Below are positions 1 to 64,000 of a DNA stretch of 64,000 nt, piece by piece. Origin of the DNA: Pseudomonas fulva NBRC 16637 = DSM 17717 (lineage in GTDB: Bacteria > Pseudomonadota > Gammaproteobacteria > Pseudomonadales > Pseudomonadaceae). The DNA is taken from the NCBI RefSeq assembly GCF_000730565.1, contig NZ_BBIQ01000003.1:62001-126000 (forward strand). The letters are read 5' to 3'. The translations under genes were made by a program, and so were the position numbers. Within the stretch, counting starts at the first letter, position 1, and every line of letters begins with the position of its first letter. Under the pieces are notes generated by a model that did no database searches, was not told where the DNA came from, and worked only from the letters and a program-made list of their open reading frames with translations.

Positions 1-614
1 AGGTCGACCTCTGCGGTATCCAGGTTGTTTTCCGCCAGGGCGCGACGGGCACGGGACTGGTCCAGGTCAGCCGTGCTGCCTACGCCCCGTTCGTTGCGCA
101 GGCCGATCTGGTCGTTCACTCGCAGGTGGGCTTGCAGGTTGTTCTTGGCAAGGCTCACCAGTTCGCGGCGCTTGAGCACTTCCAGGTAGACCTCGATGGC
201 GCGCAAGGCAACGTCTTGAGCCACCGCCTGGGTGTAGTACGCACGGGAAGTGGAGACCGCTTGGGTGCGGCCCACTTCGCTGGAGGTGTTGAACCCATCG
301 AAGATCATCTGCCGCAGGCGCAGGTCGGCCTGGGAGTAGTTGAGGGTTTCTTTGTTATGACGACCTTCTGCGCGCGTATTGGCGTTGTCAGAGCGCTGAC
401 GGCCGTAGCCCGCCACCAAGTCGACGGACGGGTAGTAGCCCCCACGGGCGAACTTCACATCTTCATCAGCAGACAACTTGCTGTTGCGGTTCGAGCTGAC
501 CTGGGGGTGGTAATCCACGGCGCTTTGGACAGCTTCGGTGATCGACATCGCCTGCACGTGGGCACTTGCCAGAGCCAACAGCAACGCGCTGGTGATGGGG
601 TTCAAAAGACGCAT
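1..614 (-). CDS. aggA: TolC-family outer-membrane efflux/secretion protein, N-terminal part (AggA/LapE-like)
   Basis: The gene runs off the left edge, so only the first 204 residues are visible. They begin with a typical Sec signal peptide (about residues 1-22, ending near HVQA) and continue with the TolC N-terminal helical repeat: SITEAVQSAVDYHPQV, YYPSVDLVAGYG, RQMIFDGFNT and SRARRALAENNLDTAEV. TolC proteins form the trimeric outer-membrane channel of type I secretion or efflux systems. In P. putida the copy in this gene neighbourhood is known as AggA or LapE, needed for agglutination and export of the LapA adhesin; that specific role is inferred from family and position. The start ATG at 614 is preceded by GGAGAGG. 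No partner membrane-fusion protein or ABC transporter is visible in the window, as expected for a shared channel. Confidence 0.88.
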   Translation of the reverse strand, partial: MRLLNPITSALLLALASAHVQAMSITEAVQSAVDYHPQVSSNRNSKLSADEDVKFARGGYYPSVDLVAGYGRQRSDNANTRAEGRHNKETLNYSQADLRLRQMIFDGFNTSSEVGRTQAVSTSRAYYTQAVAQDVALRAIEVYLEVLKRRELVSLAKNNLQAHLRVNDQIGLRNERGVGSTADLDQSRARRALAENNLDTAEVD

Positions 615-924
615 GGGTACCTCTCCCTGATCCTGGTTTTTCCTGCAGATCGCCAAAAAAATGACTATATTTTGATGCCGTATAGTGTTGCAGGTTTTTT
701 AGCCCACAGCTAAGTACATTCACTGGAATGAGTAAGAAGATTTATTCATATCAACGTGCCATGTTCGACATTAATTGTCTAACGATTAGTAGGGTTGTTG
801 CTGAATCAGGCGCCACTCGGCGCCGTCCAGATGGCGCTGGACGTGGGCTACAGGCAGTTCCAGAACGGATTTAGATAAAAAACCAGCACGGAAGGTCAAA
901 TTGATATTTGGCGACAAATTATTG
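615..924. other. Intergenic region upstream of aggA
   Basis: About 310 bases lie between the aggA start and the end of the ybaN-like gene. The stretch is AT-richer than its surroundings and must hold the aggA promoter. A short inverted repeat, GACA-ttaat-TGTC, lies at 767-779, roughly 150 bases upstream of the aggA start. I see no convincing gene: the open frame on the minus strand here continues out of the ybaN coding region and has no ribosome binding site of its own. Confidence 0.5.
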
Positions 925-1290
925 TCACTTACGCGGTGTATAGGTTTTTTGTCGAAGAATGTAGACAGTGACGCCCACCGCACTGGCCAGCATGAACAGC
1001 CGTGCCCAAGGAAACGCAACCAGGTAGCAGGAAACGGCGATACTCAACCACATCAGGCCTAGGGCATAAGCCTTGGCTTTGAGCGGCATCCCCTCGCCCC
1101 CGAGATAGCCCCTGATCCAGGGCCCCAGGCGAGGGTGGTTGACCAACCAGTTGTGAAAGCGCGGCGAGCTGCGGGCAAAACACGCCGCTGCCAGCAGGAG
1201 AAACGGCGTGGTCGGCAGTACCGGCAGGAAGATGCCGACCACGCCCAGCGCCACGCTCAGCCAGCCGATGGCCAGCAACAGGTAGCGCAT
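925..1290 (-). CDS. DUF454 / YbaN-family small inner-membrane protein
   Basis: A 121-residue protein with a hydrophobic N-terminal helix (about residues 3-33), a middle loop carrying FHNWLVNHPRLGPWIRGY, and two more membrane helices near residues 72-108. The N-terminal LPTTPFLLLAAACFARSSPRF stretch and the WLVNHPRLGPWI motif are hallmarks of the YbaN (DUF454) family, inner-membrane proteins of unknown function. It starts 7 bases after the stop of the upstream YecA-like gene on the same strand, so the two are probably co-transcribed. Length matches the family. Confidence 0.88.
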   Translation of the reverse strand: MRYLLLAIGWLSVALGVVGIFLPVLPTTPFLLLAAACFARSSPRFHNWLVNHPRLGPWIRGYLGGEGMPLKAKAYALGLMWLSIAVSCYLVAFPWARLFMLASAVGVTVYILRQKTYTPRK

Positions 1291-1296
1291 GCCGGC

Positions 1297-1884
1297 TTAG
1301 TGGTGACGGGGCTTGAGCAGTGCCGGTTTCTCTTCCGGAGCATGCAGCAGCAGGAACAGCGCGGTCAGGGCCTCGGGAATCTGCACGATCATGTCGTCCT
1401 GGAGGCTGGCATTACTGGCGATGTCGGCAAATTCAGGCTGCTCGTCGAACAGGCCAGAACCGACCATGATCGGTAGCAGCATCTCGCTCACTTCTTCCTC
1501 GGCGTTCTCGAACCAGGCTTCCTCACGCAGGAAAACCCCTTCCATGAAGCCGATGCACCAGCCGCGCAGGTCGGAGTCGTCTGGGTCATCGCCCAGATCC
1601 AGGTCGCACGGCAGTTCGAACTCGTCATCGCTGGCCAACTGGCGCGCGATATGGCCTTTGAGGGCAACCAGGGTGGCTTCGATCTCCACGCGCTGGGCCT
1701 CGCTGGCGTAGTGCGGTTCTTCGGCGAACAAGGCGTCGATCCATTCGCGCTCGGGCACCTCCTCGGCGTTAATCGACAAGGCAGTGAGGTAGCCGTGGGC
1801 GGCGACATAGTCCAGCGCTTCTTCGTGCAGCTCATCGGCGTCGAGGAAGGCTTGCAGGCGGGTCAGTTGCTCGGCGAAGGACAT
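1297..1884 (-). CDS. YecA/YgfB (UPF0149) family protein
   Basis: A 195-residue acidic protein starting MSFAEQLTRLQAFLD. An in-frame upstream start at 1926 gives a leader not expected in the family, so the ATG at 1884 (after AAGGTAG) is preferred. The signature DDPDDSDLRGWCIGFMEGV (around residues 105-123) identifies the UPF0149 fold. The C-terminal SEC-C zinc motif of true YecA is absent: the protein ends in a short basic tail, KPALLKPRHH. Function is not established. It probably forms a two-gene operon with the DUF454 protein and is divergent from recQ. Confidence 0.85.
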   Translation of the reverse strand: MSFAEQLTRLQAFLDADELHEEALDYVAAHGYLTALSINAEEVPEREWIDALFAEEPHYASEAQRVEIEATLVALKGHIARQLASDDEFELPCDLDLGDDPDDSDLRGWCIGFMEGVFLREEAWFENAEEEVSEMLLPIMVGSGLFDEQPEFADIASNASLQDDMIVQIPEALTALFLLLHAPEEKPALLKPRHH

Positions 1885-2125
1885 TACGGGGCTACCTTGG
1901 GAATAAACGATACCGAATTCTAGCACCTTGCAGCGTCAGCGGGGCAAAGACACGCCCATCGCAACGGTGCCAGTGCAGGGGGTGGGTGCGGTATACTTGG
2001 CGGTTTCCAGCCAAAGGCCCACCGTTGTCGGGCCCTTGGCAAAAACCGCTTACGCATTCGGCGTGTGCGGCGCGGGTTTTTCGTCCAGCCTGTAGCGGGG
2101 TGGTACGGCGTTTTTGGAGTTGCAC
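1885..2125. promoter_or_regulatory. Divergent promoter region, YecA-like gene / recQ
   Basis: These 240 bases separate two divergent start codons and must contain both promoters. A TATACT hexamer at 1992-1997 is a plausible -10 element for rightward (recQ) transcription, but I see no clear -35. No gene is visible. Confidence 0.4.
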
Positions 2126-4273
2126 ATGCTCGAACAGGCTCAGCGCGTTCTCAAGGACATCTTCGGTTACGACAGCTTCCGAGGGCGCCAGGCAGCGATC
2201 ATCGAATGCGTAGCCAATGGTGGCGATGCCCTGGTGCTGATGCCCACAGGTGGCGGCAAGTCGCTGTGTTTCCAGGTGCCGGGGTTGCTGCGCCCAGGCT
2301 TGACCGTGGTGGTGTCGCCGTTGATCGCACTGATGGACGATCAGGTCGCCACGCTCGATGAACTGGGGGTGTCGGCCGCTGCGCTGAACTCCACGCTCAA
2401 CGCCGAGCAGCAACGTGAGCTGGCCGGGCGCCTGCGCCGCGGCGAGGTGAAGATGCTCTACCTGGCGCCAGAGCGCCTGGTGCAACCGCGCATGCTCGAT
2501 TTTCTGCGCGACCTGGACATTTCGCTGTTCGCCATCGACGAAGCCCACTGCGTATCCCAGTGGGGCCACGATTTTCGCCCCGAATACTTGCAACTGGGCC
2601 AACTGGCCGAGCTGTTCCCCCATGTACCCCGCATCGCGCTCACCGCCACAGCGGACATGCGTACCCGGGAAGAAATCGTCCAGCGTCTGCACCTGCAGGG
2701 GGCCGAGCGCTTCCTGTCGAGCTTCGACCGGCCGAACATCTTCTACCGCATCGTCCCCAAGGAAGCGCCCCGCAAGCAGCTCATGGCATTTCTCGGCGAA
2801 CGCCGTGGAAACGCAGGTATCGTCTATTGCCTGTCGCGCAAGAAAGTCGACGAAACCGCTGCCTTCCTCTGCGACCAAGGCTTCCCGGCGCTGCCATACC
2901 ACGCCGGTCTGCCGGCTGAAACGCGCTCGGCCAACCAGCATCGGTTCCTCAACGAAGAAGGGCTGATCATGGTCGCGACCATCGCCTTTGGCATGGGCAT
3001 CGACAAGCCCAACGTGCGTTTCGTCGCGCACTTGGACCTGCCAAAGTCGCTGGAAGCCTACTACCAGGAAACCGGTCGCGCCGGTCGTGACGGCCTGCCT
3101 TCGGACGCCTGGATGGCGTACGGCTTGCAGGACATGGTCATGCTCAAGCAAATGCTGCAGAACTCCGAAGGTGACGAGCGCCACAAGCGCATCGAGCAGC
3201 ACAAACTCGACGCGATGCTTGCCTTGTGCGAGGAAACACGTTGCCGACGCCAGACCTTGCTGGCGTACTTCGATGAGACGCTGGAACAGCCCTGTGGGCA
3301 CTGCGACAACTGTGTCGACAATGTGCAGACGTGGGATGCAACTGAGCCTGCCCGTCAGGCGTTGTCAGCGGTATTTCGTACTGGCCAGCGTTATGGCGTG
3401 GGGCATTTGGTGGACGTGCTGCTGGGCAAGCAGACCGAGAAAGTGACCAATTTCGGTCATGACAAGCTGTCGGTGTTCGGCGTCGGCAAGGCGCTGGCCG
3501 AGGCCGATTGGCGCTCCCTGTTCCGCCAGCTGGTGGCCCGTGGCCTGGTGGATATCGACCTGGAAGGCTACGGCGGCCTGCGCCTATCGGACAGCTGCCG
3601 GCCGCTGTTGCGGGGCGAGGTCACGTTGCAACTGCGCCGTGACCTGAAGCCGCAGACCGTGGCCAAGGCATCGTCTTCTGGCGGCGGCAGCCCGGCCAGC
3701 CAGTTGGTGCGCGCAGAAGAACGCGAATTGTGGGAAGCGCTGCGCACCTTGCGCCGCAAGCTTGCCGAAGAGCACCGCGTCCCGCCTTACGTCATCTTCC
3801 CGGACTCCACCTTGCTCGAGATGCTGCGCAGCCAGCCGGTGACCCTGAGCGACATGGCGCAGGTCAGCGGTGTTGGCGCCCGCAAGCTGGAACGCTACGG
3901 GCAGGCTTTCCTGGAAGTGCTCAATGGCAGTGGCGGTACCCCTGAGGCGCCGAAGGTGGTACTGGACTTGCGTCATGAGTTGGTCAGCCTGGCCCGCGCC
4001 GGCATGACGCCGGCGCAGATCGCCGGCCAGCTCGACTGCACGGAAAAGAATGTCTACAGCCTGCTGGCCGAGGCGTTGGGGCGTCAGGAGCTTAACCTCG
4101 AACAGGCGCTGGACCTGCCGGAAGATCTTCTGTCGGAGATCCAGGATGCCTTCCTCGACGGCGAAGGCGAATTGCCACCCGTTTCCACCATTGCGCCGTT
4201 GTTCGGATCACGTGTGCCAGACGGCGTCTTGCACTGCGTGCGCGCCGCCTTGGCGGCAGAGTTCGAGCTGTAA
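2126..4273 (+). CDS. recQ: ATP-dependent DNA helicase RecQ
   Basis: A 715-residue superfamily 2 helicase that unwinds DNA 3' to 5' in recombination and fork repair. The visible domains run in the RecQ order. The helicase core has Walker A PTGGGKS (40-46), DEAH (138-141) with the RecQ-specific [14 protein letters not shown] loop, and motif [13 protein letters not shown] zinc-binding RQC region carries CEETRC and CGHCDNC (about 375-402), and a C-terminal HRDC domain lies around residues 525-600. The ATG at 2126 is preceded by GGAG with good spacing; a TTG twelve bases upstream is possible but lacks a site. The C-terminal 100 residues extend beyond the E. coli protein, as is common in Pseudomonas. 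Confidence 0.97.
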
Positions 4274-4381
4274 CGATGCACGCTGCCTTGCCCCAAGCGG
4301 TTTGCTGATCCGTGTCATGCCAGCGCATGTTTCCCCTGCAGCAGCGCGACCGGACGGCTTGCCTCGTCGCGCCGCGCATGA

Positions 4382-4393
4382 TTAGCTGCCTAA
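4382..4393. promoter_or_regulatory. SlyA/MarR-type palindrome, candidate autoregulatory operator
   Basis: TTAG-ctgc-CTAA is an inverted repeat 28 bases upstream of the MarR-family start codon. It resembles the SlyA consensus TTAGCAAGCTAA. MarR/SlyA proteins commonly repress their own genes from such sites; that role here is inference. Confidence 0.45.
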
Positions 4394-4421
4394 CAATTAG
4401 AACTGTTCAACGAGTCGCTTT

Positions 4422-4859
4422 ATGCCCCTGACCGACAATCAACACCGCTTCGGCATGCAGCTTGCCCAGATGTCCCGTGGTTGGCGTGCCGAGCTTGATC
4501 GCCGCCTGGCCGGCCTCAATCTGTCGCAGGCGCGGTGGCTGGTGCTGCTGCACCTGGCGCGGTTCGAGGAGGCGCCCACCCAGCGCGAACTGGCCCAGAG
4601 CGTCGGCGTCGAGGGCCCGACCCTGGCGCGGTTGCTCGACAGCCTCGAAGGGCAGGGGCTGGTGCGCCGCCAGGCCGTTGTCGAAGACCGGCGGGCCAAG
4701 AAGATTGTGCTGTGCCCCCCGGCCAAGCCCCTGATCGAGCAGATCGAGACCATCGCCAATCAGCTACGCATCGAGCTTTTCACAGGTGTCGACGAAGCAG
4801 ACCTTGAGGTCTGCATGCGGGTCCATGCCAAGATTCTGGGCAACCTCGAAAAGCCCTGA
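4422..4859 (+). CDS. MarR/SlyA-family transcriptional regulator
   Basis: A 145-residue winged-helix protein. The recognition region reads TQRELAQSVGVEGPTLARLLDSLEGQGLVRR (given here as the span at about residues 52-82), followed by the wing EDRRAKKIVL, both diagnostic of MarR/SlyA. These dimers typically repress efflux or stress genes and release DNA on binding phenolic ligands or on oxidation. The start ATG lacks a clear Shine-Dalgarno sequence. A SlyA-like palindrome sits just upstream. The next gene, a small SelW-like redox protein, begins 24 bases downstream and may be co-transcribed, but that does not reveal the ligand. Confidence 0.9.
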   Translation: MPLTDNQHRFGMQLAQMSRGWRAELDRRLAGLNLSQARWLVLLHLARFEEAPTQRELAQSVGVEGPTLARLLDSLEGQGLVRRQAVVEDRRAKKIVLCPPAKPLIEQIETIANQLRIELFTGVDEADLEVCMRVHAKILGNLEKP

Positions 4860-4883
4860 TCCATCGATTGCGAGGGGTATCAC

Positions 4884-5165
4884 ATGACCGAGCCAAAGCC
4901 TGAAATCATCATCACCTATTGCACCCAGTGCCAGTGGCTGTTGCGTGCCGGCTGGCTGGCCCAAGAGCTACTCAGTACGTTTGGCCAGGACCTGGGGCAG
5001 GTGGCCTTGCAGCCCGCCAGCGGCGGCGTCTTTCGCATCACGTGCGATGGCGTGCAGGTGTGGGAGCGCAAGGCCGATGGCGGCTTCCCCGAAGCGAAGG
5101 TGCTCAAGCAGCGCATACGCGATCAGATCGATCCACAGCGCGACCTGGGTCACAACGATCGCTGA
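4884..5165 (+). CDS. SelT/SelW/SelH (Rdx) family selenoprotein-like protein
   Basis: A 93-residue thioredoxin-like protein beginning MTEPKPEIIITYCTQCQW. The CxxC motif (CTQC) after the first beta strand and the C-terminal VWERKADGGFPEAKVLKQRIRD stretch are the signature of the Rdx family. Here cysteine replaces the selenocysteine of animal SelW. The family is thought to act in thiol redox homeostasis, but no bacterial substrate is known. The start follows GAGGGGTATCAC. It lies 24 bases after the MarR-family gene on the same strand. Confidence 0.9.
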   Translation: MTEPKPEIIITYCTQCQWLLRAGWLAQELLSTFGQDLGQVALQPASGGVFRITCDGVQVWERKADGGFPEAKVLKQRIRDQIDPQRDLGHNDR

Positions 5166-5210
5166 CCGCCCTGGCCGTGTCGATACCGCGGGCAGTCTGG
5201 CCCTTTGGCG

Positions 5211-5522
5211 TCAGAGGCGCACCTTGCCCAGTAGCACGTCCCTGAACATCGCAAAATCCCCCAGCAGGCTGTAGAAGGGATAGGTAAAGGTCGCTGGCCG
5301 ATTCTTCTCGAAAAAGAAATGACCTACCCAGGCCAGGCCGTAGCCGACCACGGGCACGGCGAGCAGCAGCATCCACTTGCCGCTACCAATGGCATAGGCC
5401 AGCAGGGCAATGACCAGGCTGGTGCCCACGAAGTGCAGACGGCGGCACGTGGGGTTGCTGTGCTCACTGAGGTAGTAGGGATAGAACTCGGCGAAGGTTC
5501 GGAATTGCGCTGTGCGGTCCAT
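5211..5522 (-). CDS. Mpo1-like (DUF962/YGL010w) small membrane protein
   Basis: A 103-residue protein starting MDRTAQFRTFAEFYPYYLSEH. The NPTCRRLHFVGTSL segment and the HFFFEKNRPATF motif, with histidines next to two membrane helices, are characteristic of the DUF962/Mpo1 family. Yeast Mpo1 is a dioxygenase for 2-hydroxy fatty acids, so an Fe-dependent lipid role is possible but untested in bacteria. The ATG at 5522 is chosen because GGAG lies 8 bases upstream; an earlier in-frame ATG at 5561 lacks one. It is convergent with the SelW-like gene and divergent from the AraC regulator. Confidence 0.88.
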   Translation of the reverse strand: MDRTAQFRTFAEFYPYYLSEHSNPTCRRLHFVGTSLVIALLAYAIGSGKWMLLLAVPVVGYGLAWVGHFFFEKNRPATFTYPFYSLLGDFAMFRDVLLGKVRL

Positions 5523-5675
5523 GACACTGCTCCGGAAGGTTGACTGGCGAATGATAGACACGGCGTGGAGCCTGATTCGAGTCTAGAGTCACTGACGAGG
5601 CGTACCAGTGACAATAGGCGCCAATTGAGTATCCTTGGGGTTCACCGCAGGAGCGGTCAGCATAAGAAGCGTGCC

Positions 5676-6737
5676 ATGAGCGAAAGAACCACCTCCGCCA
5701 GCTGGGCATCTGGGATCGTCAAGGCGCTGGAGCTCGAAGGGCTCGATTGCCAGGCCATGTTCAAGCAGCTGGGGCTGGACTTCGCTGCTCTCGATGATCC
5801 GGATGCGCGCTTCCCGCAGGACGCCATGACCCGGCTCTGGCAACTGGCGGTGGAGCTGTCGGGCAATGAAGCAATAGGCCTGAACATGGCGCGCGTGGTC
5901 AGGCCTGCATCCTTTCATGTGGTGGGCTACGCGCTGATGTCCAGCCGTACCCTGGCCGAAGGCTTCGCACGGCTGGTGCGCTATCAGCGCATCATTGCCG
6001 AAAGTTCTGACTTGAGCTTCATCCTCACCCCTGAAGGCTATTCGCTGATCCTGACCGTGCACGGCGACCACTTGCCGCCCACCCGGCACAGTGCCGAGGC
6101 GTCGCTGGCCTGTGCGCTGTCCTTGTGCAAATGGCTTAGCGGCCGGCCAGTGCAGCCGCGGCGGGTACTGATACAGGGGCCACCGCCCAAGCACCTGGAA
6201 CCCTACAAGGTAGCCTTTCATTCCCCGTTGATCTTCAATGCCCCCCACGATGCTCTGGTGTTCGAGCGGGCTGACATGGAGGCACCCCTGCCCACGGCCA
6301 ACGAAGCCATGGCCGTGTTGCACGATCGGTTCGCCGGTGAGTACCTGGCACGTTTCTCGGAGAGCCGGGTGACCCATCGGGTGCGTCAGGTGCTGTGCCG
6401 CATCCTGCCCCAGGGCGAGCCCAAGCGTGAAACCCTGGCACAGGCACTGCACCTGTCCCAGCGCACCTTGCAGCGCCGGCTGCAAGACGAGGGCACCAGC
6501 TTCCAGGCGTTACTTGACGATACCCGGCGCGAATTGGCCGAACAGTACCTGGCCCAGCCCACCATGACCTTGCTGGAAACTGCCTACCTGCTTGGCTTCG
6601 CCGACCCTAGCAACTTCTATCGGGCCTTTCGCCGTTGGTTTGGCGTCACGCCCAGCGAGTACCGGGCACGCCTGGGCACCGATCTCGACGCCGTCAGTGA
6701 CGCCAGAAAGCCGGCATGCACAACACCAGCACGGTGA
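5676..6737 (+). CDS. AraC-family regulator with arabinose-binding-type N-terminal domain
   Basis: A 353-residue regulator. The N-terminal two thirds match the AraC arabinose-binding-like family found in OruR- and PchR-neighbour regulators (EGLDCQAMFKQLGLD, RPASFHVVGYALMSSRTL). The C-terminal 80 residues form the paired helix-turn-helix, with LHLSQRTLQRRLQDEG and the second-helix signature AYLLGFADPSNFYRAFRRWF. The start at 5676 is selected because it begins the conserved domain. The inducer is unknown. Its final 44 bases overlap the 3' end of trkH on the opposite strand. Nearby genes do not suggest an obvious regulated pathway. Confidence 0.9.
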   Translation: MSERTTSASWASGIVKALELEGLDCQAMFKQLGLDFAALDDPDARFPQDAMTRLWQLAVELSGNEAIGLNMARVVRPASFHVVGYALMSSRTLAEGFARLVRYQRIIAESSDLSFILTPEGYSLILTVHGDHLPPTRHSAEASLACALSLCKWLSGRPVQPRRVLIQGPPPKHLEPYKVAFHSPLIFNAPHDALVFERADMEAPLPTANEAMAVLHDRFAGEYLARFSESRVTHRVRQVLCRILPQGEPKRETLAQALHLSQRTLQRRLQDEGTSFQALLDDTRRELAEQYLAQPTMTLLETAYLLGFADPSNFYRAFRRWFGVTPSEYRARLGTDLDAVSDARKPACTTPAR

Positions 6738-8148
6738 TGATTTCCAGCCGGCCCAGCAGCATGCCGCCGGCCAGGATCCACTTCGCAGCGTCGGGCAGTT
6801 TGGCGTAGTTGCCGGACGGCCCGATCACTTCGCCAAGGCCGGGGCCCACACCGGACACCGTCCCGGCCGCGCCGGTCAGGGCGGTCATCCAGTCGACCCC
6901 CAGCAATGACAGCAGCAATGCCATCACGCAGATGGTGATGGCGAAGAAGAAGGAAAACGTGAGGATGGAGCGTACGATTTCTTCGTCGAGGCGATGCCCG
7001 TTGTACTTCTGCTTGATCACCGCCCGGGGGTGTATCAACTGGTTGAGGTTAGCCTTGAGCAGGATGTAGGCCACCTGGAACCGGAATATCTTGATGCCGC
7101 CGGCCGTCGAGCCGGAGCACCCGCCCACGAATCCCAGGTAGAAGAACAGCATCAACGAAAAATTGCCCCACAGGCTGTAGTCACCCAACGCAAACCCTGT
7201 GGTGGTCACGACCGAGGTCACGTTCAGTGCGACGTGACGCAAGGCATCGAGCCAGTGCAGGTTGGTGGTGTACCAGTACCAGGTGCCCAGTATCACCCAG
7301 GTCGCGACCAGCATGCCCAGCAAGCCTTGCACCTGTTGATCACGTATCAGGGCCCCGCGGTTGCCGCGCAACGTGGCCACGTACAAGGTGAACGGCAGGC
7401 TGCCGAGGATCATCACCACCACGGCCACCCAGTGCACGGCGGGCATGTCCCATTTGGCCAGGGACTGGTCGGACGTTGAAAAACCGCCGGTGGAGATCGC
7501 CGACATGGCGTGGTTGATCGCATCGAACGGGCTCATGCCGGCCCACCAGAACGCCAGGGCACCGAAAATGGAAAACCCGACATAGACCCCGACGATGGAC
7601 TTGGCGACCATGTGCGAGCGCGGCATCACCTTCTCGGAGCGGTCCGAGGATTCGGTCTGGAACAGCCTCATGCCGCCGATGCGCAACAGGGGAAGAATGG
7701 CCACCGCCATGGCGATGAAGCCGATGCCGCCCAGCCAGTGCAGCATCGAGCGCCACATCAGGATGCCGGGCGACATGCTGTCCAGGCCGCTGAGTACGGT
7801 AGCGCCAGTGGCGGTGATGCCCGACATGCTTTCGAAAAACGCATCGGTGTAGCTGATGTGCTGCGTAAGCAGAAAGGGCAGGGCAGCGAATACGCACACC
7901 ACCACCCAGGAACACACCGTCAGCAGGTACATGTCACGCGGACGCAAATGCACGTGCTCCGGCCTGCCGGGCACTACCAGCAGCAGGCCCGCCACGAAGG
8001 TGATCAGGCTCGACCAGAGAAAGGACGGCAGGTCGCTGGTGCGTTCGAAAATCACCAAGGTAGCCATGGGGACAGCCATGCCCACGGCGAGGGTGATGAG
8101 GAAGATGCCGATGATGAAACCAATGATCCTTAAGGTCGGCAACGCCAT
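6694..8148 (-). CDS. trkH: Trk system potassium uptake protein TrkH
   Basis: A 484-residue polytopic inner-membrane protein, the ion-conducting subunit of the Trk K+ transporter, which works with cytoplasmic TrkA (not in this window). It has about ten hydrophobic segments and the four pore-loop repeats; SMSGITATGATVLSG and SAISTGGFSTSDQS are typical selectivity-filter regions with conserved glycines, and GGCSGSTAGGIKIFR is a third. Length matches E. coli TrkH (483). It is convergent with, and overlaps by 44 bases, the AraC-family gene. Confidence 0.96.
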   Translation of the reverse strand: MALPTLRIIGFIIGIFLITLAVGMAVPMATLVIFERTSDLPSFLWSSLITFVAGLLLVVPGRPEHVHLRPRDMYLLTVCSWVVVCVFAALPFLLTQHISYTDAFFESMSGITATGATVLSGLDSMSPGILMWRSMLHWLGGIGFIAMAVAILPLLRIGGMRLFQTESSDRSEKVMPRSHMVAKSIVGVYVGFSIFGALAFWWAGMSPFDAINHAMSAISTGGFSTSDQSLAKWDMPAVHWVAVVVMILGSLPFTLYVATLRGNRGALIRDQQVQGLLGMLVATWVILGTWYWYTTNLHWLDALRHVALNVTSVVTTTGFALGDYSLWGNFSLMLFFYLGFVGGCSGSTAGGIKIFRFQVAYILLKANLNQLIHPRAVIKQKYNGHRLDEEIVRSILTFSFFFAITICVMALLLSLLGVDWMTALTGAAGTVSGVGPGLGEVIGPSGNYAKLPDAAKWILAGGMLLGRLEIITVLVLCMPAFWRH

Positions 8149-8315
8149 GTGTTCTGCTCGGGCTCGAAACGGAAGGGCGCCATTCTACCTGTGGGGCGCA
8201 AAGGCTCAAGGCCAAGCTGCATCTTCATGCTGCAGGTCTCCGACGAGGTCGGGCTTGCAGCCTGGGGCCGGGCCCTTGAGAATGGCCGCACATTCATGTT
8301 CCAGGAGGGTAGCCG

Positions 8316-8876
8316 ATGGAGGCTCTCGACGCATTGCTCAACCGGGTTTCGGTCCCGCGCCTGACCGACCCTGCGCCCAACGATGCCCAGCGTGAGGCCT
8401 TGTTTCAGGCTGCGCTGCGGGCCCCGGACCACGGTCAGCTACGCCCGTGGCGCTTTCTGACCATCGAAGGCCAAGCACGCGAGCGGTTGGGTGAACTGTT
8501 CGCCAGCGCGGTTCAGAAGCGCGGTGATGCCAGTGAGGCGGCATTGAGCAAGGCCCGCGCCATGCCGCTACGCGCGCCCTTGCTGATCGTGGTCATTGCC
8601 CATTTGCACAAGCAGCACCCCAAGGTCCCAGTGCTCGAGCAGCAACTGGCAGCAGGGTGCGCCGCCCACGGCATACTGATTGCCGCGCACGCCCAGGGCG
8701 TGGGTGCCGTATGGCGTACCGGAGACCTGGCCTTCGATGCCCATGTTCATGAAGGCCTGGGCTTGGCAGAAAACGAGGAGCTGCTTGGCTTCCTGTATGT
8801 GGGTACGCCCATGACCGAGCCTCGCACGGCGCCTGTGCTCGCCACTGCCGACTTCGTCAGCGCCTGGGGCGACTGA
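8316..8876 (+). CDS. Nitroreductase family protein (YdjA-like)
   Basis: A 186-residue FMN-dependent oxidoreductase of the short YdjA subgroup. The early RVSVPRLTDPAP and LRAPDHGQLRPWRF segments contact FMN in this subgroup. The later AAGCAAHGILIAAHAQGVGAVWRTG and LGFLYVGTP segments complete the fold. Such enzymes reduce nitro- or quinone-like compounds with NAD(P)H; the natural substrate is unknown. The start ATG follows a strong AGGAGGGT site. It is monocistronic, between divergent trkH and a convergent histidine kinase gene. Confidence 0.92.
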   Translation: MEALDALLNRVSVPRLTDPAPNDAQREALFQAALRAPDHGQLRPWRFLTIEGQARERLGELFASAVQKRGDASEAALSKARAMPLRAPLLIVVIAHLHKQHPKVPVLEQQLAAGCAAHGILIAAHAQGVGAVWRTGDLAFDAHVHEGLGLAENEELLGFLYVGTPMTEPRTAPVLATADFVSAWGD

Positions 8877-8937
8877 CCGCCCAGCCCGCCGCGTTTGACC
8901 CAAGCCGCTGGCCTTGGCGCAGACCTGCGTGGTGGCG

Positions 8938-10272
8938 CTAGCTGCCAGGTGCTTCTGCCACCGGCAGCTTCAGGGTTGCGACAAAACCGCCTTGTGGATG
9001 GTTGGCCAATATCAGTCGGCCGCCGTGGCGCTCTGCCGCCTTGCGTGCAATCGCCAGCCCAAGGCCGTGTCCAGGGGCTTTTTGCCCCGGCGCCCGGAAA
9101 AACGGCTCGCCCAGCTGGGCCAGGTGCTCAGCTGCCACGCCGGGGCCTCGGTCACGTACGCAGACCCTGAGCACGTCGTCCTCGCGCCAGGCGCTCAGCT
9201 CCACGGGTTGACCCGCGGGGGTAAAGCGCAGTGCATTGCGCAGCAGGTTGTCCACCGCACGCTCGATCAGGGTCGGCCAACCTTGCAAGGTCAACCCGGG
9301 CTGCGCTTCGAGGCGCACGTCATGCTCGGGTGCCGTCAGTTGCGCGTCCTTGCGCACGCTGCCCAGTAGCGCGTTGAGATCGACCGTTTCGGCATGGGCC
9401 TGGTCGGCATCCACGCGCGCCAGGGTCAAAATCTCACTGATCAGGTCTTCCAGCCGGTCGCATTCGCGGGTCAGGCGCGGCCACAAGGCCTGGCGTTGCT
9501 GCGGCTCGGCACGTTCGGCCAGGGCCAGGGCGATGCGCAGACGAGCCAGCGGAGAGCGCAGCTCGTGGGACACATCGCGCAGCAACTGGCGCTGGCTGGC
9601 GATGGTGCTCTGCAAGCGAGCACCCATCTTGTTGAAATCCTTGGCCAGGACGCCGAATTCGTCGCGCCTGCCGGCCAGTTGCGCCAGGCTGTTCTGCTGG
9701 TAGGTACTCTGCCCCAGGTCGTGCACCGCGCCACGCAAGCGGCTCAGGGGGCGGGTAATGGACAGTGTGACGAACAGGCTGAACAGGGTCAGCACCACCA
9801 GGGCGATGCCCAGTGCGCTCAGCGGCCAGAGCAGGCTCTCGCGGTGCCAGGCATCGAGGGCAGGGTGAGGGATGCGGTAGATCAGCAGGTAGGACGCCTT
9901 GCTCTCGGGGCTGGTGTATTCCTCGGTCAGGCGGCGCCACGGCAGGCGCCGCTCATCGTTGTGCTGCCTGGCTTCGAGTGCAGCCGCGCGCCGGGGAAAG
10001 GTGCCTGGCACCACAGCGTCGCCGCTGTCGTCCAGTACTTGCACGTCGATCTTGTAGCGCGCCTTGCGCCTTTCGAGAAAATGCTGCGCTGCGTCCGGGC
10101 CTTCCTGTTCGTAGTGCCTGGCCCATTGGCTGGCCAACGTGTTCAGCCCCGGGTGACGGCTTAGAATCCAGGCGTCCTGGTTGAGTGTGTGCGCCAGCAA
10201 TATCGACAGCCCAGCTACCAGAGCGATGGCGAGCCAGAAGCTGGCCAGGATGCGCCAGAACAGTGAACGCAC
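8938..10272 (-). CDS. Sensor histidine kinase, CpxA-like
   Basis: A 444-residue membrane sensor kinase. TM1 is at about residues 5-28, followed by a periplasmic domain of about 120 residues, TM2 (about 148-172), a HAMP domain, the H-box RDVSHELRSPL with the phospho-accepting His near residue 236, the N-box DNLLRNALRFTP, and the G motifs DRGPGV and GHGLGLAIARKAAE. The GTG at 10272 is chosen as start because GGGGAGG lies 6 bases upstream; an in-frame ATG further out lacks such a site. It is the last gene of a minus-strand cluster: response regulator, Spy-like protein, kinase. This arrangement supports an envelope-stress role like Cpx. Confidence 0.93.
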   Translation of the reverse strand: MRSLFWRILASFWLAIALVAGLSILLAHTLNQDAWILSRHPGLNTLASQWARHYEQEGPDAAQHFLERRKARYKIDVQVLDDSGDAVVPGTFPRRAAALEARQHNDERRLPWRRLTEEYTSPESKASYLLIYRIPHPALDAWHRESLLWPLSALGIALVVLTLFSLFVTLSITRPLSRLRGAVHDLGQSTYQQNSLAQLAGRRDEFGVLAKDFNKMGARLQSTIASQRQLLRDVSHELRSPLARLRIALALAERAEPQQRQALWPRLTRECDRLEDLISEILTLARVDADQAHAETVDLNALLGSVRKDAQLTAPEHDVRLEAQPGLTLQGWPTLIERAVDNLLRNALRFTPAGQPVELSAWREDDVLRVCVRDRGPGVAAEHLAQLGEPFFRAPGQKAPGHGLGLAIARKAAERHGGRLILANHPQGGFVATLKLPVAEAPGS

Positions 10273-10347
10273 GTAGACCTCCCCAAACGATGAAAGCCCG
10301 CCGTGCACCAGGCGAACCTGGCGCACAGCGGGCGCTGACAGTGGAGC

Positions 10348-10764
10348 TTACTGGGACTTGCCGGCTTTTTCAGCTTTCCAGGCCTGGAACTCCTGCCACT
10401 CCGCTTTCTTGGCGGCGCGTTCCTTTTGCAGTTCGTCGAACTTCTTCTGCTGGTCTGGCTTGAGCAGGTTGCGTACCGCAGCGTCGGTCTTGTCGCGGCT
10501 GGCCTGCATCTCTTCTTTCATGGCTTTCTGATCGGCCGCCGGCAGCTTGCCAAGGTAACGCTCGGTGATGTCGTGGCGCTGTTTCATCTGATCGCCCATC
10601 AGCTTGCCGATCTGGTCGCGCTGTTCGCGGCTCAGGTCCAGTTCGTGGAAGGCCGGGCCGCCGCGATGATGCGGGCCATCATGGCGCGGGCCGCCGTCGG
10701 GCATGGCCATGGCAACGGTAGGCAGTGCGGCGGCGAACAGCAGGGCGGTAAGGGTCTTGCGCAT
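10348..10764 (-). CDS. Spy/CpxP-family periplasmic protein
   Basis: A 138-residue protein with a clear signal peptide (residues 1-20, cleavage after AMA) and a mature part that is highly charged and helical. Two LTxxQ-type motifs are visible: LSREQRDQIGKLM and LKPDQQKKFDEL. This is the hallmark of Spy and CpxP, periplasmic chaperones or inhibitors of the Cpx sensor. A His/Gly-rich stretch (residues about 26-35) follows the signal peptide and might bind metal. It sits between a CpxR-like regulator and a CpxA-like kinase, so it is likely both an output of, and a feedback partner for, this system. Confidence 0.9.
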   Translation of the reverse strand: MRKTLTALLFAAALPTVAMAMPDGGPRHDGPHHRGGPAFHELDLSREQRDQIGKLMGDQMKQRHDITERYLGKLPAADQKAMKEEMQASRDKTDAAVRNLLKPDQQKKFDELQKERAAKKAEWQEFQAWKAEKAGKSQ

Positions 10765-10844
10765 GGTGTCTCTCCTGTCATGGGCCGGCGATCACCGGAT
10801 GAGCACAGTCTAGGGAGATGATCGTCAAGCGCGGTCAGGGCACG

Positions 10845-10860
10845 GTAAAGGGAACGTAAA
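10845..10860. promoter_or_regulatory. CpxR-like direct repeat GTAAA-N6-GTAAA
   Basis: Two GTAAA repeats 11 bases apart lie in the 134-base gap between the response regulator stop and the Spy-like start. E. coli CpxR binds GTAAA-N(4-8)-GTAAA. The site would place the Spy-like and kinase genes under their own regulator. The repeat reads on the plus strand, opposite to the genes; CpxR sites can act in either orientation. Confidence 0.5.
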
Positions 10861-10898
10861 GGCCAGTTCCCTTTCCTGGCATCAGACTGACGAAAGTA

Positions 10899-11576
10899 CT
10901 ACAGGCAGTAGTAGTAGCCGCGGCTGCGCAAGGCGATGATGCGGGGGCGGCCGTCGGCGTGCGGGCCGATCTTCTTGCGCAGGTTGCTCACGTGCATGTC
11001 CAGGCTGCGGTCGTAGAGCGTCAGCCGGCGACCAAGGCCGATCTGCGCCAGCGCCTGTTTGTCCAGAGGCTCGCCCGGTTGGCGCAGCAATGCTTCAAGA
11101 ATGCGGCTCTCGGACAGGGTCAGGGTCAGCTCGCGACCGTCGATGCTGGCCACCCCGCGGGCAGGGCTGTAGACCAGGTCGCCCAATTCCAGCTGGCTGG
11201 TGGCCGGGGCTGGATGGCTGCGGCGCAACACGGCGCGCAGCCGCGCAGTCAGCTCGCGTGGGTCGCACGGCTTTGCCAGGTAGTCGTCGGCGCCCAGTTC
11301 AAGGCCCAGGATGCGGTCCAGCGGCTCGCCGCGGGCCGACAGCATCACCACGGGCAGGTCGGCATGCTCGCTGCGCAGGCGCTTGAGCAGTTCAAGACCG
11401 CTACCGTCGGGCAGCATCACATCCAGTACCACGGCCGCTGGCGCACGTTCGGCCAACGCCTGGCGTGCAGCCTGGCCATCGTGGCAGGCCCGCACAGTGA
11501 ACCCTTCCTGGGTCAGCCAGCTGCTGAGCAGCTCGCACAGCTCCTGGTCGTCATCAATCAGTAACAGCTCGCTCAT
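10899..11576 (-). CDS. OmpR/CpxR-family response regulator
   Basis: A 225-residue two-domain regulator. The receiver domain shows the acidic pocket LLIDDDQE, the phospho-acceptor Asp52 in VLDVMLPDGSG, and the switch Thr/Ser and Lys in VMLSARGEP and DDYLAKPCDP. The C-terminal OmpR-type winged helix ends with YDRSLDMHVSNLRKKIG and the wing RIIALRSRGYYY. It is the first gene of the Cpx-like cluster and probably controls the Spy-like gene through the GTAAA repeats downstream of its own stop. Genomic assignment as CpxR itself is inference from family and neighbours. Confidence 0.94.
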   Translation of the reverse strand: MSELLLIDDDQELCELLSSWLTQEGFTVRACHDGQAARQALAERAPAAVVLDVMLPDGSGLELLKRLRSEHADLPVVMLSARGEPLDRILGLELGADDYLAKPCDPRELTARLRAVLRRSHPAPATSQLELGDLVYSPARGVASIDGRELTLTLSESRILEALLRQPGEPLDKQALAQIGLGRRLTLYDRSLDMHVSNLRKKIGPHADGRPRIIALRSRGYYYCL

Positions 11577-11693
11577 GACTCACTCAATTCAACCATTGAC
11601 GGCGACGCGTTGGTCCGCCAGCCGGAAAGATACCCCAGTCTTGAGGTCAGCTGCCAACTGGCGATGCCAAGCACGCCTTCTAGGCGAGGTGTT

Positions 11694-11993
11694 TCAAGGC
11701 AGCACTTGCTTGAAGGGCTTGACCACGACCTGGTCGTAGACGCCGGCAGCGATGTAGGGATCGGCATCGGCCCAGGCTTGGGCGGCGGTCAGGGAATCGA
11801 ACTCGGCCACGATCAGGCTGCCGCTGAAGCCTGCCTCGCCTGGGTCGTTGCTGTCGATGGCCGGGTGCGGGCCGGCCAGTACCACCCGGCCTTCTGCCTT
11901 GAGCTGCTGAAGGCGCTCGATGTGGGCCGGGCGCGCAGCCAGGCGTTTTTCCAGGGAGTTAGCGACGTCGCTGGCAATGATGGCGTAGAGCAT
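11694..11993 (-). CDS. yciI: YciI-family protein
   Basis: A 99-residue single-domain protein of the ferredoxin-like YciI family. The conserved His and Asp of the putative active site are in [12 protein letters not shown] and [17 protein letters not shown]. Haemophilus YciI has a pocket suggesting an enzyme, but no reaction is established. It begins 1 base after the stop of the yciB gene, so the two are one transcript. This yciB-yciI pairing is common in gammaproteobacteria. Confidence 0.93.
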
Positions 11994-11994
11994 G

Positions 11995-12588
11995 TCAGTC
12001 CTTGGGTTTGGAGGCAGAGGAGGTATCTTGCAGGTGGCGCGACAGGTACAGCCCTTGTGCCACCAGGAACAGCACGGTCATGCCCAGGCTGCCGAACACC
12101 TTGAAGTCGACCCAGAACGCTGGGAAGGTGAAGGCGACGAACAGGTTGGCGGCGCCGCAGAACAGAAAGAACGCGATCCAGGCGAGGTTCAGGCGGGCCC
12201 AGATGGCATCGGGCAAGGTCAGCGCATGGCCCATGATGCGCTTGATCAGTACCCGGTCGCCGATGAAGTGGCTACCGGCGAAGGCCAGGGCGAACAGCCA
12301 GTTCACCACCGGCGCCTTCCACTTGAGGAAGGTTTCGCTGTGAAAGGCCAGGGTCAGGCCGCCAAACACCAGGCAGGCGACCAGCGTCAGCCACTGGCCT
12401 TTCTCGAGCTTGCGCTGGCGCAGGAATAACGCGCCGTACACCACCAGCGAGCTGATGATCAGCATGGCAGTGGCACTGTAGATACCACCGAATTCGAAGC
12501 TGTGCCCGGCCAGCTCGACGGGCCGTGGGTCCAGTTTGTAGACGATGAAGAACAGCAGCAGCGGGATGAAATCGATGAATTGTTTCAC
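11995..12588 (-). CDS. yciB: Septation protein A (YciB), inner-membrane
   Basis: A 197-residue inner-membrane protein with five or six predicted membrane helices (for example [51 protein letters not shown]). The IspZ/YciB signature is seen in [20 protein letters not shown] and in the conserved N-terminal MKQFIDFIP. In E. coli and Shigella YciB contributes to cell division and envelope integrity. The start is a GTG at 12588, since the conserved N-terminus begins there. It is divergent from the PHP phosphoesterase gene and upstream of yciI. Confidence 0.94.
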
Positions 12589-12655
12589 AATGGCAGCCAG
12601 AACCGGGATGTGACGGCATAATAACAAACATCGAATCCAGCGAAAGCGCTACTCC

Positions 12656-13516
12656 ATGAATGTTGATCTGCACTGTCACAGCACGGCCTCCGACGGCGCC
12701 CTGTCGCCTTCGGCCCTGGTCGCCCGGGCCTTCGAGCATGGGGTGCGTACGCTGGCGCTCACCGACCACGATACCCTCGAAGGCCTGGCCGAAGCCCGCC
12801 AGGCCTGCCGCGAGCACGGCATGCAATGGGTCAGCGGCGTCGAGCTGTCCTGTACCTGGGGCGGCGCAACCATCCACATACTCGGTTACAACTTCCCCGT
12901 AGATGCACCGCTCTTGCTGGCGGCGATCGAGGCCCTGCACCGTGGCCGCTGGTTGCGTGCCGAGGAAATCGACAAGCGCCTGGCAGCCAAGGGCATGCCA
13001 GGGACGCTGGCAGGTGCCCGGCAAATCCAGCAGGCGCTCGGTGACAGTGGCAATGCCCCGGCCCGGCCACATTTTGCCGACTACCTGGTGCATGCCGGCC
13101 ACGTCAAAGACCGGGGCGAGGCCTTCCGCAAATGGCTCGGTGCCGGCAAGCTCGGTGACGTCAAGCAACATTGGCCATCGTTGGAGGAAACCGTTGCCAC
13201 CCTGCGCCAGTCCAACGCATGGGTGAGCCTGGCGCATCCCATGCATTACGAGCTGACGCGCAGCAAGCGCAGGCGGCTGATTGCCGACTATATTCAGGCA
13301 GGCGGGCAGGCGCTTGAAGTGGTCAATGGGATGATGCCGGCCGAGCAGGTGGGCACCCTGTCCATCCTCACCCGTGAGTTCGGGCTGCTGGCAAGTGCTG
13401 GCAGTGACTTCCACGGCCCCGGCACCTGGGGCGAAATCGGTGCCTATCGGCCTTTGCCCGAGGACCTGCCACCTGTGTGGCACCGTTTCAGCCATGAACA
13501 GCCATTGCCGGTTTGA
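12656..13516 (+). CDS. rnm: PHP-domain 3',5'-nucleotide phosphatase / RNase AM (YciV)
   Basis: A 286-residue PHP metallophosphoesterase. The first metal motif DLHCHSTASDG starts at residue 4; LTDHDTLEGL, GVELSC, SLAHPMHYE and ASAGSDFHGPG supply the remaining His/Asp ligands of the trinuclear site. The E. coli relative YciV hydrolyses 3',5'-bisphosphorylated nucleosides and matures rRNA 5' ends as a 5'-3' exonuclease. Heading the rnm-yciO-scpA-scpB-rluB run, it fits a housekeeping RNA role. The start is immediately at the conserved domain. Confidence 0.92.
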   Translation: MNVDLHCHSTASDGALSPSALVARAFEHGVRTLALTDHDTLEGLAEARQACREHGMQWVSGVELSCTWGGATIHILGYNFPVDAPLLLAAIEALHRGRWLRAEEIDKRLAAKGMPGTLAGARQIQQALGDSGNAPARPHFADYLVHAGHVKDRGEAFRKWLGAGKLGDVKQHWPSLEETVATLRQSNAWVSLAHPMHYELTRSKRRRLIADYIQAGGQALEVVNGMMPAEQVGTLSILTREFGLLASAGSDFHGPGTWGEIGAYRPLPEDLPPVWHRFSHEQPLPV

Positions 13517-13529
13517 ACAGGACGACGAC

Positions 13530-14159
13530 GTGAGCCAATTTTTCCAGATTCACCCGGAAAACCCACAACCGCGACTGATACGCCAGGCGGTCGAGATCAT
13601 CCGCAAGGGTGGGGTAGTGGTCTACCCCACCGACTCGGCCTATGCGCTGGGTTGCCAGATCGGTGACAAGTCGGCCATCGAGCGGGTGCGCCGTTTGCGC
13701 GGGCTGGACAAGACCCACAATTTCACCCTGATGTGCTGCGACATGTCCCAGTTGGGCTTGTACGCCAAGGTCGATACGGGCACCTTCCGCCTGCTCAAGG
13801 CCCATGTGCCGGGGCCCTACACCTTCATTCTCAACGGCACGCGCGAAGTGCCGCGCCTGTTGTTGCATGAAAAACGCCGCACCATCGGCCTGCGCGTGCC
13901 GGACCATGCCATTACCCTGGCACTGCTTGCCGAGCTGGGTGAGCCCTTGATGAGCGTGAGCCTGATCCTGCCCGGCGACGCCGAACCCATGACCGACCCC
14001 TACGAAATTCGCCAGCGTCTGGAGCACCATGTCGACCTGGTCATCGATGGCGGCTACGGTGACCTCAAGGCGTCGACCATCATCGACCTGTCAGGCGATG
14101 AACCCGAACTGATTCGCGAAGGCTGCGGCGACCCTACTCCGTTCATGGTCAACGCGTGA
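13530..14159 (+). CDS. yciO: YciO/Sua5-type threonylcarbamoyl-AMP synthase-like protein
   Basis: A 209-residue YrdC/Sua5-domain protein. The motifs KGGVVVYPTDSAYALGC, the KTHNFTLMCCDMSQL segment and the RTIGLRVPDH segment match the YciO subgroup, which binds RNA and ATP. YrdC/Sua5 enzymes make threonylcarbamoyl-AMP for tRNA t6A; whether YciO supports t6A is debated. The GTG at 13530 is the start because the conserved N-terminus SQFFQIHPENPQ begins there and AGGACGA precedes it. An upstream ATG at 13494 overlaps the preceding gene. Its last bases overlap the scpA start (GTGA). Confidence 0.9.
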   Translation: MSQFFQIHPENPQPRLIRQAVEIIRKGGVVVYPTDSAYALGCQIGDKSAIERVRRLRGLDKTHNFTLMCCDMSQLGLYAKVDTGTFRLLKAHVPGPYTFILNGTREVPRLLLHEKRRTIGLRVPDHAITLALLAELGEPLMSVSLILPGDAEPMTDPYEIRQRLEHHVDLVIDGGYGDLKASTIIDLSGDEPELIREGCGDPTPFMVNA

Positions 14160-15010
14160 CCGCCGAGCCGTTCGCCCAGGCAGCGGCCGAGCCGGCCGAG
14201 CTGCCAGGCCAGTTGCAGCTCGCGCTGGTCTACGGCGAGGCCGTGACCGAGCTGCCGCTGGACTTGTACATACCCCCCGATGCCCTGGAGGTCATTCTCG
14301 AAGCGTTCGAAGGACCTTTGGACCTGCTGCTGTACCTGATTCGCAAGCAGAACATCGATATCCTCGATATCCCGGTGGCAGAAATCACTCGCCAGTACAT
14401 GGGCTACGTCGAGTTGATGAAAACCGTGCGCCTTGAGCTGGCTGCCGAATACTTGGTGATGGCCGCCATGCTGGCCGAAATCAAGTCGCGCATGTTGCTG
14501 CCGCGCAGCGTCACGGTCGAGGAGGAGGAGGGCGACCCACGCGCCGAGCTGATCCGACGTCTGCAGGAGTATGAACGCTTCAAGGCGGCCGCCGAAGGCC
14601 TGGACGGGTTGCCCAGGGTCGGTCGTGACCTGGTCGTGCCGTGCCTGGAGGCGCCCCAGGCAAAGGTACGCAAGCTGTTGCCGCAGGTCAGCCTGCCGGA
14701 GCTGCTGGCGTCCATGGCCGAAGTGATGCGCCGCAACGACCTGTTCGAAAGCCACCAGATCAGCCGAGAGACCCTGTCGACCCGGGAACGCATGGGGCAG
14801 GTGCTGGAACGCTTGAAAGACGGTGGTTTCGTGCCCTTCATCGATCTGTTCGCGCCCGATGAAGGCAAGCTGGGGGTGGTGGTCACGTTCATGGCTGTGT
14901 TGGAGCTGGTGAAGGAAACCCTCGTCGAACTGGTGCAAAATGAAGCCTTTGCCGCCATCCATGTGCGGTTACGCCCTGCTCCTGCCGAAGACGCCCATGA
15001 ACCTGAATGA
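14156..15010 (+). CDS. scpA: Segregation and condensation protein ScpA
   Basis: A 284-residue kleisin that bridges SMC dimers with ScpB in the bacterial condensin. The N-terminal FEGPLDLLLYLIRKQNIDILDI motif begins at about residue 50, after an extra 45-residue Pseudomonas-type N-terminus; the helix AAEYLVMAAMLAEIKSRMLL follows. The C-terminal winged-helix region (FVPFIDLFAPDEGKLGVVVTF) contacts the SMC head. The GTG start overlaps the yciO stop by 4 bases, and scpB begins inside its last 14 bases, so translation is probably coupled. Pseudomonas also carries MukB-like MksB elsewhere; not visible here. Confidence 0.95.
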   Translation: MTAEPFAQAAAEPAELPGQLQLALVYGEAVTELPLDLYIPPDALEVILEAFEGPLDLLLYLIRKQNIDILDIPVAEITRQYMGYVELMKTVRLELAAEYLVMAAMLAEIKSRMLLPRSVTVEEEEGDPRAELIRRLQEYERFKAAAEGLDGLPRVGRDLVVPCLEAPQAKVRKLLPQVSLPELLASMAEVMRRNDLFESHQISRETLSTRERMGQVLERLKDGGFVPFIDLFAPDEGKLGVVVTFMAVLELVKETLVELVQNEAFAAIHVRLRPAPAEDAHEPE

Positions 15011-15773
15011 CCCCCGCGACCTGGCCCCGTTGATCGAAGCCTTCCTGCTGGCCTCTGGCAAGCCTCAATCGCTTGAGCGCTTGTACGAGCTGTTCGAGGA
15101 GCCCGAGCGGCCCGAGCCGAAGACGTTCAAGCGAGCACTCGAGGTGCTAGGCAAATCGTGCGCCGGTCGGGCGTTCGAGCTCAAGGAGGTGGCCAACGGT
15201 TATCGGCTGCAGATTCGCGAGGATTACGCGCCTTGGGTCGGCCGGCTGTGGGAAGAGCGCCCGCAGCGCTATTCTCGGGCGCTGCTCGAGACCCTGGCGC
15301 TGATTGCCTACCGCCAGCCCATCACCCGTGGCGAAATCGAGGACGTGCGTGGCGTCGCGGTCAATAGCAACATCGTCAAGACGTTGGTCGAGCGCGAGTG
15401 GATCCGTGTAGTGGGCCACCGGGAAGTGCCCGGACGGCCGGCTCTGTTTGCCACGACCAAGGCATTCCTGGACCATTTCAACCTTCGCAGCCTGGATGAG
15501 CTGCCAGCGCTGGCCGAATTGCGCGAGATGGAGCCCGAGCCCTTGCTCGACCCGGACGATGCCCCGGTACCGGCGCACCTGCAGGCCCTGGCCGACGCCA
15601 GCCTGGGCGAGGACGAGGAGGCTGAGCCGGTCAAGGACGAGACCAGCTTTCGCAGCCTGCTCGTGGAGCTCGACGCCATGGAGCAGGGGCTCAAGACCGA
15701 TTTCGACGATGTGCTCCAGCACGACCCTGATGCCGAAACGCCGTTGGAGGGGGAGCCGAGCGAGCAGGCCTGA
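14997..15773 (+). CDS. scpB: Segregation and condensation protein ScpB
   Basis: A 258-residue partner of ScpA. Two winged helices are recognisable: PLIEAFLLASGKPQSLERL at the start, and ALLETLALIAYRQPITRGEIEDVRG in the middle, the standard ScpB signature. The C-terminal 75 residues are acidic and low in complexity (ASLGEDEEAEPVKDE), longer than in Firmicutes but usual in Pseudomonas. The ATG at 14997 lies within the end of scpA. It is followed by a 190-base gap before rluB. Confidence 0.95.
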   Translation: MNLNDPRDLAPLIEAFLLASGKPQSLERLYELFEEPERPEPKTFKRALEVLGKSCAGRAFELKEVANGYRLQIREDYAPWVGRLWEERPQRYSRALLETLALIAYRQPITRGEIEDVRGVAVNSNIVKTLVEREWIRVVGHREVPGRPALFATTKAFLDHFNLRSLDELPALAELREMEPEPLLDPDDAPVPAHLQALADASLGEDEEAEPVKDETSFRSLLVELDAMEQGLKTDFDDVLQHDPDAETPLEGEPSEQA

Positions 15774-15966
15774 TCGCCTCAACTCGATCTGCTGTGGCCA
15801 TGGGCCAGGCCGTCGAGCAGGGCCCGCCTGGCAGAAAGTCGTGGCAGAGGGTGGAAAAGCTTCTACCCTCCCATGCATTCAGGCGGCGAACCACGTATGA
15901 TGCGCGGCCTTTTGGCGCGTTCGTTGCCAGAAACCTGTTTTCATTCCTACACCGGGAGGTGCCCAG

Positions 15967-17034
15967 ATGAGTGAGCAAGACCTGCAAGATACCCAGATCA
16001 CCCCACCTGTTGGCGAGAAGCTGCAGAAAGTCCTCGCGCGTATTGGCGTGGGCTCGCGCCGTGACGTCGAGGCCTGGATCAGCCAGGGCCGCATCAAGGT
16101 CAACGGCGTTGCAGCCACCCTTGGCCAGCGAGTCGACCTGCATGACGCCATTGCCGTCGACGGCAAGCTGATCAAGCGTGAAGAAGCGGCCGAGGCGACG
16201 CGCCGGGTGATCATGTACAACAAGCCCGATGGCGAGATCTGCACCCGCGATGACCCGGAAGGTCGCCCGACCGTGTTCGATCGCCTGCCGCGTCCCAAGG
16301 AAGGTCGCTGGATCAACATCGGCCGTCTGGACATCAACACCACCGGCTTGCTGCTGTTCACTACCGACGGTGAACTGGCCAACCGCCTGATGCACCCGTC
16401 CTACGAAATGGACCGCGAATATGCCGTGCGCGTACGTGGGGAAGTGGATGACGAGATGATCGAGCGCCTGAAGGCGGGTGTCATGCTCGAAGACGGCCCC
16501 GCCAAGTTCACCGACATCCAGAAGGCACCAGGCGGCGAAGGCTTCAACCACTGGTACCACTGCGTGGTGATGGAAGGCCGCAACCGTGAGGTGCGTCGCC
16601 TGTGGGAGTCGCAGGGCATGGTGGTCAGCCGCCTGAAGCGTGTGCGCTTTGGCCCGGTGTTCCTCAACTCGGATTTGCCCATGGGCCGCTGGCGGGAAAT
16701 GACCCAGGGTGAAATCGACATCCTGGCGGCCGAGGTGGGCTTGCAGCCCGTGGCGTTGCCGGCCTTGAAGCTCAAGGCCAAGGACAAGATGGAGCGTCTG
16801 CAGCGCAAATCGTCCCGCCCCCTGGGTCGAGGTGAGCGCGTGCGCAGCCTGCGCCCGGCCCAGGACGGCGCAGCGGCCGGCGAGCGTCCAGCACGCCCGG
16901 CGCGCGAAGAATCGCCGCGCAAAGGCAACCGTGGCAGCGCAGTGGCCGAGCGCCCGAGCGAAATGCGCAAGCGCCCGGCCAAGCCCGAGGGTGACAAGCC
17001 TGCAGGCCGTGGTCGCGGCAAGCCACGCGGCTGA
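15967..17034 (+). CDS. rluB: 23S rRNA pseudouridine(2605) synthase RluB
   Basis: A 355-residue RsuA/RluB-type pseudouridine synthase that modifies U2605 in the peptidyl transferase region of 23S rRNA. An S4 RNA-binding domain occupies residues 15-75 (KVLARIGVGSRRDVEAWI). The catalytic motif INIGRLDINTTGLLLF has Asp122. The RNREVRRLWE motif follows near residue 203. After residue 265 the protein becomes a long Arg/Lys/Pro-rich tail, typical of RluB and probably RNA-binding. The start follows GGGAGGTGCCCAG. Its place after scpAB is conserved in gammaproteobacteria. Confidence 0.95.
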   Translation: MSEQDLQDTQITPPVGEKLQKVLARIGVGSRRDVEAWISQGRIKVNGVAATLGQRVDLHDAIAVDGKLIKREEAAEATRRVIMYNKPDGEICTRDDPEGRPTVFDRLPRPKEGRWINIGRLDINTTGLLLFTTDGELANRLMHPSYEMDREYAVRVRGEVDDEMIERLKAGVMLEDGPAKFTDIQKAPGGEGFNHWYHCVVMEGRNREVRRLWESQGMVVSRLKRVRFGPVFLNSDLPMGRWREMTQGEIDILAAEVGLQPVALPALKLKAKDKMERLQRKSSRPLGRGERVRSLRPAQDGAAAGERPARPAREESPRKGNRGSAVAERPSEMRKRPAKPEGDKPAGRGRGKPRG

Positions 17035-17080
17035 GGCATTCGGAGCCATTGTTGGCCCTTGCTTAATTACCGACGCTGAA

Positions 17081-17196
17081 CACATTGGGGCTGCTACGCA
17101 GCCCATTGCCCGCAAGCCGGCTTCTGCAAAAGGCGAATATCTCGCGCTGAGCAGGAGCCAGTGGCCAACGATGGGGCGCGAAGCGGCCCCAATGTG
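17081..17196. repeat. REP-like inverted pair (BIME-type) after rluB
   Basis: A small hairpin (GGGCTGC-tac-GCAGCCC, 17088-17104) and a second GC-rich hairpin (GGGGC/GCCCC, 17173-17190) are bracketed by an outer inverted repeat, CACATTGGGGCTGC at 17081-17094 and GCGGCCCCAATGTG at 17183-17196 (13 of 14 match). The internal CGCAAGCCGGCTTC is typical of Pseudomonas putida-group REP sequences. Such pairs usually lie 3' of genes and can stabilise or terminate transcripts. Confidence 0.65.
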
Positions 17197-17336
17197 CAGC
17201 CCGCTAAATGATGCATGCCTTGCCAGATGCACCCTGCCAGAGGGTGCGAGTGTGCTGATCTGACTCAACTCATGGTCGGCCGTAACCCATTGGGCGCAAA
17301 GCCATTTCGTTAGTCTGGCAACTTATATTTCCAGTT

Positions 17337-17354
17337 TGTAAGGTTTTGTTTACA
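17337..17354. promoter_or_regulatory. TyrR/PhhR-type box, TGTAAG-N6-TTTACA, upstream of aroP
   Basis: TGTAAG at 17337-17342 and TTTACA at 17349-17354 are separated by six bases, matching the TyrR box TGTAAA-N6-TTTACA at 11 of 12 fixed positions. The same half-sites recur between phhA and phhR in this window. The box lies about 500 bases upstream of the permease start and 200 bases upstream of the small ORF, suggesting that PhhR controls this transcript. Confidence 0.65.
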
Positions 17355-17551
17355 AGCCTTGGCTGATTCTCGCAGCAAATCAGAAAAAGTCCCCGTCCGT
17401 AAAGAAAGCTTGCCGAAGCCCCTCTCTCCGGTTGCGTCCTCAGCCCTTCACCTCCCTTGCTTAAACCCCCGCTCCACGGTGTTATAGCCCTCATTGCCCC
17501 GTGCAACAGCCCGCCGCAGAGCCGGTTGATAAAACAACAAATGGAGGCGCC

Positions 17552-17722
17552 ATGTACGCCGATCAACTCGCCCACAAAGGCCATTACCCCAGGAACGCTG
17601 CGTTTTTTCCGCCGGAAACCACGCAACGCGTTGACGCCTGCGCGCTTGCAGGGTTATACAGTGCGCCGCGTTTTACCTGTGACCCCTTTGCGTACCGCGC
17701 ACTCCTGACCCCGCCCGGTTGA
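17552..17722 (+). CDS. Small ORF (56 aa), Phe/Tyr-rich, between PhhR box and aroP
   Basis: I do not recognise this protein. It starts at an ATG preceded by AAATGGAGGCGCC, a near-ideal ribosome binding site stronger than that of the permease gene downstream. The 56 residues contain four Tyr (2, 12, 36, 48) and four Phe (18, 19, 41, 46), about 14 percent aromatic, plus two Cys and several Pro. There is no signal peptide or membrane segment. It lies downstream of a PhhR-type box and 118 bases upstream of the aromatic amino acid permease. A leader peptide or an independent small protein are both possible. It could also be chance, which is why confidence is modest. Confidence 0.45.
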   Translation: MYADQLAHKGHYPRNAAFFPPETTQRVDACALAGLYSAPRFTCDPFAYRALLTPPG

Positions 17723-17840
17723 CTCGACCGCGCAGCTGTACCTTCAGGAAACAAGGTGACCACCTTGCCCATTCCGCTGCGCCACGAGCGCGGTGGGTCC
17801 GATTCCGTCACAGATAAAAACAATGCAGGTGACTTCGTTC

Positions 17841-19259
17841 ATGAGTGGACACGACAAGCATTCAGGCGAGCTCAAGCGGGGCCTGAAGAACCGCCATATT
17901 CAGTTGATCGCCCTGGGAGGCGCCATCGGTACCGGCCTGTTCCTGGGTTCGGCGGGCGTGATGAAATCCGCCGGCCCGTCGATGATCCTGGGCTACGCGA
18001 TCTGTGGTTTCATCGCTTTCATGATCATGCGCCAGCTCGGCGAAATGATCGTCGAGGAGCCCGTGGCCGGCTCGTTCAGCCATTTCGCCCATACCTACTG
18101 GGGTGGCTTCCCCGGCTTCCTGTCGGGCTGGAACTGCTGGGTGCTGTACATCCTGGTGGGCATGTCCGAATTGTCCGCCGTGGGCAAGTACGTGCACTAC
18201 TGGTGGCCGGAAATCCCTACCTGGGTAACAGCCGCTGCGTTCTTCGTGCTGATCAACGCCATCAACCTGATGAACGTGAAGTTCTTCGGCGAAGCTGAGT
18301 TCTGGTTTGCCATCATCAAGGTGGTGGCCATTGTCAGCATGATCGGCCTGGGTGCCTACCTGCTGACCAGCGGCAGTGGCGGGCCTGACGCGACCGTCGC
18401 CAACCTGTGGTCGCACGGTGGCTTCTTCCCCCATGGGGTCAGTGGCCTGGTGATGGCCCTGGCGTTCATCATGTTCTCGTTCGGGGGGCTGGAGATGCTC
18501 GGCTTTACGGCCGCAGAAGCCGACAAGCCCAAGACCGTGATCCCCAAGGCCATCAACCAGGTCATCTACCGCATCCTGATCTTCTACGTCGGTGCCTTGC
18601 TGATCCTGCTGTCGCTCACGCCGTGGGACACCTTGGTCGCCAGCATCGATGCCTCCGGCGGCAGCTACGGCAGCAGCCCGTTCGTGCAGGTGTTCTCGTT
18701 GCTGGGCAGCGATGTGGCCGCCAACCTGCTGAACTTCGTGGTCCTGACCGCGGCCTTGTCGGTGTACAACAGCGGTACCTATTGCAATGCCCGCATGCTG
18801 CTGGGCATGGCCGAGCAGGGCGATGCGCCGGCCGCCTTGGCCAAGGTCGACAAGCGTGGCGTACCGGTGCGTTCGATTCTGGTGTCCGCGGCCGTGACCC
18901 TGATCGCCGTGCTGCTCAACTACCTGATGCCTTCCAGCGCGCTGGAGCTGCTGATGTCGCTGGTCGTGGCTACCCTGGTGATCAACTGGGCCATGATCAG
19001 CTACTCGCACCTCAAGTTCCGTCAGCACCTCAACCGCACGGGTCAGAAACCCCTGTTCCAGGCGCTGTGGTACCCCTACGGCAACTACGTGGTGCTGGCC
19101 TTCGTGGTCTTGATCCTGGGCATCATGCTGCAGATTCCGGGTATCCAGGTGTCCGTCTACGCCATCCCGGTCTGGTTGCTCTGCATGTTCGTAGCTTATG
19201 TCATCAAGTCACGGCGTAAGGGCGTCATCACTGAAGCCGTTGGCAGCGCCGCCAAATAA
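17841..19259 (+). CDS. aroP: Aromatic amino acid permease, AroP-type
   Basis: A 472-residue member of the amino acid-polyamine-organocation (APC) family with twelve membrane helices. The N-terminal NRHIQLIALGGAIGTGLFLG motif and the EEPVAGSFSHFAHTYWG and SFGGLEMLGFTAAEADKP segments match AroP/PheP/GABA-type permeases, which import Phe, Tyr and Trp by proton symport. Assignment as AroP rests on family resemblance and on the upstream PhhR-type box. AGGTGA precedes the ATG at 17841; another ATG at 17823 would add six residues. The 500-base upstream leader contains a small Phe/Tyr-rich ORF. A strong terminator follows. Confidence 0.85.
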   Translation: MSGHDKHSGELKRGLKNRHIQLIALGGAIGTGLFLGSAGVMKSAGPSMILGYAICGFIAFMIMRQLGEMIVEEPVAGSFSHFAHTYWGGFPGFLSGWNCWVLYILVGMSELSAVGKYVHYWWPEIPTWVTAAAFFVLINAINLMNVKFFGEAEFWFAIIKVVAIVSMIGLGAYLLTSGSGGPDATVANLWSHGGFFPHGVSGLVMALAFIMFSFGGLEMLGFTAAEADKPKTVIPKAINQVIYRILIFYVGALLILLSLTPWDTLVASIDASGGSYGSSPFVQVFSLLGSDVAANLLNFVVLTAALSVYNSGTYCNARMLLGMAEQGDAPAALAKVDKRGVPVRSILVSAAVTLIAVLLNYLMPSSALELLMSLVVATLVINWAMISYSHLKFRQHLNRTGQKPLFQALWYPYGNYVVLAFVVLILGIMLQIPGIQVSVYAIPVWLLCMFVAYVIKSRRKGVITEAVGSAAK

Positions 19260-19278
19260 GCGTCGTACAGTCGCCTGT

Positions 19279-19314
19279 AAAACCCGAAGCGTCGACCGCT
19301 TCGGGTTTTCTTTT
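19279..19314 (+). terminator. Intrinsic terminator after aroP
   Basis: The stem AAAACCCGAAGCG / CCGCTTCGGGTTTT with a short loop is followed by CTTTT. It lies 20 bases after the aroP stop and, read from the other strand, also ends in TTTT, so it may serve the convergent LysR gene too. Confidence 0.85.
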
Positions 19315-19321
19315 CTGCGCG

Positions 19322-20206
19322 TCAGATCTGTTCCAGCAGCCACGCCCTGAATGCCCGTAGCGAAGGTAGCGCTTCGTTGCGCGGCGGATAGATCAGGTAA
19401 TAGCTGCGTTGACTGGCGAATGCCAGGCCTGGGCTGTACAGCGCCCCTTTGGCCAGCTCGTCTTCCACGAGCACGCGGGGCACCAGGCCCACACCAATCC
19501 CCGCCTGCACGGCCTGAATCAAGTGCGAGGTCAACTCGAAGCTTGGCCCCAGGCGCATGCTTCGGTGGGGCAGGCCATGGTGCGAGAACCATTCACCCCA
19601 GGCATGGGGGTTGTTGGCCACGTTCAACAGTAACTGCTCGCTGATGCGGGTGGGGCTCCAGTGCGGTTGTTCGTTTGCGGCCTGGGCCGGAAGGATCACC
19701 AGCAGTTCCTCGGCATGCAGGCGGTGGCTGATCAGCCCTGGCAGGTCACCGCTGGCCACGCCAATGGCTGCATCGATCTCGCTGGTGTCGAAGTCGATGG
19801 CTTCGATACGCGAATGCAAGTGCACAAGCATGCCAGGGTGCGCCTTGTAGAAGTCGTTCAGGCGCGGCAACAGCCATTTGGAGCCAAAGGTGGGCAAGGT
19901 GGCCAGGCGCAAAGTGCCGACCCCGGACTGATAGGCCAGCGCCTGTAGGGTCGCGCCCCGAATGCGGCCCAGTGCTTCGCTGAGCTCGCGTTGGTACAGG
20001 CGGCCGACGTCCGTCAACCGTACCTGGCGACCCTCGCGGCGAAACAGGGTCAGACCCAACTGCTGTTCCAGCGCCTGAACTTGCCGGCTGACCGCGCTCT
20101 GGGTCAGCGACAGTTCAGTGGCCGCGCGGGTGTAGCTCTGGTGCCGGGCGGCCGCCTCGAAGGCCAGCAGCAGAGACATGGACGGGGTTAGGTGGCGGTA
20201 ATTCAT
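19322..20206 (-). CDS. LysR-family regulator, GcvA-like
   Basis: A 294-residue LysR-type regulator. The helix-turn-helix LLLAFEAAARHQSYTRAATELSLTQSAVSRQVQALE spans about residues 13-48 (shown as the conserved block), followed by a periplasmic-binding-like effector domain beginning GTLRLATLPTFGSKWLLPRL. The F-N-terminal pattern and the SGDLPGLISHRL loop resemble the GcvA/AmpR branch. The effector is unknown. It is divergent from the large FAD/Fe-S dehydrogenase gene, with 150 bases between the starts, so that gene is its most likely target. It converges with aroP. Confidence 0.92.
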   Translation of the reverse strand: MNYRHLTPSMSLLLAFEAAARHQSYTRAATELSLTQSAVSRQVQALEQQLGLTLFRREGRQVRLTDVGRLYQRELSEALGRIRGATLQALAYQSGVGTLRLATLPTFGSKWLLPRLNDFYKAHPGMLVHLHSRIEAIDFDTSEIDAAIGVASGDLPGLISHRLHAEELLVILPAQAANEQPHWSPTRISEQLLLNVANNPHAWGEWFSHHGLPHRSMRLGPSFELTSHLIQAVQAGIGVGLVPRVLVEDELAKGALYSPGLAFASQRSYYLIYPPRNEALPSLRAFRAWLLEQI

Positions 20207-20356
20207 TCATGAAAGTCATCAATAGCGGCAGGATTATCCGTTTGCCCCTGGCGCAAAACTACAGGAACATTGCCACATTCGTCACTGTTGCCGGCGCCAC
20301 CCATGCCGCCACGACATCTTTTCCGTGAACCAGCCCTATTCCGAGGCCGTCCTTCG

Positions 20357-23300
20357 ATGATCGCCCAGCTGCCTACCGTTGCACCTGACGCCGACTACCC
20401 GGCATTCCTCAAAGCCCTGCATGACAGTGGCTTTCGTGGCCAGATCAGCGCCGACTACGGTACCCGAACCGTCCTGGCCACCGATAATTCCATCTACCAG
20501 CGTCTGCCGCAGGCTGCGGTGTTTCCACTGGACGCCGATGATGTGGCGCGCGTCGCCACGCTGATGGGCGAGTCGCGCTTCCAGGCGATCAAGCTGACCC
20601 CGCGCGGTGGCGGCACAGGCACCAATGGCCAGTCGTTGACCGATGGCGTGGTCGTGGATTTGTCGCGGCACATGAACGGCATCCTCGAAATCAATGCCGA
20701 GCAGCGTTGGGTGCGGGTGCAGGCCGGTGTGGTCAAGGATCAGCTCAACGCCGCCCTCAAGCCCCATGGCTTGTTCTTCGCGCCTGAACTGTCCACTTCG
20801 AACCGCGCGACCGTGGGTGGCATGATCAACACCGACGCCAGCGGGCAGGGCAGTTGCACCTATGGCAAAACGCGCGACCATGTGCTTGAGCTGCACAGCA
20901 TCCTGCTCGGGGGTGAGCGCCTGCACAGCCTGCCGCTTGACGAAGACGCGTTGCAGGCAGCGTGTACGGCGCCCGGTCGCGTGGGTCAGGTGTACCGCAC
21001 GGCCCTGGATATCTGGGACACCCAGGCTGAACTCATCCGCACCACCTTTCCCCCGCTCAATCGCTGCCTGACCGGCTACGACCTGGCGCACCTGCGAGAC
21101 GAGCAAGGCCGCTTCAACCTCAACAGCGTACTGTGCGGCGCCGAAGGGTCGCTGGGGTATGTGGTCGAGGCCAAGCTCAACGTGCTGCCGATTCCCAAGT
21201 ATGCTGCCCTGGTGAACGTACGGTACGCCAGCTTCATGGATGCGCTGCGCGATGCCAATGCCTTGATGGCGCAGCGGCCATTGTCCATCGAGACCGTCGA
21301 TTCCAAAGTGCTTGGGCTGGCGATGAAGGACATTGTCTGGCACAGCGTCGCCGAGTATTTCCCGGCCGACCCCGAGCGCCCCACGCTGGGCATCAACCTG
21401 GTCGAGTTCTGCGGTGATGACCCCGTCGAGGTCAACGCAAAGGTCCAGGCCTTCATCGATCACCTGCGTGTCGACACCAGCGTCGAGCGCCTTGGCCATA
21501 CGCTGGCCGAGGGGGCTGAGGCGGTGACCCGCGTCTACGCCATGCGCAAGCGCTCGGTTGGCCTGCTGGGCAACGTCGAAGGCGAAGTGCGGCCGCAGCC
21601 GTTCGTCGAGGACACGGCGGTGCCACCGGAAAAACTTGCCGACTACATCGCCGAGTTCCGTGCCTTGCTCGACGGCTACGGGTTGGCGTACGGCATGTTC
21701 GGGCACGTCGATGCCGGGGTTCTGCATGTGCGCCCTGCGCTGGACATGAAGGACCCGGCCCAGGCGGCATTGGTCAAGCCTGTCTCCGATGCAGTAGCTG
21801 CCTTGACCCGTCGCTACGGCGGTCTGTTGTGGGGCGAGCACGGCAAGGGCCTGCGCTCGGAGTACGTGCCCGAGTACTTTGGCGAGCTGTACCCGGCACT
21901 GCAGCGCCTCAAAGGCGCGTTCGATCCGCACAACCAGCTCAACCCCGGCAAGATCTGCACGCCGCTCGGGGCCAGCGAGGGCCTGACCAAGGTCGATGGC
22001 GTGACCTTGCGCGGCGAGCTGGATCGCACCATCGATGAGCGGGTCTGGCAGGCCTATGGCAGCGCCGTGCATTGCAACGGCAACGGTGCCTGCTACAATT
22101 ACGACCCGAACGACGCCATGTGCCCGTCGTGGAAGGCGACCCGTGAACGTCGGCACTCGCCCAAGGGGCGGGCTTCGCTCATGCGCGAATGGTTGCGTCT
22201 GCAAGGCGAGGCGGGGGTCGATGTACTGGAGGTGGCGCGCAAGCCGGTGTCCTGGGTCAAAGGGCTGCCAGCGCGGTTGCGCAACGAGCGGGCGCGGCGC
22301 CAGGGGCAGGAAGATTTTTCCCATGAAGTCTATGACGCCATGGCTGGCTGCCTGGCGTGCAAATCCTGCGCAGGACAATGCCCGATCAAAGTCAACGTAC
22401 CTGACTTCCGCTCGCGCTTTCTCGAGCTGTACCACACCCGTTACCAGCGCCCCTTGCGCGACTACCTGATCGGGTCGTTGGAATTCACCATCCCGTACCT
22501 GGCCCATGCGCCTGGTCTGTACAACGCGGTGATGGGCTCGAAATGGGTCAGCCGTCTGCTGGCCGAGCAGGTGGGCATGGTCGATAGCCCGTTGATCAGC
22601 CGGTTCAACTTCCAGGCGACCCTGACGCGCTGTGGCGTGGGCGTGGCCACTGTGCCGGCGCTACGCGAACTGACGCCCGCCCAGCGCGAGCGCAGCATCG
22701 TGCTGGTGCAGGATGCATTCACCCGCTACTTTGAGACGCCGTTGCTGTCGGCATTCATCGACCTGGCGCATCGCCTGGGCCACAAGGTTTTCCTGGCACC
22801 GTACAGTGCCAATGGCAAGCCGCTGCATGTTCAGGGCTTTCTGGGTGCCTTCGCCAAGGCCGCCGTGCGCAACGCCACCCAGCTCAAGGCGCTGGCCGAC
22901 TGCGGGGTGCCGTTGGTCGGGCTGGATCCGGCCATGACCCTCGTCTATCGCCAGGAATACCCGAAAGTGCCTGGGCTCGAAGGGTGCCCCACCGTGCTGT
23001 TGCCTCAGGAGTGGCTGCTGAGCGCGTTGCCCGAGCAAGCGGCAGGGAGCACGTCCACCTTCCGCCTGTTGGCCCATTGCACCGAGAAGACCAACGCCCC
23101 TGCCAGCACCCGGCAATGGGAGCAGGTGTTCGAACGCATGGGGCTCAAGCTGATCACCGAGGCCACCGGGTGCTGCGGCATGTCGGGTACCTATGGGCAC
23201 GAGGCGCGCAATCAGCAGACCTCGAAGGACATCTTCGAGCAGTCGTGGGCGCTGAAACTGGATAAGGAAGGGGAGCCCTTGGCGACCGGCTATTCCTGCC

Positions 23301-23377
23301 GCAGTCAGGTCAAGCGCATGGCCGGGCGGCCGATGCGTCATCCATTGGAAGTGGTGTTGCAGTTCGCCAGGCGCTGA
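20357..23377 (+). CDS. ydiJ: FAD-linked D-2-hydroxyacid dehydrogenase with C-terminal Fe-S domain (YdiJ-like)
   Basis: A 1006-residue fusion of a GlcD-type FAD domain and a GlcF-type iron-sulfur domain. The FAD (PCMH) motif PRGGGTGTNGQS is at about residues 82-93, and GHVDAGVLHVRP and WGEHGKGLRSEY belong to the C-terminal cap of the oxidase part. The 4Fe-4S motif GCLACKSCAGQCPIKVNVP lies near residue 665, and CCGMSGTYGHE near residue 935 is the CCG heterodisulfide-type motif. E. coli YdiJ is assigned as D-2-hydroxyglutarate dehydrogenase, which recycles the product of SerA; lactate or glycolate-like substrates are alternatives. GAGG precedes the ATG weakly. It is divergent from a LysR gene. 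Confidence 0.9.
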   Translation: MIAQLPTVAPDADYPAFLKALHDSGFRGQISADYGTRTVLATDNSIYQRLPQAAVFPLDADDVARVATLMGESRFQAIKLTPRGGGTGTNGQSLTDGVVVDLSRHMNGILEINAEQRWVRVQAGVVKDQLNAALKPHGLFFAPELSTSNRATVGGMINTDASGQGSCTYGKTRDHVLELHSILLGGERLHSLPLDEDALQAACTAPGRVGQVYRTALDIWDTQAELIRTTFPPLNRCLTGYDLAHLRDEQGRFNLNSVLCGAEGSLGYVVEAKLNVLPIPKYAALVNVRYASFMDALRDANALMAQRPLSIETVDSKVLGLAMKDIVWHSVAEYFPADPERPTLGINLVEFCGDDPVEVNAKVQAFIDHLRVDTSVERLGHTLAEGAEAVTRVYAMRKRSVGLLGNVEGEVRPQPFVEDTAVPPEKLADYIAEFRALLDGYGLAYGMFGHVDAGVLHVRPALDMKDPAQAALVKPVSDAVAALTRRYGGLLWGEHGKGLRSEYVPEYFGELYPALQRLKGAFDPHNQLNPGKICTPLGASEGLTKVDGVTLRGELDRTIDERVWQAYGSAVHCNGNGACYNYDPNDAMCPSWKATRERRHSPKGRASLMREWLRLQGEAGVDVLEVARKPVSWVKGLPARLRNERARRQGQEDFSHEVYDAMAGCLACKSCAGQCPIKVNVPDFRSRFLELYHTRYQRPLRDYLIGSLEFTIPYLAHAPGLYNAVMGSKWVSRLLAEQVGMVDSPLISRFNFQATLTRCGVGVATVPALRELTPAQRERSIVLVQDAFTRYFETPLLSAFIDLAHRLGHKVFLAPYSANGKPLHVQGFLGAFAKAAVRNATQLKALADCGVPLVGLDPAMTLVYRQEYPKVPGLEGCPTVLLPQEWLLSALPEQAAGSTSTFRLLAHCTEKTNAPASTRQWEQVFERMGLKLITEATGCCGMSGTYGHEARNQQTSKDIFEQSWALKLDKEGEPLATGYSCRSQVKRMAGRPMRHPLEVVLQFARR

Positions 23378-23400
23378 AGGGAGACTTGCTCGACCGAGCG

Positions 23401-23448
23401 GTGTGAAAACGTGCTGAAGCGCCAGGTGTCGATCAGCCGTTTTCACAC
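23401..23448. other. Long hairpin downstream of ydiJ
   Basis: GTGTGAAAACG-t-GCTGA (23401-23417) pairs with TCAGC-CGTTTTCACAC (23433-23448): a 16-bp stem with one bulged base and a 15-base loop. No U-tract follows on either side. It separates the convergent ydiJ and the small minus-strand ORF and could act as a transcript end or stabiliser. Confidence 0.6.
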
Positions 23449-23464
23449 AGCCAGTGCGCGCGGT

Positions 23465-23593
23465 CTAGTCCTGATCGGCGCTGGTCTGATCGTCACCTTC
23501 CTGCTCGCGGGCAGGTGCCGAGTCGGCATGGGCGGTAACGGTGGGCTCTTCTGGGTTCAGGCTTGGGAAGGGAAGATTCGGGATCTCGTGCAT
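23465..23593 (-). CDS. Small ORF (42 aa), unrecognised, strong RBS
   Basis: This ORF encodes MHEIPNLPFPSLNPEEP followed by an acidic, Ser/Asp/Gln-rich tail ending DQTSADQD. It starts at 23593 with GAGGAACGACGAG upstream, a good ribosome binding site. There is no signal peptide, membrane segment or motif. I vaguely recall a similar short protein annotated as hypothetical near here in other Pseudomonas, but cannot confirm it. The rich polar tail resembles a disordered peptide. It ends 17 bases from the long hairpin at 23401-23448. Confidence 0.5.
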   Translation of the reverse strand: MHEIPNLPFPSLNPEEPTVTAHADSAPAREQEGDDQTSADQD

Positions 23594-23771
23594 CTCGTCG
23601 TTCCTCGCAAGTGTGAGTGAAAAGGCTGCGCCAGGCGCGTGTGAAGCTTCAAGAAGCTGGGGCAGGATACACAAGTCTGGATGACAGTTTGGCTTTTTTC
23701 CTACGCCCGGCCCCCGCAGCGGGTCGATCAAGGCGGCTCGTGCCGCAGGCTCAAGGCTGCTCTGGCGGCAT

Positions 23772-23800
23772 AAAAAAGGCGTGACCGGCGGCCACGCCCG
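23772..23800 (-). terminator. Intrinsic terminator for phhAB
   Basis: On the minus strand GGCGTG...CACGCC (23798-23793 with 23783-23778) is followed by a run of six T at 23777-23772. It lies 32 bases beyond the phhB stop. Confidence 0.85.
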
Positions 23801-23831
23801 TGTGAGCCCCGAGACTGAAGCCTTGGGCAGT

Positions 23832-24188
23832 TTACTTGCGCCCTTCGGCCGTCTCGGCCACTTTGTCGGTGCGTGCGCACATGATGAAGTCGTTACGGTG
23901 CAGGCCTTTGATCGAGTGGCTCCACCAGGTAACGGTCACCTTGCCCCACTCGGTCAGCAGCCCTGGGTGATGGCCTTCGGCCTCGGCAATTTCCCCGACG
24001 GCATTGGTGAACGCCAGGGCGTGCTTGAAATTCTTGAACAAAAATACGCGCTCAAGCTCCATGTGCCCGTCACGCACTTCGATGTTCCAGTCCGGTATTT
24101 CGCGAATCAGCTCGGCAAGCTCCTGCTCGCTGACTTTCGGTGCATCGGCGCGGCAGGCTTCGCAGTGGGCTTGGTTCAAGGCATTCAT
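23832..24188 (-). CDS. phhB: Pterin-4a-carbinolamine dehydratase PhhB
   Basis: A 118-residue enzyme that dehydrates 4a-hydroxytetrahydrobiopterin, regenerating the cofactor used by PhhA. The PCD signature [22 protein letters not shown] holds the catalytic His-His pair and the third His, with [16 protein letters not shown] preceding. The N-terminal [16 protein letters not shown] includes two Cys. It lies 40 bases downstream of phhA, within one operon, ending at a strong terminator. In P. aeruginosa PhhB is also needed for full phhA expression. Length matches the family. Confidence 0.96.
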
Positions 24189-24228
24189 ACGTTCTTATCC
24201 ATGTGGCGTTGTGAGTGGCAAGCAGCGG

Positions 24229-25017
24229 TCAAGCGGCAACCTTGGGTGGAAACTTCGGCGCGTGCAACCCCAGCTGTTGGGCTTGCGCGACCATGCCCAT
24301 GATGTCTTCATGAGCCAGGTCGAACAGGCGCTTGAGCTCTGGCAGTATGAAGTACACCGGCTGCAGGATGTCGATCCGGTAAGGGGTGCGCATGGCCTCG
24401 ATGGGGTCGAAGGCCTGGTGCTCCGGTTCGCCGGACAGGCTGTAGACCGTCTCTTTGGGCGAGGACAAAATGCCGCCGCCGTAGATCTTGCGGCCGTTGG
24501 GTGTGTCCATCAGGCCGAATTCGATGGTCATCCAGTACAGGCGCGCCAGGTAAACACGCTGTTCTTTCGTGGCGGCCAAGCCCAGCTTGCCGTAGGTATG
24601 GGTGAATTCGGCGAACCAGGGGTTGGTCAGCAGCGGGCAGTGGCCGAAGATTTCGTGGAAGATGTCTGGTTCCTGGAGGTAGTCCAGTTCTTCGGGTGTG
24701 CGAATGAATGTCGCCACCGGGAAGCGCTTGCTGGCGAGCAGCTCGAAGAACGTCTGGAACGGAATCAATGCCGGAACCCGAGCGACCTGCCAGCCGGTGG
24801 TTGCCCCCAGCACCTTGTTGATCTCGCCCAGCTGCGGAATGCGGTCATGAGGGAGCTTCAACTGCTCGATACCGTCGAGGTATTCCTGACAGGCACGCCC
24901 TTCGATCACCTTCAGTTGGCGGGTGATCAACGTGTTCCACACGCCATGCTCCTGCTGCGGGTAATCGATGAAGCCCTGGGCATCCGGCTCGCGGGCCACG
25001 TACTGGGTGTGCTTCAT
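24229..25017 (-). CDS. phhA: Phenylalanine-4-hydroxylase PhhA
   Basis: A 262-residue, Fe(II)- and tetrahydropterin-dependent monooxygenase that converts Phe to Tyr, the entry to homogentisate degradation. The iron ligands are in HEIFGHCPLL (His-x4-His, about residues 121-126) and the Glu of YWMTIEFGLM. The bacterial one-domain form lacks the eukaryotic regulatory domain, and length fits. The ATG follows CAGGAGACCTTC. It is first in the phhAB operon, divergent from phhR, with a TyrR/PhhR box in between. Confidence 0.97.
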   Translation of the reverse strand: MKHTQYVAREPDAQGFIDYPQQEHGVWNTLITRQLKVIEGRACQEYLDGIEQLKLPHDRIPQLGEINKVLGATTGWQVARVPALIPFQTFFELLASKRFPVATFIRTPEELDYLQEPDIFHEIFGHCPLLTNPWFAEFTHTYGKLGLAATKEQRVYLARLYWMTIEFGLMDTPNGRKIYGGGILSSPKETVYSLSGEPEHQAFDPIEAMRTPYRIDILQPVYFILPELKRLFDLAHEDIMGMVAQAQQLGLHAPKFPPKVAA

Positions 25018-25133
25018 GAAGGTCTCCTGGTCGGCTCTTGTCGTTATGTACAGGTAGGCATCAGAAATAACCCTTTATTGCTCGGTGCACACCTACTTAT
25101 GCAAGGGCTAGAGCCCAGGCAAACACGCTATCT

Positions 25134-25151
25134 TGTAAGGATAATTTTACA
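25134..25151. promoter_or_regulatory. TyrR/PhhR-type box in the phhA-phhR intergenic region
   Basis: TGTAAG (25134-25139) and TTTACA (25146-25151) are spaced by GATAAT. This matches the TyrR box and shares both half-sites with the site upstream of aroP. It lies 117 bases from the phhA start and 115 from phhR, so it may control both. Known PhhR biology in Pseudomonas (activation of phhA) supports it. Confidence 0.75.
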
Positions 25152-25265
25152 AATCCGCTATTTTGTCCCAACATCAAGCGTCTGCGATGAACGTTAGCGG
25201 TCATTTCGTCAGCATTTCTTTACAAGTTTTCCGCTCAGACGGGAAGTTTTTGCCAGGCGTACTCT

Positions 25266-26828
25266 ATGCGTATCAAAGTGCACTGCCAGAACCGTATCGG
25301 TATTCTGCGCGACATCCTCAACCTGCTGGTCGAATACGGCATCAACGTATTGCGGGGCGAAGTGGGTGGGGACCATGGCAACGCCATCTACCTGCACTGC
25401 CCGAACCTCATCAACCTTCAGTTCCAGGCCCTGCGCCCCAAGTTCGAGGCCATTACGGGCGTGTTCGGCGTCAAACGCGTGGGGCTGATGCCCAGCGAGC
25501 GCCGGCACATGGAGCTCAATGCCCTGTTAGGGGCGCTGGAGTTTCCCGTGCTCTCGATCGACATGGGCGGCAGCATCGTGGCGGCGAACCGATCGGCGGC
25601 CCAATTGCTGGGGGTGCGAGTCGACGAAGTGCCCGGCCTGCCTCTGGCTCGCTACGTGGACGACTTCGACCTGCCGGAACTGGTGCGTAGCAACAAGTCG
25701 CGTATCAACGGCCTGCGGGTACAGGTCAGGGGCCATGTGTTCCTGGCCGACATCGCGCCGCTGCAATCGGAGCATGACGACAGCGAAGCGTTGGCTGGGG
25801 CCGTGCTCACCTTGCACCGTGCCGATCGCATCGGTGAGCGTATCTACAATGTGCGCAAGCAGGAGTTGCGGGGGTTCGACAGCATTTTCCAGAGTTCACG
25901 TCTGATGGCTGCCGTTGTCCGTGAAGCCAGGCGAATGGCGCCGCTGGATGCACCGCTGTTGATCGAGGGGGAGACCGGCACCGGCAAGGAGCTTCTGGCC
26001 AGGGCGTGCCACCTGGCCAGCCCGCGTGGACAATCACCGCTGATGGCGCTCAACTGCGCCGGCTTGCCTGAGTCGATGGCCGAGACAGAGCTGTTTGGCT
26101 ACGGGCCGGGCGCCTTCGAGGGCGCCCGCGCCGAAGGCAAGCTGGGGCTGCTGGAGCTGACGGCCGGCGGCACGCTGTTTCTCGATGGCGTGGCTGAAAT
26201 GAGCCCGCGGCTTCAGGTGAAGTTGCTGCGGTTCTTGCAAGACGGATGTTTTCGGCGTGTGGGCAGCGACGAGGAGGTCTATCTGGATGTGCGGGTGATC
26301 TGCGCCACGCAGGTGGACCTGTCCGAGCTCTGTGCCCGGGGCGAGTTCCGGCAGGACCTGTACCACCGGCTCAATGTGCTGTCATTGCACATTCCGCCCT
26401 TGCGCGAGTGCATGGATGGGCTTGATGGGCTGGTGCAGTATTTTCTCGATCAGGCCAGTCGGCAGATCGGATGCGCCATGCCTCGCCTGGCGCCGGGGGC
26501 GATGCAAAAGTTGGCCAGCTATGAGTGGCCGGGTAACGTTCGACAGTTGGAAAACGTGGTGTTCCAGGCTGTGTCGTTATGTGAAAACGGTGTGGTCAAG
26601 ACTGAACATGTGCGATTGCCCGATTATGGCGTGCGACAGCCTTTGGGTGATTTTTCACTGGACGGCGCATTGTCCGATATTGTCGGGCGTTTTGAAAAAG
26701 CCGTATTGGAAAGTTTGCTCAAGGAGTTTCCAAGCAGCCGAGCATTGGGCAAGCGCCTGGGTGTATCGCACACGACCATTGCCAATAAGTTGAAAGATTA
26801 TTCACTGGGCAAATCGGCAGGGCACTGA
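25266..26828 (+). CDS. phhR: Aromatic amino acid regulator PhhR (TyrR-like)
   Basis: A 520-residue TyrR-family activator. It has an N-terminal ACT domain (IKVHCQNRIGILRDILNLL, 1-70), a PAS domain (about 85-140), and an AAA+ domain with Walker A GETGTGKE (235-242) and CATQVDLSELCARGEFRQDLYHRLNVL. A C-terminal helix-turn-helix follows (SSRALGKRLGVSHTTIANKLKDY). The usual GAFTGA loop is GAFEGA (282-287), so it should not activate sigma-54 polymerase, as for TyrR. PhhR activates phhAB in response to Phe/Tyr. Divergent from phhA. Confidence 0.96.
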   Translation: MRIKVHCQNRIGILRDILNLLVEYGINVLRGEVGGDHGNAIYLHCPNLINLQFQALRPKFEAITGVFGVKRVGLMPSERRHMELNALLGALEFPVLSIDMGGSIVAANRSAAQLLGVRVDEVPGLPLARYVDDFDLPELVRSNKSRINGLRVQVRGHVFLADIAPLQSEHDDSEALAGAVLTLHRADRIGERIYNVRKQELRGFDSIFQSSRLMAAVVREARRMAPLDAPLLIEGETGTGKELLARACHLASPRGQSPLMALNCAGLPESMAETELFGYGPGAFEGARAEGKLGLLELTAGGTLFLDGVAEMSPRLQVKLLRFLQDGCFRRVGSDEEVYLDVRVICATQVDLSELCARGEFRQDLYHRLNVLSLHIPPLRECMDGLDGLVQYFLDQASRQIGCAMPRLAPGAMQKLASYEWPGNVRQLENVVFQAVSLCENGVVKTEHVRLPDYGVRQPLGDFSLDGALSDIVGRFEKAVLESLLKEFPSSRALGKRLGVSHTTIANKLKDYSLGKSAGH

Positions 26829-26933
26829 GTGGGCGGTGATAAGTGTAGGGGCCTGTTGCTTCTAACTTTTGAGTGTTACTTGTGTGCAGACGGCCGCGAA
26901 GGGGGTCATTCGGCCCCCTTGGTCGCCGCGCTG

Positions 26934-27188
26934 TCAGCCGTTTGAGCAGCCATTGCCCATCACGCGGTATTCCAGCACGTGGGTATGGCCTTGCGAGTCG
27001 GCGTAGGTCATGCGAGCAGGCACTACGCCGCAGACATTGGGGATTTCACTCATGGAAATGACGTGGTCGATGTCCAGGTGTTGCGAGTAACTGTACTGTT
27101 CAACCGGTGCCTGTTCGGCGGCCTGGGCTTCGTCGGCCATGGCCGTCCCGCACAGACTGCCCAGCAGTACTACCATTAAAGCTTTCAT
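26934..27188 (-). CDS. DUF2790-family small periplasmic protein
   Basis: An 84-residue protein with a signal peptide (residues 1-18, cleavage after AMA). The mature region EQYSYSQHLDIDHVISMSEIPNVCGVVPARMTYADSQG then HVLEYRVMGNGCSNG (given in two parts) carries two Cys and the conserved YRVMGNGC ending of DUF2790. Pseudomonas species carry many paralogs; one is induced by stress, but the function is unknown. It is a single gene, convergent with phhR, with a GC-rich hairpin (26899-26920) between them. Confidence 0.85.
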   Translation of the reverse strand: MKALMVVLLGSLCGTAMADEAQAAEQAPVEQYSYSQHLDIDHVISMSEIPNVCGVVPARMTYADSQGHTHVLEYRVMGNGCSNG

Positions 27189-27573
27189 GTTTAATCTGCC
27201 TGTTTAAAGTCGTCAGGGTGCGCGCAGTGCGTCAGGCACTACGACAACCGTTAAGGTATTGATTACGTTTGCAGAAAATTGACAGTTGCCTTCGTGGGGG
27301 CGGTTACAGGTTGTCAATCTTCTTGCCGTTGCTGGCGAGATCAATTCTAGAACTGTGGCCCAGGCTGAAACAGTGGGGCTTTTGATAAAGTCTGTTGGTG
27401 AAATTGGTAACAATCTGCGAGGCCTTTAACCTGGCAGGCAGCAAAATGCCCGCGCCTGAGCGGTTGCGACCTGATCGACTGGCAAATTACTACCAACGTC
27501 GAATGGCGGTTATCGCTCTGGTACAGTTACATCGGTCCCATACAAAAACAACTATTACACCGAGGTAAACACG
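27189..27573. other. Intergenic region upstream of acs
   Basis: These 385 bases separate the DUF2790 gene start from the acs start and must hold both promoters. The sequence is AT-richer than the coding neighbours, but I found no near-consensus sigma-70 or sigma-54 element that I would commit to, and no gene. Confidence 0.4.
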
Positions 27574-29535
27574 ATGAGTGCGGCTCCACTGTATCCCGTT
27601 CGTCCCGAGATCGCGGCCACTACCCTGACAGACGAGGCCACCTACAAGGCCATGTACCAGCAGTCGGTGATCAACCCGGACGGCTTCTGGCGTGAGCAGG
27701 CCCAGCGCATTGACTGGATCAAGCCCTTCACCAAGGTCAAGCAGACCTCATTCGATGACCACCATGTGGACATTAAATGGTTTGCCGACGGCACTCTGAA
27801 CGTTTCCTCCAACTGCCTGGACCGCCATCTGGAAGAGCGTGGCGATCAACTGGCCATCATTTGGGAAGGCGACGACCCCTCCGAACACCGCAACATCACC
27901 TACCGCGAACTGCATGAGCAGGTGTGCAAGTTCGCCAACGCCTTGCGTGGGCAGGACGTGCACCGCGGCGATGTGGTCACCATCTACATGCCGATGATCC
28001 CAGAGGCTGTGGTCGCCATGCTGGCCTGCGCCCGTATCGGTGCAATCCATTCAGTCGTATTCGGTGGGTTCTCGCCCGAGGCCCTGGCAGGGCGCATCAT
28101 CGATTGCAAGTCCAAGGTGGTGATCACGGCGGACGAAGGCGTGCGCGGCGGTCGCCGTACACCGCTCAAGGCCAACGTCGACCTGGCGCTGACCAACCCT
28201 GAAACCAGCAGCGTGCAGAAGATCATCGTCTGCAAGCGCACCGGCGGCGACATCGCCTGGCACCAGCACCGCGACATCTGGTACGAAGACCTGATGAAAG
28301 TGGCCTCCAGCCACTGCGCGCCGAAGGAAATGGGGGCTGAGGAAGCCCTGTTCATCCTCTATACCTCCGGCTCGACCGGCAAGCCCAAGGGCGTGCTGCA
28401 CACCACCGGTGGCTACCTGGTATACGCGGCGCTGACCCATGAGCGCGTGTTCGACTACCGCCCGGGCGAGGTGTACTGGTGCACCGCCGACGTCGGTTGG
28501 GTCACGGGCCACAGCTACATCGTCTACGGCCCGCTCGCCAACGGTGCCACCACCGTGTTGTTCGAAGGTGTGCCGAACTACCCGGACATCACCCGCGTGT
28601 CCAAGATCGTCGACAAGCACAAAGTCAACATCCTCTACACCGCACCCACCGCCATCCGCGCCATGATGGCCGAAGGGCAGGCGGCGGTGGACGGTGCCGA
28701 CGGTTCCAGCCTGCGCCTGCTGGGCTCTGTGGGCGAGCCGATCAACCCCGAAGCCTGGAACTGGTACTACAAGACCGTGGGCAAGGAGCGTTGCCCGGTC
28801 GTCGACACCTGGTGGCAGACCGAAACCGGCGGCATCCTCATCAGCCCGTTGCCAGGGGCGACGGCGCTCAAGCCAGGCTCGGCCACGCGCCCGTTCTTTG
28901 GCGTGGTGCCGGCCCTGGTGGACAACCTGGGCAACCTGATCGAAGGCGCGACCGAGGGCAACCTGGTGATCCTCGATTCATGGCCAGGCCAGTCGCGCTC
29001 GCTGTACGGTGACCACGACCGGTTCGTCGATACCTACTTCAAGACCTTCCGGGGCATGTACTTCACCGGTGACGGCGCGCGCCGCGACGAGGACGGCTAC
29101 TACTGGATCACCGGTCGCGTGGATGACGTGCTGAACGTCTCGGGCCACCGCATGGGCACCGCCGAGATCGAAAGTGCCATGGTGGCGCATGCGAAGGTGG
29201 CCGAGGCCGCGGTGGTGGGCGTGCCGCACGACATCAAGGGCCAGGGTATCTACGTCTACGTCACCCTCAATGCCGGCGTCGAGCCAAGCGAGCAACTGCG
29301 CCTTGAACTGAAGAACTGGGTGCGCAAGGAAATCGGCCCGATCGCTTCGCCGGATGTGATCCAGTGGGCGCCAGGGTTGCCAAAGACCCGTTCGGGCAAG
29401 ATCATGCGCCGCATCCTGCGCAAGATCGCAACCGCCGAGTATGACGCACTGGGGGATATCTCGACCTTGGCAGACCCAGGTGTCGTGCAGCACCTGATCG
29501 ACACGCACAAGGCCATGAGCTTGGCCACGGCTTGA
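27574..29535 (+). CDS. acs: Acetyl-CoA synthetase
   Basis: A 653-residue AMP-forming acyl-CoA synthetase that activates acetate (or propionate) for central metabolism. Visible motifs are the phosphate loop [18 protein letters not shown], the TWWQTETGG adenine-binding motif, [18 protein letters not shown], and the catalytic, acetylatable Lys in [11 protein letters not shown] near the C-terminus. Length is that of AcsA in Pseudomonas. The ATG follows CGAGGTAAACACG. It is monocistronic, ending at a strong intrinsic terminator. Confidence 0.97.
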
Positions 29536-29618
29536 CGGCACCGCGCGCGGCCCGAGATCCAAGCTTGATGGCAAGGTAATTTGGGTCGCGCCGGCAGTAC
29601 GCCAGCGTCCAATATCGG

Positions 29619-29646
29619 CCCCGCCGGGTGAACCGGCGGGGTTTTT
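29619..29646 (+). terminator. Intrinsic terminator after acs
   Basis: CCCCGCCGG (29619-29627) pairs with CCGGCGGGG (29633-29641) around a five-base loop, followed by TTTTT (29642-29646). Confidence 0.92.
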
Positions 29647-30092
29647 GCTTTAAGAGACGGCTGAATCTGCTACCCGACAGTGATCGGTTACTTTTCTGTC
29701 ACCGGCAATGCGCTATAGCGGGGCGCCTGGAAACACTTCGCGCTGTTTGAGGGCATTTGGGCTGTCATGTGTGTCGGTCTATCACGCTACACTTGCCGTC
29801 CCACAAGGGTTTGCCAATAATAGGCCCAGGATTTGCTAGATTCATGGGTTCAATTTCTTGCGCTTTTGCATATTCTGCATTGGCTGTCAACATCGCCCGT
29901 AGCGGTTTCAAGCGCTTCTGTAAGTAGTTGTCGCTTTGAAGAAATTTCGACTACCGGGCTGTCGTTAAAATGCCATTCACTCGCTCGTGGTCTGCGACCT
30001 TGGTCGAACCCTGCGCGGCTCGCGTTGTAACCATTCGCATATCGGGCAGCTGTTACCTGCCTTGTATTGCCCCGTACCGATGGAGTTACCTG
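29647..30092. promoter_or_regulatory. Promoter region of the aot operon
   Basis: After the acs terminator, about 450 non-coding bases lead to aotJ. The only elements I can name are the ArgR-like direct repeat (29908-29949) and GGAG at 30082. The first 250 bases show nothing recognisable. Confidence 0.4.
29908..29949. promoter_or_regulatory. Putative ArgR operator upstream of aotJ
   Basis: TGTCGC-N8-AA starts at 29929, matching the Pseudomonas ArgR half-site TGTCGC-N8-AA-N5. The preceding 21 bases hold a weaker half-site (TCAAGC-N8-AA-N5), so the pair is a head-to-tail direct repeat as described for ArgR. It lies about 145 bases upstream of the aotJ start. Another TGTCGT-like half occurs at 29960. 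Confidence 0.5.
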
Positions 30093-30878
30093 ATGAAGAA
30101 GCTCGCACTGCTTGGCGCCCTGGCGCTGTCCGTGTTTTCCCTGGTATCGCAGGCCGATGAAAAACCGCTGAAAATCGGTATCGAAGCGGCTTACCCTCCC
30201 TTCGCTTTCAAGCAGCCCGATGGCAGCATCGCCGGCTTCGACTACGACATCGGCAATGCCCTGTGCGAAGAGATGAAAGCCAAGTGCACCTGGGTCGAGC
30301 AGGAGTTCGACGGCCTGATTCCTGCGCTCAAGGTGCGCAAGATCGACGCCATCCTGTCTTCGATGTCCATCACCGAGGACCGCAAGAAGTCGGTGGACTT
30401 CACCAAGCGTTACTACCTCACCCCGGCGCGTCTGGTCATGAAGGAGGGTACCGCGGTTACCGACAGCCTCGATGAGCTCAAGGGCAAGAAGATTGGCGTG
30501 CAGCGTGGCTCGATCCACGATCGCTTCGCCAAGGAAGTGCTCGCGCCCAAAGGGGCCACCGTGGTGCCTTACGGCACCCAGAACGAAATCTACCTCGACG
30601 TGGCGGCTGGCCGCCTGGACGGCACCGTGGCCGATGCCACCCTGTTGGAAGATGGCTTCCTCAAGACCGATGCCGGCAAGGGCTTCGCGTTCGTCGGTCC
30701 GGCCTTCACCGACGTGAAGTACTTCGGTGACGGCGTCGGCATTGCCGTGCGCAAGGGTGACAAGGCCAACGTCGATCGTATCAATGCGGCCATCGATGCC
30801 ATCCGTGCCAACGGCAAGTACAAAGAGATCGAGAAGAAATACTTCAACTTCGACATCTACGGCCCAGACGCGAACTGA
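30093..30878 (+). CDS. aotJ: Arginine/ornithine ABC transporter substrate-binding protein (AotJ/ArgT)
   Basis: A 261-residue periplasmic binding protein with a signal peptide (residues 1-22, cleavage near SQA). The mature start [22 protein letters not shown] and the [13 protein letters not shown] segment are the family-3 solute-binding signature; the disulfide pair CEEMKAKC (visible Cys-x6-Cys) is typical of HisJ/ArgT/AotJ. It delivers arginine or ornithine to AotQMP. The ATG follows GGAG. It is the first gene of aotJQMP-argR, separated from aotQ by a hairpin that likely favours its higher expression. Confidence 0.94.
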
Positions 30879-30899
30879 GTCAGCCGTCAACCGCTGTGC

Positions 30900-30941
30900 A
30901 ATGGTGCAAACAGCAGGAGCGCTGAGGTTTGCACCATTTTT
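30900..30941 (+). terminator. Intrinsic terminator/attenuator between aotJ and aotQ
   Basis: ATGGTGCAAAC (30901-30911) pairs with GTTTGCACCAT (30927-30937), an 11-bp perfect stem with a 15-base loop, followed by TTTT. Its place in an operon suggests partial termination or 3'-end protection of the binding-protein mRNA. Confidence 0.8.
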
Positions 30942-30966
30942 CATTCTCTAGGTCGAGGACCTCAAC

Positions 30967-31656
30967 ATGTTGAAAGGCTACGGGGCAGTCATCCTCGATG
31001 GGGCGTGGCTGACGCTACAGCTCGCCCTTTCGTCGATGGCCCTAGCCATCGTGCTCGGCCTGATCGGCGTGGCACTGCGCTTGTCGCCGGTGCGCTGGCT
31101 GGCCTGGCTGGGCGACCTGTATTCCACGGTCATTCGCGGCATACCGGATCTGGTACTGATCCTGCTGATCTTCTATGGGGGGCAGGACATCATCAATCGC
31201 GTGGCGCCGCTGGTGGGCTACGACGACTACATCGACCTGAACCCGCTGCTGGCAGGTATCGGGACGCTGGGCTTCATTTTCGGCGCCTACCTCTCGGAAA
31301 CGTTCCGGGGTGCATTCCTGGGCATTCCAAAAGGCCAGGCCGAGGCGGGTGTCGCCTACGGCATGAATGCCCGGCAGGTGTTCTTCCGCATCCAGGTGCC
31401 GCAAATGATTCGCCTGGCGATTCCAGGTTTTACCAACAACTGGCTGGTGCTGACCAAGGCCACGGCGTTGATTTCGGTGGTCGGCCTGCAGGACATGATG
31501 TTCAAGGCCAAGCAGGCGGCCGATGCCACCCGTGAACCCTTCACCTTCTTCCTGGCAGTGGCCGCCTTGTACCTGGTGCTGACCAGTGTCTCGCTGCTGG
31601 CGCTGAAGTATCTGGAGCGCCGCTACTCGGTGGGTGTCAAGGTGACCGAACTATGA
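30967..31656 (+). CDS. aotQ: Arginine/ornithine ABC transporter permease AotQ (HisQ-like)
   Basis: A 229-residue inner-membrane permease of the polar amino acid family. It has five hydrophobic segments and the EAA loop EAGVAYGMNARQVFFRIQVPQMIRLAIP that docks on the ATPase (the E-A-x3-G motif at about residues 122-135). The start follows CGAGGACCTCAAC. It overlaps aotM by ATGA, so the two half-permeases are translationally coupled. With AotM it forms the heterodimeric channel. Confidence 0.93.
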   Translation: MLKGYGAVILDGAWLTLQLALSSMALAIVLGLIGVALRLSPVRWLAWLGDLYSTVIRGIPDLVLILLIFYGGQDIINRVAPLVGYDDYIDLNPLLAGIGTLGFIFGAYLSETFRGAFLGIPKGQAEAGVAYGMNARQVFFRIQVPQMIRLAIPGFTNNWLVLTKATALISVVGLQDMMFKAKQAADATREPFTFFLAVAALYLVLTSVSLLALKYLERRYSVGVKVTEL

Positions 31657-32351
31657 TCTTCGACTACAACGTGGTCTGGGAAGCGTTGCCGATGTATTTC
31701 GACGGCCTGCTCACCACCCTCAAGCTGCTGGCGGTCTCGTTGTTCTTCGGCTTGCTGGCGGCCATTCCGCTGGGCTTGATGCGCGTGTCAAAGCGCCCGT
31801 GGGTCAACCTGCCGGCCTGGCTGTACACCTACGTCATTCGTGGCACGCCCATGCTGGTGCAGCTGTTCCTGATCTACTACGGCCTGGCCCAGTTCGAAGC
31901 CGTGCGGGCCAGCGTGTTCTGGCCCTTGCTGTCCAGCGCGACCTTCTGCGCGTGCCTGGCTTTTGCCATCAACACCAGTGCCTACACCGCCGAGATCGTT
32001 GCCGGCAGCCTCAAGGCCACGCCCCACGGCGAGATCGAGGCGGCCAAGGCCATGGGCATGTCGCGCATGAAGATGTACCGACGCATCCTGCTGCCGTCTG
32101 CGCTGCGCCGTGCGCTGCCGCAATACAGCAATGAAGTGATCATGATGCTGCAAACCACCAGCCTGGCATCGATCGTGACCCTGATCGACATCACAGGTGC
32201 CGCGCGCACGGTCAATGCTCAGTACTACCTGCCTTTCGAGGCCTACATCACGGCGGGCGTGTTCTACCTGTGCCTGACCTTCATCCTGGTGCGCCTGTTC
32301 AAGATGGCCGAACGCCGCTGGCTCGGCTACCTGGCGCCGCGCAAGCACTGA
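31653..32351 (+). CDS. aotM: Arginine/ornithine ABC transporter permease AotM (HisM-like)
   Basis: A 232-residue partner permease. It has the RGTPMLVQLFLIYYGLAQF membrane helix typical of HisM, and the EAA loop EIEAAKAMGMSRMKMYRRILLPSALRRALP. It starts inside the aotQ stop (ATGA) and is followed 22 bases later by the ATPase gene. The order permease-permease-ATPase is that of P. aeruginosa aotJQMOP, but aotO is absent here. Confidence 0.94.
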   Translation: MIFDYNVVWEALPMYFDGLLTTLKLLAVSLFFGLLAAIPLGLMRVSKRPWVNLPAWLYTYVIRGTPMLVQLFLIYYGLAQFEAVRASVFWPLLSSATFCACLAFAINTSAYTAEIVAGSLKATPHGEIEAAKAMGMSRMKMYRRILLPSALRRALPQYSNEVIMMLQTTSLASIVTLIDITGAARTVNAQYYLPFEAYITAGVFYLCLTFILVRLFKMAERRWLGYLAPRKH

Positions 32352-32373
32352 CCGCTCTGTGAGAATCGACAGC

Positions 32374-33138
32374 ATGTACAAACTCCAAGTCCAAGACCTG
32401 CACAAGCGCTACGGCAGCCACGAGGTCCTCAAGGGTGTTTCTCTGGCGGCCAAGGCAGGCGATGTCATCAGCATCATCGGCTCCAGTGGCTCGGGCAAGT
32501 CCACCTTCCTGCGCTGCATCAATCTGCTGGAGCAGCCCCATGCGGGCAAGATACTGCTCAATAACGAAGAGCTGAAACTGACCCCCGGCAAGGATGGCGC
32601 ACTCAAGGCAGCCGATGCGCGCCAGCTGCAACGCATGCGCTCGCGCCTGGCGATGGTGTTCCAGCATTTCAACCTGTGGTCGCACATGACGGCGCTGGAG
32701 AACATCATCGAAGCGCCGGTGCATGTGCTGGGGGTCAGCCGCAAGGAGGCGCTTGAGAAGGCCGAGCACTACCTTGAGAAGGTCGGGGTCGCCCACCGCA
32801 AGGATGCCTTCCCAGGCCACATGTCCGGTGGCGAACAGCAGCGGGTGGCCATTGCACGGGCGCTGGCCGTTGAACCTGAGGTCATGCTGTTCGACGAACC
32901 GACCTCGGCCCTGGACCCTGAGCTGGTCGGCGATGTGCTCAAGGTGATGCAGGCATTGGCCCAGGAAGGCCGGACCATGGTGGTGGTAACCCACGAAATG
33001 GGCTTTGCCCGCGAGGTGTCGAACCAGTTGGTGTTCCTGCACAAGGGCCTGGTCGAGGAGACCGGCTGCCCACGCGAGGTGCTGGCCAACCCGCGTTCGG
33101 AACGCCTGAAGCAGTTCCTGTCCGGCAGCCTGAAGTAA
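32374..33138 (+). CDS. aotP: Arginine/ornithine ABC transporter ATPase AotP (HisP-like)
   Basis: A 254-residue ABC ATPase. Walker A GSSGSGKST (about residues 36-44), the signature MSGGEQQRVAIARAL, Walker B VMLFDEPTSALDPE and the switch VVVTHEMGF are all intact. HisP-type extra loop ELKLTPGKDGALKAADA is visible. The ATG at 32374 begins the conserved MYKLQVQDLHKRYG; an in-frame GTG at 32359 is less likely. It energises arginine/ornithine import and is followed by argR after 98 bases. Confidence 0.95.
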   Translation: MYKLQVQDLHKRYGSHEVLKGVSLAAKAGDVISIIGSSGSGKSTFLRCINLLEQPHAGKILLNNEELKLTPGKDGALKAADARQLQRMRSRLAMVFQHFNLWSHMTALENIIEAPVHVLGVSRKEALEKAEHYLEKVGVAHRKDAFPGHMSGGEQQRVAIARALAVEPEVMLFDEPTSALDPELVGDVLKVMQALAQEGRTMVVVTHEMGFAREVSNQLVFLHKGLVEETGCPREVLANPRSERLKQFLSGSLK

Positions 33139-33236
33139 AAGCTGCTTTTCTGCACCACGATAGGGCATGCTGCGTGTCACGCGCAGCCTGACCCGGCGCA
33201 TCGAATCGAACGATCTCAGGTTTCGGACCTTACCCT

Positions 33237-34217
33237 ATGACCACCCAGCGAATCGGTTTTCTCATCTGGCCCAGCACCCGGCCACTGACCCTGGCGCTGG
33301 CCGAAGAAGTCCTGCAGGTGGCGCAGCGAGTCCATCCCGATGTGGTGTACGAAACACTGTTCCTGCAGGCCGAAGCCCCGGTCGAAGGCAGCTGGCGCAT
33401 GCCGGGCGAGCCCTGGAACGGGCGCCTGGAAGGGTGCCACAAGCTGTTTCTGATGGCCGATGAAGCGCCGGGCAACATCGGGGCTGGCCTGTCGACAGCG
33501 CTCAAGCAATTGGCCCGAAGCGGCTGCATGATTGGCGGGTTGTCTGCCGGGGTCTATCCACTGGCCATGCTCGGCCTGCTCGATGGCTATCGCGCGGCCG
33601 TGCATTGGCGCTGGCAGGACGATTTTGCCGAACGGTTCCCCAAGGTCATCGCCACCAGCCACCTGTTCGATTGGGACCGCGATCGCCTGACGGCCTGCGG
33701 CGGCATGGCGGTAACCGACCTGTTGCTGGCAGTGCTGGCCCGGGACCATGGCGCTGAGCTGGCAGGCGCGGTGTCCGAGGAACTGGTGGTCGAGCGTATT
33801 CGCGAGGGCGGTGAGCGCCAGCGCATTCCGCTGCAGAACCGGCTGGGCTCGAGCCACCCCAAGCTCACTCAGGCAGTGCTGTTGATGGAAGCCAACATCG
33901 AGGAGCCGCTGACCACCGATGAAATTGCCCAGCATGTCTGCGTGTCACGGCGACAGCTCGAGCGCATCTTCAAACAGTACCTGAGCCGGGTGCCGAGCCA
34001 GTATTACCTGGAGCTGCGCCTGAACAAGGCACGGCAGATGCTGATGCAGACCAGCAAGTCCATCATCCAGATAGGCCTGTCGTGCGGCTTCTCCTCCGGC
34101 CCGCATTTCTCCAGCGCCTACCGCAACTTCTTTGGCGCCACGCCCCGTGAAGACCGCAATCAGCGACGCAACAGCAGCCCGTTCGAACTGAGCTCCGCGC
34201 CGGCTGAAAAAGGCTAG
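33237..34217 (+). CDS. argR: Arginine-responsive regulator ArgR (AraC family)
   Basis: A 326-residue regulator with an N-terminal class I glutamine-amidotransferase-like sensory domain (RIGFLIWPSTRPLTLALAEEVL, ASGG-like GCMIGGLSAGVYPLAMLGLL) and a C-terminal AraC helix-turn-helix pair (TTDEIAQHVCVSRRQLERIFKQY; IQIGLSCGFSSGPHFSSAYRNFFG). This is the Pseudomonas ArgR, unrelated to E. coli ArgR, which activates aot and aru and represses biosynthetic genes in response to arginine. The amidotransferase nucleophile region is degenerate, as in the family. It closes the aot operon and faces the aru operon in the same direction. Confidence 0.95.
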   Translation: MTTQRIGFLIWPSTRPLTLALAEEVLQVAQRVHPDVVYETLFLQAEAPVEGSWRMPGEPWNGRLEGCHKLFLMADEAPGNIGAGLSTALKQLARSGCMIGGLSAGVYPLAMLGLLDGYRAAVHWRWQDDFAERFPKVIATSHLFDWDRDRLTACGGMAVTDLLLAVLARDHGAELAGAVSEELVVERIREGGERQRIPLQNRLGSSHPKLTQAVLLMEANIEEPLTTDEIAQHVCVSRRQLERIFKQYLSRVPSQYYLELRLNKARQMLMQTSKSIIQIGLSCGFSSGPHFSSAYRNFFGATPREDRNQRRNSSPFELSSAPAEKG

Positions 34218-34299
34218 TCGACGTGTCAGCGCGGCCGGGCTGCACAACTAGGTGAACACCCGTTCACCCAGCTTCTTCTCTGCCGTACACTGCGCGATT

Positions 34300-35676
<1,377 letters not shown>

Positions 35677-35738
35677 GCCGGCTCGCAGGGTTGGCGCCGC
35701 GCCGGTTGCAACACCGGCCGGTGAGCCCGGATTCCAAC

Positions 35739-35763
35739 GCAGGCGCCTGGCGCCTGCCTTTTT
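35739..35763 (+). terminator. Hairpin/attenuator between aruC and aruF
   Basis: GCAGGCGC (35739-35746) pairs with GCGCCTGC (35750-35757) over a three-base loop, followed by C and TTTTT. It is a good intrinsic terminator but sits inside the aru operon, so readthrough or partial termination is likely. Confidence 0.8.
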
Positions 35764-35805
35764 CACGCGCCGCCATTGGCAGCGCGTTTTCCAAGGAGTG
35801 ACACC

Positions 35806-36825
35806 ATGCTGGTGATGCGCCCGGCGCAAATGGCTGATCTGAACGAAGTGCAGCGAATGGCTGCGGACAGCCCCATTGGTGTCACCTCGTTGCCGGACGA
35901 CAGCGCTCGGCTGGGCGACAAGATCGCCGCCTCCGAAACTTCCTTCGCCGCCGAGGTGAGCTTCAACGGCGAGGAACGCTACTTCTTCGTACTCGAAGAC
36001 AGTGAGACCGGCAAGCTGGCTGGCTGCTCGGCCATCGTTGCCTCGGCAGGCTATTCCGAGCCTTTCTACAGTTTTCGTAACGAAACCTTCGTTCACGCCT
36101 CGCGGGAACTGAAGATCCACAACAAGATTCACGTCCTGTCGCTGTGTCACGATTTGACCGGCAACAGTTTGCTGACCAGCTTCTACGTGCTGCCCGAGCT
36201 TGTGGGCAGTGGGTGGGCCGAACTCAATTCCCGGGGTCGCCTGTTGTTCATGGCATCGCACCCCGAGCGGTTCGCCGAGTCGGTTGTGACGGAAATCGTA
36301 GGCTTCAGCGACGAGCAGGGCGAGTCGCCTTTCTGGGACGCCATCGGGCGCAACTTCTTCGACTTGAGCTACGCCGATGCCGAGCGCCTGTGCGGCCTCA
36401 AAAGCCGCACGTTCCTGGCTGAACTGATGCCCCATTACCCTATCTACGTGCCGTTGCTGCCTGACGCTGCGCAGGAAGCCATGGGCCAGGTGCACCCGCG
36501 GGCGCAGATCACCTTCGACATCCTCATGCGCGAAGGCTTCGAAACCGAGCACTACATCGACATCTTCGATGGCGGCCCGACCCTGCATGCCCGTACCTCC
36601 GGTATTCGTTCGATTGCACAAAGCCGCGTGGCGCCCGTGAAAGTCGAGCCGGTGGCGGCCCGCGGCACGCGGCCGTACCTGGTCTGCAATGGCCAGCTGC
36701 AAGATTACCGTGCAGTGCTGGTGGAGTTGGACTGGGTACCTGGCAAGCCCGTCAGCCTGAGCCAGGAGGTGGCCGACGCCCTGGGCGTGGGCGAGGGTGC
36801 CAGTGTGCGGCTAGTCGCGGCCTGA
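35806..36825 (+). CDS. aruF: Arginine N-succinyltransferase subunit alpha AruF
   Basis: A 339-residue acyltransferase that succinylates arginine (and ornithine), the first step of the AST pathway. The N-terminal VMRPAQMADLNEVQRMAADS and the GRLLFMASHPERFAESVVTEI segments match the AstA family. The ATG at 35806 follows AAGGAGTGACACC. Pseudomonads carry two paralogous subunits; this is followed by AruG, which shares about the same length and layout. It is in the aru operon, downstream of the 35739 hairpin. Confidence 0.93.
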   Translation: MLVMRPAQMADLNEVQRMAADSPIGVTSLPDDSARLGDKIAASETSFAAEVSFNGEERYFFVLEDSETGKLAGCSAIVASAGYSEPFYSFRNETFVHASRELKIHNKIHVLSLCHDLTGNSLLTSFYVLPELVGSGWAELNSRGRLLFMASHPERFAESVVTEIVGFSDEQGESPFWDAIGRNFFDLSYADAERLCGLKSRTFLAELMPHYPIYVPLLPDAAQEAMGQVHPRAQITFDILMREGFETEHYIDIFDGGPTLHARTSGIRSIAQSRVAPVKVEPVAARGTRPYLVCNGQLQDYRAVLVELDWVPGKPVSLSQEVADALGVGEGASVRLVAA

Positions 36826-36894
36826 GCGCCGACCGTCATCTTGCAGGATTAGCAGAGTTTCGCGCCGGTTGATGCCGCCGCACAAGGAGATAGC

Positions 36895-37923
36895 ATGATC
36901 GTTCGTCCTGTACGCAGCAGCGACCTGCCTGCGTTGATCGAATTGGCACGCAGCACCGGCACCACGGGGCTGACCACGCTGCCTGCCAACGAGGAACGCC
37001 TGGAGCATCGCGTAGGGTGGGCGGAAAAGAGCTTTCGCGGTGAAGCCGAGCGCGGTGATACCGACTACCTCTTCGTGCTGGAAAACGACGAAGGGCTGGT
37101 CGTGGGCATCAGTGCAATCGCTGGCGCCGTAGGCTTGCGCGAGCCTTGGTACAACTACCGCGTCGGGCTCACCGTCAGTGCGTCCCAGGAATTGAAGATC
37201 TACCGCGAGATACCCACGCTGTTCCTGGCCAACGACCTGACCGGCAATTCCGAGCTGTGCTCGCTGTTCCTGCGCCATGACTACCGCTCAGGGCTCAATG
37301 GTCGGCTGTTGTCCCGGGCGCGCATGCTGTTCATCGCCGAGTTTCCCGAGCTGTTCGGTCAGAAGATCATGGCGGAGATGCGTGGCATGTCCGATGCCCA
37401 GGGGCGCTCGCCGTTCTGGGAAAGCCTGGGGCGCCACTTCTTCAAGATGGAGTTCAGCCAGGCCGACTACCTGACGGGTGTGGGCAACAAGTCTTTCATC
37501 GCCGAGCTGATGCCCAGGTTCCCGCTTTACACCTGCTTCCTGTCCGAAGCGGCGCGCAGCGTGATCGGCCGGGTGCATGCCGACACCGAGCCAGCATTGG
37601 CCATGCTCAAGCAGGAAGGCTTCACCTATCAGGGGTACGTGGACATTTTCGACGCAGGGCCTGCCATCGAATGCGACACGGCCCGCATCCGCGCGGTACG
37701 CGACAGCCAGACACTGGTACTGGCCATCGGTACGCCTGGTGAGGATGCCACGCCCTTCATCATCCACAACCGTAAGCGCGACGACTGCCGCATCACGGCC
37801 GCCCCGGCTCGGCTGGCGGCGGGCACCTTGGTGGTCGACCCGCTGACGGCCAAGCGCCTGCGCATGGGTGCAGGCGACAACGTGCGGGCCGTGCCCCTGT
37901 CGGCCGCCCGGGAGGGCCAGTAA
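36895..37923 (+). CDS. aruG: Arginine N-succinyltransferase subunit beta AruG
   Basis: A 342-residue paralog of AruF, with matching blocks IVRPVRSSDLPALIELARST, AEKSFRGEAERGDTDYLFVLEND, GRLLSRARMLFIAEFPELF and MRGMSDAQGRSPFWESLGRHFFKMEFSQADY (the last two are the AstA signature). It forms a heteromer with AruF in P. aeruginosa. The ATG follows AAGGAGATAGC. Its stop codon abuts the aruD start, so the two are translationally coupled. Confidence 0.94.
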   Translation: MIVRPVRSSDLPALIELARSTGTTGLTTLPANEERLEHRVGWAEKSFRGEAERGDTDYLFVLENDEGLVVGISAIAGAVGLREPWYNYRVGLTVSASQELKIYREIPTLFLANDLTGNSELCSLFLRHDYRSGLNGRLLSRARMLFIAEFPELFGQKIMAEMRGMSDAQGRSPFWESLGRHFFKMEFSQADYLTGVGNKSFIAELMPRFPLYTCFLSEAARSVIGRVHADTEPALAMLKQEGFTYQGYVDIFDAGPAIECDTARIRAVRDSQTLVLAIGTPGEDATPFIIHNRKRDDCRITAAPARLAAGTLVVDPLTAKRLRMGAGDNVRAVPLSAAREGQ

Positions 37924-39387
<1,464 letters not shown>

Positions 39388-39407
39388 CGATGGTCGGAGC
39401 CTTGCCG

Positions 39408-40757
39408 ATGAAAGCATACGAAGTGAATTTTGACGGCCTGGTGGGGCCCACCCACAACTACGGTGGCCTGTCCTACGGCAACGTGGCCTCTCAAAGTAAC
39501 AGCCACCAGGGGTCCAACCCGCGCGAAGCGGCGCGCCAGGGGCTGGCGAAGATGAAGGCGCTGGCCGACCTTGGCTTCCAGCAAGGGGTGCTGGCGCCTC
39601 AGGAGCGCCCCGATGTGGCCGCACTGCGCCAGCTTGGCTTCGCCGGCACCGATGCCCAGGTGATCCAGCGCGCCGCACGGGAGGCCATGCCGTTGCTGGT
39701 GGCCAGTTGCTCAGCGTCGAGCATGTGGGTGGCCAACGCCGCGACAGTCAGCCCCAGCGCCGACACGGCCGATGGTCGGGTGCACTTCACTGCCGCCAAC
39801 CTCAACTGCAAATACCATCGCAGTATCGAGCACCCCACCACCAGCCGCGTGCTGGCAGCGATGTTCAGGGACGAGGCGCATTTCAGCCACCATCCCGCCT
39901 TGCCGGGCGTCGCCCAATTCGGCGATGAGGGCGCCGCGAACCACACGCGGTTCTGCCACGATTATGGGCAGGCTGGGGTCGAATTTTTCGTCTATGGCCG
40001 CAGTGCCTTCGACAACCGTTACCCCGCTCCGCAGAAGTACCCAGCCCGCCAGACCCTCGAGGCGTCCCAGGCCGTGGCCCGCCTGCACGGGCTCAGCGCC
40101 GACGCGGTGGTCTATGCTCAGCAGAACCCCGCTGTGATCGATCAAGGTGTGTTTCACAACGATGTGATCGCGGTCGGTAATGGGGAGGTGCTGTTCTACC
40201 ATGAGGATGCGTTTCTCGACACCGAGGCCGTGCTCACCGAGCTTCGCATCAAGCTGGCCGCCAAGGGCGGTGAGTTGCAGGCCATTTGCGTGCCGCGTGC
40301 CACCGTATCGGTAGAAGATGCCGTGCGCTCCTACCTGTTCAATAGCCAGTTGCTCAGCCGCGACGATGGGTCGATGCTGCTGGTGGTGCCGGAAGAGTGC
40401 CGCAACAATGAGCGGGTCTGGGCGTATCTGCAGCAGCTTACCCGCCTGGGCACGGCGGTGCGGGAGGTGCAGGTGTTCGACCTCAAGCAGAGCATGCAAA
40501 ACGGCGGCGGGCCGGCTTGCCTGCGCCTTCGCGTGGCCTTGAACGAAACGGAACTGGCGGCGGTGAACCAAGGCGTTATCATGAGCGCCCCGTTGTACGA
40601 GACACTGCTGCAGTGGGTCGATCGGCACTACCGCGACCGTCTGGTCGACGCTGACCTGGCCGATCCTCTGTTGTTGCAGGAGTGCCGTACGGCACTGGAC
40701 GAATTGACCCAGATACTCAAGTTGGGCTCGGTATACCCGTTCCAACGCCAACCTTGA
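39408..40757 (+). CDS. aruB: N-succinylarginine dihydrolase AruB
   Basis: A 449-residue amidinotransferase-fold hydrolase that releases two ammonia and CO2 from N2-succinylarginine. The N-terminal [22 protein letters not shown] and HTRFCHDYG blocks are AstB-specific, and the catalytic Cys is in [15 protein letters not shown] at residue 371. The start at 39408 begins the conserved N-terminus and has GGAG nine bases upstream; an ATG at 39390 is an alternative. It is followed 13 bases later by a small gene. Confidence 0.95.
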
Positions 40758-40770
40758 AGAGAGAATTGCA

Positions 40771-41061
40771 ATGACCGACGCCCTGCGCCTGATCCTGGAA
40801 GATGAAGACGGCACTCAGCTGGAAACTTCGTGCACGCGCTTTGCCGTGATGTGGCAAGGCAAGGAAGTATGGATCCAGCAGGACGGCCGTGGCCAACTGC
40901 TGATCGGGGTGGATGTGGAGGAGGGCGATGCCGAGTATGCCAACCTGCTGCTGCGCCCCCTGGCGACCAACCTGGTCAGCCTGCAACTGGAAATGGAGCC
41001 GGCCGACGTGGGCGAAGACGACGACCACGTTCACGGCCCGGACTGCGGCCACCATCACTGA
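40771..41061 (+). CDS. Small conserved protein in the aru operon, His-rich C-terminus
   Basis: A 96-residue protein, not recognised with a function. It is acidic, with beta-strand-like segments ([37 protein letters not shown] is the first half) and ends in an Asp/His-rich tail, [14 protein letters not shown], that could bind zinc or nickel. It begins 13 bases after aruB and ends 11 bases before aruE, so it is part of the aru operon. I recall a gene of this size at the same place in other pseudomonads, which would argue for a pathway-linked role such as metal delivery to the zinc enzyme AruE; that is speculation. Confidence 0.8.
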
Positions 41062-41072
41062 GGACGCCCGCC

Positions 41073-42080
41073 ATGCTCGCCCTTGGCAAACTGCTTGAGC
41101 TGACCCTCACCGGCCATGAACCGGCCGAGAAGACCCAAGTGACGTCCAGGGGCGTGCGCCTTCGCTGGCTGGGGCAGGGTGCCCTGGAAGTGAGCCCCAG
41201 CGCCGCTGACGACTGCGGCCTGGACCTGTTGCTGTCTGCAGGTATCCACGGCAACGAGACGGCCCCGATCGAGTTGCTCGAACGTTTGCTGCATGGCGTT
41301 GCGCGCGGGGATATCGTGCCCAGGGCGCGCGTGCTGTTCCTGTTCGGCAACCCGGCGGCCATCATCAAGGGTGAGCGGTTCATCGAACAGGACATCAACC
41401 GCCTGTTCAATGGCCGCCACGAGCAGTCCAGCGGGCCGGAGGCGTTGCGCGCTGCGGAGCTCGAACAGTTCGCACGGGTCTTCTTCAGCAAGCCTGGGCG
41501 TAGTCGCCTGCACTACGACCTGCACACGGCCATTCGAGGCTCCAGGATCGAGCAGTTCGCGCTGTATCCCTTCAAGCAAGGACGTGCGCATTCCCGGCGC
41601 GAACTGGCCCGCCTGGCAGCAGCGGGCATGGAGGCGGTACTGCTGCAGTGCAAGCCTTCAATCACGTTCAGTGCGTTTACCTACGAGCAGCTCGACGCCG
41701 AGGCCTTTACCCTTGAGCTGGGCAAGGCCCGCCCCTTTGGCCAGAACGACGCGGTGAATCTCGACAAGCTCGAAGCCCGGCTAGTGCGCATCCTTCAAGC
41801 CACCGAGCCCGATGACGACGTGTCGCTTGAGGGGTTGCAGTTGTTCAGCGTGGCGCGTGAGGTCATCAAGCACAGCGATGGTTTCCGCTTGCACCTGCCA
41901 GCAGACATCCAGAATTTCTCCCCGCTGAACAAGGGCTACCTGCTGGCCGATGACCTTGCCGGCGTGCGCTGGGTGATCGAAGAGGAGGGCGCACGGATCA
42001 TCTTCCCCAACCCCAAGGTTCGCAATGGCCTCAGGGCGGGCATCATCGTAGTACCTGATGACGGTGAAAGCCTGGCCTGA
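41073..42080 (+). CDS. aruE: Succinylglutamate desuccinylase AruE
   Basis: A 335-residue zinc hydrolase of the AspA/AstE family that splits succinylglutamate to glutamate and succinate, ending the pathway. The zinc ligands are in [13 protein letters not shown] and the catalytic region [12 protein letters not shown]. The C-terminal [25 protein letters not shown] strand pattern is typical. The ATG at 41073 follows TGAGGACGCCCGCC. Its stop is only 3 bases from the stop of the convergent, unrecognised gene at 42084, with no terminator in between. Confidence 0.95.
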
Positions 42081-42083
42081 GCC

Positions 42084-42917
42084 CTAGATGTCGATATCCA
42101 GAGCCGGTACCAGTACGCTTGGGGTCAAGGCTTCGTATGCGTCCTGCAGCAGCCTGGCAAGTGCAGTCAGGCCGTCCAGGCCCTTGGCTTGGTAAGGGTC
42201 GTACAGTACAGCGGTGTAAGCACCGGGTAGCAAATGGGCGTATCTGGCTGGGATGACGCGGCTCAGGTCGAAGCCTGGTCCCTGCTGCGCCGGGCCTGCA
42301 TGGCATTGCATGAGCACGATGTCGGGCACATCGGCATAGCCCTGGCGGGCAGCATCCAATGCCCTCTTCAACTCTGGGTAACCCGACAGCAGTGCGAGCT
42401 GCTCATACACCCGGTTCTGGAACTGCGGTGTGCCGTAGATGAACAGGTGGTCGATGGCAGTGGTTTCGAACCGCGCATCAGCGCTGGCATTGGCATCCAC
42501 GCGCAGTGTGCCGTCGGCATTATCGGCCAGCCCCACTGGAATCTCCTGGCCACTGAACAGCAGATGCACACGCTGATCGGGTGTGGACCTGTTCAGTCTC
42601 AGCGGCACGCCGTCTATTTCCAGATCCAGGCCGCATTCCTGGTTCAGGCTAACATTCACCGTATCGAGCCAGACCTGGATTTCATCGACGGTGCCTACCT
42701 TCACGTTGTCGTCGAATGCCTCGATCACCCTTCGTTGGATGTTGAGCTGGCCAGCCGAATAGAGTTTGTACAGCTCGTAATCAAAATAGACGCGAGACCC
42801 CAGACGTTCTTCGCCGTCTGTAGTGTCGTAGGCTAACGCTTCGTCCAGTTCCCCGAAGCTCAAGCGCTCACTATTGTCGCCGCCGTCGATATTGACGGTT
42901 TGGGTTACTGCAGTCAT
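42084..42917 (-). CDS. Unrecognised accessory protein (277 aa), lower GC
   Basis: I do not recognise this protein. It is acidic, with no signal peptide or membrane segment. The N-terminal 60 residues are polar (SERLSFGELDEALAYDTTDG). A later stretch carries GLDLEIDGVPLRLN and VHLLFSGQEIPVGLADN, then a helical ELKRALDAARQGYAD, a strand-like DIVLMQCHAG ending in Cys-His, and the tail PALDIDI. The ATG at 42917 has AGGAG nine bases upstream; one at 42923 is too close. GC looks lower than neighbours (two 60-base lines give 53 and 57 percent; one in aruE 73). It lies at an operon end without a terminator, suggesting acquisition. Confidence 0.75.
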   Translation of the reverse strand: MTAVTQTVNIDGGDNSERLSFGELDEALAYDTTDGEERLGSRVYFDYELYKLYSAGQLNIQRRVIEAFDDNVKVGTVDEIQVWLDTVNVSLNQECGLDLEIDGVPLRLNRSTPDQRVHLLFSGQEIPVGLADNADGTLRVDANASADARFETTAIDHLFIYGTPQFQNRVYEQLALLSGYPELKRALDAARQGYADVPDIVLMQCHAGPAQQGPGFDLSRVIPARYAHLLPGAYTAVLYDPYQAKGLDGLTALARLLQDAYEALTPSVLVPALDIDI

Positions 42918-43312
42918 GGGCATGATCTCCTGTTCAAGAGCATTCACGCTAAGGCTGCCGGGCTTGCTGGGTGCGGTAGTTATTTAGGCTTGGCCGACGC
43001 TGTATTCAATGAGCCGGTGATGCGCAGGGGTGCGTGGCTAATTCTGCCAGGACGCTGATTCCCGGGGCTCAGGCCGCCTGTCGGGGATACCGGTTGCAGG
43101 CAACGGTTTCAGGAGTTGCCAGTTGGGAAGCCGGGGATTTAGCATCAGGCGTGATGAATGATTGATGCGTTTGACGCTGCCAATAGCCGATTCGGCCATT
43201 TCAATAGCACAAACTCACTGCACCAAGCCTGCAGGCCCGATATAATGCGGCCCTTTGCCGTCGTTTCGTCGACGCTTTGCCCTGATGGGCCGCCGTTTCC
43301 GTGGAAGATCCT
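42918..43312. promoter_or_regulatory. Intergenic region with alaS promoter
   Basis: Nearly 400 bases separate the start of the unrecognised gene from alaS. A consensus TATAAT at 43241-43246 is followed by a GC-rich discriminator (GCGGCCC), fitting a stringently controlled alaS promoter; the -35 region (ACTGCA) is weak. The leftward promoter of the accessory gene must also lie here but is not recognisable. Confidence 0.55.
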
Positions 43313-45937
43313 ATGAAAAGCGCAGAAATCCGTGAAGCCTTCCTTCGCTTCTTCGAAGAACAGGGGCATACCCGAGTCGCGTCCAGTTCGCTGATTCCGA
43401 ACAACGACCCGACCCTGTTGTTCACCAATGCCGGCATGAACCAGTTCAAGGACTGTTTCCTCGGAGCGGAGAAGCGCGCCTATACCCGTGCTGTCAGCAG
43501 CCAGAAGTGCGTGCGCGCCGGTGGCAAGCACAATGACCTGGAAAACGTCGGTTACACCGCACGTCACCATACCTTCTTCGAAATGCTGGGCAACTTCAGC
43601 TTCGGTGATTATTTCAAGCGCGACGCCATCACCTTCGCCTGGACCTTTCTGACGTCGGAGAAGTGGCTGAACCTGCCCAAGGACAAGCTCTGGGTCACGG
43701 TCTATGCCACCGACGACGAAGCCTACGATATCTGGACCAAGGAAGTGGGCGTGCCGGCCGAGCGCATGGTCCGCATCGGCGACAACAAGGGCGCACCCTA
43801 CGCGTCGGACAACTTCTGGACCATGGGCGACACAGGCCCATGCGGGCCGTGCACCGAGATCTTCTATGACCACGGCGCAGACATCTGGGGTGGCCCGCCC
43901 GGGTCGCCCGAAGAAGACGGCGACCGTTACATCGAGATCTGGAACAACGTGTTCATGCAGTTCAACCGTACCGCCGACGGCGTGCTGCACCCGCTGCCGG
44001 CGCCGTCGGTCGATACCGGCATGGGCCTGGAGCGCATCAGCGCCGTGCTGCAGCACGTGCATTCGAACTACGAGATCGACCTGTTCCAGAACCTGCTGTC
44101 AGCGGCGGCCACGGCCATCGGTTGCACCAACGAGGGGCAGGCCTCGCTGAAAGTGGTGGCCGACCACATCCGCTCCTGCGGCTTCCTGATTGCCGACGGC
44201 GTGTTGCCTTCGAACGAAGGCCGTGGCTATGTGCTGCGCCGCATCATTCGTCGTGCTTGCCGTCACGGCAACAAGCTGGGCGCCAAGGGCAGCTTCTTCT
44301 ACCAGATCGTCGCCGCGCTGGTCGCCGAGATGGGTGAAGCGTTCCCGGAGTTGGGTAGCCAGCAGGCGCACATCGAACGTGTGCTCAAGGCCGAAGAAGA
44401 ACAGTTCGCCAAGACACTTGAGCAGGGTCTGCGGATCCTCGAGCAGGACCTGGCCCAGTTGCAGGGCAGCGTGGTGCCGGGCGATGTGGTGTTCAAGCTC
44501 TATGACACCTACGGCTTCCCCATGGACCTGACGGCCGACATCGCCCGTGAGCGCGAGCTCACCATCGACGAGGCCGGTTTCGAGCGTGAAATGGAAGCCC
44601 AGCGCGAACGTGCACGCTCTGCCAGCGCGTTCGGCATGGACTACAACAGCCTGGTCAAGGTCGACAGTGCGACCGAGTTCCTGGGTTATGAGGCCACCGA
44701 AGCCTCGGCCAGGATCATCGCGCTGTACCACGATGGCCAGCCTGTGGACCAACTGGGCGAAGGCCAGGAAGGTGTGATCGTGCTCGATCGCACCCCGTTC
44801 TACGCCGAGTCCGGTGGCCAGGTGGGCGACTCCGGTTACATCCAGGCAGGTTCGGCGCGCTTCGACGTGCGGGACACCACCAAGACCGGTGGCGCCTTTC
44901 TGCATCACGGTGTGGTCGCCACCGGTGCGCTGGTCGTAGGCTCTCCGGTACAGACCAAGGTCGATGCCGACGTGCAGCACGCCACCGCCCTGAATCACTC
45001 GGCGACCCACCTGCTGCATGAAGCCTTGCGCCAGGTGCTGGGCGAGCATGTGCAGCAGAAAGGCTCGCTGGTGGACAGCCAACGCCTGCGCTTCGACTTC
45101 AGCCACTTCGAAGCGGTGAAGCCTGAGCAACTGAAGGCGCTGGAAGACATCGTCAACCGCGAAGTGCGCCGCAACACGCCTGTGCAAACCGAGTTGACCG
45201 ACATCGAGACGGCCAAAGCCAAGGGTGCCATGGCCCTGTTCGGCGAGAAATACGGCGATACGGTGCGCGTGCTGACCATGGGTGGCGACTTTTCGGTGGA
45301 GCTGTGCGGGGGCATTCATGCCAAGCGCACAGGCGACATCAGTGTCTTCAAGATCATCAGCGAAGGCGGCGTGGCGTCGGGCGTGCGTCGTATCGAGGCC
45401 GTGACCGGTGCCGCTGCGCTGGCATATTTGAACGCTGCCGAGGAGCAGGTCAAGGAAGCTGCGCAGCTGGTCAAAGGTAACCGCGACAACCTGATCGACA
45501 AGCTGTCGGCTGTGCTCGAGCGCAACCGCCAGCTGGAGAAGCAGCTCGAGCAGCTGCAGGCCAAGGCCGCCAGTGCCGCCGGGGATGATCTCTCCAACGC
45601 GGCTGTGGCGGTCAAGGGTGCCAAGGTGCTTGCCGCCCGTGTAGACGGGCAGGATGGCAAGGCCTTGCTCGCCCTGGTCGATCAGCTTAAGAACAAGCTC
45701 GGCCATGCAGTGATCCTGCTGGGCAGCGAGCATGAGGGCAAGGTCGTGCTGGTGGCCGGCGTGACCAAAGACCTCTCCAGCCAACTCAAGGCTGGCGATC
45801 TGATGAAGCAAGCCGCTGCGGCAGTGGGTGGCAAGGGCGGCGGGCGTCCGGACATGGCGCAGGGGGGCGGCGTCGACGTCGCGGCCCTGGATCAGGCCCT
45901 GGCGCTTGCCGTGCCGTTCGCAGAGCAGGGACTTTGA
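43313..45937 (+). CDS. alaS: Alanyl-tRNA synthetase
   Basis: An 874-residue class II synthetase that charges tRNA-Ala and edits Ser/Gly mischarging. Motif 1 region [23 protein letters not shown] and motif 2 [18 protein letters not shown] lie in the first 90 residues. The editing-domain zinc ligands are in [15 protein letters not shown] (about residue 563) and [12 protein letters not shown] (about residue 665). The C-terminal DHHA1 domain follows ([13 protein letters not shown]-like [15 protein letters not shown]). The ATG at 43313 follows GGAAGATCCT. Upstream in-frame codons lack conservation. It is followed by lysC, as in other pseudomonads. Confidence 0.98.
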
Positions 45938-45939
45938 GA

Positions 45940-46008
45940 TGAAGGGCAGGGTGGCTTGAGCGCGATTGGCGTTCATGGCCCTGCTGGGGTGAGTTTTCCT
46001 GCCCTTCA
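45940..46008. other. Inverted repeat in the alaS-lysC spacer
   Basis: TGAAGGGCAGG (45940-45950) pairs with CCTGCCCTTCA (45998-46008): an 11-bp perfect inverted repeat enclosing 47 bases. A T-rich stretch, TTGTTTTTTGG, follows at 46016-46026. It may be the alaS terminator or part of a lysC leader structure. Confidence 0.5.
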
Positions 46009-46055
46009 GGTTGGATTGTTTTTTGGGGCCCTGTATGGGCTGAGGCACCATTGAA

Positions 46056-47291
46056 ATGGCGTTGATCGTACAGAAATTTGGCGGCACCTCTGTCGGTTCC
46101 ATCGAGCGGATCGAGCAGGTAGCCGACAAGGTCAAGAAGCACCGTGAGGCAGGCGACGACCTGGTGGTCGTGCTGTCTGCCATGAGCGGCGAAACCAATA
46201 GACTGATCGACCTGGCCAAGCAGATCAGCGAGCATCCGGTTCCGCGCGAACTGGATGTGATCGTGTCCACGGGCGAGCAGGTCACCATCGCGCTGTTGGC
46301 CATGGCATTGACCAAGCGCGGTGTACCTGCCGTGTCGTACACCGGCAACCAGGTGCGCATCCTGACCGACAGTGCGCACAACAAGGCGCGCATCCTGCAA
46401 ATTGATGACCAGAAAATCCGCGCTGACCTCAAGGCCGGGCGCGTGGTAGTGGTGGCGGGCTTTCAGGGTGTTGATGAGCACGGCAATATCACCACCCTTG
46501 GCCGAGGTGGCTCCGACACTACGGGTGTTGCCCTGGCCGCTGCGCTCAAGGCGCAGGAATGCCAGATCTACACCGATGTCGATGGCGTCTATACCACTGA
46601 CCCTCGCGTCGTGCCGCTGGCACGACGCCTGGAGAAGATCACCTTCGAAGAGATGCTGGAAATGGCCAGCCTCGGTTCCAAGGTGCTGCAGATCCGCTCG
46701 GTGGAATTCGCCGGCAAGTACAACGTCCCGCTGCGCGTGCTGCACAGCTTCAAGGAGGGTCCGGGTACCCTCATTACCATCGATGAAGAGGAATCCATGG
46801 AACAGCCGATCATTTCCGGTATCGCCTTCAACCGTGATGAAGCCAAGCTGACCATCCGCGGCGTACCGGACAATCCGGGCGTGGCGTTCAAGATTCTCGG
46901 CCCGATCAGTGCATCGAACATCGAAGTGGACATGATCGTGCAGAACGTGGCGCACGATAACACCACCGATTTCACCTTCACCGTACAGCACAACGAATAC
47001 GAGAAGGCCCAGAGCGTGCTGCAGAACACCGCGCGCGAGATCGGTGCCCGCGAAGTGATCGGTGATACCAAGATCGCCAAGGTTTCCATCGTCGGTGTGG
47101 GCATGCGTTCGCACGCCGGCGTTGCAAGCCGCATGTTCGAAGCGCTGGCCAAAGAGAGCATCAACATCCAGATGATCTCCACCTCTGAGATCAAGGTATC
47201 GGTCGTGATCGAGGAGAAGTACCTGGAACTGGCGGTGCGCGCCCTGCACACCGCCTTCGAGCTCGACGCCCCGGCTCGACAGAGCGAGTAA
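46056..47291 (+). CDS. lysC: Aspartate kinase (LysC), alpha subunit
   Basis: A 411-residue aspartokinase, the first enzyme of Lys/Met/Thr and diaminopimelate synthesis. The kinase domain begins ALIVQKFGGTSVGSIER, with FQGVDEHGNITTLGRGGSDT as the substrate loop. Two ACT domains follow from about residue 265 (LTIRGVPDNPGVAFKILGPISA and KVSIVGVGMRSHAGVASRMFEAL), giving Lys/Thr feedback. The length fits the Pseudomonas LysC type that is also made as a separate ACT-only beta subunit. The ATG is preceded by a weak GAGG. Confidence 0.96.
   Translation: MALIVQKFGGTSVGSIERIEQVADKVKKHREAGDDLVVVLSAMSGETNRLIDLAKQISEHPVPRELDVIVSTGEQVTIALLAMALTKRGVPAVSYTGNQVRILTDSAHNKARILQIDDQKIRADLKAGRVVVVAGFQGVDEHGNITTLGRGGSDTTGVALAAALKAQECQIYTDVDGVYTTDPRVVPLARRLEKITFEEMLEMASLGSKVLQIRSVEFAGKYNVPLRVLHSFKEGPGTLITIDEEESMEQPIISGIAFNRDEAKLTIRGVPDNPGVAFKILGPISASNIEVDMIVQNVAHDNTTDFTFTVQHNEYEKAQSVLQNTAREIGAREVIGDTKIAKVSIVGVGMRSHAGVASRMFEALAKESINIQMISTSEIKVSVVIEEKYLELAVRALHTAFELDAPARQSE
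46797..47291 (+). CDS. lysC: Probable internal start: aspartate kinase beta (ACT) subunit
   Basis: Within lysC, the ATG at 46797 (residue 248, sequence MEQPIISGIAFNRDEAK) is preceded by AGAGGAATCC, a plausible ribosome binding site. Translation from here gives a 164-residue protein holding both ACT domains. This is the layout of the alpha2-beta2 aspartokinases of Corynebacterium and Bacillus, in which the beta subunit is translated in frame from the same gene. Use of this start in Pseudomonas is inference here. Confidence 0.5.
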   Translation: MEQPIISGIAFNRDEAKLTIRGVPDNPGVAFKILGPISASNIEVDMIVQNVAHDNTTDFTFTVQHNEYEKAQSVLQNTAREIGAREVIGDTKIAKVSIVGVGMRSHAGVASRMFEALAKESINIQMISTSEIKVSVVIEEKYLELAVRALHTAFELDAPARQSE

Positions 47292-47305
47292 GGCCCTGCC
47301 TGGGA

Positions 47306-47333
47306 GGGCGCGGCTTGCCGCGCCCTTCGCGTT
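47306..47333 (+). terminator. Hairpin after lysC, possible terminator
   Basis: GGGCGCGGC (47306-47314) pairs with GCCGCGCCC (47317-47325) over a two-base loop, followed by TTCGCGTTT, which is only partly T-rich. It could end the lysC transcript, leaving csrA with its own promoter. Confidence 0.5.
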
Positions 47334-47458
47334 TCTGCTCGTTGCGCAGGCTCCGTCCAGGCCTGTGTATTAAGCATTACAGCCCATGTCGGCGTCCACG
47401 ACTGGGCTGAAAACCCAAAAGACTGTTACCCCTGAATGTTTTGCGTAAGGAGAAAGCT

Positions 47459-47647
47459 ATGTTGATTCTGACTCGTCGCTGTGCGGAGAGCCTGATCATT
47501 GGCGATGGCGAGATCACCGTGACGGTGCTCGGCGTCAAAGGCAACCAGGTACGTATCGGCGTCAGCGCGCCAAAAGAAGTGGCTGTTCACCGCGAGGAAA
47601 TCTACCTGCGGATCAAGAACGAGAAGGACGAGGAGCCAAGCCTTTAA
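47459..47647 (+). CDS. csrA: Carbon storage/secondary metabolism regulator CsrA (RsmA)
   Basis: A 62-residue RNA-binding dimer that blocks translation by binding GGA motifs in leaders and is titrated by RsmY/RsmZ-type sRNAs. The sequence [16 protein letters not shown], with [25 protein letters not shown], is near-identical to family consensus; Arg44-equivalent (HREEIY) is present. The start follows TAAGGAGAAAGCT. It lies between lysC and tRNA-Ser, the usual Pseudomonas and E. coli neighbourhood. Confidence 0.97.
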
Positions 47648-47676
47648 TTCTTTTGAAGTTTTTTTCAAAAAAAGGG

Positions 47677-47705
47677 TTGCAGACGAGGAAGAACCTGTTT
47701 AATAT
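47677..47705 (+). promoter_or_regulatory. Promoter of tRNA-Ser
   Basis: TTGCAG (47677-47682) and TAATAT (47700-47705) with 17-base spacing, 14 bases before the tRNA-Ser 5' end. Near-consensus sigma-70. Confidence 0.7.
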
Positions 47706-47719
47706 TCGCCTCGTGTTGC

Positions 47720-47810
47720 GGTGAGGTGGCCGAGTGGCCGAAGGCGCTCCCCTGCTAAGGGAGTATACCTCATAAGGGTATCGGGGGTTCGAATCCCCCC
47801 TTCACCGCCA
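47720..47810 (+). tRNA. tRNA-Ser (GCT)
   Basis: A 91-base tRNA with a long variable arm. The acceptor GGTGAGG pairs with CTTCACC, and the anticodon loop CTGCTAA gives anticodon GCT (Ser, AGC/AGU codons). The T loop GGTTCGAATCC and encoded CCA are present. Confidence 0.97.
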
Positions 47811-47874
47811 TTATTCGCTTAGGTTGCTGTAAGTTGTAAGAACGCTAAGTAGTTGATTTTAAACGAAAAAGTTC

Positions 47875-47902
47875 TTGCAAAAATGTTTCAGCAACCTATA
47901 AT
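47875..47902 (+). promoter_or_regulatory. Promoter of the tRNA-Arg cluster
   Basis: TTGCAA (47875-47880) and TATAAT (47897-47902) with a 16-base spacer, followed by a GC-rich discriminator GCGCGGC. Typical stringently controlled stable-RNA promoter, 14 bases before tRNA-Arg. Confidence 0.85.
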
Positions 47903-47916
47903 GCGCGGCAAGACAC

Positions 47917-47993
47917 GGACTCATAGCTCAGCTGGATAGAGTACTCGGCTACGAACCGAGCGGTCGCAGGTTCGAATCCTGCTGAGTCCGCCA
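47917..47993 (+). tRNA. tRNA-Arg (ACG), copy 1
   Basis: A 77-base tRNA: acceptor GGACTCA/TGAGTCC, anticodon stem CTCGG/CCGAG with loop CTACGAA (anticodon ACG, A34 expected to be inosine), T loop GGTTCGAATCC, encoded CCA. Confidence 0.98.
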
Positions 47994-48063
47994 CTTTTGA
48001 AGTGGCTTTGTTATCAAGGCTGTTTCAAGAAACCAGTGGTAACCTGGTCTAAAACTACCAAAC

Positions 48064-48140
48064 GGACTCATAGCTCAGCTGGATAGAGTACTCGGCTACG
48101 AACCGAGCGGTCGCAGGTTCGAATCCTGCTGAGTCCGCCA
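48064..48140 (+). tRNA. tRNA-Arg (ACG), copy 2
   Basis: Identical in sequence to copy 1. The 70-base spacer between copies is also nearly repeated downstream, so the unit is a 147-base tandem duplication. Confidence 0.98.
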
Positions 48141-48209
48141 CTTTCGAAGTGGTTTTGTTATCAAGGCTGCTTCAAAAACCAGTGGTAATCTGGTCTAAAA
48201 CTACCAAAC

Positions 48210-48286
48210 GGACTCATAGCTCAGCTGGATAGAGTACTCGGCTACGAACCGAGCGGTCGCAGGTTCGAATCCTGCTGAGTCCGCCA
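48210..48286 (+). tRNA. tRNA-Arg (ACG), copy 3
   Basis: Third identical copy, 146 bases after copy 2. It is followed by the cluster's intrinsic terminator. Confidence 0.98.
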
Positions 48287-48298
48287 TACCCAAACAGG

Positions 48299-48330
48299 AA
48301 GCCCGCTCATTGAGCGGGCTTTTTGTTTTT
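48299..48330 (+). terminator. Intrinsic terminator of the tRNA cluster
   Basis: AAGCCCGCTC pairs with GAGCGGGCTT over a three-base loop (48309-48311), followed by TTTTTGTTTTT. Confidence 0.95.
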
Positions 48331-48694
48331 CCAGGGTTTGTACTCCCAATCGCTTATACGCCCTACGCCCTACGCCCTACGTTTTACATACGGCTAAGGC
48401 GCTCTGTGCCTGCATGCCAAGCCCTTGGCAGGGCGCACACCCAGCTCGCGCAATGCCATTGCACCGATGGTTTCATGCGTTGTCAGAGCAATGACGCGCA
48501 AACGATTGTTATAGCCAAAAATTTAAGCGATCTGTCAGCTTGAGCAGTGTATGATTGCGCCCGTCAGCCCCGCCGGGGCTTGTGGATTACCACCATGGAC
48601 TTACCCAGTAGTTACTCCCCAAACCGTTTCGTACAGATAGATCTAATCGATTGATTCCCCCGGCGTGCTCCGCGGCTGGGAGTGGAGTTCGCCT
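48331..48694. other. Non-coding region upstream of mgtE
   Basis: About 360 bases without a credible gene. A heptamer TACGCCC is repeated 3.5 times at 48357-48381. A TATGAT at 48550-48555 could be the -10 of the mgtE promoter, leaving an untranslated leader of about 130 bases; I recognise no known Mg2+-responsive RNA in it. Confidence 0.45.
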
Positions 48695-50137
48695 ATGACT
48701 GAAGTAGAAGTAAAGAAAGCGCAAGAAAGCCTTCAGGACCGCCTGTCCCAGGTCGTTGACCTGCTTCAGCGCCAGCGCCTGGTCGAAGATGTCACCCACC
48801 GCCAGGAGGGTGCGCACAACGACCTGGTAGAAAACCTCGTCCACCGGCAGAATCTCGTCGAGTTGCAGCGCAAGCTCGATGACCTGCACCCCGCCGATAT
48901 CGCCTACATCCTCGAAGCCTTGCCCCTCGAAGACCGCCTGACGGTCTGGCAGCTGGTGCGCTCGGATCGTGACGGCGACATTCTGCTTGAAGTGTCAGAC
49001 GCCGTGCGCCAGTCGTTGATCGCCGACATGGACGATCACGAGCTGCTGGCTGCCGCCAAGGAAATGGACGCCGACGAGCTGGCCGACCTGGCACCTGAGT
49101 TGCCACGGGATGTGGTCCACGAGCTGATGGAAACCCTCGATGCCCAGCAACGCGAGCGCGTACGCTCTGCGCTGAGCTATGACGAGGAACAAGTCGGCGC
49201 GCTGATGGACTTCGAGATGGTGACCATCCGTGAAGACGTCAGCTTGGAAGTGGTATTGCGTTACCTGCGCCGTCTCAAGGAATTGCCCAACCACACCGAC
49301 AAGCTGTTCGTGGTCGATCACGATGGCATTCTCAAGGGTGTGTTGCCGATCAAGCGCCTGCTGGTCAACGACCCAGACAAGCAAGTGGCCGACGTGATGG
49401 CCACCGATCCTGTGTCCTTCCACCCCGATGAAGACGCCTACGACGCAGCCCAGGCCTTCGAGCGCTATGACCTCGTATCGGCACCGGTCGTGGACAAGAG
49501 CGATCGGCTCATCGGTCGTCTGACCATCGACGAAATGGTCGACCTGATTCGCGAAGAGAGTGAGAGCGAAGTGCTAAACATGGCCGGTCTGCGCGAAGAA
49601 GAGGACATCTTCGCGTCGGTTTGGCGTTCGCTGCGCAACCGTTGGGCGTGGCTGGCCGTGAACCTGATCACCGCTTTCGTCGCATCCCGGGTGATCGGCT
49701 TGTTCGAAGGGTCCATCGAGAAGCTGGTTGCCCTGGCTGCGCTGATGCCGATCGTGGCGGGCATCGGTGGCAACTCCGGCAACCAGACCATCACCATGAT
49801 TGTGCGCGCCATGGCCCTTGACCAGGTATCTCCCGGTAATACCTCGCGCCTGATGCGCAAAGAGCTGGCGGTGTCCTTGATCAACGGATTGATATGGGGT
49901 GGCGTCATCGGTGCCGTGGCCTTCTGGCTCTATGGCAGCTGGTCGCTGGGCCTGGTAATGACAGCCGCGATGACCTTGAACCTGCTGCTCGCGGCCCTGA
50001 TGGGCGTGTTGATACCGATGACCTTGACGCGGCTGGGGCGCGACCCGGCAATGGGGTCGAGCGTGATGATCACCGCAGTCACCGACAGCGGCGGCTTCTT
50101 TATCTTCCTGGGGCTCGCCACGGTGTTCCTGCTCTAA
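48695..50137 (+). CDS. mgtE: Magnesium transporter MgtE
   Basis: A 480-residue Mg2+ channel. The N-terminal superhelical domain (about residues 10-150, LHPADIAYILEALPLEDRLTVW) and two CBS domains (about 150-290) sense cytoplasmic Mg2+. Five membrane helices follow, including IVAGIGGNSGNQTITMIVRAMAL with the pore-lining GNSGNQ, and the C-terminal SGGFFIFLGLATVFLL. The ATG follows GGAGTTCGCCT. In P. aeruginosa MgtE loss alters type III secretion; that link is not testable here. Ends at a terminator. Confidence 0.96.
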   Translation: MTEVEVKKAQESLQDRLSQVVDLLQRQRLVEDVTHRQEGAHNDLVENLVHRQNLVELQRKLDDLHPADIAYILEALPLEDRLTVWQLVRSDRDGDILLEVSDAVRQSLIADMDDHELLAAAKEMDADELADLAPELPRDVVHELMETLDAQQRERVRSALSYDEEQVGALMDFEMVTIREDVSLEVVLRYLRRLKELPNHTDKLFVVDHDGILKGVLPIKRLLVNDPDKQVADVMATDPVSFHPDEDAYDAAQAFERYDLVSAPVVDKSDRLIGRLTIDEMVDLIREESESEVLNMAGLREEEDIFASVWRSLRNRWAWLAVNLITAFVASRVIGLFEGSIEKLVALAALMPIVAGIGGNSGNQTITMIVRAMALDQVSPGNTSRLMRKELAVSLINGLIWGGVIGAVAFWLYGSWSLGLVMTAAMTLNLLLAALMGVLIPMTLTRLGRDPAMGSSVMITAVTDSGGFFIFLGLATVFLL

Positions 50138-50216
50138 CGGCTCGGGGCGTTACGCCTTGCGTAACGCCTGGCCTGCCTGGGTGATAGATGGCAGATAAGC
50201 GGCTACCCCTTAAAAC

Positions 50217-50244
50217 AAAAAAGCCAGCATCAGCTGGCTTTTTT
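50217..50244. terminator. Bidirectional intrinsic terminator, mgtE / amrZ
   Basis: AAAAAAGCCAGC (50217-50228) pairs with GCTGGCTTTTTT (50233-50244) over ATCA. Symmetrical A- and T-runs suit both converging genes. Confidence 0.95.
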
Positions 50245-50267
50245 GTGGGTGACAGCAAAGGTTTGCG

Positions 50268-50594
50268 TCAGGAAGCGTCGGCGGCCATTTCCACGTCATG
50301 GGCAATCAGGGCAACCAGCGCATTCTGCTGGCGATGGGAGAGCTGGCGGAAGCGTTGCAGCAGTTCGCGTTCGTGCAACGACAGTTCAGGGCTGTCCAGG
50401 CGCATGCTCAATTCCTCACCCAGGGCACCTTCCTGGATAAGGCTCTGCTCCAGGCGTGCAATGATCTCCGAGTTCATGCTGCGGTGGTGGTTGCGTGCTA
50501 CCTCGGCGATGCGCTCACGCATCCCGTCTGGCAGGCGAACGACGAACTTGTCAGCAGTGCGGCTCGAATAAATAGCCTGTTTCATTGGGCGCAT
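50268..50594 (-). CDS. amrZ: Ribbon-helix-helix regulator AmrZ (AlgZ)
   Basis: A 108-residue Arc-type regulator. The ribbon-helix-helix core [39 protein letters not shown] spans residues about 14-52 (shown as the conserved block), and the C-terminal [25 protein letters not shown] region forms the tetramerisation part. AmrZ activates alginate and represses flagellar and c-di-GMP genes in Pseudomonas. The ATG at 50594 matches the P. aeruginosa MRPLKQA start; no clear Shine-Dalgarno is seen. Autorepression is known in P. aeruginosa. Its divergent neighbour is phnN. Confidence 0.95.
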
Positions 50595-50937
50595 ATAAAT
50601 TGACCAGATTTTGGTTCAGGGGAAGCGGTTCTCAAATTGGCCGCGCGGGGTGGAAATACGACCGCCTTATCGCCAAAATGTTCAACCGGTTGTGCAGATG
50701 GACGCTCATCTTGCCTCAATGCTGCCGTTTCCTTGGCGTCAATTCTGTGACAAATAGTGATCTTCATAAAGACTTTATGCCAGTACCAATTATCAGAAAT
50801 GAGCACTGGTTAAAATTTTCCCATGTCCAATAGCGGCCTCACGTCAGACGTATCCCCGCGAATCCTGCAAAAAACCTGAAACCTGCGCCGAAAGTAGCGT
50901 CAAACGCACAGGTTCTTAACCAGAGAGCATAGTGGCA
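50595..50937. promoter_or_regulatory. Divergent amrZ / phnN promoter region
   Basis: These 340 bases hold both promoters and no gene. A 15-base perfect palindrome, CATAAAG-a-CTTTATG, lies at 50765-50779, about 170 bases upstream of amrZ, and is a candidate operator. No known AmrZ consensus is matched with confidence. Confidence 0.45.
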
Positions 50938-51531
50938 ATGCACCATGATGCAAGCTGCGTTTCGCCGCCTAGAGGCAAGCTGATTCTGTTGATCGGACCG
51001 TCTGGCGCGGGCAAAGACTCATTGATCGACGCTGCCCGACCGGAGCTGGCGGCAGCGCGTGTCGAAATCGCCCGTCGAGTCATCACACGCTCGCCTGAGG
51101 CCAAAGGGGAGGCCGCAGTAGGCGTCGATGCCGAGCAGTTCGAACGAATGAAGCTGCAAGGCGCATTCGCCATGCATTGGCAGGCCAATGGGTTGCAGTA
51201 CGGTATCCCCCGGCAGATAGACGAGTGGCTAGCGCAGGGCAGGTCGGTGCTGGTAAACGGCTCGCGCGGTCACCTGGCTCAGGCGCGTATCCGCTACCCT
51301 GACTTGCTGGCCATCCGTGTGGACGTCAGTCTCGATATCCTGCGTCAACGCCTGCAGGCCCGCGGCCGGGAGACTCAAGCCGAGATCGACCAGCGCCTGG
51401 CTCGGCATGTCAGCTTGAGTGATGCGGCCGACGATGGCGTACGAACGGTGGACAACTCGACTACGCTGTCCACGGCAGTGGAGGCCTTGCTGGGCGTGTT
51501 GCGAGAAGAGGGCGTTATCCAGGCTAACTAG
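50938..51531 (+). CDS. phnN: Ribose 1,5-bisphosphate phosphokinase PhnN
   Basis: A 197-residue kinase of the guanylate-kinase fold. Walker A GPSGAGKDS (about residues 20-28) is followed by RVITRSPEAKGE, MHWQANGLQYGIPRQIDEWL and VLVNGSRGHL, the PhnN-specific blocks. The enzyme phosphorylates ribose 1,5-bisphosphate to PRPP in phosphonate degradation. A GTG at 50932 would add two residues; neither start has a strong site. No other phn gene is nearby, so a role in PRPP salvage rather than C-P lyase is possible, inferred from context alone. Confidence 0.88.
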   Translation: MHHDASCVSPPRGKLILLIGPSGAGKDSLIDAARPELAAARVEIARRVITRSPEAKGEAAVGVDAEQFERMKLQGAFAMHWQANGLQYGIPRQIDEWLAQGRSVLVNGSRGHLAQARIRYPDLLAIRVDVSLDILRQRLQARGRETQAEIDQRLARHVSLSDAADDGVRTVDNSTTLSTAVEALLGVLREEGVIQAN

Positions 51532-51641
51532 GGCTGCGGAAAAGGATTACGCTCAAATGGCACTCCAACACATGACAAACGGCGACACGCTGGTTAACAT
51601 GCACGCCGTCCCGCTGAGCAGCGCCTGCTGCCAGTTGTTGT

Positions 51642-51718
51642 GTCTCAGTAGCTCAATTGGATAGAGCATCCCCCTCCTAAGGGGAAGGTTGCAGGTTCAA
51701 ATCCTGCCTGGGACGCCA
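51642..51718 (+). tRNA. tRNA-Arg (CCT)
   Basis: A 77-base tRNA: acceptor GTCTCAG/CTGGGAC, anticodon stem CCCC/GGGG with loop TCCTAA giving anticodon CCT (AGG codon), T loop GGTTCAAATCC, encoded CCA. No integrase or attachment-site duplication is seen next to it. Confidence 0.95.
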
Positions 51719-51919
51719 TTTCTCCCCAGTGCCTCCAGCACTCCGTTCTCCTGCGCCAATCGCCCGTTACAAATCTACGCCTTAAGACGTATTTCAGCCC
51801 TACGCCCGTACCCCTATGCTTGCCCCGTCAAAGGCCACCCTCACTGGGCGCGCGCCGTCTCTGTCCACCTTCAGCAGCCCTTGGACTGGGGCGCAGTTGC
51901 TGGTTATCCAGGAGTTTGC

Positions 51920-52918
51920 ATGAACCAGCACGTCACCCCCGTGCCCACGGGCTTTACCCAGGAGCAGCTGCACACGCTCTATGACCTGATCAGCGACGGT
52001 ATTTGGGACTGGGATGCCAACACGGGTTATGTCTATCGCAATCCTGGCTGGTACCTCATGCTTGGCTATGGGCCTCACTCGCAGGAAAACTCGGTATTGA
52101 CCTGGGAGCGGTTGATCCACCCCGACGATTTCCAGCGTGTCATGGCCCACTTCGATGCCTACATCCATCAGCGCAACGAGCGTTACCTGGTCGAGTACCG
52201 GTGCCGCTGCGCCGACGGCAGCTACCTGTGGGTCGAGGACAGTGGGTACGTCATTGCACGCAATCCGGACGGCTCGGTGGCACGCATGCTGGGTGCCCAT
52301 CGCAACATCGACAGCGGCAAGCGGCAACTGGCGCAGCTTGAGCGGCGCAACCAATCGCTGGAATGCCTGGTCGCCGAGCGCACGCGCGAATTGTCCTGGG
52401 TGAACGAGCAGCTCCAGCGCCAACTGGACGAAAACCGCGAGCTTGCCGAGCGTGATTCCCTGACGCGCATCGCCAACCGCTATCGGTTGGAGAATGTGCT
52501 CAAGCAGGAGTGCGAGCGGGCTCAGCGCTTTCGCCAGCCGCTGTCGATCATCGCCATGGACATGGATGACTTCAAGCCTATCAACGACCAATACGGCCAT
52601 GCGCAGGGGGACGCCGCCTTGGTTCGCGTAGCCGAGGCATTGCGCTCACGCCAGCGCACTACCGACTTGCTGGCGCGTTGGGGGGGTGATGAATTTGTCC
52701 TGGTCCTGGCCCAGACGAGCCTGGAGCAAGCCTGCGCCTGCGCCGAACAACTGCGCGAGGTGGTAGCGCAGTTGGAGCCCATTGGCGAGTGTCGATTGAC
52801 CTTGAGCTACGGCGTGGTGCAGTGGCGCGAAGACGACGACCCGCACAGTCTGCTGGCGCGCGCCGATCAGGCGCTTTACCGGGCAAAGGGCGCAGGCAAG
52901 AACGCCGTCGCCCAATGA
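51920..52918 (+). CDS. PAS-GGDEF diguanylate cyclase
   Basis: A 332-residue cytoplasmic protein with no membrane segment. A PAS_3-type sensor occupies residues about 15-130 (DGIWDWDANTGYVYRNPGW, HPDDFQRVMAHFDAYI, YRCRCADGSYLWVEDSG), followed by a coiled coil (about 135-180) and a GGDEF domain. The active-site motif RWGGDEF (255-259) is intact, and RTTD at 246-249, five residues before it, is a complete inhibitory I-site. It should therefore make cyclic di-GMP under product inhibition. The signal for the PAS domain is unknown. It starts after CCAGGAGTTTGC, downstream of tRNA-Arg, and converges with lpdV. Confidence 0.93.
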   Translation: MNQHVTPVPTGFTQEQLHTLYDLISDGIWDWDANTGYVYRNPGWYLMLGYGPHSQENSVLTWERLIHPDDFQRVMAHFDAYIHQRNERYLVEYRCRCADGSYLWVEDSGYVIARNPDGSVARMLGAHRNIDSGKRQLAQLERRNQSLECLVAERTRELSWVNEQLQRQLDENRELAERDSLTRIANRYRLENVLKQECERAQRFRQPLSIIAMDMDDFKPINDQYGHAQGDAALVRVAEALRSRQRTTDLLARWGGDEFVLVLAQTSLEQACACAEQLREVVAQLEPIGECRLTLSYGVVQWREDDDPHSLLARADQALYRAKGAGKNAVAQ

Positions 52919-52945
52919 CCTGGCTGACCCAGGCTGCGGCAAGGG

Positions 52946-54325
52946 TCAGATGTGCAGTGCGTGGCCCAGCGCGCGCAGGGCGGCCTCCTGGACCGCCTCG
53001 CCCAGGGTTGGGTGGGCATGAATCGTGCCTGCCACATCTTCCAGCCGCGCGCCCATTTCCAATGACTGGGCAAAGGCAGTGGACAGTTCGGAGACAGCCA
53101 CGCCTACCGCTTGCCAACCCAGCACGAGGTGGTTGTCGCGGCGTGCCACCACCCGCACAAACCCCGTCTTGGACTCCAGGCTCATGGCCCGCCCGTTGGC
53201 GGCAAAGGGGAATTGCGCCACGATGCAGTCCAGCCCTTGCGCCACCGCCTGATCAGGGGTCAGGCCAGCGACGACCACTTCCGGGTCGGTGAAGCACACC
53301 GCAGCGATCGCAGCCGGCTCGAAGCGACGTGGCTTGCCAGCGATGCGTTCGGCGACCATTTCGCCTTGGGCCATCGCCCGGTGCGCCAGCATCGGCTCGC
53401 CCGCCACGTCACCAATGGCCCACACGTTGCGCATGCTGGTCTGGCACTGCGCGTCGATGGCAATCGCCGCGCCATTCATGCGCAGGTCCAGGCATTCGAG
53501 GTTAAAACCTTGGGTGCGCGGGCGCCTGCCGGCCGCTACCAGTACCCTGTCGGCATCAAGGCGCAGGGGCGAGCCTTCGCTATTGCGGGCCACCAGCGTG
53601 CCTTGCTCATAGCCTTCCACCTTGTGGTCGAGGTAAACGGCGATGCCGAGCTTTTTCAGCGACTCGGCCACGGGGGCGGTGAGCTCGGCGTCGTAGGTGG
53701 GCAACACCCGTTCGCGGGCCTCCACCACACTCACCTGCGCACCCAGCTTGCGGTACGCAGTGCCCAGTTCCAAACCGATGTATCCGCCACCGACCACCAC
53801 CAAATGGCGCGGCACCGTAGTGGGCGTCAGTGCCTCGGTCGATGAAATGACGGCGTCCCCCAGCGGCAGCATGGGCAGCTCAATGCTGCTCGAGCCCGTG
53901 GCCAGCAACAGGTGCTCGCAGCGGATGCGCTGGTCGTCGACCTCCACGTGCTTGCCGTCGAGCAACTTCGCCCAGCCCTGGATGACCTTGACCCCGTGCT
54001 TTTTCAGCAGGGCGGCTACACCGGTGGTCAGCCGGTCGACGATACCGTCTTTCCATGCAACGCTCTGATGAATGTCCAGCTCGGGGGAGGCTACGCGGAT
54101 GCCAAGTTGGGAGCCCTCGGCAAACCGGGTGGCTTGATGGAACTGCTCGGCTACATGAATCAAGGCTTTTGACGGAATGCAACCGATGTTCAGGCACGTT
54201 CCGCCCAGCGCTTGCCCTTCGACCAGGACCGTAGGTATGCCCAGCTGGCTGGCGCGGATGGCGGCCACATAGCCGCCGGGGCCGCCGCCGATGATCAGCA
54301 GCGTGGTTTCGATGATCGGTTGCAT
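52946..54325 (-). CDS. lpdV: Branched-chain keto acid dehydrogenase E3 (lipoamide dehydrogenase) LpdV
   Basis: A 459-residue flavoprotein disulfide reductase specific to the bkd complex. FAD motif [21 protein letters not shown], redox-active [15 protein letters not shown] (Cys44, Cys49), NAD motif [20 protein letters not shown], and the C-terminal [14 protein letters not shown] with the His-Glu pair are all present. The ATG at 54325 begins the conserved N-terminus; open reading continues upstream into bkdB but without a start. It is the last gene of bkdA1-bkdA2-bkdB-lpdV, beginning 2 bases after bkdB ends. Confidence 0.97.
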
Positions 54326-54327
54326 GC

Positions 54328-55599
54328 TCACTCCACAAACAGGCAGGCGGGTTGTTCCAGCAGGCTTCGCACGGCCTGGATGAACAGCGCGGCGTCCATG
54401 CCATCGACCACACGGTGGTCGAACGAGCTGGACAGGTTCATCATCTTGCGCACCACGATCTGGCCGTCGATGACCACGGGCCGCTCGACCATGCGGTTGA
54501 CGCCCACGATGGCCACTTCCGGGGTGTTGACCACTGGCGTGCTGACGATGCCGCCCAGTGCGCCGAGGCTGGTCAGGGTGATGGTCGAACCCGACAGTTC
54601 TTCGCGGCTGGCCTTGTTGGTGCGAGCGGCATTGGCCACACGGGCGATTTCCGCTGCATTGGCCCACAGGTTGCCTGCCTCGGCATGGCGCAGCACCGGC
54701 ACCATCAGGCCGTTGTCCCCTTGGGTCGCGATGCCGACGTGCACCGCGCCATGGCGGGTGATGACCTGTGCTTCGTCATCGTACGTAGCGTTGATCTGTG
54801 GAAAATCACGCAGTGCCACGACCAGCGCACGGACCAGGAACGGCAGCAGGGTGAGCTTGCCGCGGTCTTGGCCGTGCTTGCCGTTGAGCTGCTGGCGCAG
54901 CGCTTCGAGAGCAGTGACGTCGATTTCTTCGACGTAGCTGAAGTGGGCCACGCGCCGTTTGGCGTCCTGCATGCGCTGGGCGATCTTGCGCCGCAAGCCG
55001 ATTACCGGGACTTGCTCGCTGTCGGTGCGCTTGCCGTAGCCGCTTGGCGCTTGCTCACCGGTGCGTTGGGGCTGGCTGAGGAAGGCATCGAGGTCTTCAT
55101 GCAGGATGCGCCCGGCAGGGCCGCTCCCATGCACATAACGCAGCTCGATGCCGGCATCCAGCGCGCGTTTGCGCACCGCGGGCGAGGCGAGGGGTTTGTC
55201 GCTGGCCTGGCGGGGCGCCAGCGGTGCGGCCGGGCGGTTGGCCGGGGGCGTCAGCGTGGCCTGCGCGGGTTGTTCCTGTGCAGCCTGCTTGGGGGCTTCG
55301 CTGGCAGGTGGTGTTTCGGCGGCCTTGGCCTGCGGGGCGTCCACATGGTTGCCGTTGCCCTCGACCTCGATGCGGATCAGCTCGCTGCCAACCGACATCA
55401 CTTCACCAGGCTGGCCGCCCAGGGCCATAACCTTGCCACTGACCGGGGAGGGGATCTCCACCGTGGCCTTGTCGGTCATGACATCGGCCACGACCTGATC
55501 CTCGGCGATCAGGTCGCCCACCTTGACGAACCACTCGACCAACTCAACCTGCGCGATGCCTTCGCCAATGTCCGGCATCTTGATGACATGCGTGCCCAT
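54328..55599 (-). CDS. bkdB: Branched-chain keto acid dehydrogenase E2 (BkdB)
   Basis: A 423-residue dihydrolipoyl acyltransferase, the core of the complex. One lipoyl domain (residues 1-80) carries Lys44 in [14 protein letters not shown] linker rich in Ala/Pro/Gln (about 85-130) leads to the peripheral subunit-binding domain ([32 protein letters not shown]). The catalytic domain ends with [15 protein letters not shown], whose His (near residue 393) and Asp catalyse transfer of isobutyryl-, isovaleryl- and methylbutyryl groups. It begins 1 base before the bkdA2 stop region, so the genes are coupled. Confidence 0.97.
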
Positions 55600-56658
55600 T
55601 CAGACCTCCATGACCTTTTTCAATGCCGCACCCACCCGCGATGGCCCTGGGAAATACGCCCACTCCTGTGCATGGGGGTAGGGCGTGTCCCAACCGGTTA
55701 CGCGCTCGATGGGCGCCTCCAGGTGATGGAAGCAGTGCTCTTGCACCAGCGCGACCAGTTCGGCGCCGAACCCGCAGGTTCGCGTGGCCTCATGTACCAC
55801 CACGCAGCGGCCGGTCTTCTGCACCGAGGCGACGATGGTTTCCAGGTCCAGCGGCCACAGGCTGCGCAGGTCGATCACCTCGGCATCGACGCCTGTCTCT
55901 TCGGCCGCGACCTGGGCGACATAGACCGTCGTGCCATAGGTGAGGACCGTGACGTCGTTGCCGGGCCGGGTTACCACTGCCTTGTCCAGGGGCACGGTGT
56001 AGTAACCGTCGGGCACGGCGCTTTGGGGATGCTTGGACCATGGCGTCACAGGACGGTCGTGGTGGCCATCGAAGGGGCCGTTGTACAGGCGCTTGGGCTC
56101 AAGGAAGATGACCGGGTCATCGCACTCGATCGAGGCAATGAGCAGCCCCTTGGCGTCATAGGGGTTGGACGGCATGACGGTGCGCAGCCCGCACACCTGG
56201 GTGAACATCGCTTCCGGGCTCTGGCTGTGGGTCTGGCCACCATAAATGCCCCCGCCACATGGCATGCGCAGGGTCAGCGGCGAGATGAACTCGCCAGCAG
56301 AGCGGTAACGCAGCCGCGCCATTTCCGACACGATCTGGTCCGAGGCTGGATAGAAATAATCGGCGAACTGAATCTCCACCACCGGCCGCAAGCCGTAGGC
56401 ACCCATGCCCACCGCCGTGCCGACGATGCCGCTTTCGGAAATCGGGGCATCGAACACCCGCGATTTGCCGTACTTGTTCTGCAGGCCCTCGGTGCATCGG
56501 AAGACGCCGCCGAAGTAACCGACGTCCTGGCCATACACGACCACGTTATCGTCGCGCTCGAGCATGATGTCCATGGCCGAGCGCAGGGCCTGGATCATGG
56601 TCATGGTGGTGGTGGCCATGGCGGTTTCCGGGTTGATGCTGTTGTTGTGATCGTTCAT
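55600..56658 (-). CDS. bkdA2: Branched-chain keto acid dehydrogenase E1 beta (BkdA2)
   Basis: A 352-residue E1 beta subunit. MTMIQALRSAMDIMLERDDNVVVYGQDVGYFGGVFRCTEG spans the conserved start of the pyrimidine-binding domain (from residue 19), and AAEETGVDAEVIDLRSLWPLD, VVVHEATRTCGFGAEL mark the C-terminal transketolase domain. The ATG at 56658 adjoins the bkdA1 stop. It forms the alpha2-beta2 E1 with BkdA1, decarboxylating keto acids from Val, Leu and Ile. Confidence 0.97.
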   Translation of the reverse strand: MNDHNNSINPETAMATTTMTMIQALRSAMDIMLERDDNVVVYGQDVGYFGGVFRCTEGLQNKYGKSRVFDAPISESGIVGTAVGMGAYGLRPVVEIQFADYFYPASDQIVSEMARLRYRSAGEFISPLTLRMPCGGGIYGGQTHSQSPEAMFTQVCGLRTVMPSNPYDAKGLLIASIECDDPVIFLEPKRLYNGPFDGHHDRPVTPWSKHPQSAVPDGYYTVPLDKAVVTRPGNDVTVLTYGTTVYVAQVAAEETGVDAEVIDLRSLWPLDLETIVASVQKTGRCVVVHEATRTCGFGAELVALVQEHCFHHLEAPIERVTGWDTPYPHAQEWAYFPGPSRVGAALKKVMEV

Positions 56659-56659
56659 T

Positions 56660-58090
<1,431 letters not shown>

Positions 58091-58576
58091 ATGCGCAAAC
58101 TCGATCGTACCGATATCGGCATTCTCAACAGCCTTCAGGAAAACGCCCGCATTACCAACGCCGAGCTGGCACGTTCGGTCAACCTGTCGCCTACGCCCTG
58201 TTTCAATCGGGTGCGGGCCATGGAGGAGCTTGGCGTCATTCGCCAGCAGGTCACGCTGTTGTCGCCCGAGGTGCTGGGGCTGGATGTGAATGTATTCATT
58301 CATGTGAGCCTGGAAAAACAGATAGAGCAGGCATTGCACCGCTTCGAGGAAGAGATCGCCGAACGGCCCGAGGTCATGGAGTGCTACCTGATGACTGGCG
58401 ACCCGGACTACCTGCTGCGTGTGCTACTGCCCAGCATTCAGGCACTGGAGCGGTTTCTGGATTACCTGACCCGCCTGCCGGGCGTTGCCAACATTCGTTC
58501 CAGCTTCGCGCTCAAGCAGGTGCGCTACAAGACAGCCCTGCCGTTACCGGCAAACGGTATGACCTTGCGCGAATGA
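58091..58576 (+). CDS. bkdR: Lrp/AsnC-family activator BkdR
   Basis: A 161-residue Lrp-family regulator. The helix-turn-helix [35 protein letters not shown] occupies residues about 11-45 (conserved block), followed by the RAM ligand domain ([48 protein letters not shown]). It activates the divergent bkd operon when branched-chain amino acids bind. Length and domain spacing match P. putida BkdR. Confidence 0.96.
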
Positions 58577-58741
58577 CTGCTGTCCAAGTTCGTCGGTGCC
58601 CTGTGGCGTGGCCTGACCCGTCTATCACCTGGCCACGGACGAGGGACTATTCGATTTTGCAGCACGGGGCCTGCAACGCCTGTCGTAAGCCTTTATTCTG
58701 CACGTACCACTGCCAGCTCAACCCGGGAGCCGAAGGGATTT

Positions 58742-60079
58742 ATGCGCACTATCTGGAAGCCGTTTCAGTCGTTGTATTTCGCTGCATTGATGATGTTGAT
58801 CGGCTCGGGCCTGCTCAGTACCTACCTGGCGCTGCGCCTGGCTGCCGACAACGTCGATAGCCTGTGGGTCGGTGCCTTGATGGCGGCCAACTACTTCGGC
58901 CTAGCCGTGGGCGGCAAGGTCGGCCACCGGCTCATCGGCCGAGTAGGGCATATACGCGCCTATGCCACCTGCGCCGGGATCGTCGGCGCCGCCGTGCTTG
59001 GGCATGGCCTGACCAACTGGCTGCCGGCCTGGGTCGGGCTGCGGATGATCGTGGGCCTGGGCATGATGTGTCAGTACATGGTCATCGAAAGCTGGCTCAA
59101 CGAGCAGGCGGACGTGAAGTACCGGGGCGCGGTGTTCAGTGGATACATGATCGCGTCCTACCTGGGCTTGGTGTTGGGTCAGCTGATACTGGTGGTGCAC
59201 CCTGAGCTGGGGCTTGAGCTGCTGATGCTGGTCGCGATGTGCTTCGCCCTGTGCCTGGTACCGGTGGCCATGACCCGCCGCATCCACCCTGCGCCGCTGC
59301 GTCCGGCACCCATGGAGCCGAAGTTCTTCATCAAGCGCGTACCGCAGTCGCTCAGTACCGTACTGGGTTCGGGTTTGATCGTCGGCTCGTTCTACGGCCT
59401 TGCTCCGCTGTATGCCGCCAGCCAGGGCCTGAGCACCGAGCAGATCGGTCTGTTCATGGGCTGCTGCATCTTCGCAGGGCTGGTGGTTCAGTGGCCGCTG
59501 GGCTGGTTGTCGGACCGTTACGACCGTGCGGTGTTGATTCGCAGTGTCGCGGTGGGGCTGGCTGTGACCGCCGCGCCGCTGGCGATCCTGCCCGACGTGC
59601 CGCTGGAGTTGCTGTTCGCCATGGGCTTTGTGGTGTCGCTGTTGCAGTTCAGCCTGTACCCGCTGGCCGTGGCTTTTTCCAACGACCACGTGGAGAGCGA
59701 GCGCCGCGTTTCGCTGACTGCCATGTTGTTGGTGACTTACGGCGTGGGGGCGTGCATCGGCCCACTGGCTGCTGGCGTGCTGATGAAAGTGCTGGGGGTG
59801 CAGATGTTGTACGCCTTCTTCGTGTTCTTTGCCCTCGTGTTGGTCTGGCGCATCCGTCCAAAAGCCGTCACTGGCCTGCACCAGGTCCAGGATGCCCCCT
59901 TGGGCCACGTCGCCATGCCCGCCGCCGGTTCGCCTCTGTCGGCAGCGCTGGACCCCCGTGTGGATGAGCAGACTGTGCAGGATGTGATGCAGACACCGGT
60001 AGCGGCCGAGGATACGGAGGAGGCCGAGAAAGACGGCGAGTCGCCGCAGGAGGATGTGCAAGGCGATAAGCCGGTTTGA
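58742..60079 (+). CDS. MFS transporter (YcaD-like)
   Basis: A 445-residue major facilitator with 12 membrane helices, the first at residues about 8-32. The YcaD-type signatures are the start WKPFQSLYFAALMMLIGSGLLSTYLALRLA and the loop VIESWLNEQADVKYRGAVFSGY; helix 10-11 region reads LYPLAVAFSNDHV. The last 65 residues form a hydrophilic, acidic tail (EDTEEAEKDGESPQEDVQGD), longer than in E. coli YcaD. The substrate is unknown. It follows bkdR but has its own gap of 165 bases. Confidence 0.9.
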   Translation: MRTIWKPFQSLYFAALMMLIGSGLLSTYLALRLAADNVDSLWVGALMAANYFGLAVGGKVGHRLIGRVGHIRAYATCAGIVGAAVLGHGLTNWLPAWVGLRMIVGLGMMCQYMVIESWLNEQADVKYRGAVFSGYMIASYLGLVLGQLILVVHPELGLELLMLVAMCFALCLVPVAMTRRIHPAPLRPAPMEPKFFIKRVPQSLSTVLGSGLIVGSFYGLAPLYAASQGLSTEQIGLFMGCCIFAGLVVQWPLGWLSDRYDRAVLIRSVAVGLAVTAAPLAILPDVPLELLFAMGFVVSLLQFSLYPLAVAFSNDHVESERRVSLTAMLLVTYGVGACIGPLAAGVLMKVLGVQMLYAFFVFFALVLVWRIRPKAVTGLHQVQDAPLGHVAMPAAGSPLSAALDPRVDEQTVQDVMQTPVAAEDTEEAEKDGESPQEDVQGDKPV

Positions 60080-60134
60080 ATGTGGGGGAAGTTTGGGCAG
60101 CTGCTTGAGCATGAAATCAGAGACATGCGCTGTT

Positions 60135-60184
<50 letters not shown>

Positions 60185-60257
60185 TCTAAGCGCGCGGTAA
60201 TTCAGGCGCCGCAGATCGCGACTTCAGGAGGCCGAGCGCAGGGCTTGCGCAGGGAGG

Positions 60258-60279
60258 TGACAGGCATGGATGCCTGTCA
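60258..60279. repeat. Perfect 10-bp palindromic hairpin
   Basis: TGACAGGCAT (60258-60267) and ATGCCTGTCA (60270-60279) are exact inverted copies with a two-base centre. Immediately after it, GCGCTG-GGCCCC pairs with GGGGCC-TG-CAGCGC (60281-60311), and GCTTACTTTTTG pairs with CAAAAAGTGAGC (60391-60420). Confidence 0.9.
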
Positions 60280-60564
60280 AGCGCTGGGCCCCAGGATGGG
60301 GCCTGCAGCGCGGTCCTCCCGGAGCAAGCCCGGAGCGAGGGAACCCCGGAGCGCAGCGCAGGGGCCGTATGATAGGAGCAGGCGGTTTTTGCTTACTTTT
60401 TGACAAGACAAAAAGTGAGCCGCCGTAAGGGCGGAAGGGTGACTGCGCGCCACCCTCGCCAATGAATGCCTACACTGTTTTAAACGTCCATACCCACGCT
60501 TTAAAACTCAGTGATAGCACCCAAACTGCTGAAAGGCCGCGGGGGCCAAACCGCCAGCTGCAAA

Positions 60565-61308
60565 TCAATAATCGTCCTTATCAAACCGCCGCGCCTCACG
60601 CTGCAGCTGATAGACAAAACTCTCCACCTTGCGCTGGGCAGGCCCACTGAGGTTATGAAAACGAACCCCAGCAAACGTGGTATTGATGCGCTCTTCATAA
60701 TGCAGATGGCGCAGCTCGACCATGGTATCCACCAACCCAAGCGGTGCGCCGGCCTTGAAGCGTTCATAGACCTGACCCAGCTGCAGGCGATCCTCGACAT
60801 TACCGTCAAAGCGCAGCTTGCACCCGGTAGCTGACACATCCAGCAACTTGCCACGCAAGGCACCATTGCCCTTGAGGTGCGTGCCATCAAGCATGATGTC
60901 CACCAGCTGCGACAGCTTCAGCGCGGCACGAAATGCGTTGCGGCGCTGGTGGTAGGTCATCTCCAGTGGCAGGCCGCCGCGATAGCAGCGATGGCCGTCC
61001 ACTTCGCTGATGCGCAAGCCGTGGGTGCATTCCCAGGCGATGCGCACACCATCATGAAAGCCTTCCACCCGGAAATGCTCGCCGTTTTCGATGAATTTCT
61101 CACCGTCGCGGGGGATCAGCTCGTCAAGCGCCAGCACATTGTTTTCCCGATCGACGTCCACCACGTAACTCTGGAAGCGATGGCCTCGGTCATGGAAGGT
61201 GATGATCAGGGGGTCGTGACTTTCCTGGAGCTGCCGTAAATTGGCCGCAATTTCCAAGGGTGTGCTCAGCACCTTGGGCGGTTGCGGGGCATCGGATTCA
61301 TTGAACAC
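60565..61308 (-). CDS. ycgR: c-di-GMP flagellar brake protein YcgR (PilZ domain)
   Basis: A 247-residue flagellar brake that slows the motor when bound to cyclic di-GMP. The N-terminal YcgR domain is [23 protein letters not shown] onward. The PilZ domain shows RRNAFR (about 122-127) and [11 protein letters not shown] (about 157), the two c-di-GMP binding motifs. The protein ends [12 protein letters not shown]. The GTG at 61308 is chosen because it begins the conserved [14 protein letters not shown]-terminus; the open frame continues to a TTG at 61344. It lies downstream of flgN on the same strand. Confidence 0.92.
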
Positions 61309-61387
61309 GGCTTGACGTTCTCCAGGCAAAAGCGACACAGGCAATTAACAGCATTTTGCCAGTATGTGCCGTGCCTTGATAGGGAAA

Positions 61388-61855
61388 TCACACTTGGCTG
61401 AGGGCGCGCGGCTTGGTCAGGGGCGAGGTGCTGCCGCGGCTGTTGTAGAGCGAGGGTGAGTCACCGCCCATGAGAATGCGTACCTGGTTGTTGGTGACCT
61501 GTTGCTGAACCTGAATGATACGGCCGTTGGTCAAGTTGACCTGCTGACATTCATCCATCAGCTGCGCCAGCGTATCGAGTCGCTCCAGCATCACGTCACC
61601 GTGCGGCGATTGCGCCGCCACCGCCTGTACGCCGGCGCGGTCTGCGCTCAGGCCCAGGTCGGTCAGCAACTGGCCACGGCGCTGGCCGTGTTGTTCGAGC
61701 AGGATGATCAGTGACTGTTTGCGCGCCAGGATCTGCTCGAGCAACTGCATGTCGCGACCGTGCAGCGCGACGGCCTCGTTCTGCAGCAGCTCGAGCAGCT
61801 CCTGCATGGGGGCGATGTCTTGTTCGATCAGTTGCAGCAGCGTGGTGTCATGCAT
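61388..61855 (-). CDS. flgN: Flagellar export chaperone FlgN
   Basis: A 155-residue helical chaperone for hook-associated proteins FlgK and FlgL. The N-terminal region TLLQLIEQDIAPMQELLELLQNEAVALHGRD and the ILARKQSLIILLEQHGQRR block form the FlgN coiled coil. The low-complexity C-terminus NSRGSTSPLTKPRALSQV is typical and disordered. The ATG at 61855 follows GGGAGTTAGC. It is downstream of flgM, as in other pseudomonads. Confidence 0.93.
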   Translation of the reverse strand: MHDTTLLQLIEQDIAPMQELLELLQNEAVALHGRDMQLLEQILARKQSLIILLEQHGQRRGQLLTDLGLSADRAGVQAVAAQSPHGDVMLERLDTLAQLMDECQQVNLTNGRIIQVQQQVTNNQVRILMGGDSPSLYNSRGSTSPLTKPRALSQV

Positions 61856-61904
61856 GGCTAACTCCCGGTTTTCAAGCGTCCATTGAAGTCAGCGCACCCG
61901 ACGG

Positions 61905-62219
61905 TCAACGCTGTGCTTCGAAATCAAGCAGCTTGCTGGCGACCCGGCCGGCATCAACCTGGTAGCTGCCGTCGGCAATGGCCTGTTTGAGCTGGGCTAC
62001 CTTGGCGCTGTTGACGACGGGTTCATCGCGCAGCTTGTCGCTGATCTTTTGCAACTGCTGGGCCTCTGGGCTCAGGTGTACGGCTTCTCCGCTTGCACCC
62101 GCGCCCTTTACTGTTTCCTGGCTGGCGGCCGGCTTTTCAGTGCTGCCAGGGGCATTGCTGCCGCGTACGCCGCCGGTGACGGCCGGGGAATTATTCAAAC
62201 GACTGAAGTCGATGACCAT
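61905..62219 (-). CDS. flgM: Anti-sigma-28 factor FlgM
   Basis: A 104-residue inhibitor of FliA, exported once the hook is complete. The N-terminus [17 protein letters not shown] is the Pseudomonas form, followed by a disordered linker ([18 protein letters not shown]). The FliA-binding C-terminal helices are [13 protein letters not shown] and [33 protein letters not shown]. The ATG at 62219 follows GAGGTTTTCTGATC. A FliA-type promoter lies 38 bases upstream, so FlgM probably acts in a feedback loop on its own sigma factor. Confidence 0.94.
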
Positions 62220-62256
62220 GATCAGAAAACCTCTGGGTTTATGGACGCTTGCCTTG

Positions 62257-62283
62257 TTTTCGGCCAACTCACGATAAACTTTA
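62257..62283 (-). promoter_or_regulatory. FliA (sigma-28) promoter of flgM
   Basis: Read on the minus strand: TAAAGTTT (62283-62276), 11-base spacer, GCCGAAAA (62264-62257). The consensus is TAAAGTTT-N11-GCCGATAA, so the -35 is exact and the -10 differs at one base. It sits 38 bases upstream of flgM. Confidence 0.9.
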
Positions 62284-62384
62284 GGCACAAATGCGTGGCT
62301 GTCTTGAGCGACAGCCTGTTACCCGTTTTCTGACACAGTCTAAAAAAAGCGGTTCCCGTGCGCCAGCGGCTTCCGCCCACTGGC

Positions 62385-63134
62385 TTACATGCTCACCTCG
62401 ACCTGGCCCGGGCCTGTCACCATGGCCTTGACCACGCGTTTGGAATTGAGGTTGCGCACCCGAATCTGCTCGCTGATGCCGCCTTTGCTCAGCGCCTCGC
62501 CAGGCATGCGTACGCTCAACGTGCCGCTGCGGGCAACGATCACCACATGATCGCCTTTGCGCACCACCTCCGCCTGCTCCAGGTGCTGAGGCGTCAGCAC
62601 CTGATCCATCACCGTCGGGCGCAGCATCTTCATGCCGACCGCCTGGCCCATATCGGTCAGAAACCCTTGGCCCAGCGTGCCGACGTCCCGTTCGCGCAGG
62701 GCCACATCACCTTCGCTCACCACGTTGTCCCGTCGCAGCGGGCGGGTGACCACGACCACCTCGCGGAACAAGCGAACAGTGGCGGGCACGAACACGGTCC
62801 AAGGCGCCGCGCCGTCGCAGCGCACACGCACCGTCACCCGCCCCAGCGGCACGCTCGGGCTTTCCAACGAGGCGTCGAGCGCCTGGCTGCACAGGGGCAT
62901 GCGCAACCGTGGGTCCAACGGGTTGACCTGGATCTCGTAGCGGCCGGCCGTTTGGGTCGTGGCGAGATAATCTTCGACGGTGAACTCAAGAAACCCCTGG
63001 GTGACACCGATAAGCTGTTCAGGCATGGTGAACGTGTCCGCCCAGGTGCGAACCGGTACCAGCAGGCACAGTGCGGCCAGCAAGCCAGCCAGCAGGCGCG
63101 TCAATCGTCGGGAAACTGTCGTTTTCATGTACAT
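62385..63134 (-). CDS. flgA: Flagellar P-ring chaperone FlgA
   Basis: A 249-residue periplasmic chaperone for FlgI. Signal peptide TVSRRLTRLLAGLLAALCLLVPVRTWA (residues about 5-31), then the SAF domain: PATVRLFREVVVVTRPLRRDNVVSEGDVALRERDVGTLGQGFLTD and the C-terminal VRKGDHVVIVARSGTLSVRMPGEALSKGGISEQIRVRN match FlgA. The start at 63134 (MYMKTTV) follows GAG weakly; 63128 (MKTTV) is equally possible. It is divergent from cheV with 76 bases in between. Confidence 0.94.
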   Translation of the reverse strand: MYMKTTVSRRLTRLLAGLLAALCLLVPVRTWADTFTMPEQLIGVTQGFLEFTVEDYLATTQTAGRYEIQVNPLDPRLRMPLCSQALDASLESPSVPLGRVTVRVRCDGAAPWTVFVPATVRLFREVVVVTRPLRRDNVVSEGDVALRERDVGTLGQGFLTDMGQAVGMKMLRPTVMDQVLTPQHLEQAEVVRKGDHVVIVARSGTLSVRMPGEALSKGGISEQIRVRNLNSKRVVKAMVTGPGQVEVSM

Positions 63135-63139
63135 GGCGC

Positions 63140-63166
63140 TCAAAAAAGCAAAGCCCGTGCCGACTT
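63140..63166 (+). promoter_or_regulatory. Possible FliA promoter of cheV
   Basis: TCAAAAAA (63140-63147), 11-base spacer, GCCGACTT (63159-63166). The -10 keeps GCCGA and the -35 keeps three of the four critical TAAA bases in register. It lies 45 bases upstream of cheV and overlaps the start of flgA. It is weaker than the flgM promoter. Confidence 0.45.
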
Positions 63167-63210
63167 CTTGAGTGAGTGGCAACGAATGGCTGACAGGTAA
63201 GGAGTTCGGC

Positions 63211-64000
63211 ATGGCGGGGGTTATGGATTCGGTCAACCAGCGCACACAGCTGGTAGGGCAGAATCGCCTGGAACTGCTGCTGTTCCGCCTCAACGGCGAA
63301 CAGCTTTATGGCATCAACGTTTTCAAGGTCAGGGAAGTGCTGCAATGCCCTGCGCTGACCATTCTGCCCAAGGCGCACCCGGTAGTGCGCGGCGTCGCCA
63401 ACATTCGCGGCGCGACGATCCCGATCCTTGACCTATCGATGGCCACCGGCCTGCGCCCGTTGCAGGAGGACACGCGCAGCAGTTTCGTGATCATTACCGA
63501 GTACAACACCAAGACCCAGGGCTTCCTGGTGCACTCGGTCGAGCGCATCGTCAACATGAACTGGGAAGAAATCCATCCGCCACCCAAGGGGACCGGCCGC
63601 GATCACTACCTGACGGCAGTCACTCGGGTGGACAACCGCATGGTCGAGATCATCGACGTGGAGAAGGTGCTGGCCGAGGTCGCGCCGTCTTCGGAGTCGG
63701 TGTCGGCGGGTGTGGTGGACGCCGAGGTGCAGGACAAGGCCGTGATGCTGCGGGTGTTGACCGTCGACGATTCGTCGGTTGCACGCAAGCAGGTCAGCCG
63801 CTGCCTGCAGACCGTCGGCGTCGAGGTGGTGGCGCTCAATGACGGTCGTCAGGCCTTGAACTACCTGCGCCAGTTGGTGGACGAAGGCAAGAAACCCGAA
63901 GAAGAGTTTCTGATGATGATTTCCGACATTGAGATGCCGGAAATGGACGGCTATACCCTGACAGCGGAAATTCGCAGCGACCCGCGCATGCAAAAGCTGC
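63211..64000 (+). CDS. cheV: Chemotaxis adaptor CheV, N-terminal part
   Basis: The gene runs off the right edge after 263 codons. Residues 1-165 are a CheW domain (GINVFKVREVLQCPALTILPKAHPVVRGVANIRGATIPILDLS shows the receptor/CheA-binding face), followed from about residue 178 by a response-regulator receiver (LRVLTVDDSSVARKQV; acidic phospho-site in MMISDIEMPEMDG). CheV couples receptors to CheA and can be phosphorylated to adapt signalling. TAAGGAGTTCGGC precedes the ATG. In P. putida cheR usually follows. Confidence 0.95.
   Translation, partial: MAGVMDSVNQRTQLVGQNRLELLLFRLNGEQLYGINVFKVREVLQCPALTILPKAHPVVRGVANIRGATIPILDLSMATGLRPLQEDTRSSFVIITEYNTKTQGFLVHSVERIVNMNWEEIHPPPKGTGRDHYLTAVTRVDNRMVEIIDVEKVLAEVAPSSESVSAGVVDAEVQDKAVMLRVLTVDDSSVARKQVSRCLQTVGVEVVALNDGRQALNYLRQLVDEGKKPEEEFLMMISDIEMPEMDGYTLTAEIRSDPRMQKL

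Follow-up and report, generated by a model that had tools for sequence, protein, structure and literature searches.

The 56-codon open reading frame (ORF) at 17552..17722 on the + strand of the window (the whole 64-kb stretch of DNA analysed) is most likely the remnant of a lost tyrosine-degradation cluster, in which a start that formerly belonged to hpd is joined to the tail of a former maiA. This origin as a scar is well supported by comparison with related loci. The interpretation held here with moderate confidence is that the scar serves as a translated leader ORF under Hfq/Crc control, independent of its peptide sequence, whose ribosomes would disturb a helix at the start of the downstream permease gene aroP. 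The ORF is real and probably translated.

The ORF extends from an ATG at 17552 to a TGA at 17722 and is preceded by the Shine-Dalgarno (SD) sequence GGAGG (17543..17547, +), putatively the former ribosome-binding site of hpd. The combination GGAGGCG-N1,2-ATG occurs only once in the 64-kb window, at this start site. The gene rluB lies upstream and aroP downstream, and a PhhR-type box is found 200 nt above the ORF. The aroP gene (17841..19259, +) encodes an amino acid permease of 472 aa from the ATG at 17841 and matches PF00324; AroP is the best NCBIfam match of its product, below the family cut-off. Its SD, AGGTGA (17827..17832, +), serves an NSS gene in relatives. The stop of the ORF at 17722 and the aroP start at 17841 are 118 nt apart, neither overlapping nor abutting. 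The earlier note had described a 56-codon ORF with a correctly spaced GGAGG, eight Phe/Tyr residues in 56, a position between a PhhR-type box and the aroP start, and a CAAGGTG/CACCTTG repeat behind it, and each of these observations was reproduced (box at 17337-17354, repeat at 17752-17767, the latter part of a conserved leader). Only 2 of 5000 shuffles of the ORF DNA reach eight Phe/Tyr codons, and against an average proteome P is about 0.02. No Pfam and no NCBIfam family was matched by the 56-aa product, and a plasmid search matched nothing.

The box above the ORF, TGTAAGGTTTTGTTTACA (17337..17354, +), is a putative PhhR/TyrR-type site with one mismatch to the consensus TGTAAA-N6-TTTACA, and is homologous to the box above hpd in relatives; the same element was recognised by eye above hpd in L227-L233. 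Sites of this type with at most two mismatches number 3 in the window versus 0.36 expected. With this putative TyrR/PhhR box upstream, aroP has the sequence feature expected of a member of the PhhR regulon. A second conserved box, CGTAAAGAAAGCTTGCCG (17398..17415, +; by eye), is present above hpd in relatives too. Conservation in the leader alignment further marks TGTTATAGC (17480..17488, +) as a possible -10 element of an hpd-type promoter; the promoter scan called no promoter at this element or at the conserved block described below. Genes for a TyrR-type regulator and a D-2-hydroxyglutarate dehydrogenase are also encoded in the window, in which another PhhR/TyrR-type box, TGTAAGGATAATTTTACA (25134-25151), lies between a divergent phhA-like ORF and the TyrR/PhhR-type regulator gene. 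Two - strand ORFs are presumably phhA and phhB, and we take the region to correspond to PP_4489-PP_4495 of KT2440, with aroP as PP_4495.

The ORF is conserved beyond chance. Matches to it below 1e-7 were found in 48 of 298 genomes of the same genus (own genome included). All 48 directly precede aroP, and rluB is the upstream neighbour of 43; among the five without rluB, four end near a contig edge and one (L019) has a different neighbour. Leaders were assigned to classes by pattern (L067, filed as NSS, and L133, filed as 'other', are both class-2-like). Among the 68 class-1 aroP leaders, the ORF has exactly 56 codons in 62, and SD and ATG are present in 65; of the other three, two with full upstream sequence lack this combination and one is cut off. 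The distance from the ATG to the conserved block is 105 nt in all 65, and that from the stop to the hairpin varies from 25 to 54 nt. A comparison across Pseudomonas, which the earlier note had proposed, thus gave a divided answer: most close relatives share the start, the frame and the stop, but a single base is deleted in L047, the start is missing from L045 and L078, the end is altered in L004 and L032, and a large aroP group with the remnant of an NSS gene has a different ORF or none.

Codon changes were analysed in 42 homologues, omitting L004 and L032 for their changed ends and L045-L048. The 383 inferred changes are spread evenly over the codon positions (132/132/119), and 106 are synonymous versus 108.5 expected under neutrality, so that the whole ORF (z -0.29) does not display the synonymous excess of a conserved small protein. 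Codons 5-26, with 252 changes of which 54 are synonymous versus 62.2 expected, behave likewise. Almost every position of codons 35-50 is invariant, even the third, and the DNA of this block is conserved also in leaders and relatives without such an ORF. The frame itself has stayed open: about nine nonsense changes (9.0) were expected among the 42 homologues, and three were reconstructed, all on internal branches and none at a tip. Apart from the last codons, the ORF therefore resembles cbrX in having an open frame with an unconstrained peptide sequence. Because purifying selection on amino acids is absent except in these last codons, both a small protein and an attenuator that reads Phe/Tyr codons are unlikely. 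The independent small protein suggested by the earlier note was rejected, as neither a family match nor amino-acid selection was found.

The earlier note had also proposed a classical attenuator that senses charged tRNA-Phe/Tyr, to which the aromatic amino acid importer downstream and a Phe/Tyr content above that of shuffled DNA lend some appeal. Such a device is highly improbable here. The Phe/Tyr codons are scattered and drifting, and no cluster of control codons of the trpL/pheL type was found: the count ranges from 3 to 11 across 60 distinct homologous ORFs and from 0 to 8 within codons 2-34, while the Phe/Tyr codons of codons 35-48 fall in the invariant stretch that is kept also without the ORF. 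The intrinsic terminator that such an attenuator would need was also missing, no terminator-like site being found on the + strand between 16800 and 18200; on the - strand one weak terminator-like site was seen, with 1.3 expected. The observation that no terminator separates the ORF from aroP therefore stands, and with it the view that any coupling should be translational or possibly Rho-based.

Only codons 48-56 deviate from neutrality, with 38 synonymous changes versus 24.0 expected (z 3.7). Codons 54-56 read ACN CCN GGY in the 60 distinct ORFs, with variation almost entirely at third positions, and the Thr-Pro-Gly end is followed by TGA in 60 of 60. In arrest peptides of the TnaC type, a variable N-terminus is followed by a conserved end and a UGA stop, and the window ORF may resemble them in all three respects; it differs in that its conserved end is short and partly conserved at the nucleotide level. 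The nascent C-terminus (...AYRALLxTPG-stop) might accordingly stall the ribosome at UGA, an aromatic amino acid possibly serving as co-inducer, and the free third positions of Thr-Pro-Gly, the invariable UGA and the unconstrained N-terminal half would suit such a peptide. We regard this as quite unlikely, for L040 ends in TSS and L079 in MPG, L044 and L046 differ upstream, and the feature is absent from class 2. Codons 35-47 keep their nucleotides also where a leader lacks the ORF and are thus uninformative on peptide function.

Evidence for the origin of the ORF comes from other Pseudomonadaceae, in which a cluster of hpd, in some genomes hmgA and fahA, and then maiA is bordered on one side by the same PhhR-type boxes and on the other by the same leader. 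At seven loci the 5' region of hpd has both boxes as well, together with a stretch rich in A, GGAGG and ATG(A)ACGCC/ATGACCGCC, and the hpd start in relatives reads ATGAACGCC or ATGACCGCC after GGAGG. The start region of the ORF (CA motif AAnAAnAA, GGAGG, ATGnACGC) matches this hpd start region. At the other end, codons 35-51 (17654..17704, +) represent the decayed 3' end of maiA, in the maiA frame LYNARRFNCDLAAYPRIL. In genomes such as those of L069-L104 the same block forms the 3' end of intact maiA, which sits behind hpd, hmgA and fahA (the hmgA protein scoring below the NCBIfam cut-off and above that of Pfam); at L285, L286 and L300 maiA directly follows hpd. From the hpd-like 5' region and the maiA-like block, the ORF can therefore be read as an hpd start joined to a maiA tail. 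The N-terminal residues of the window ORF have no similarity to Hpd detectable by profile search beyond M-x-A. When ORF N-termini of both classes were tried as Hpd, none of class 1 fell below E 1 and the best of class 2 reached about 1, with shuffled decoys starting at 3.8. The window genome has its own hpd and maiA elsewhere, on separate contigs C43 and C27 (L276, L234), and the N-terminus of this hpd (ADIFDNPMGLMGFEF) differs from that of the hpd of the ancestral cluster.

Intermediate stages are preserved at several loci. At L296 and L297, AACAACAAGGTGGAGGCGCC-ATG opens a 45-aa hpd stub that is followed by the maiA tail, and a second ORF, from an ATGA overlap with the stub, crosses TGTGAC. 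L294 contains another hpd stub (E 1.5e-4 to the hpd N-terminal profile), L290 an hpd stub followed by maiA of intact length, and L301 an intact hpd followed by a truncated maiA. In g275, maiA of intact length is kept in 9 of the 12 loci examined and lost in 3, and in g273 it is kept in none of 8 (L303 and L304, which have no anchor, were left out of this comparison); loss of maiA is, by these gene contents, recurrent in the family. An SD-led ORF across TGTGAC occurs at all three g275 loci that lost maiA and at 3 of the 8 g273 loci, a convergence in favour of the mechanism proposed below; against it, at L284 and L295 no SD-led ORF was found within 330 nt. A probable reason for the survival of the maiA tail is that GUUUUAnCUGUGAC is able to pair with GUCACAGAUAAAAAC immediately ahead of the aroP SD.

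Both strands of the helix are retained in class-2 leaders, and 49 of the 92 have an ORF that ends 49-58 nt before the block; 40 of the 92, with full upstream sequence, lack the ORF. Since these ORFs stop short of the block or are absent, crossing of the helix by a leader ORF is not general. The class-2b ORFs (44-49 codons, mostly 48) lie upstream of the block and use the same start site in a different scar. They too are free of amino-acid selection (110 synonymous changes versus 120.1 expected), and no early stop occurs in any of the 49 class-2 ORFs.

The neutrality of codons 5-26 and the different or missing ORF of class 2 could also indicate that the sequence is a decaying remainder of the hpd-maiA loss with no function of its own, in which the start-site elements alone matter, for example as a landing site for Hfq/Crc or RNA, and the frame is open through inertia. 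We consider this rather unlikely. The CA motif, SD and ATG persist amid scrambled flanks, the distance from ATG to block is fixed, and codons 54-56 vary at third positions only. Moreover, none of the 42 class-1 tips carries a stop, and the class-2b frames are likewise open, with one nonsense change inferred versus 10.6 expected. The scar, as we infer, has been retained because it is still functional.

The preferred reading, a leader ORF translated irrespective of its peptide, links the ORF to aroP through a long-range helix. Its 5' strand, GUUUUACCUGUGAC (17670..17683, +), lies in the maiA-derived block and its 3' strand, GUCACAGAUAAAAAC (17807..17821, +), just upstream of the aroP SD; GUCAC of the latter can alternatively pair with GUGAC of that SD. 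Between GUUUUAnCUGUGAC (17670-17683) and GUCACAGAUAAAAAC (17807-17821) 12 pairs are possible around one mismatch. In 223 loci, a set that includes some near-duplicates, the first seven pairs form a near-invariant core of 7 bp, each identical in 218-222 of the 223, and the position opposite A8, at the mismatch, drifts freely (A 97, C 96, absent 28, U 2). At pair 9-7, 200 loci have A-U, 10 G-U, 7 G-C, none A-C, and 6 a mismatch or another combination, a covariation with a Fisher value of 4.8e-9, relatedness ignored; the seven G-C loci belong to three genera, and in some of them the block is still coding. Because most helix positions are invariant, this is the single covarying pair. The leader segment has the block as its best partner in 67/67 class-1, 90/92 class-2, 23/23 class-3 and 12/13 other leaders, with mean ensemble probabilities of the helix of 0.87, 0.83, 0.86 and 0.60, respectively; in g3 (L245, L246) the helix is weak or absent. 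For the window, the probability depends on the chosen 5' end (0.30, 0.91, 0.97 and 0.38). Conservation of the block might alternatively reflect a second aroP promoter (TGTATAAT/TGTACAAT-like) or an operator instead of an RNA strand, as a TAYAAT-like hexamer is found in many relatives and TTGACG lies 18 nt upstream in the window. This explanation is improbable, since the conserved stretch continues for 25 nt past the hexamer and is a mirror of the leader segment, variation falls mainly on the unpaired position of the helix, and the window hexamer is TATACA, with the promoter scan empty.

Two further hairpins belong to the leader between the ORF and the 3' helix strand. The short hairpin CAAGGUGACCACCUUG (17752..17767, +) is the CAAGGTG/CACCTTG inverted repeat CAAGGTGACCACCTTG, whose arms differ among relatives and still pair in most rows as judged by eye. 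The second, of 8 bp, CCGCUGCG-CCACGAG-CGCGGUGG (17774..17796, +), has a conserved loop YCAYRAG. In 69 distinct sequences it retains 90.4% standard pairs, a level reached by 0 of 1000 shuffles (mean 78.5%) and not by slid versions of the hairpin (30-51%); the spurious match L098 was left out of these counts. Covariation is strong, with double changes at 6 of 10 consensus pairs in 44 sequences. The segment GGGTYCGATTYC between this hairpin and the helix (17797-17806, and its homologues) is nearly invariant and resembles a tRNA T-loop. The fold of the leader alone is not more stable than that of shuffles (z -0.92). A search of the window against Rfam 15 gave five tRNAs above the gathering threshold and nothing else, and at E up to 5 the leader gave one sub-threshold match, on the opposite strand. 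The motif CCGTCACAGATAAAAACAA, with at most two mismatches, is found in 320 of 398 genomes of the genus. A covariance model built from 44 leaders found one copy in 56 of 119 genomes of the family, in 8 of its 19 genera; at the level of the order it matched 3 of 145 genomes (the own genome and two of the same family), and at that of the class 1 of 185 (the own genome), counts made with filters that lose weak matches. Downstream of the leader, aroP or an NSS/SNF transporter gene was found at all 32 loci checked; the NSS gene replaces aroP at L069, L093, L171 and other class-3 loci, and in other genera at L250 and L253-L269. Since it stands ahead of either gene, the leader is common to two unrelated transporter families. 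It is a structured leader of Pseudomonadaceae, undescribed in Rfam and in the literature searched, which yielded no account of a leader ORF or leader RNA for aroP of Pseudomonas (subscription journals were mostly outside the scope of the search).

Each of the two start sites of the leader is accompanied by an Hfq/Crc-type CA motif, giving two such sites within one leader. The first, AACAACAA (17533..17540, +), lies beside the SD of the ORF, as is the case in cbrX; the second, AAAAACAA (17816..17823, +), overlaps the helix and adjoins the aroP SD. AAnAAnAA is located within 16 nt of the SD in all 65 class-1 ORFs, with n differing, and across 61 distinct class-1 rows each A is kept in 54-61 of them and the n positions are variable. 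On the + strand of the window the motif is found 10 times, including once at each of the two leader start sites; in the 3168 nt of L001 it is found twice, each time at a start site. From the motifs, both may be bound by Hfq-Crc. A mutated CA motif frees aroP2 of P. aeruginosa from Crc control (PMC3480352), and in P. putida PP_4495, AroP2, belongs to the predicted Crc regulon, its mRNA being 2.6-fold up in crc (PMC3003667). These cases resemble the present one in that an aromatic amino acid permease gene has AAnAAnAA beside its start; a leader ORF, a second CA motif and leader RNA structure go unmentioned in the available parts of the two accounts (PMC3480352, PMC3003667).

In the favoured scheme, an ancestral tyrosine-catabolism cluster stood between a PhhR-type promoter and a leader driving aroP or an NSS-family transporter gene. 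When the cluster was lost in this lineage, the promoter of hpd together with its CA motif, SD and start codon became fused to the final ~50 nt of maiA, ahead of the leader and aroP, an origin that the comparison of loci demonstrates. Ribosomes would start at the old hpd site, where Hfq-Crc could block them, and translate the short ORF across the maiA-derived helix strand, the amino acids hardly mattering. The long-range helix would close the leader directly upstream of the aroP start, and the passage of ribosomes would open it, so that translation of the leader ORF would set the state of the aroP start. With the helix formed, its CA motif would be partly covered; with the helix open, the CA motif would be exposed and GUCAC would be free to pair with the aroP SD. 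When the block of class-1 leaders was masked as single-stranded, as under a ribosome, the predicted probability of the SD hairpin GUCAC:GUGAC rose from 0.04 to 0.78 and the openness of the CA motif from 0.44 to 0.94, and the average openness of the SD was little changed (0.39 to 0.36). As a result, the sign of control is not readable from folding. The conserved leader probably controls aroP translation, and we infer a direction and size of the effect, its sign included, only provisionally. A stronger version, in which dead genes supplied a ribosome-operated RNA switch from a maiA strand and the aroP start, Hfq-Crc-gated translation of the scar ORF toggling the masking of aroP SD and CA motif, and which arose recurrently on cluster loss, is tentative and may well prove wrong. 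Under it, since the family acquired the same scar on at least two further occasions, gene loss would repeatedly have made the operon a translated riboregulator.

The closest known system is cbrX of P. putida, a leader ORF that bears an Hfq/Crc site and must be translated for cbrA, whatever its sequence (PMC6591292). The window ORF is similar in being short, in having an A-rich Hfq/Crc-type site at its start and in that its translation, but not its peptide sequence, would be needed; cbrX overlaps cbrA and is predicted to be membrane-inserted (PMC6591292), whereas the window ORF lies 118 nt from aroP, would act through the proposed long-range helix and was created by fusion upon gene loss. Translational coupling within polycistronic mRNA provides another parallel. 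In maiA-bearing genomes the helix strand lies inside maiA, and translation of maiA could therefore open the start of the next gene; in the window the upstream gene is gone, and the scar ORF would substitute for it. Class-1 and maiA-bearing genomes offer a ready natural experiment. If the favoured reading is correct, a regulatory leader ORF was born as the fusion scar of a lost operon and not de novo; selection would have preserved the start signal of its first gene and the RNA strand of its last and left the coding middle free. It also cautions that conserved short ORFs may mimic small proteins when their conserved part is an RNA element.

A second scar of gene loss may be present in the class-2 leaders. 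At loci such as L049, L051 and L061 an ORF of 19-20 residues (MTxxxLNSWCLRWGLI...) directly follows the leader SD, before aroP, and by its sequence looks like the truncated start of a lost NSS gene. The Trp-containing MTxxxLNSWCLRWGLI* of the fluorescens-type leaders was also considered as a leader peptide; its sequence can be aligned to the N-terminal end of the NSS transporter that follows the same leader in other genomes, and it is more simply explained as a gene remnant.
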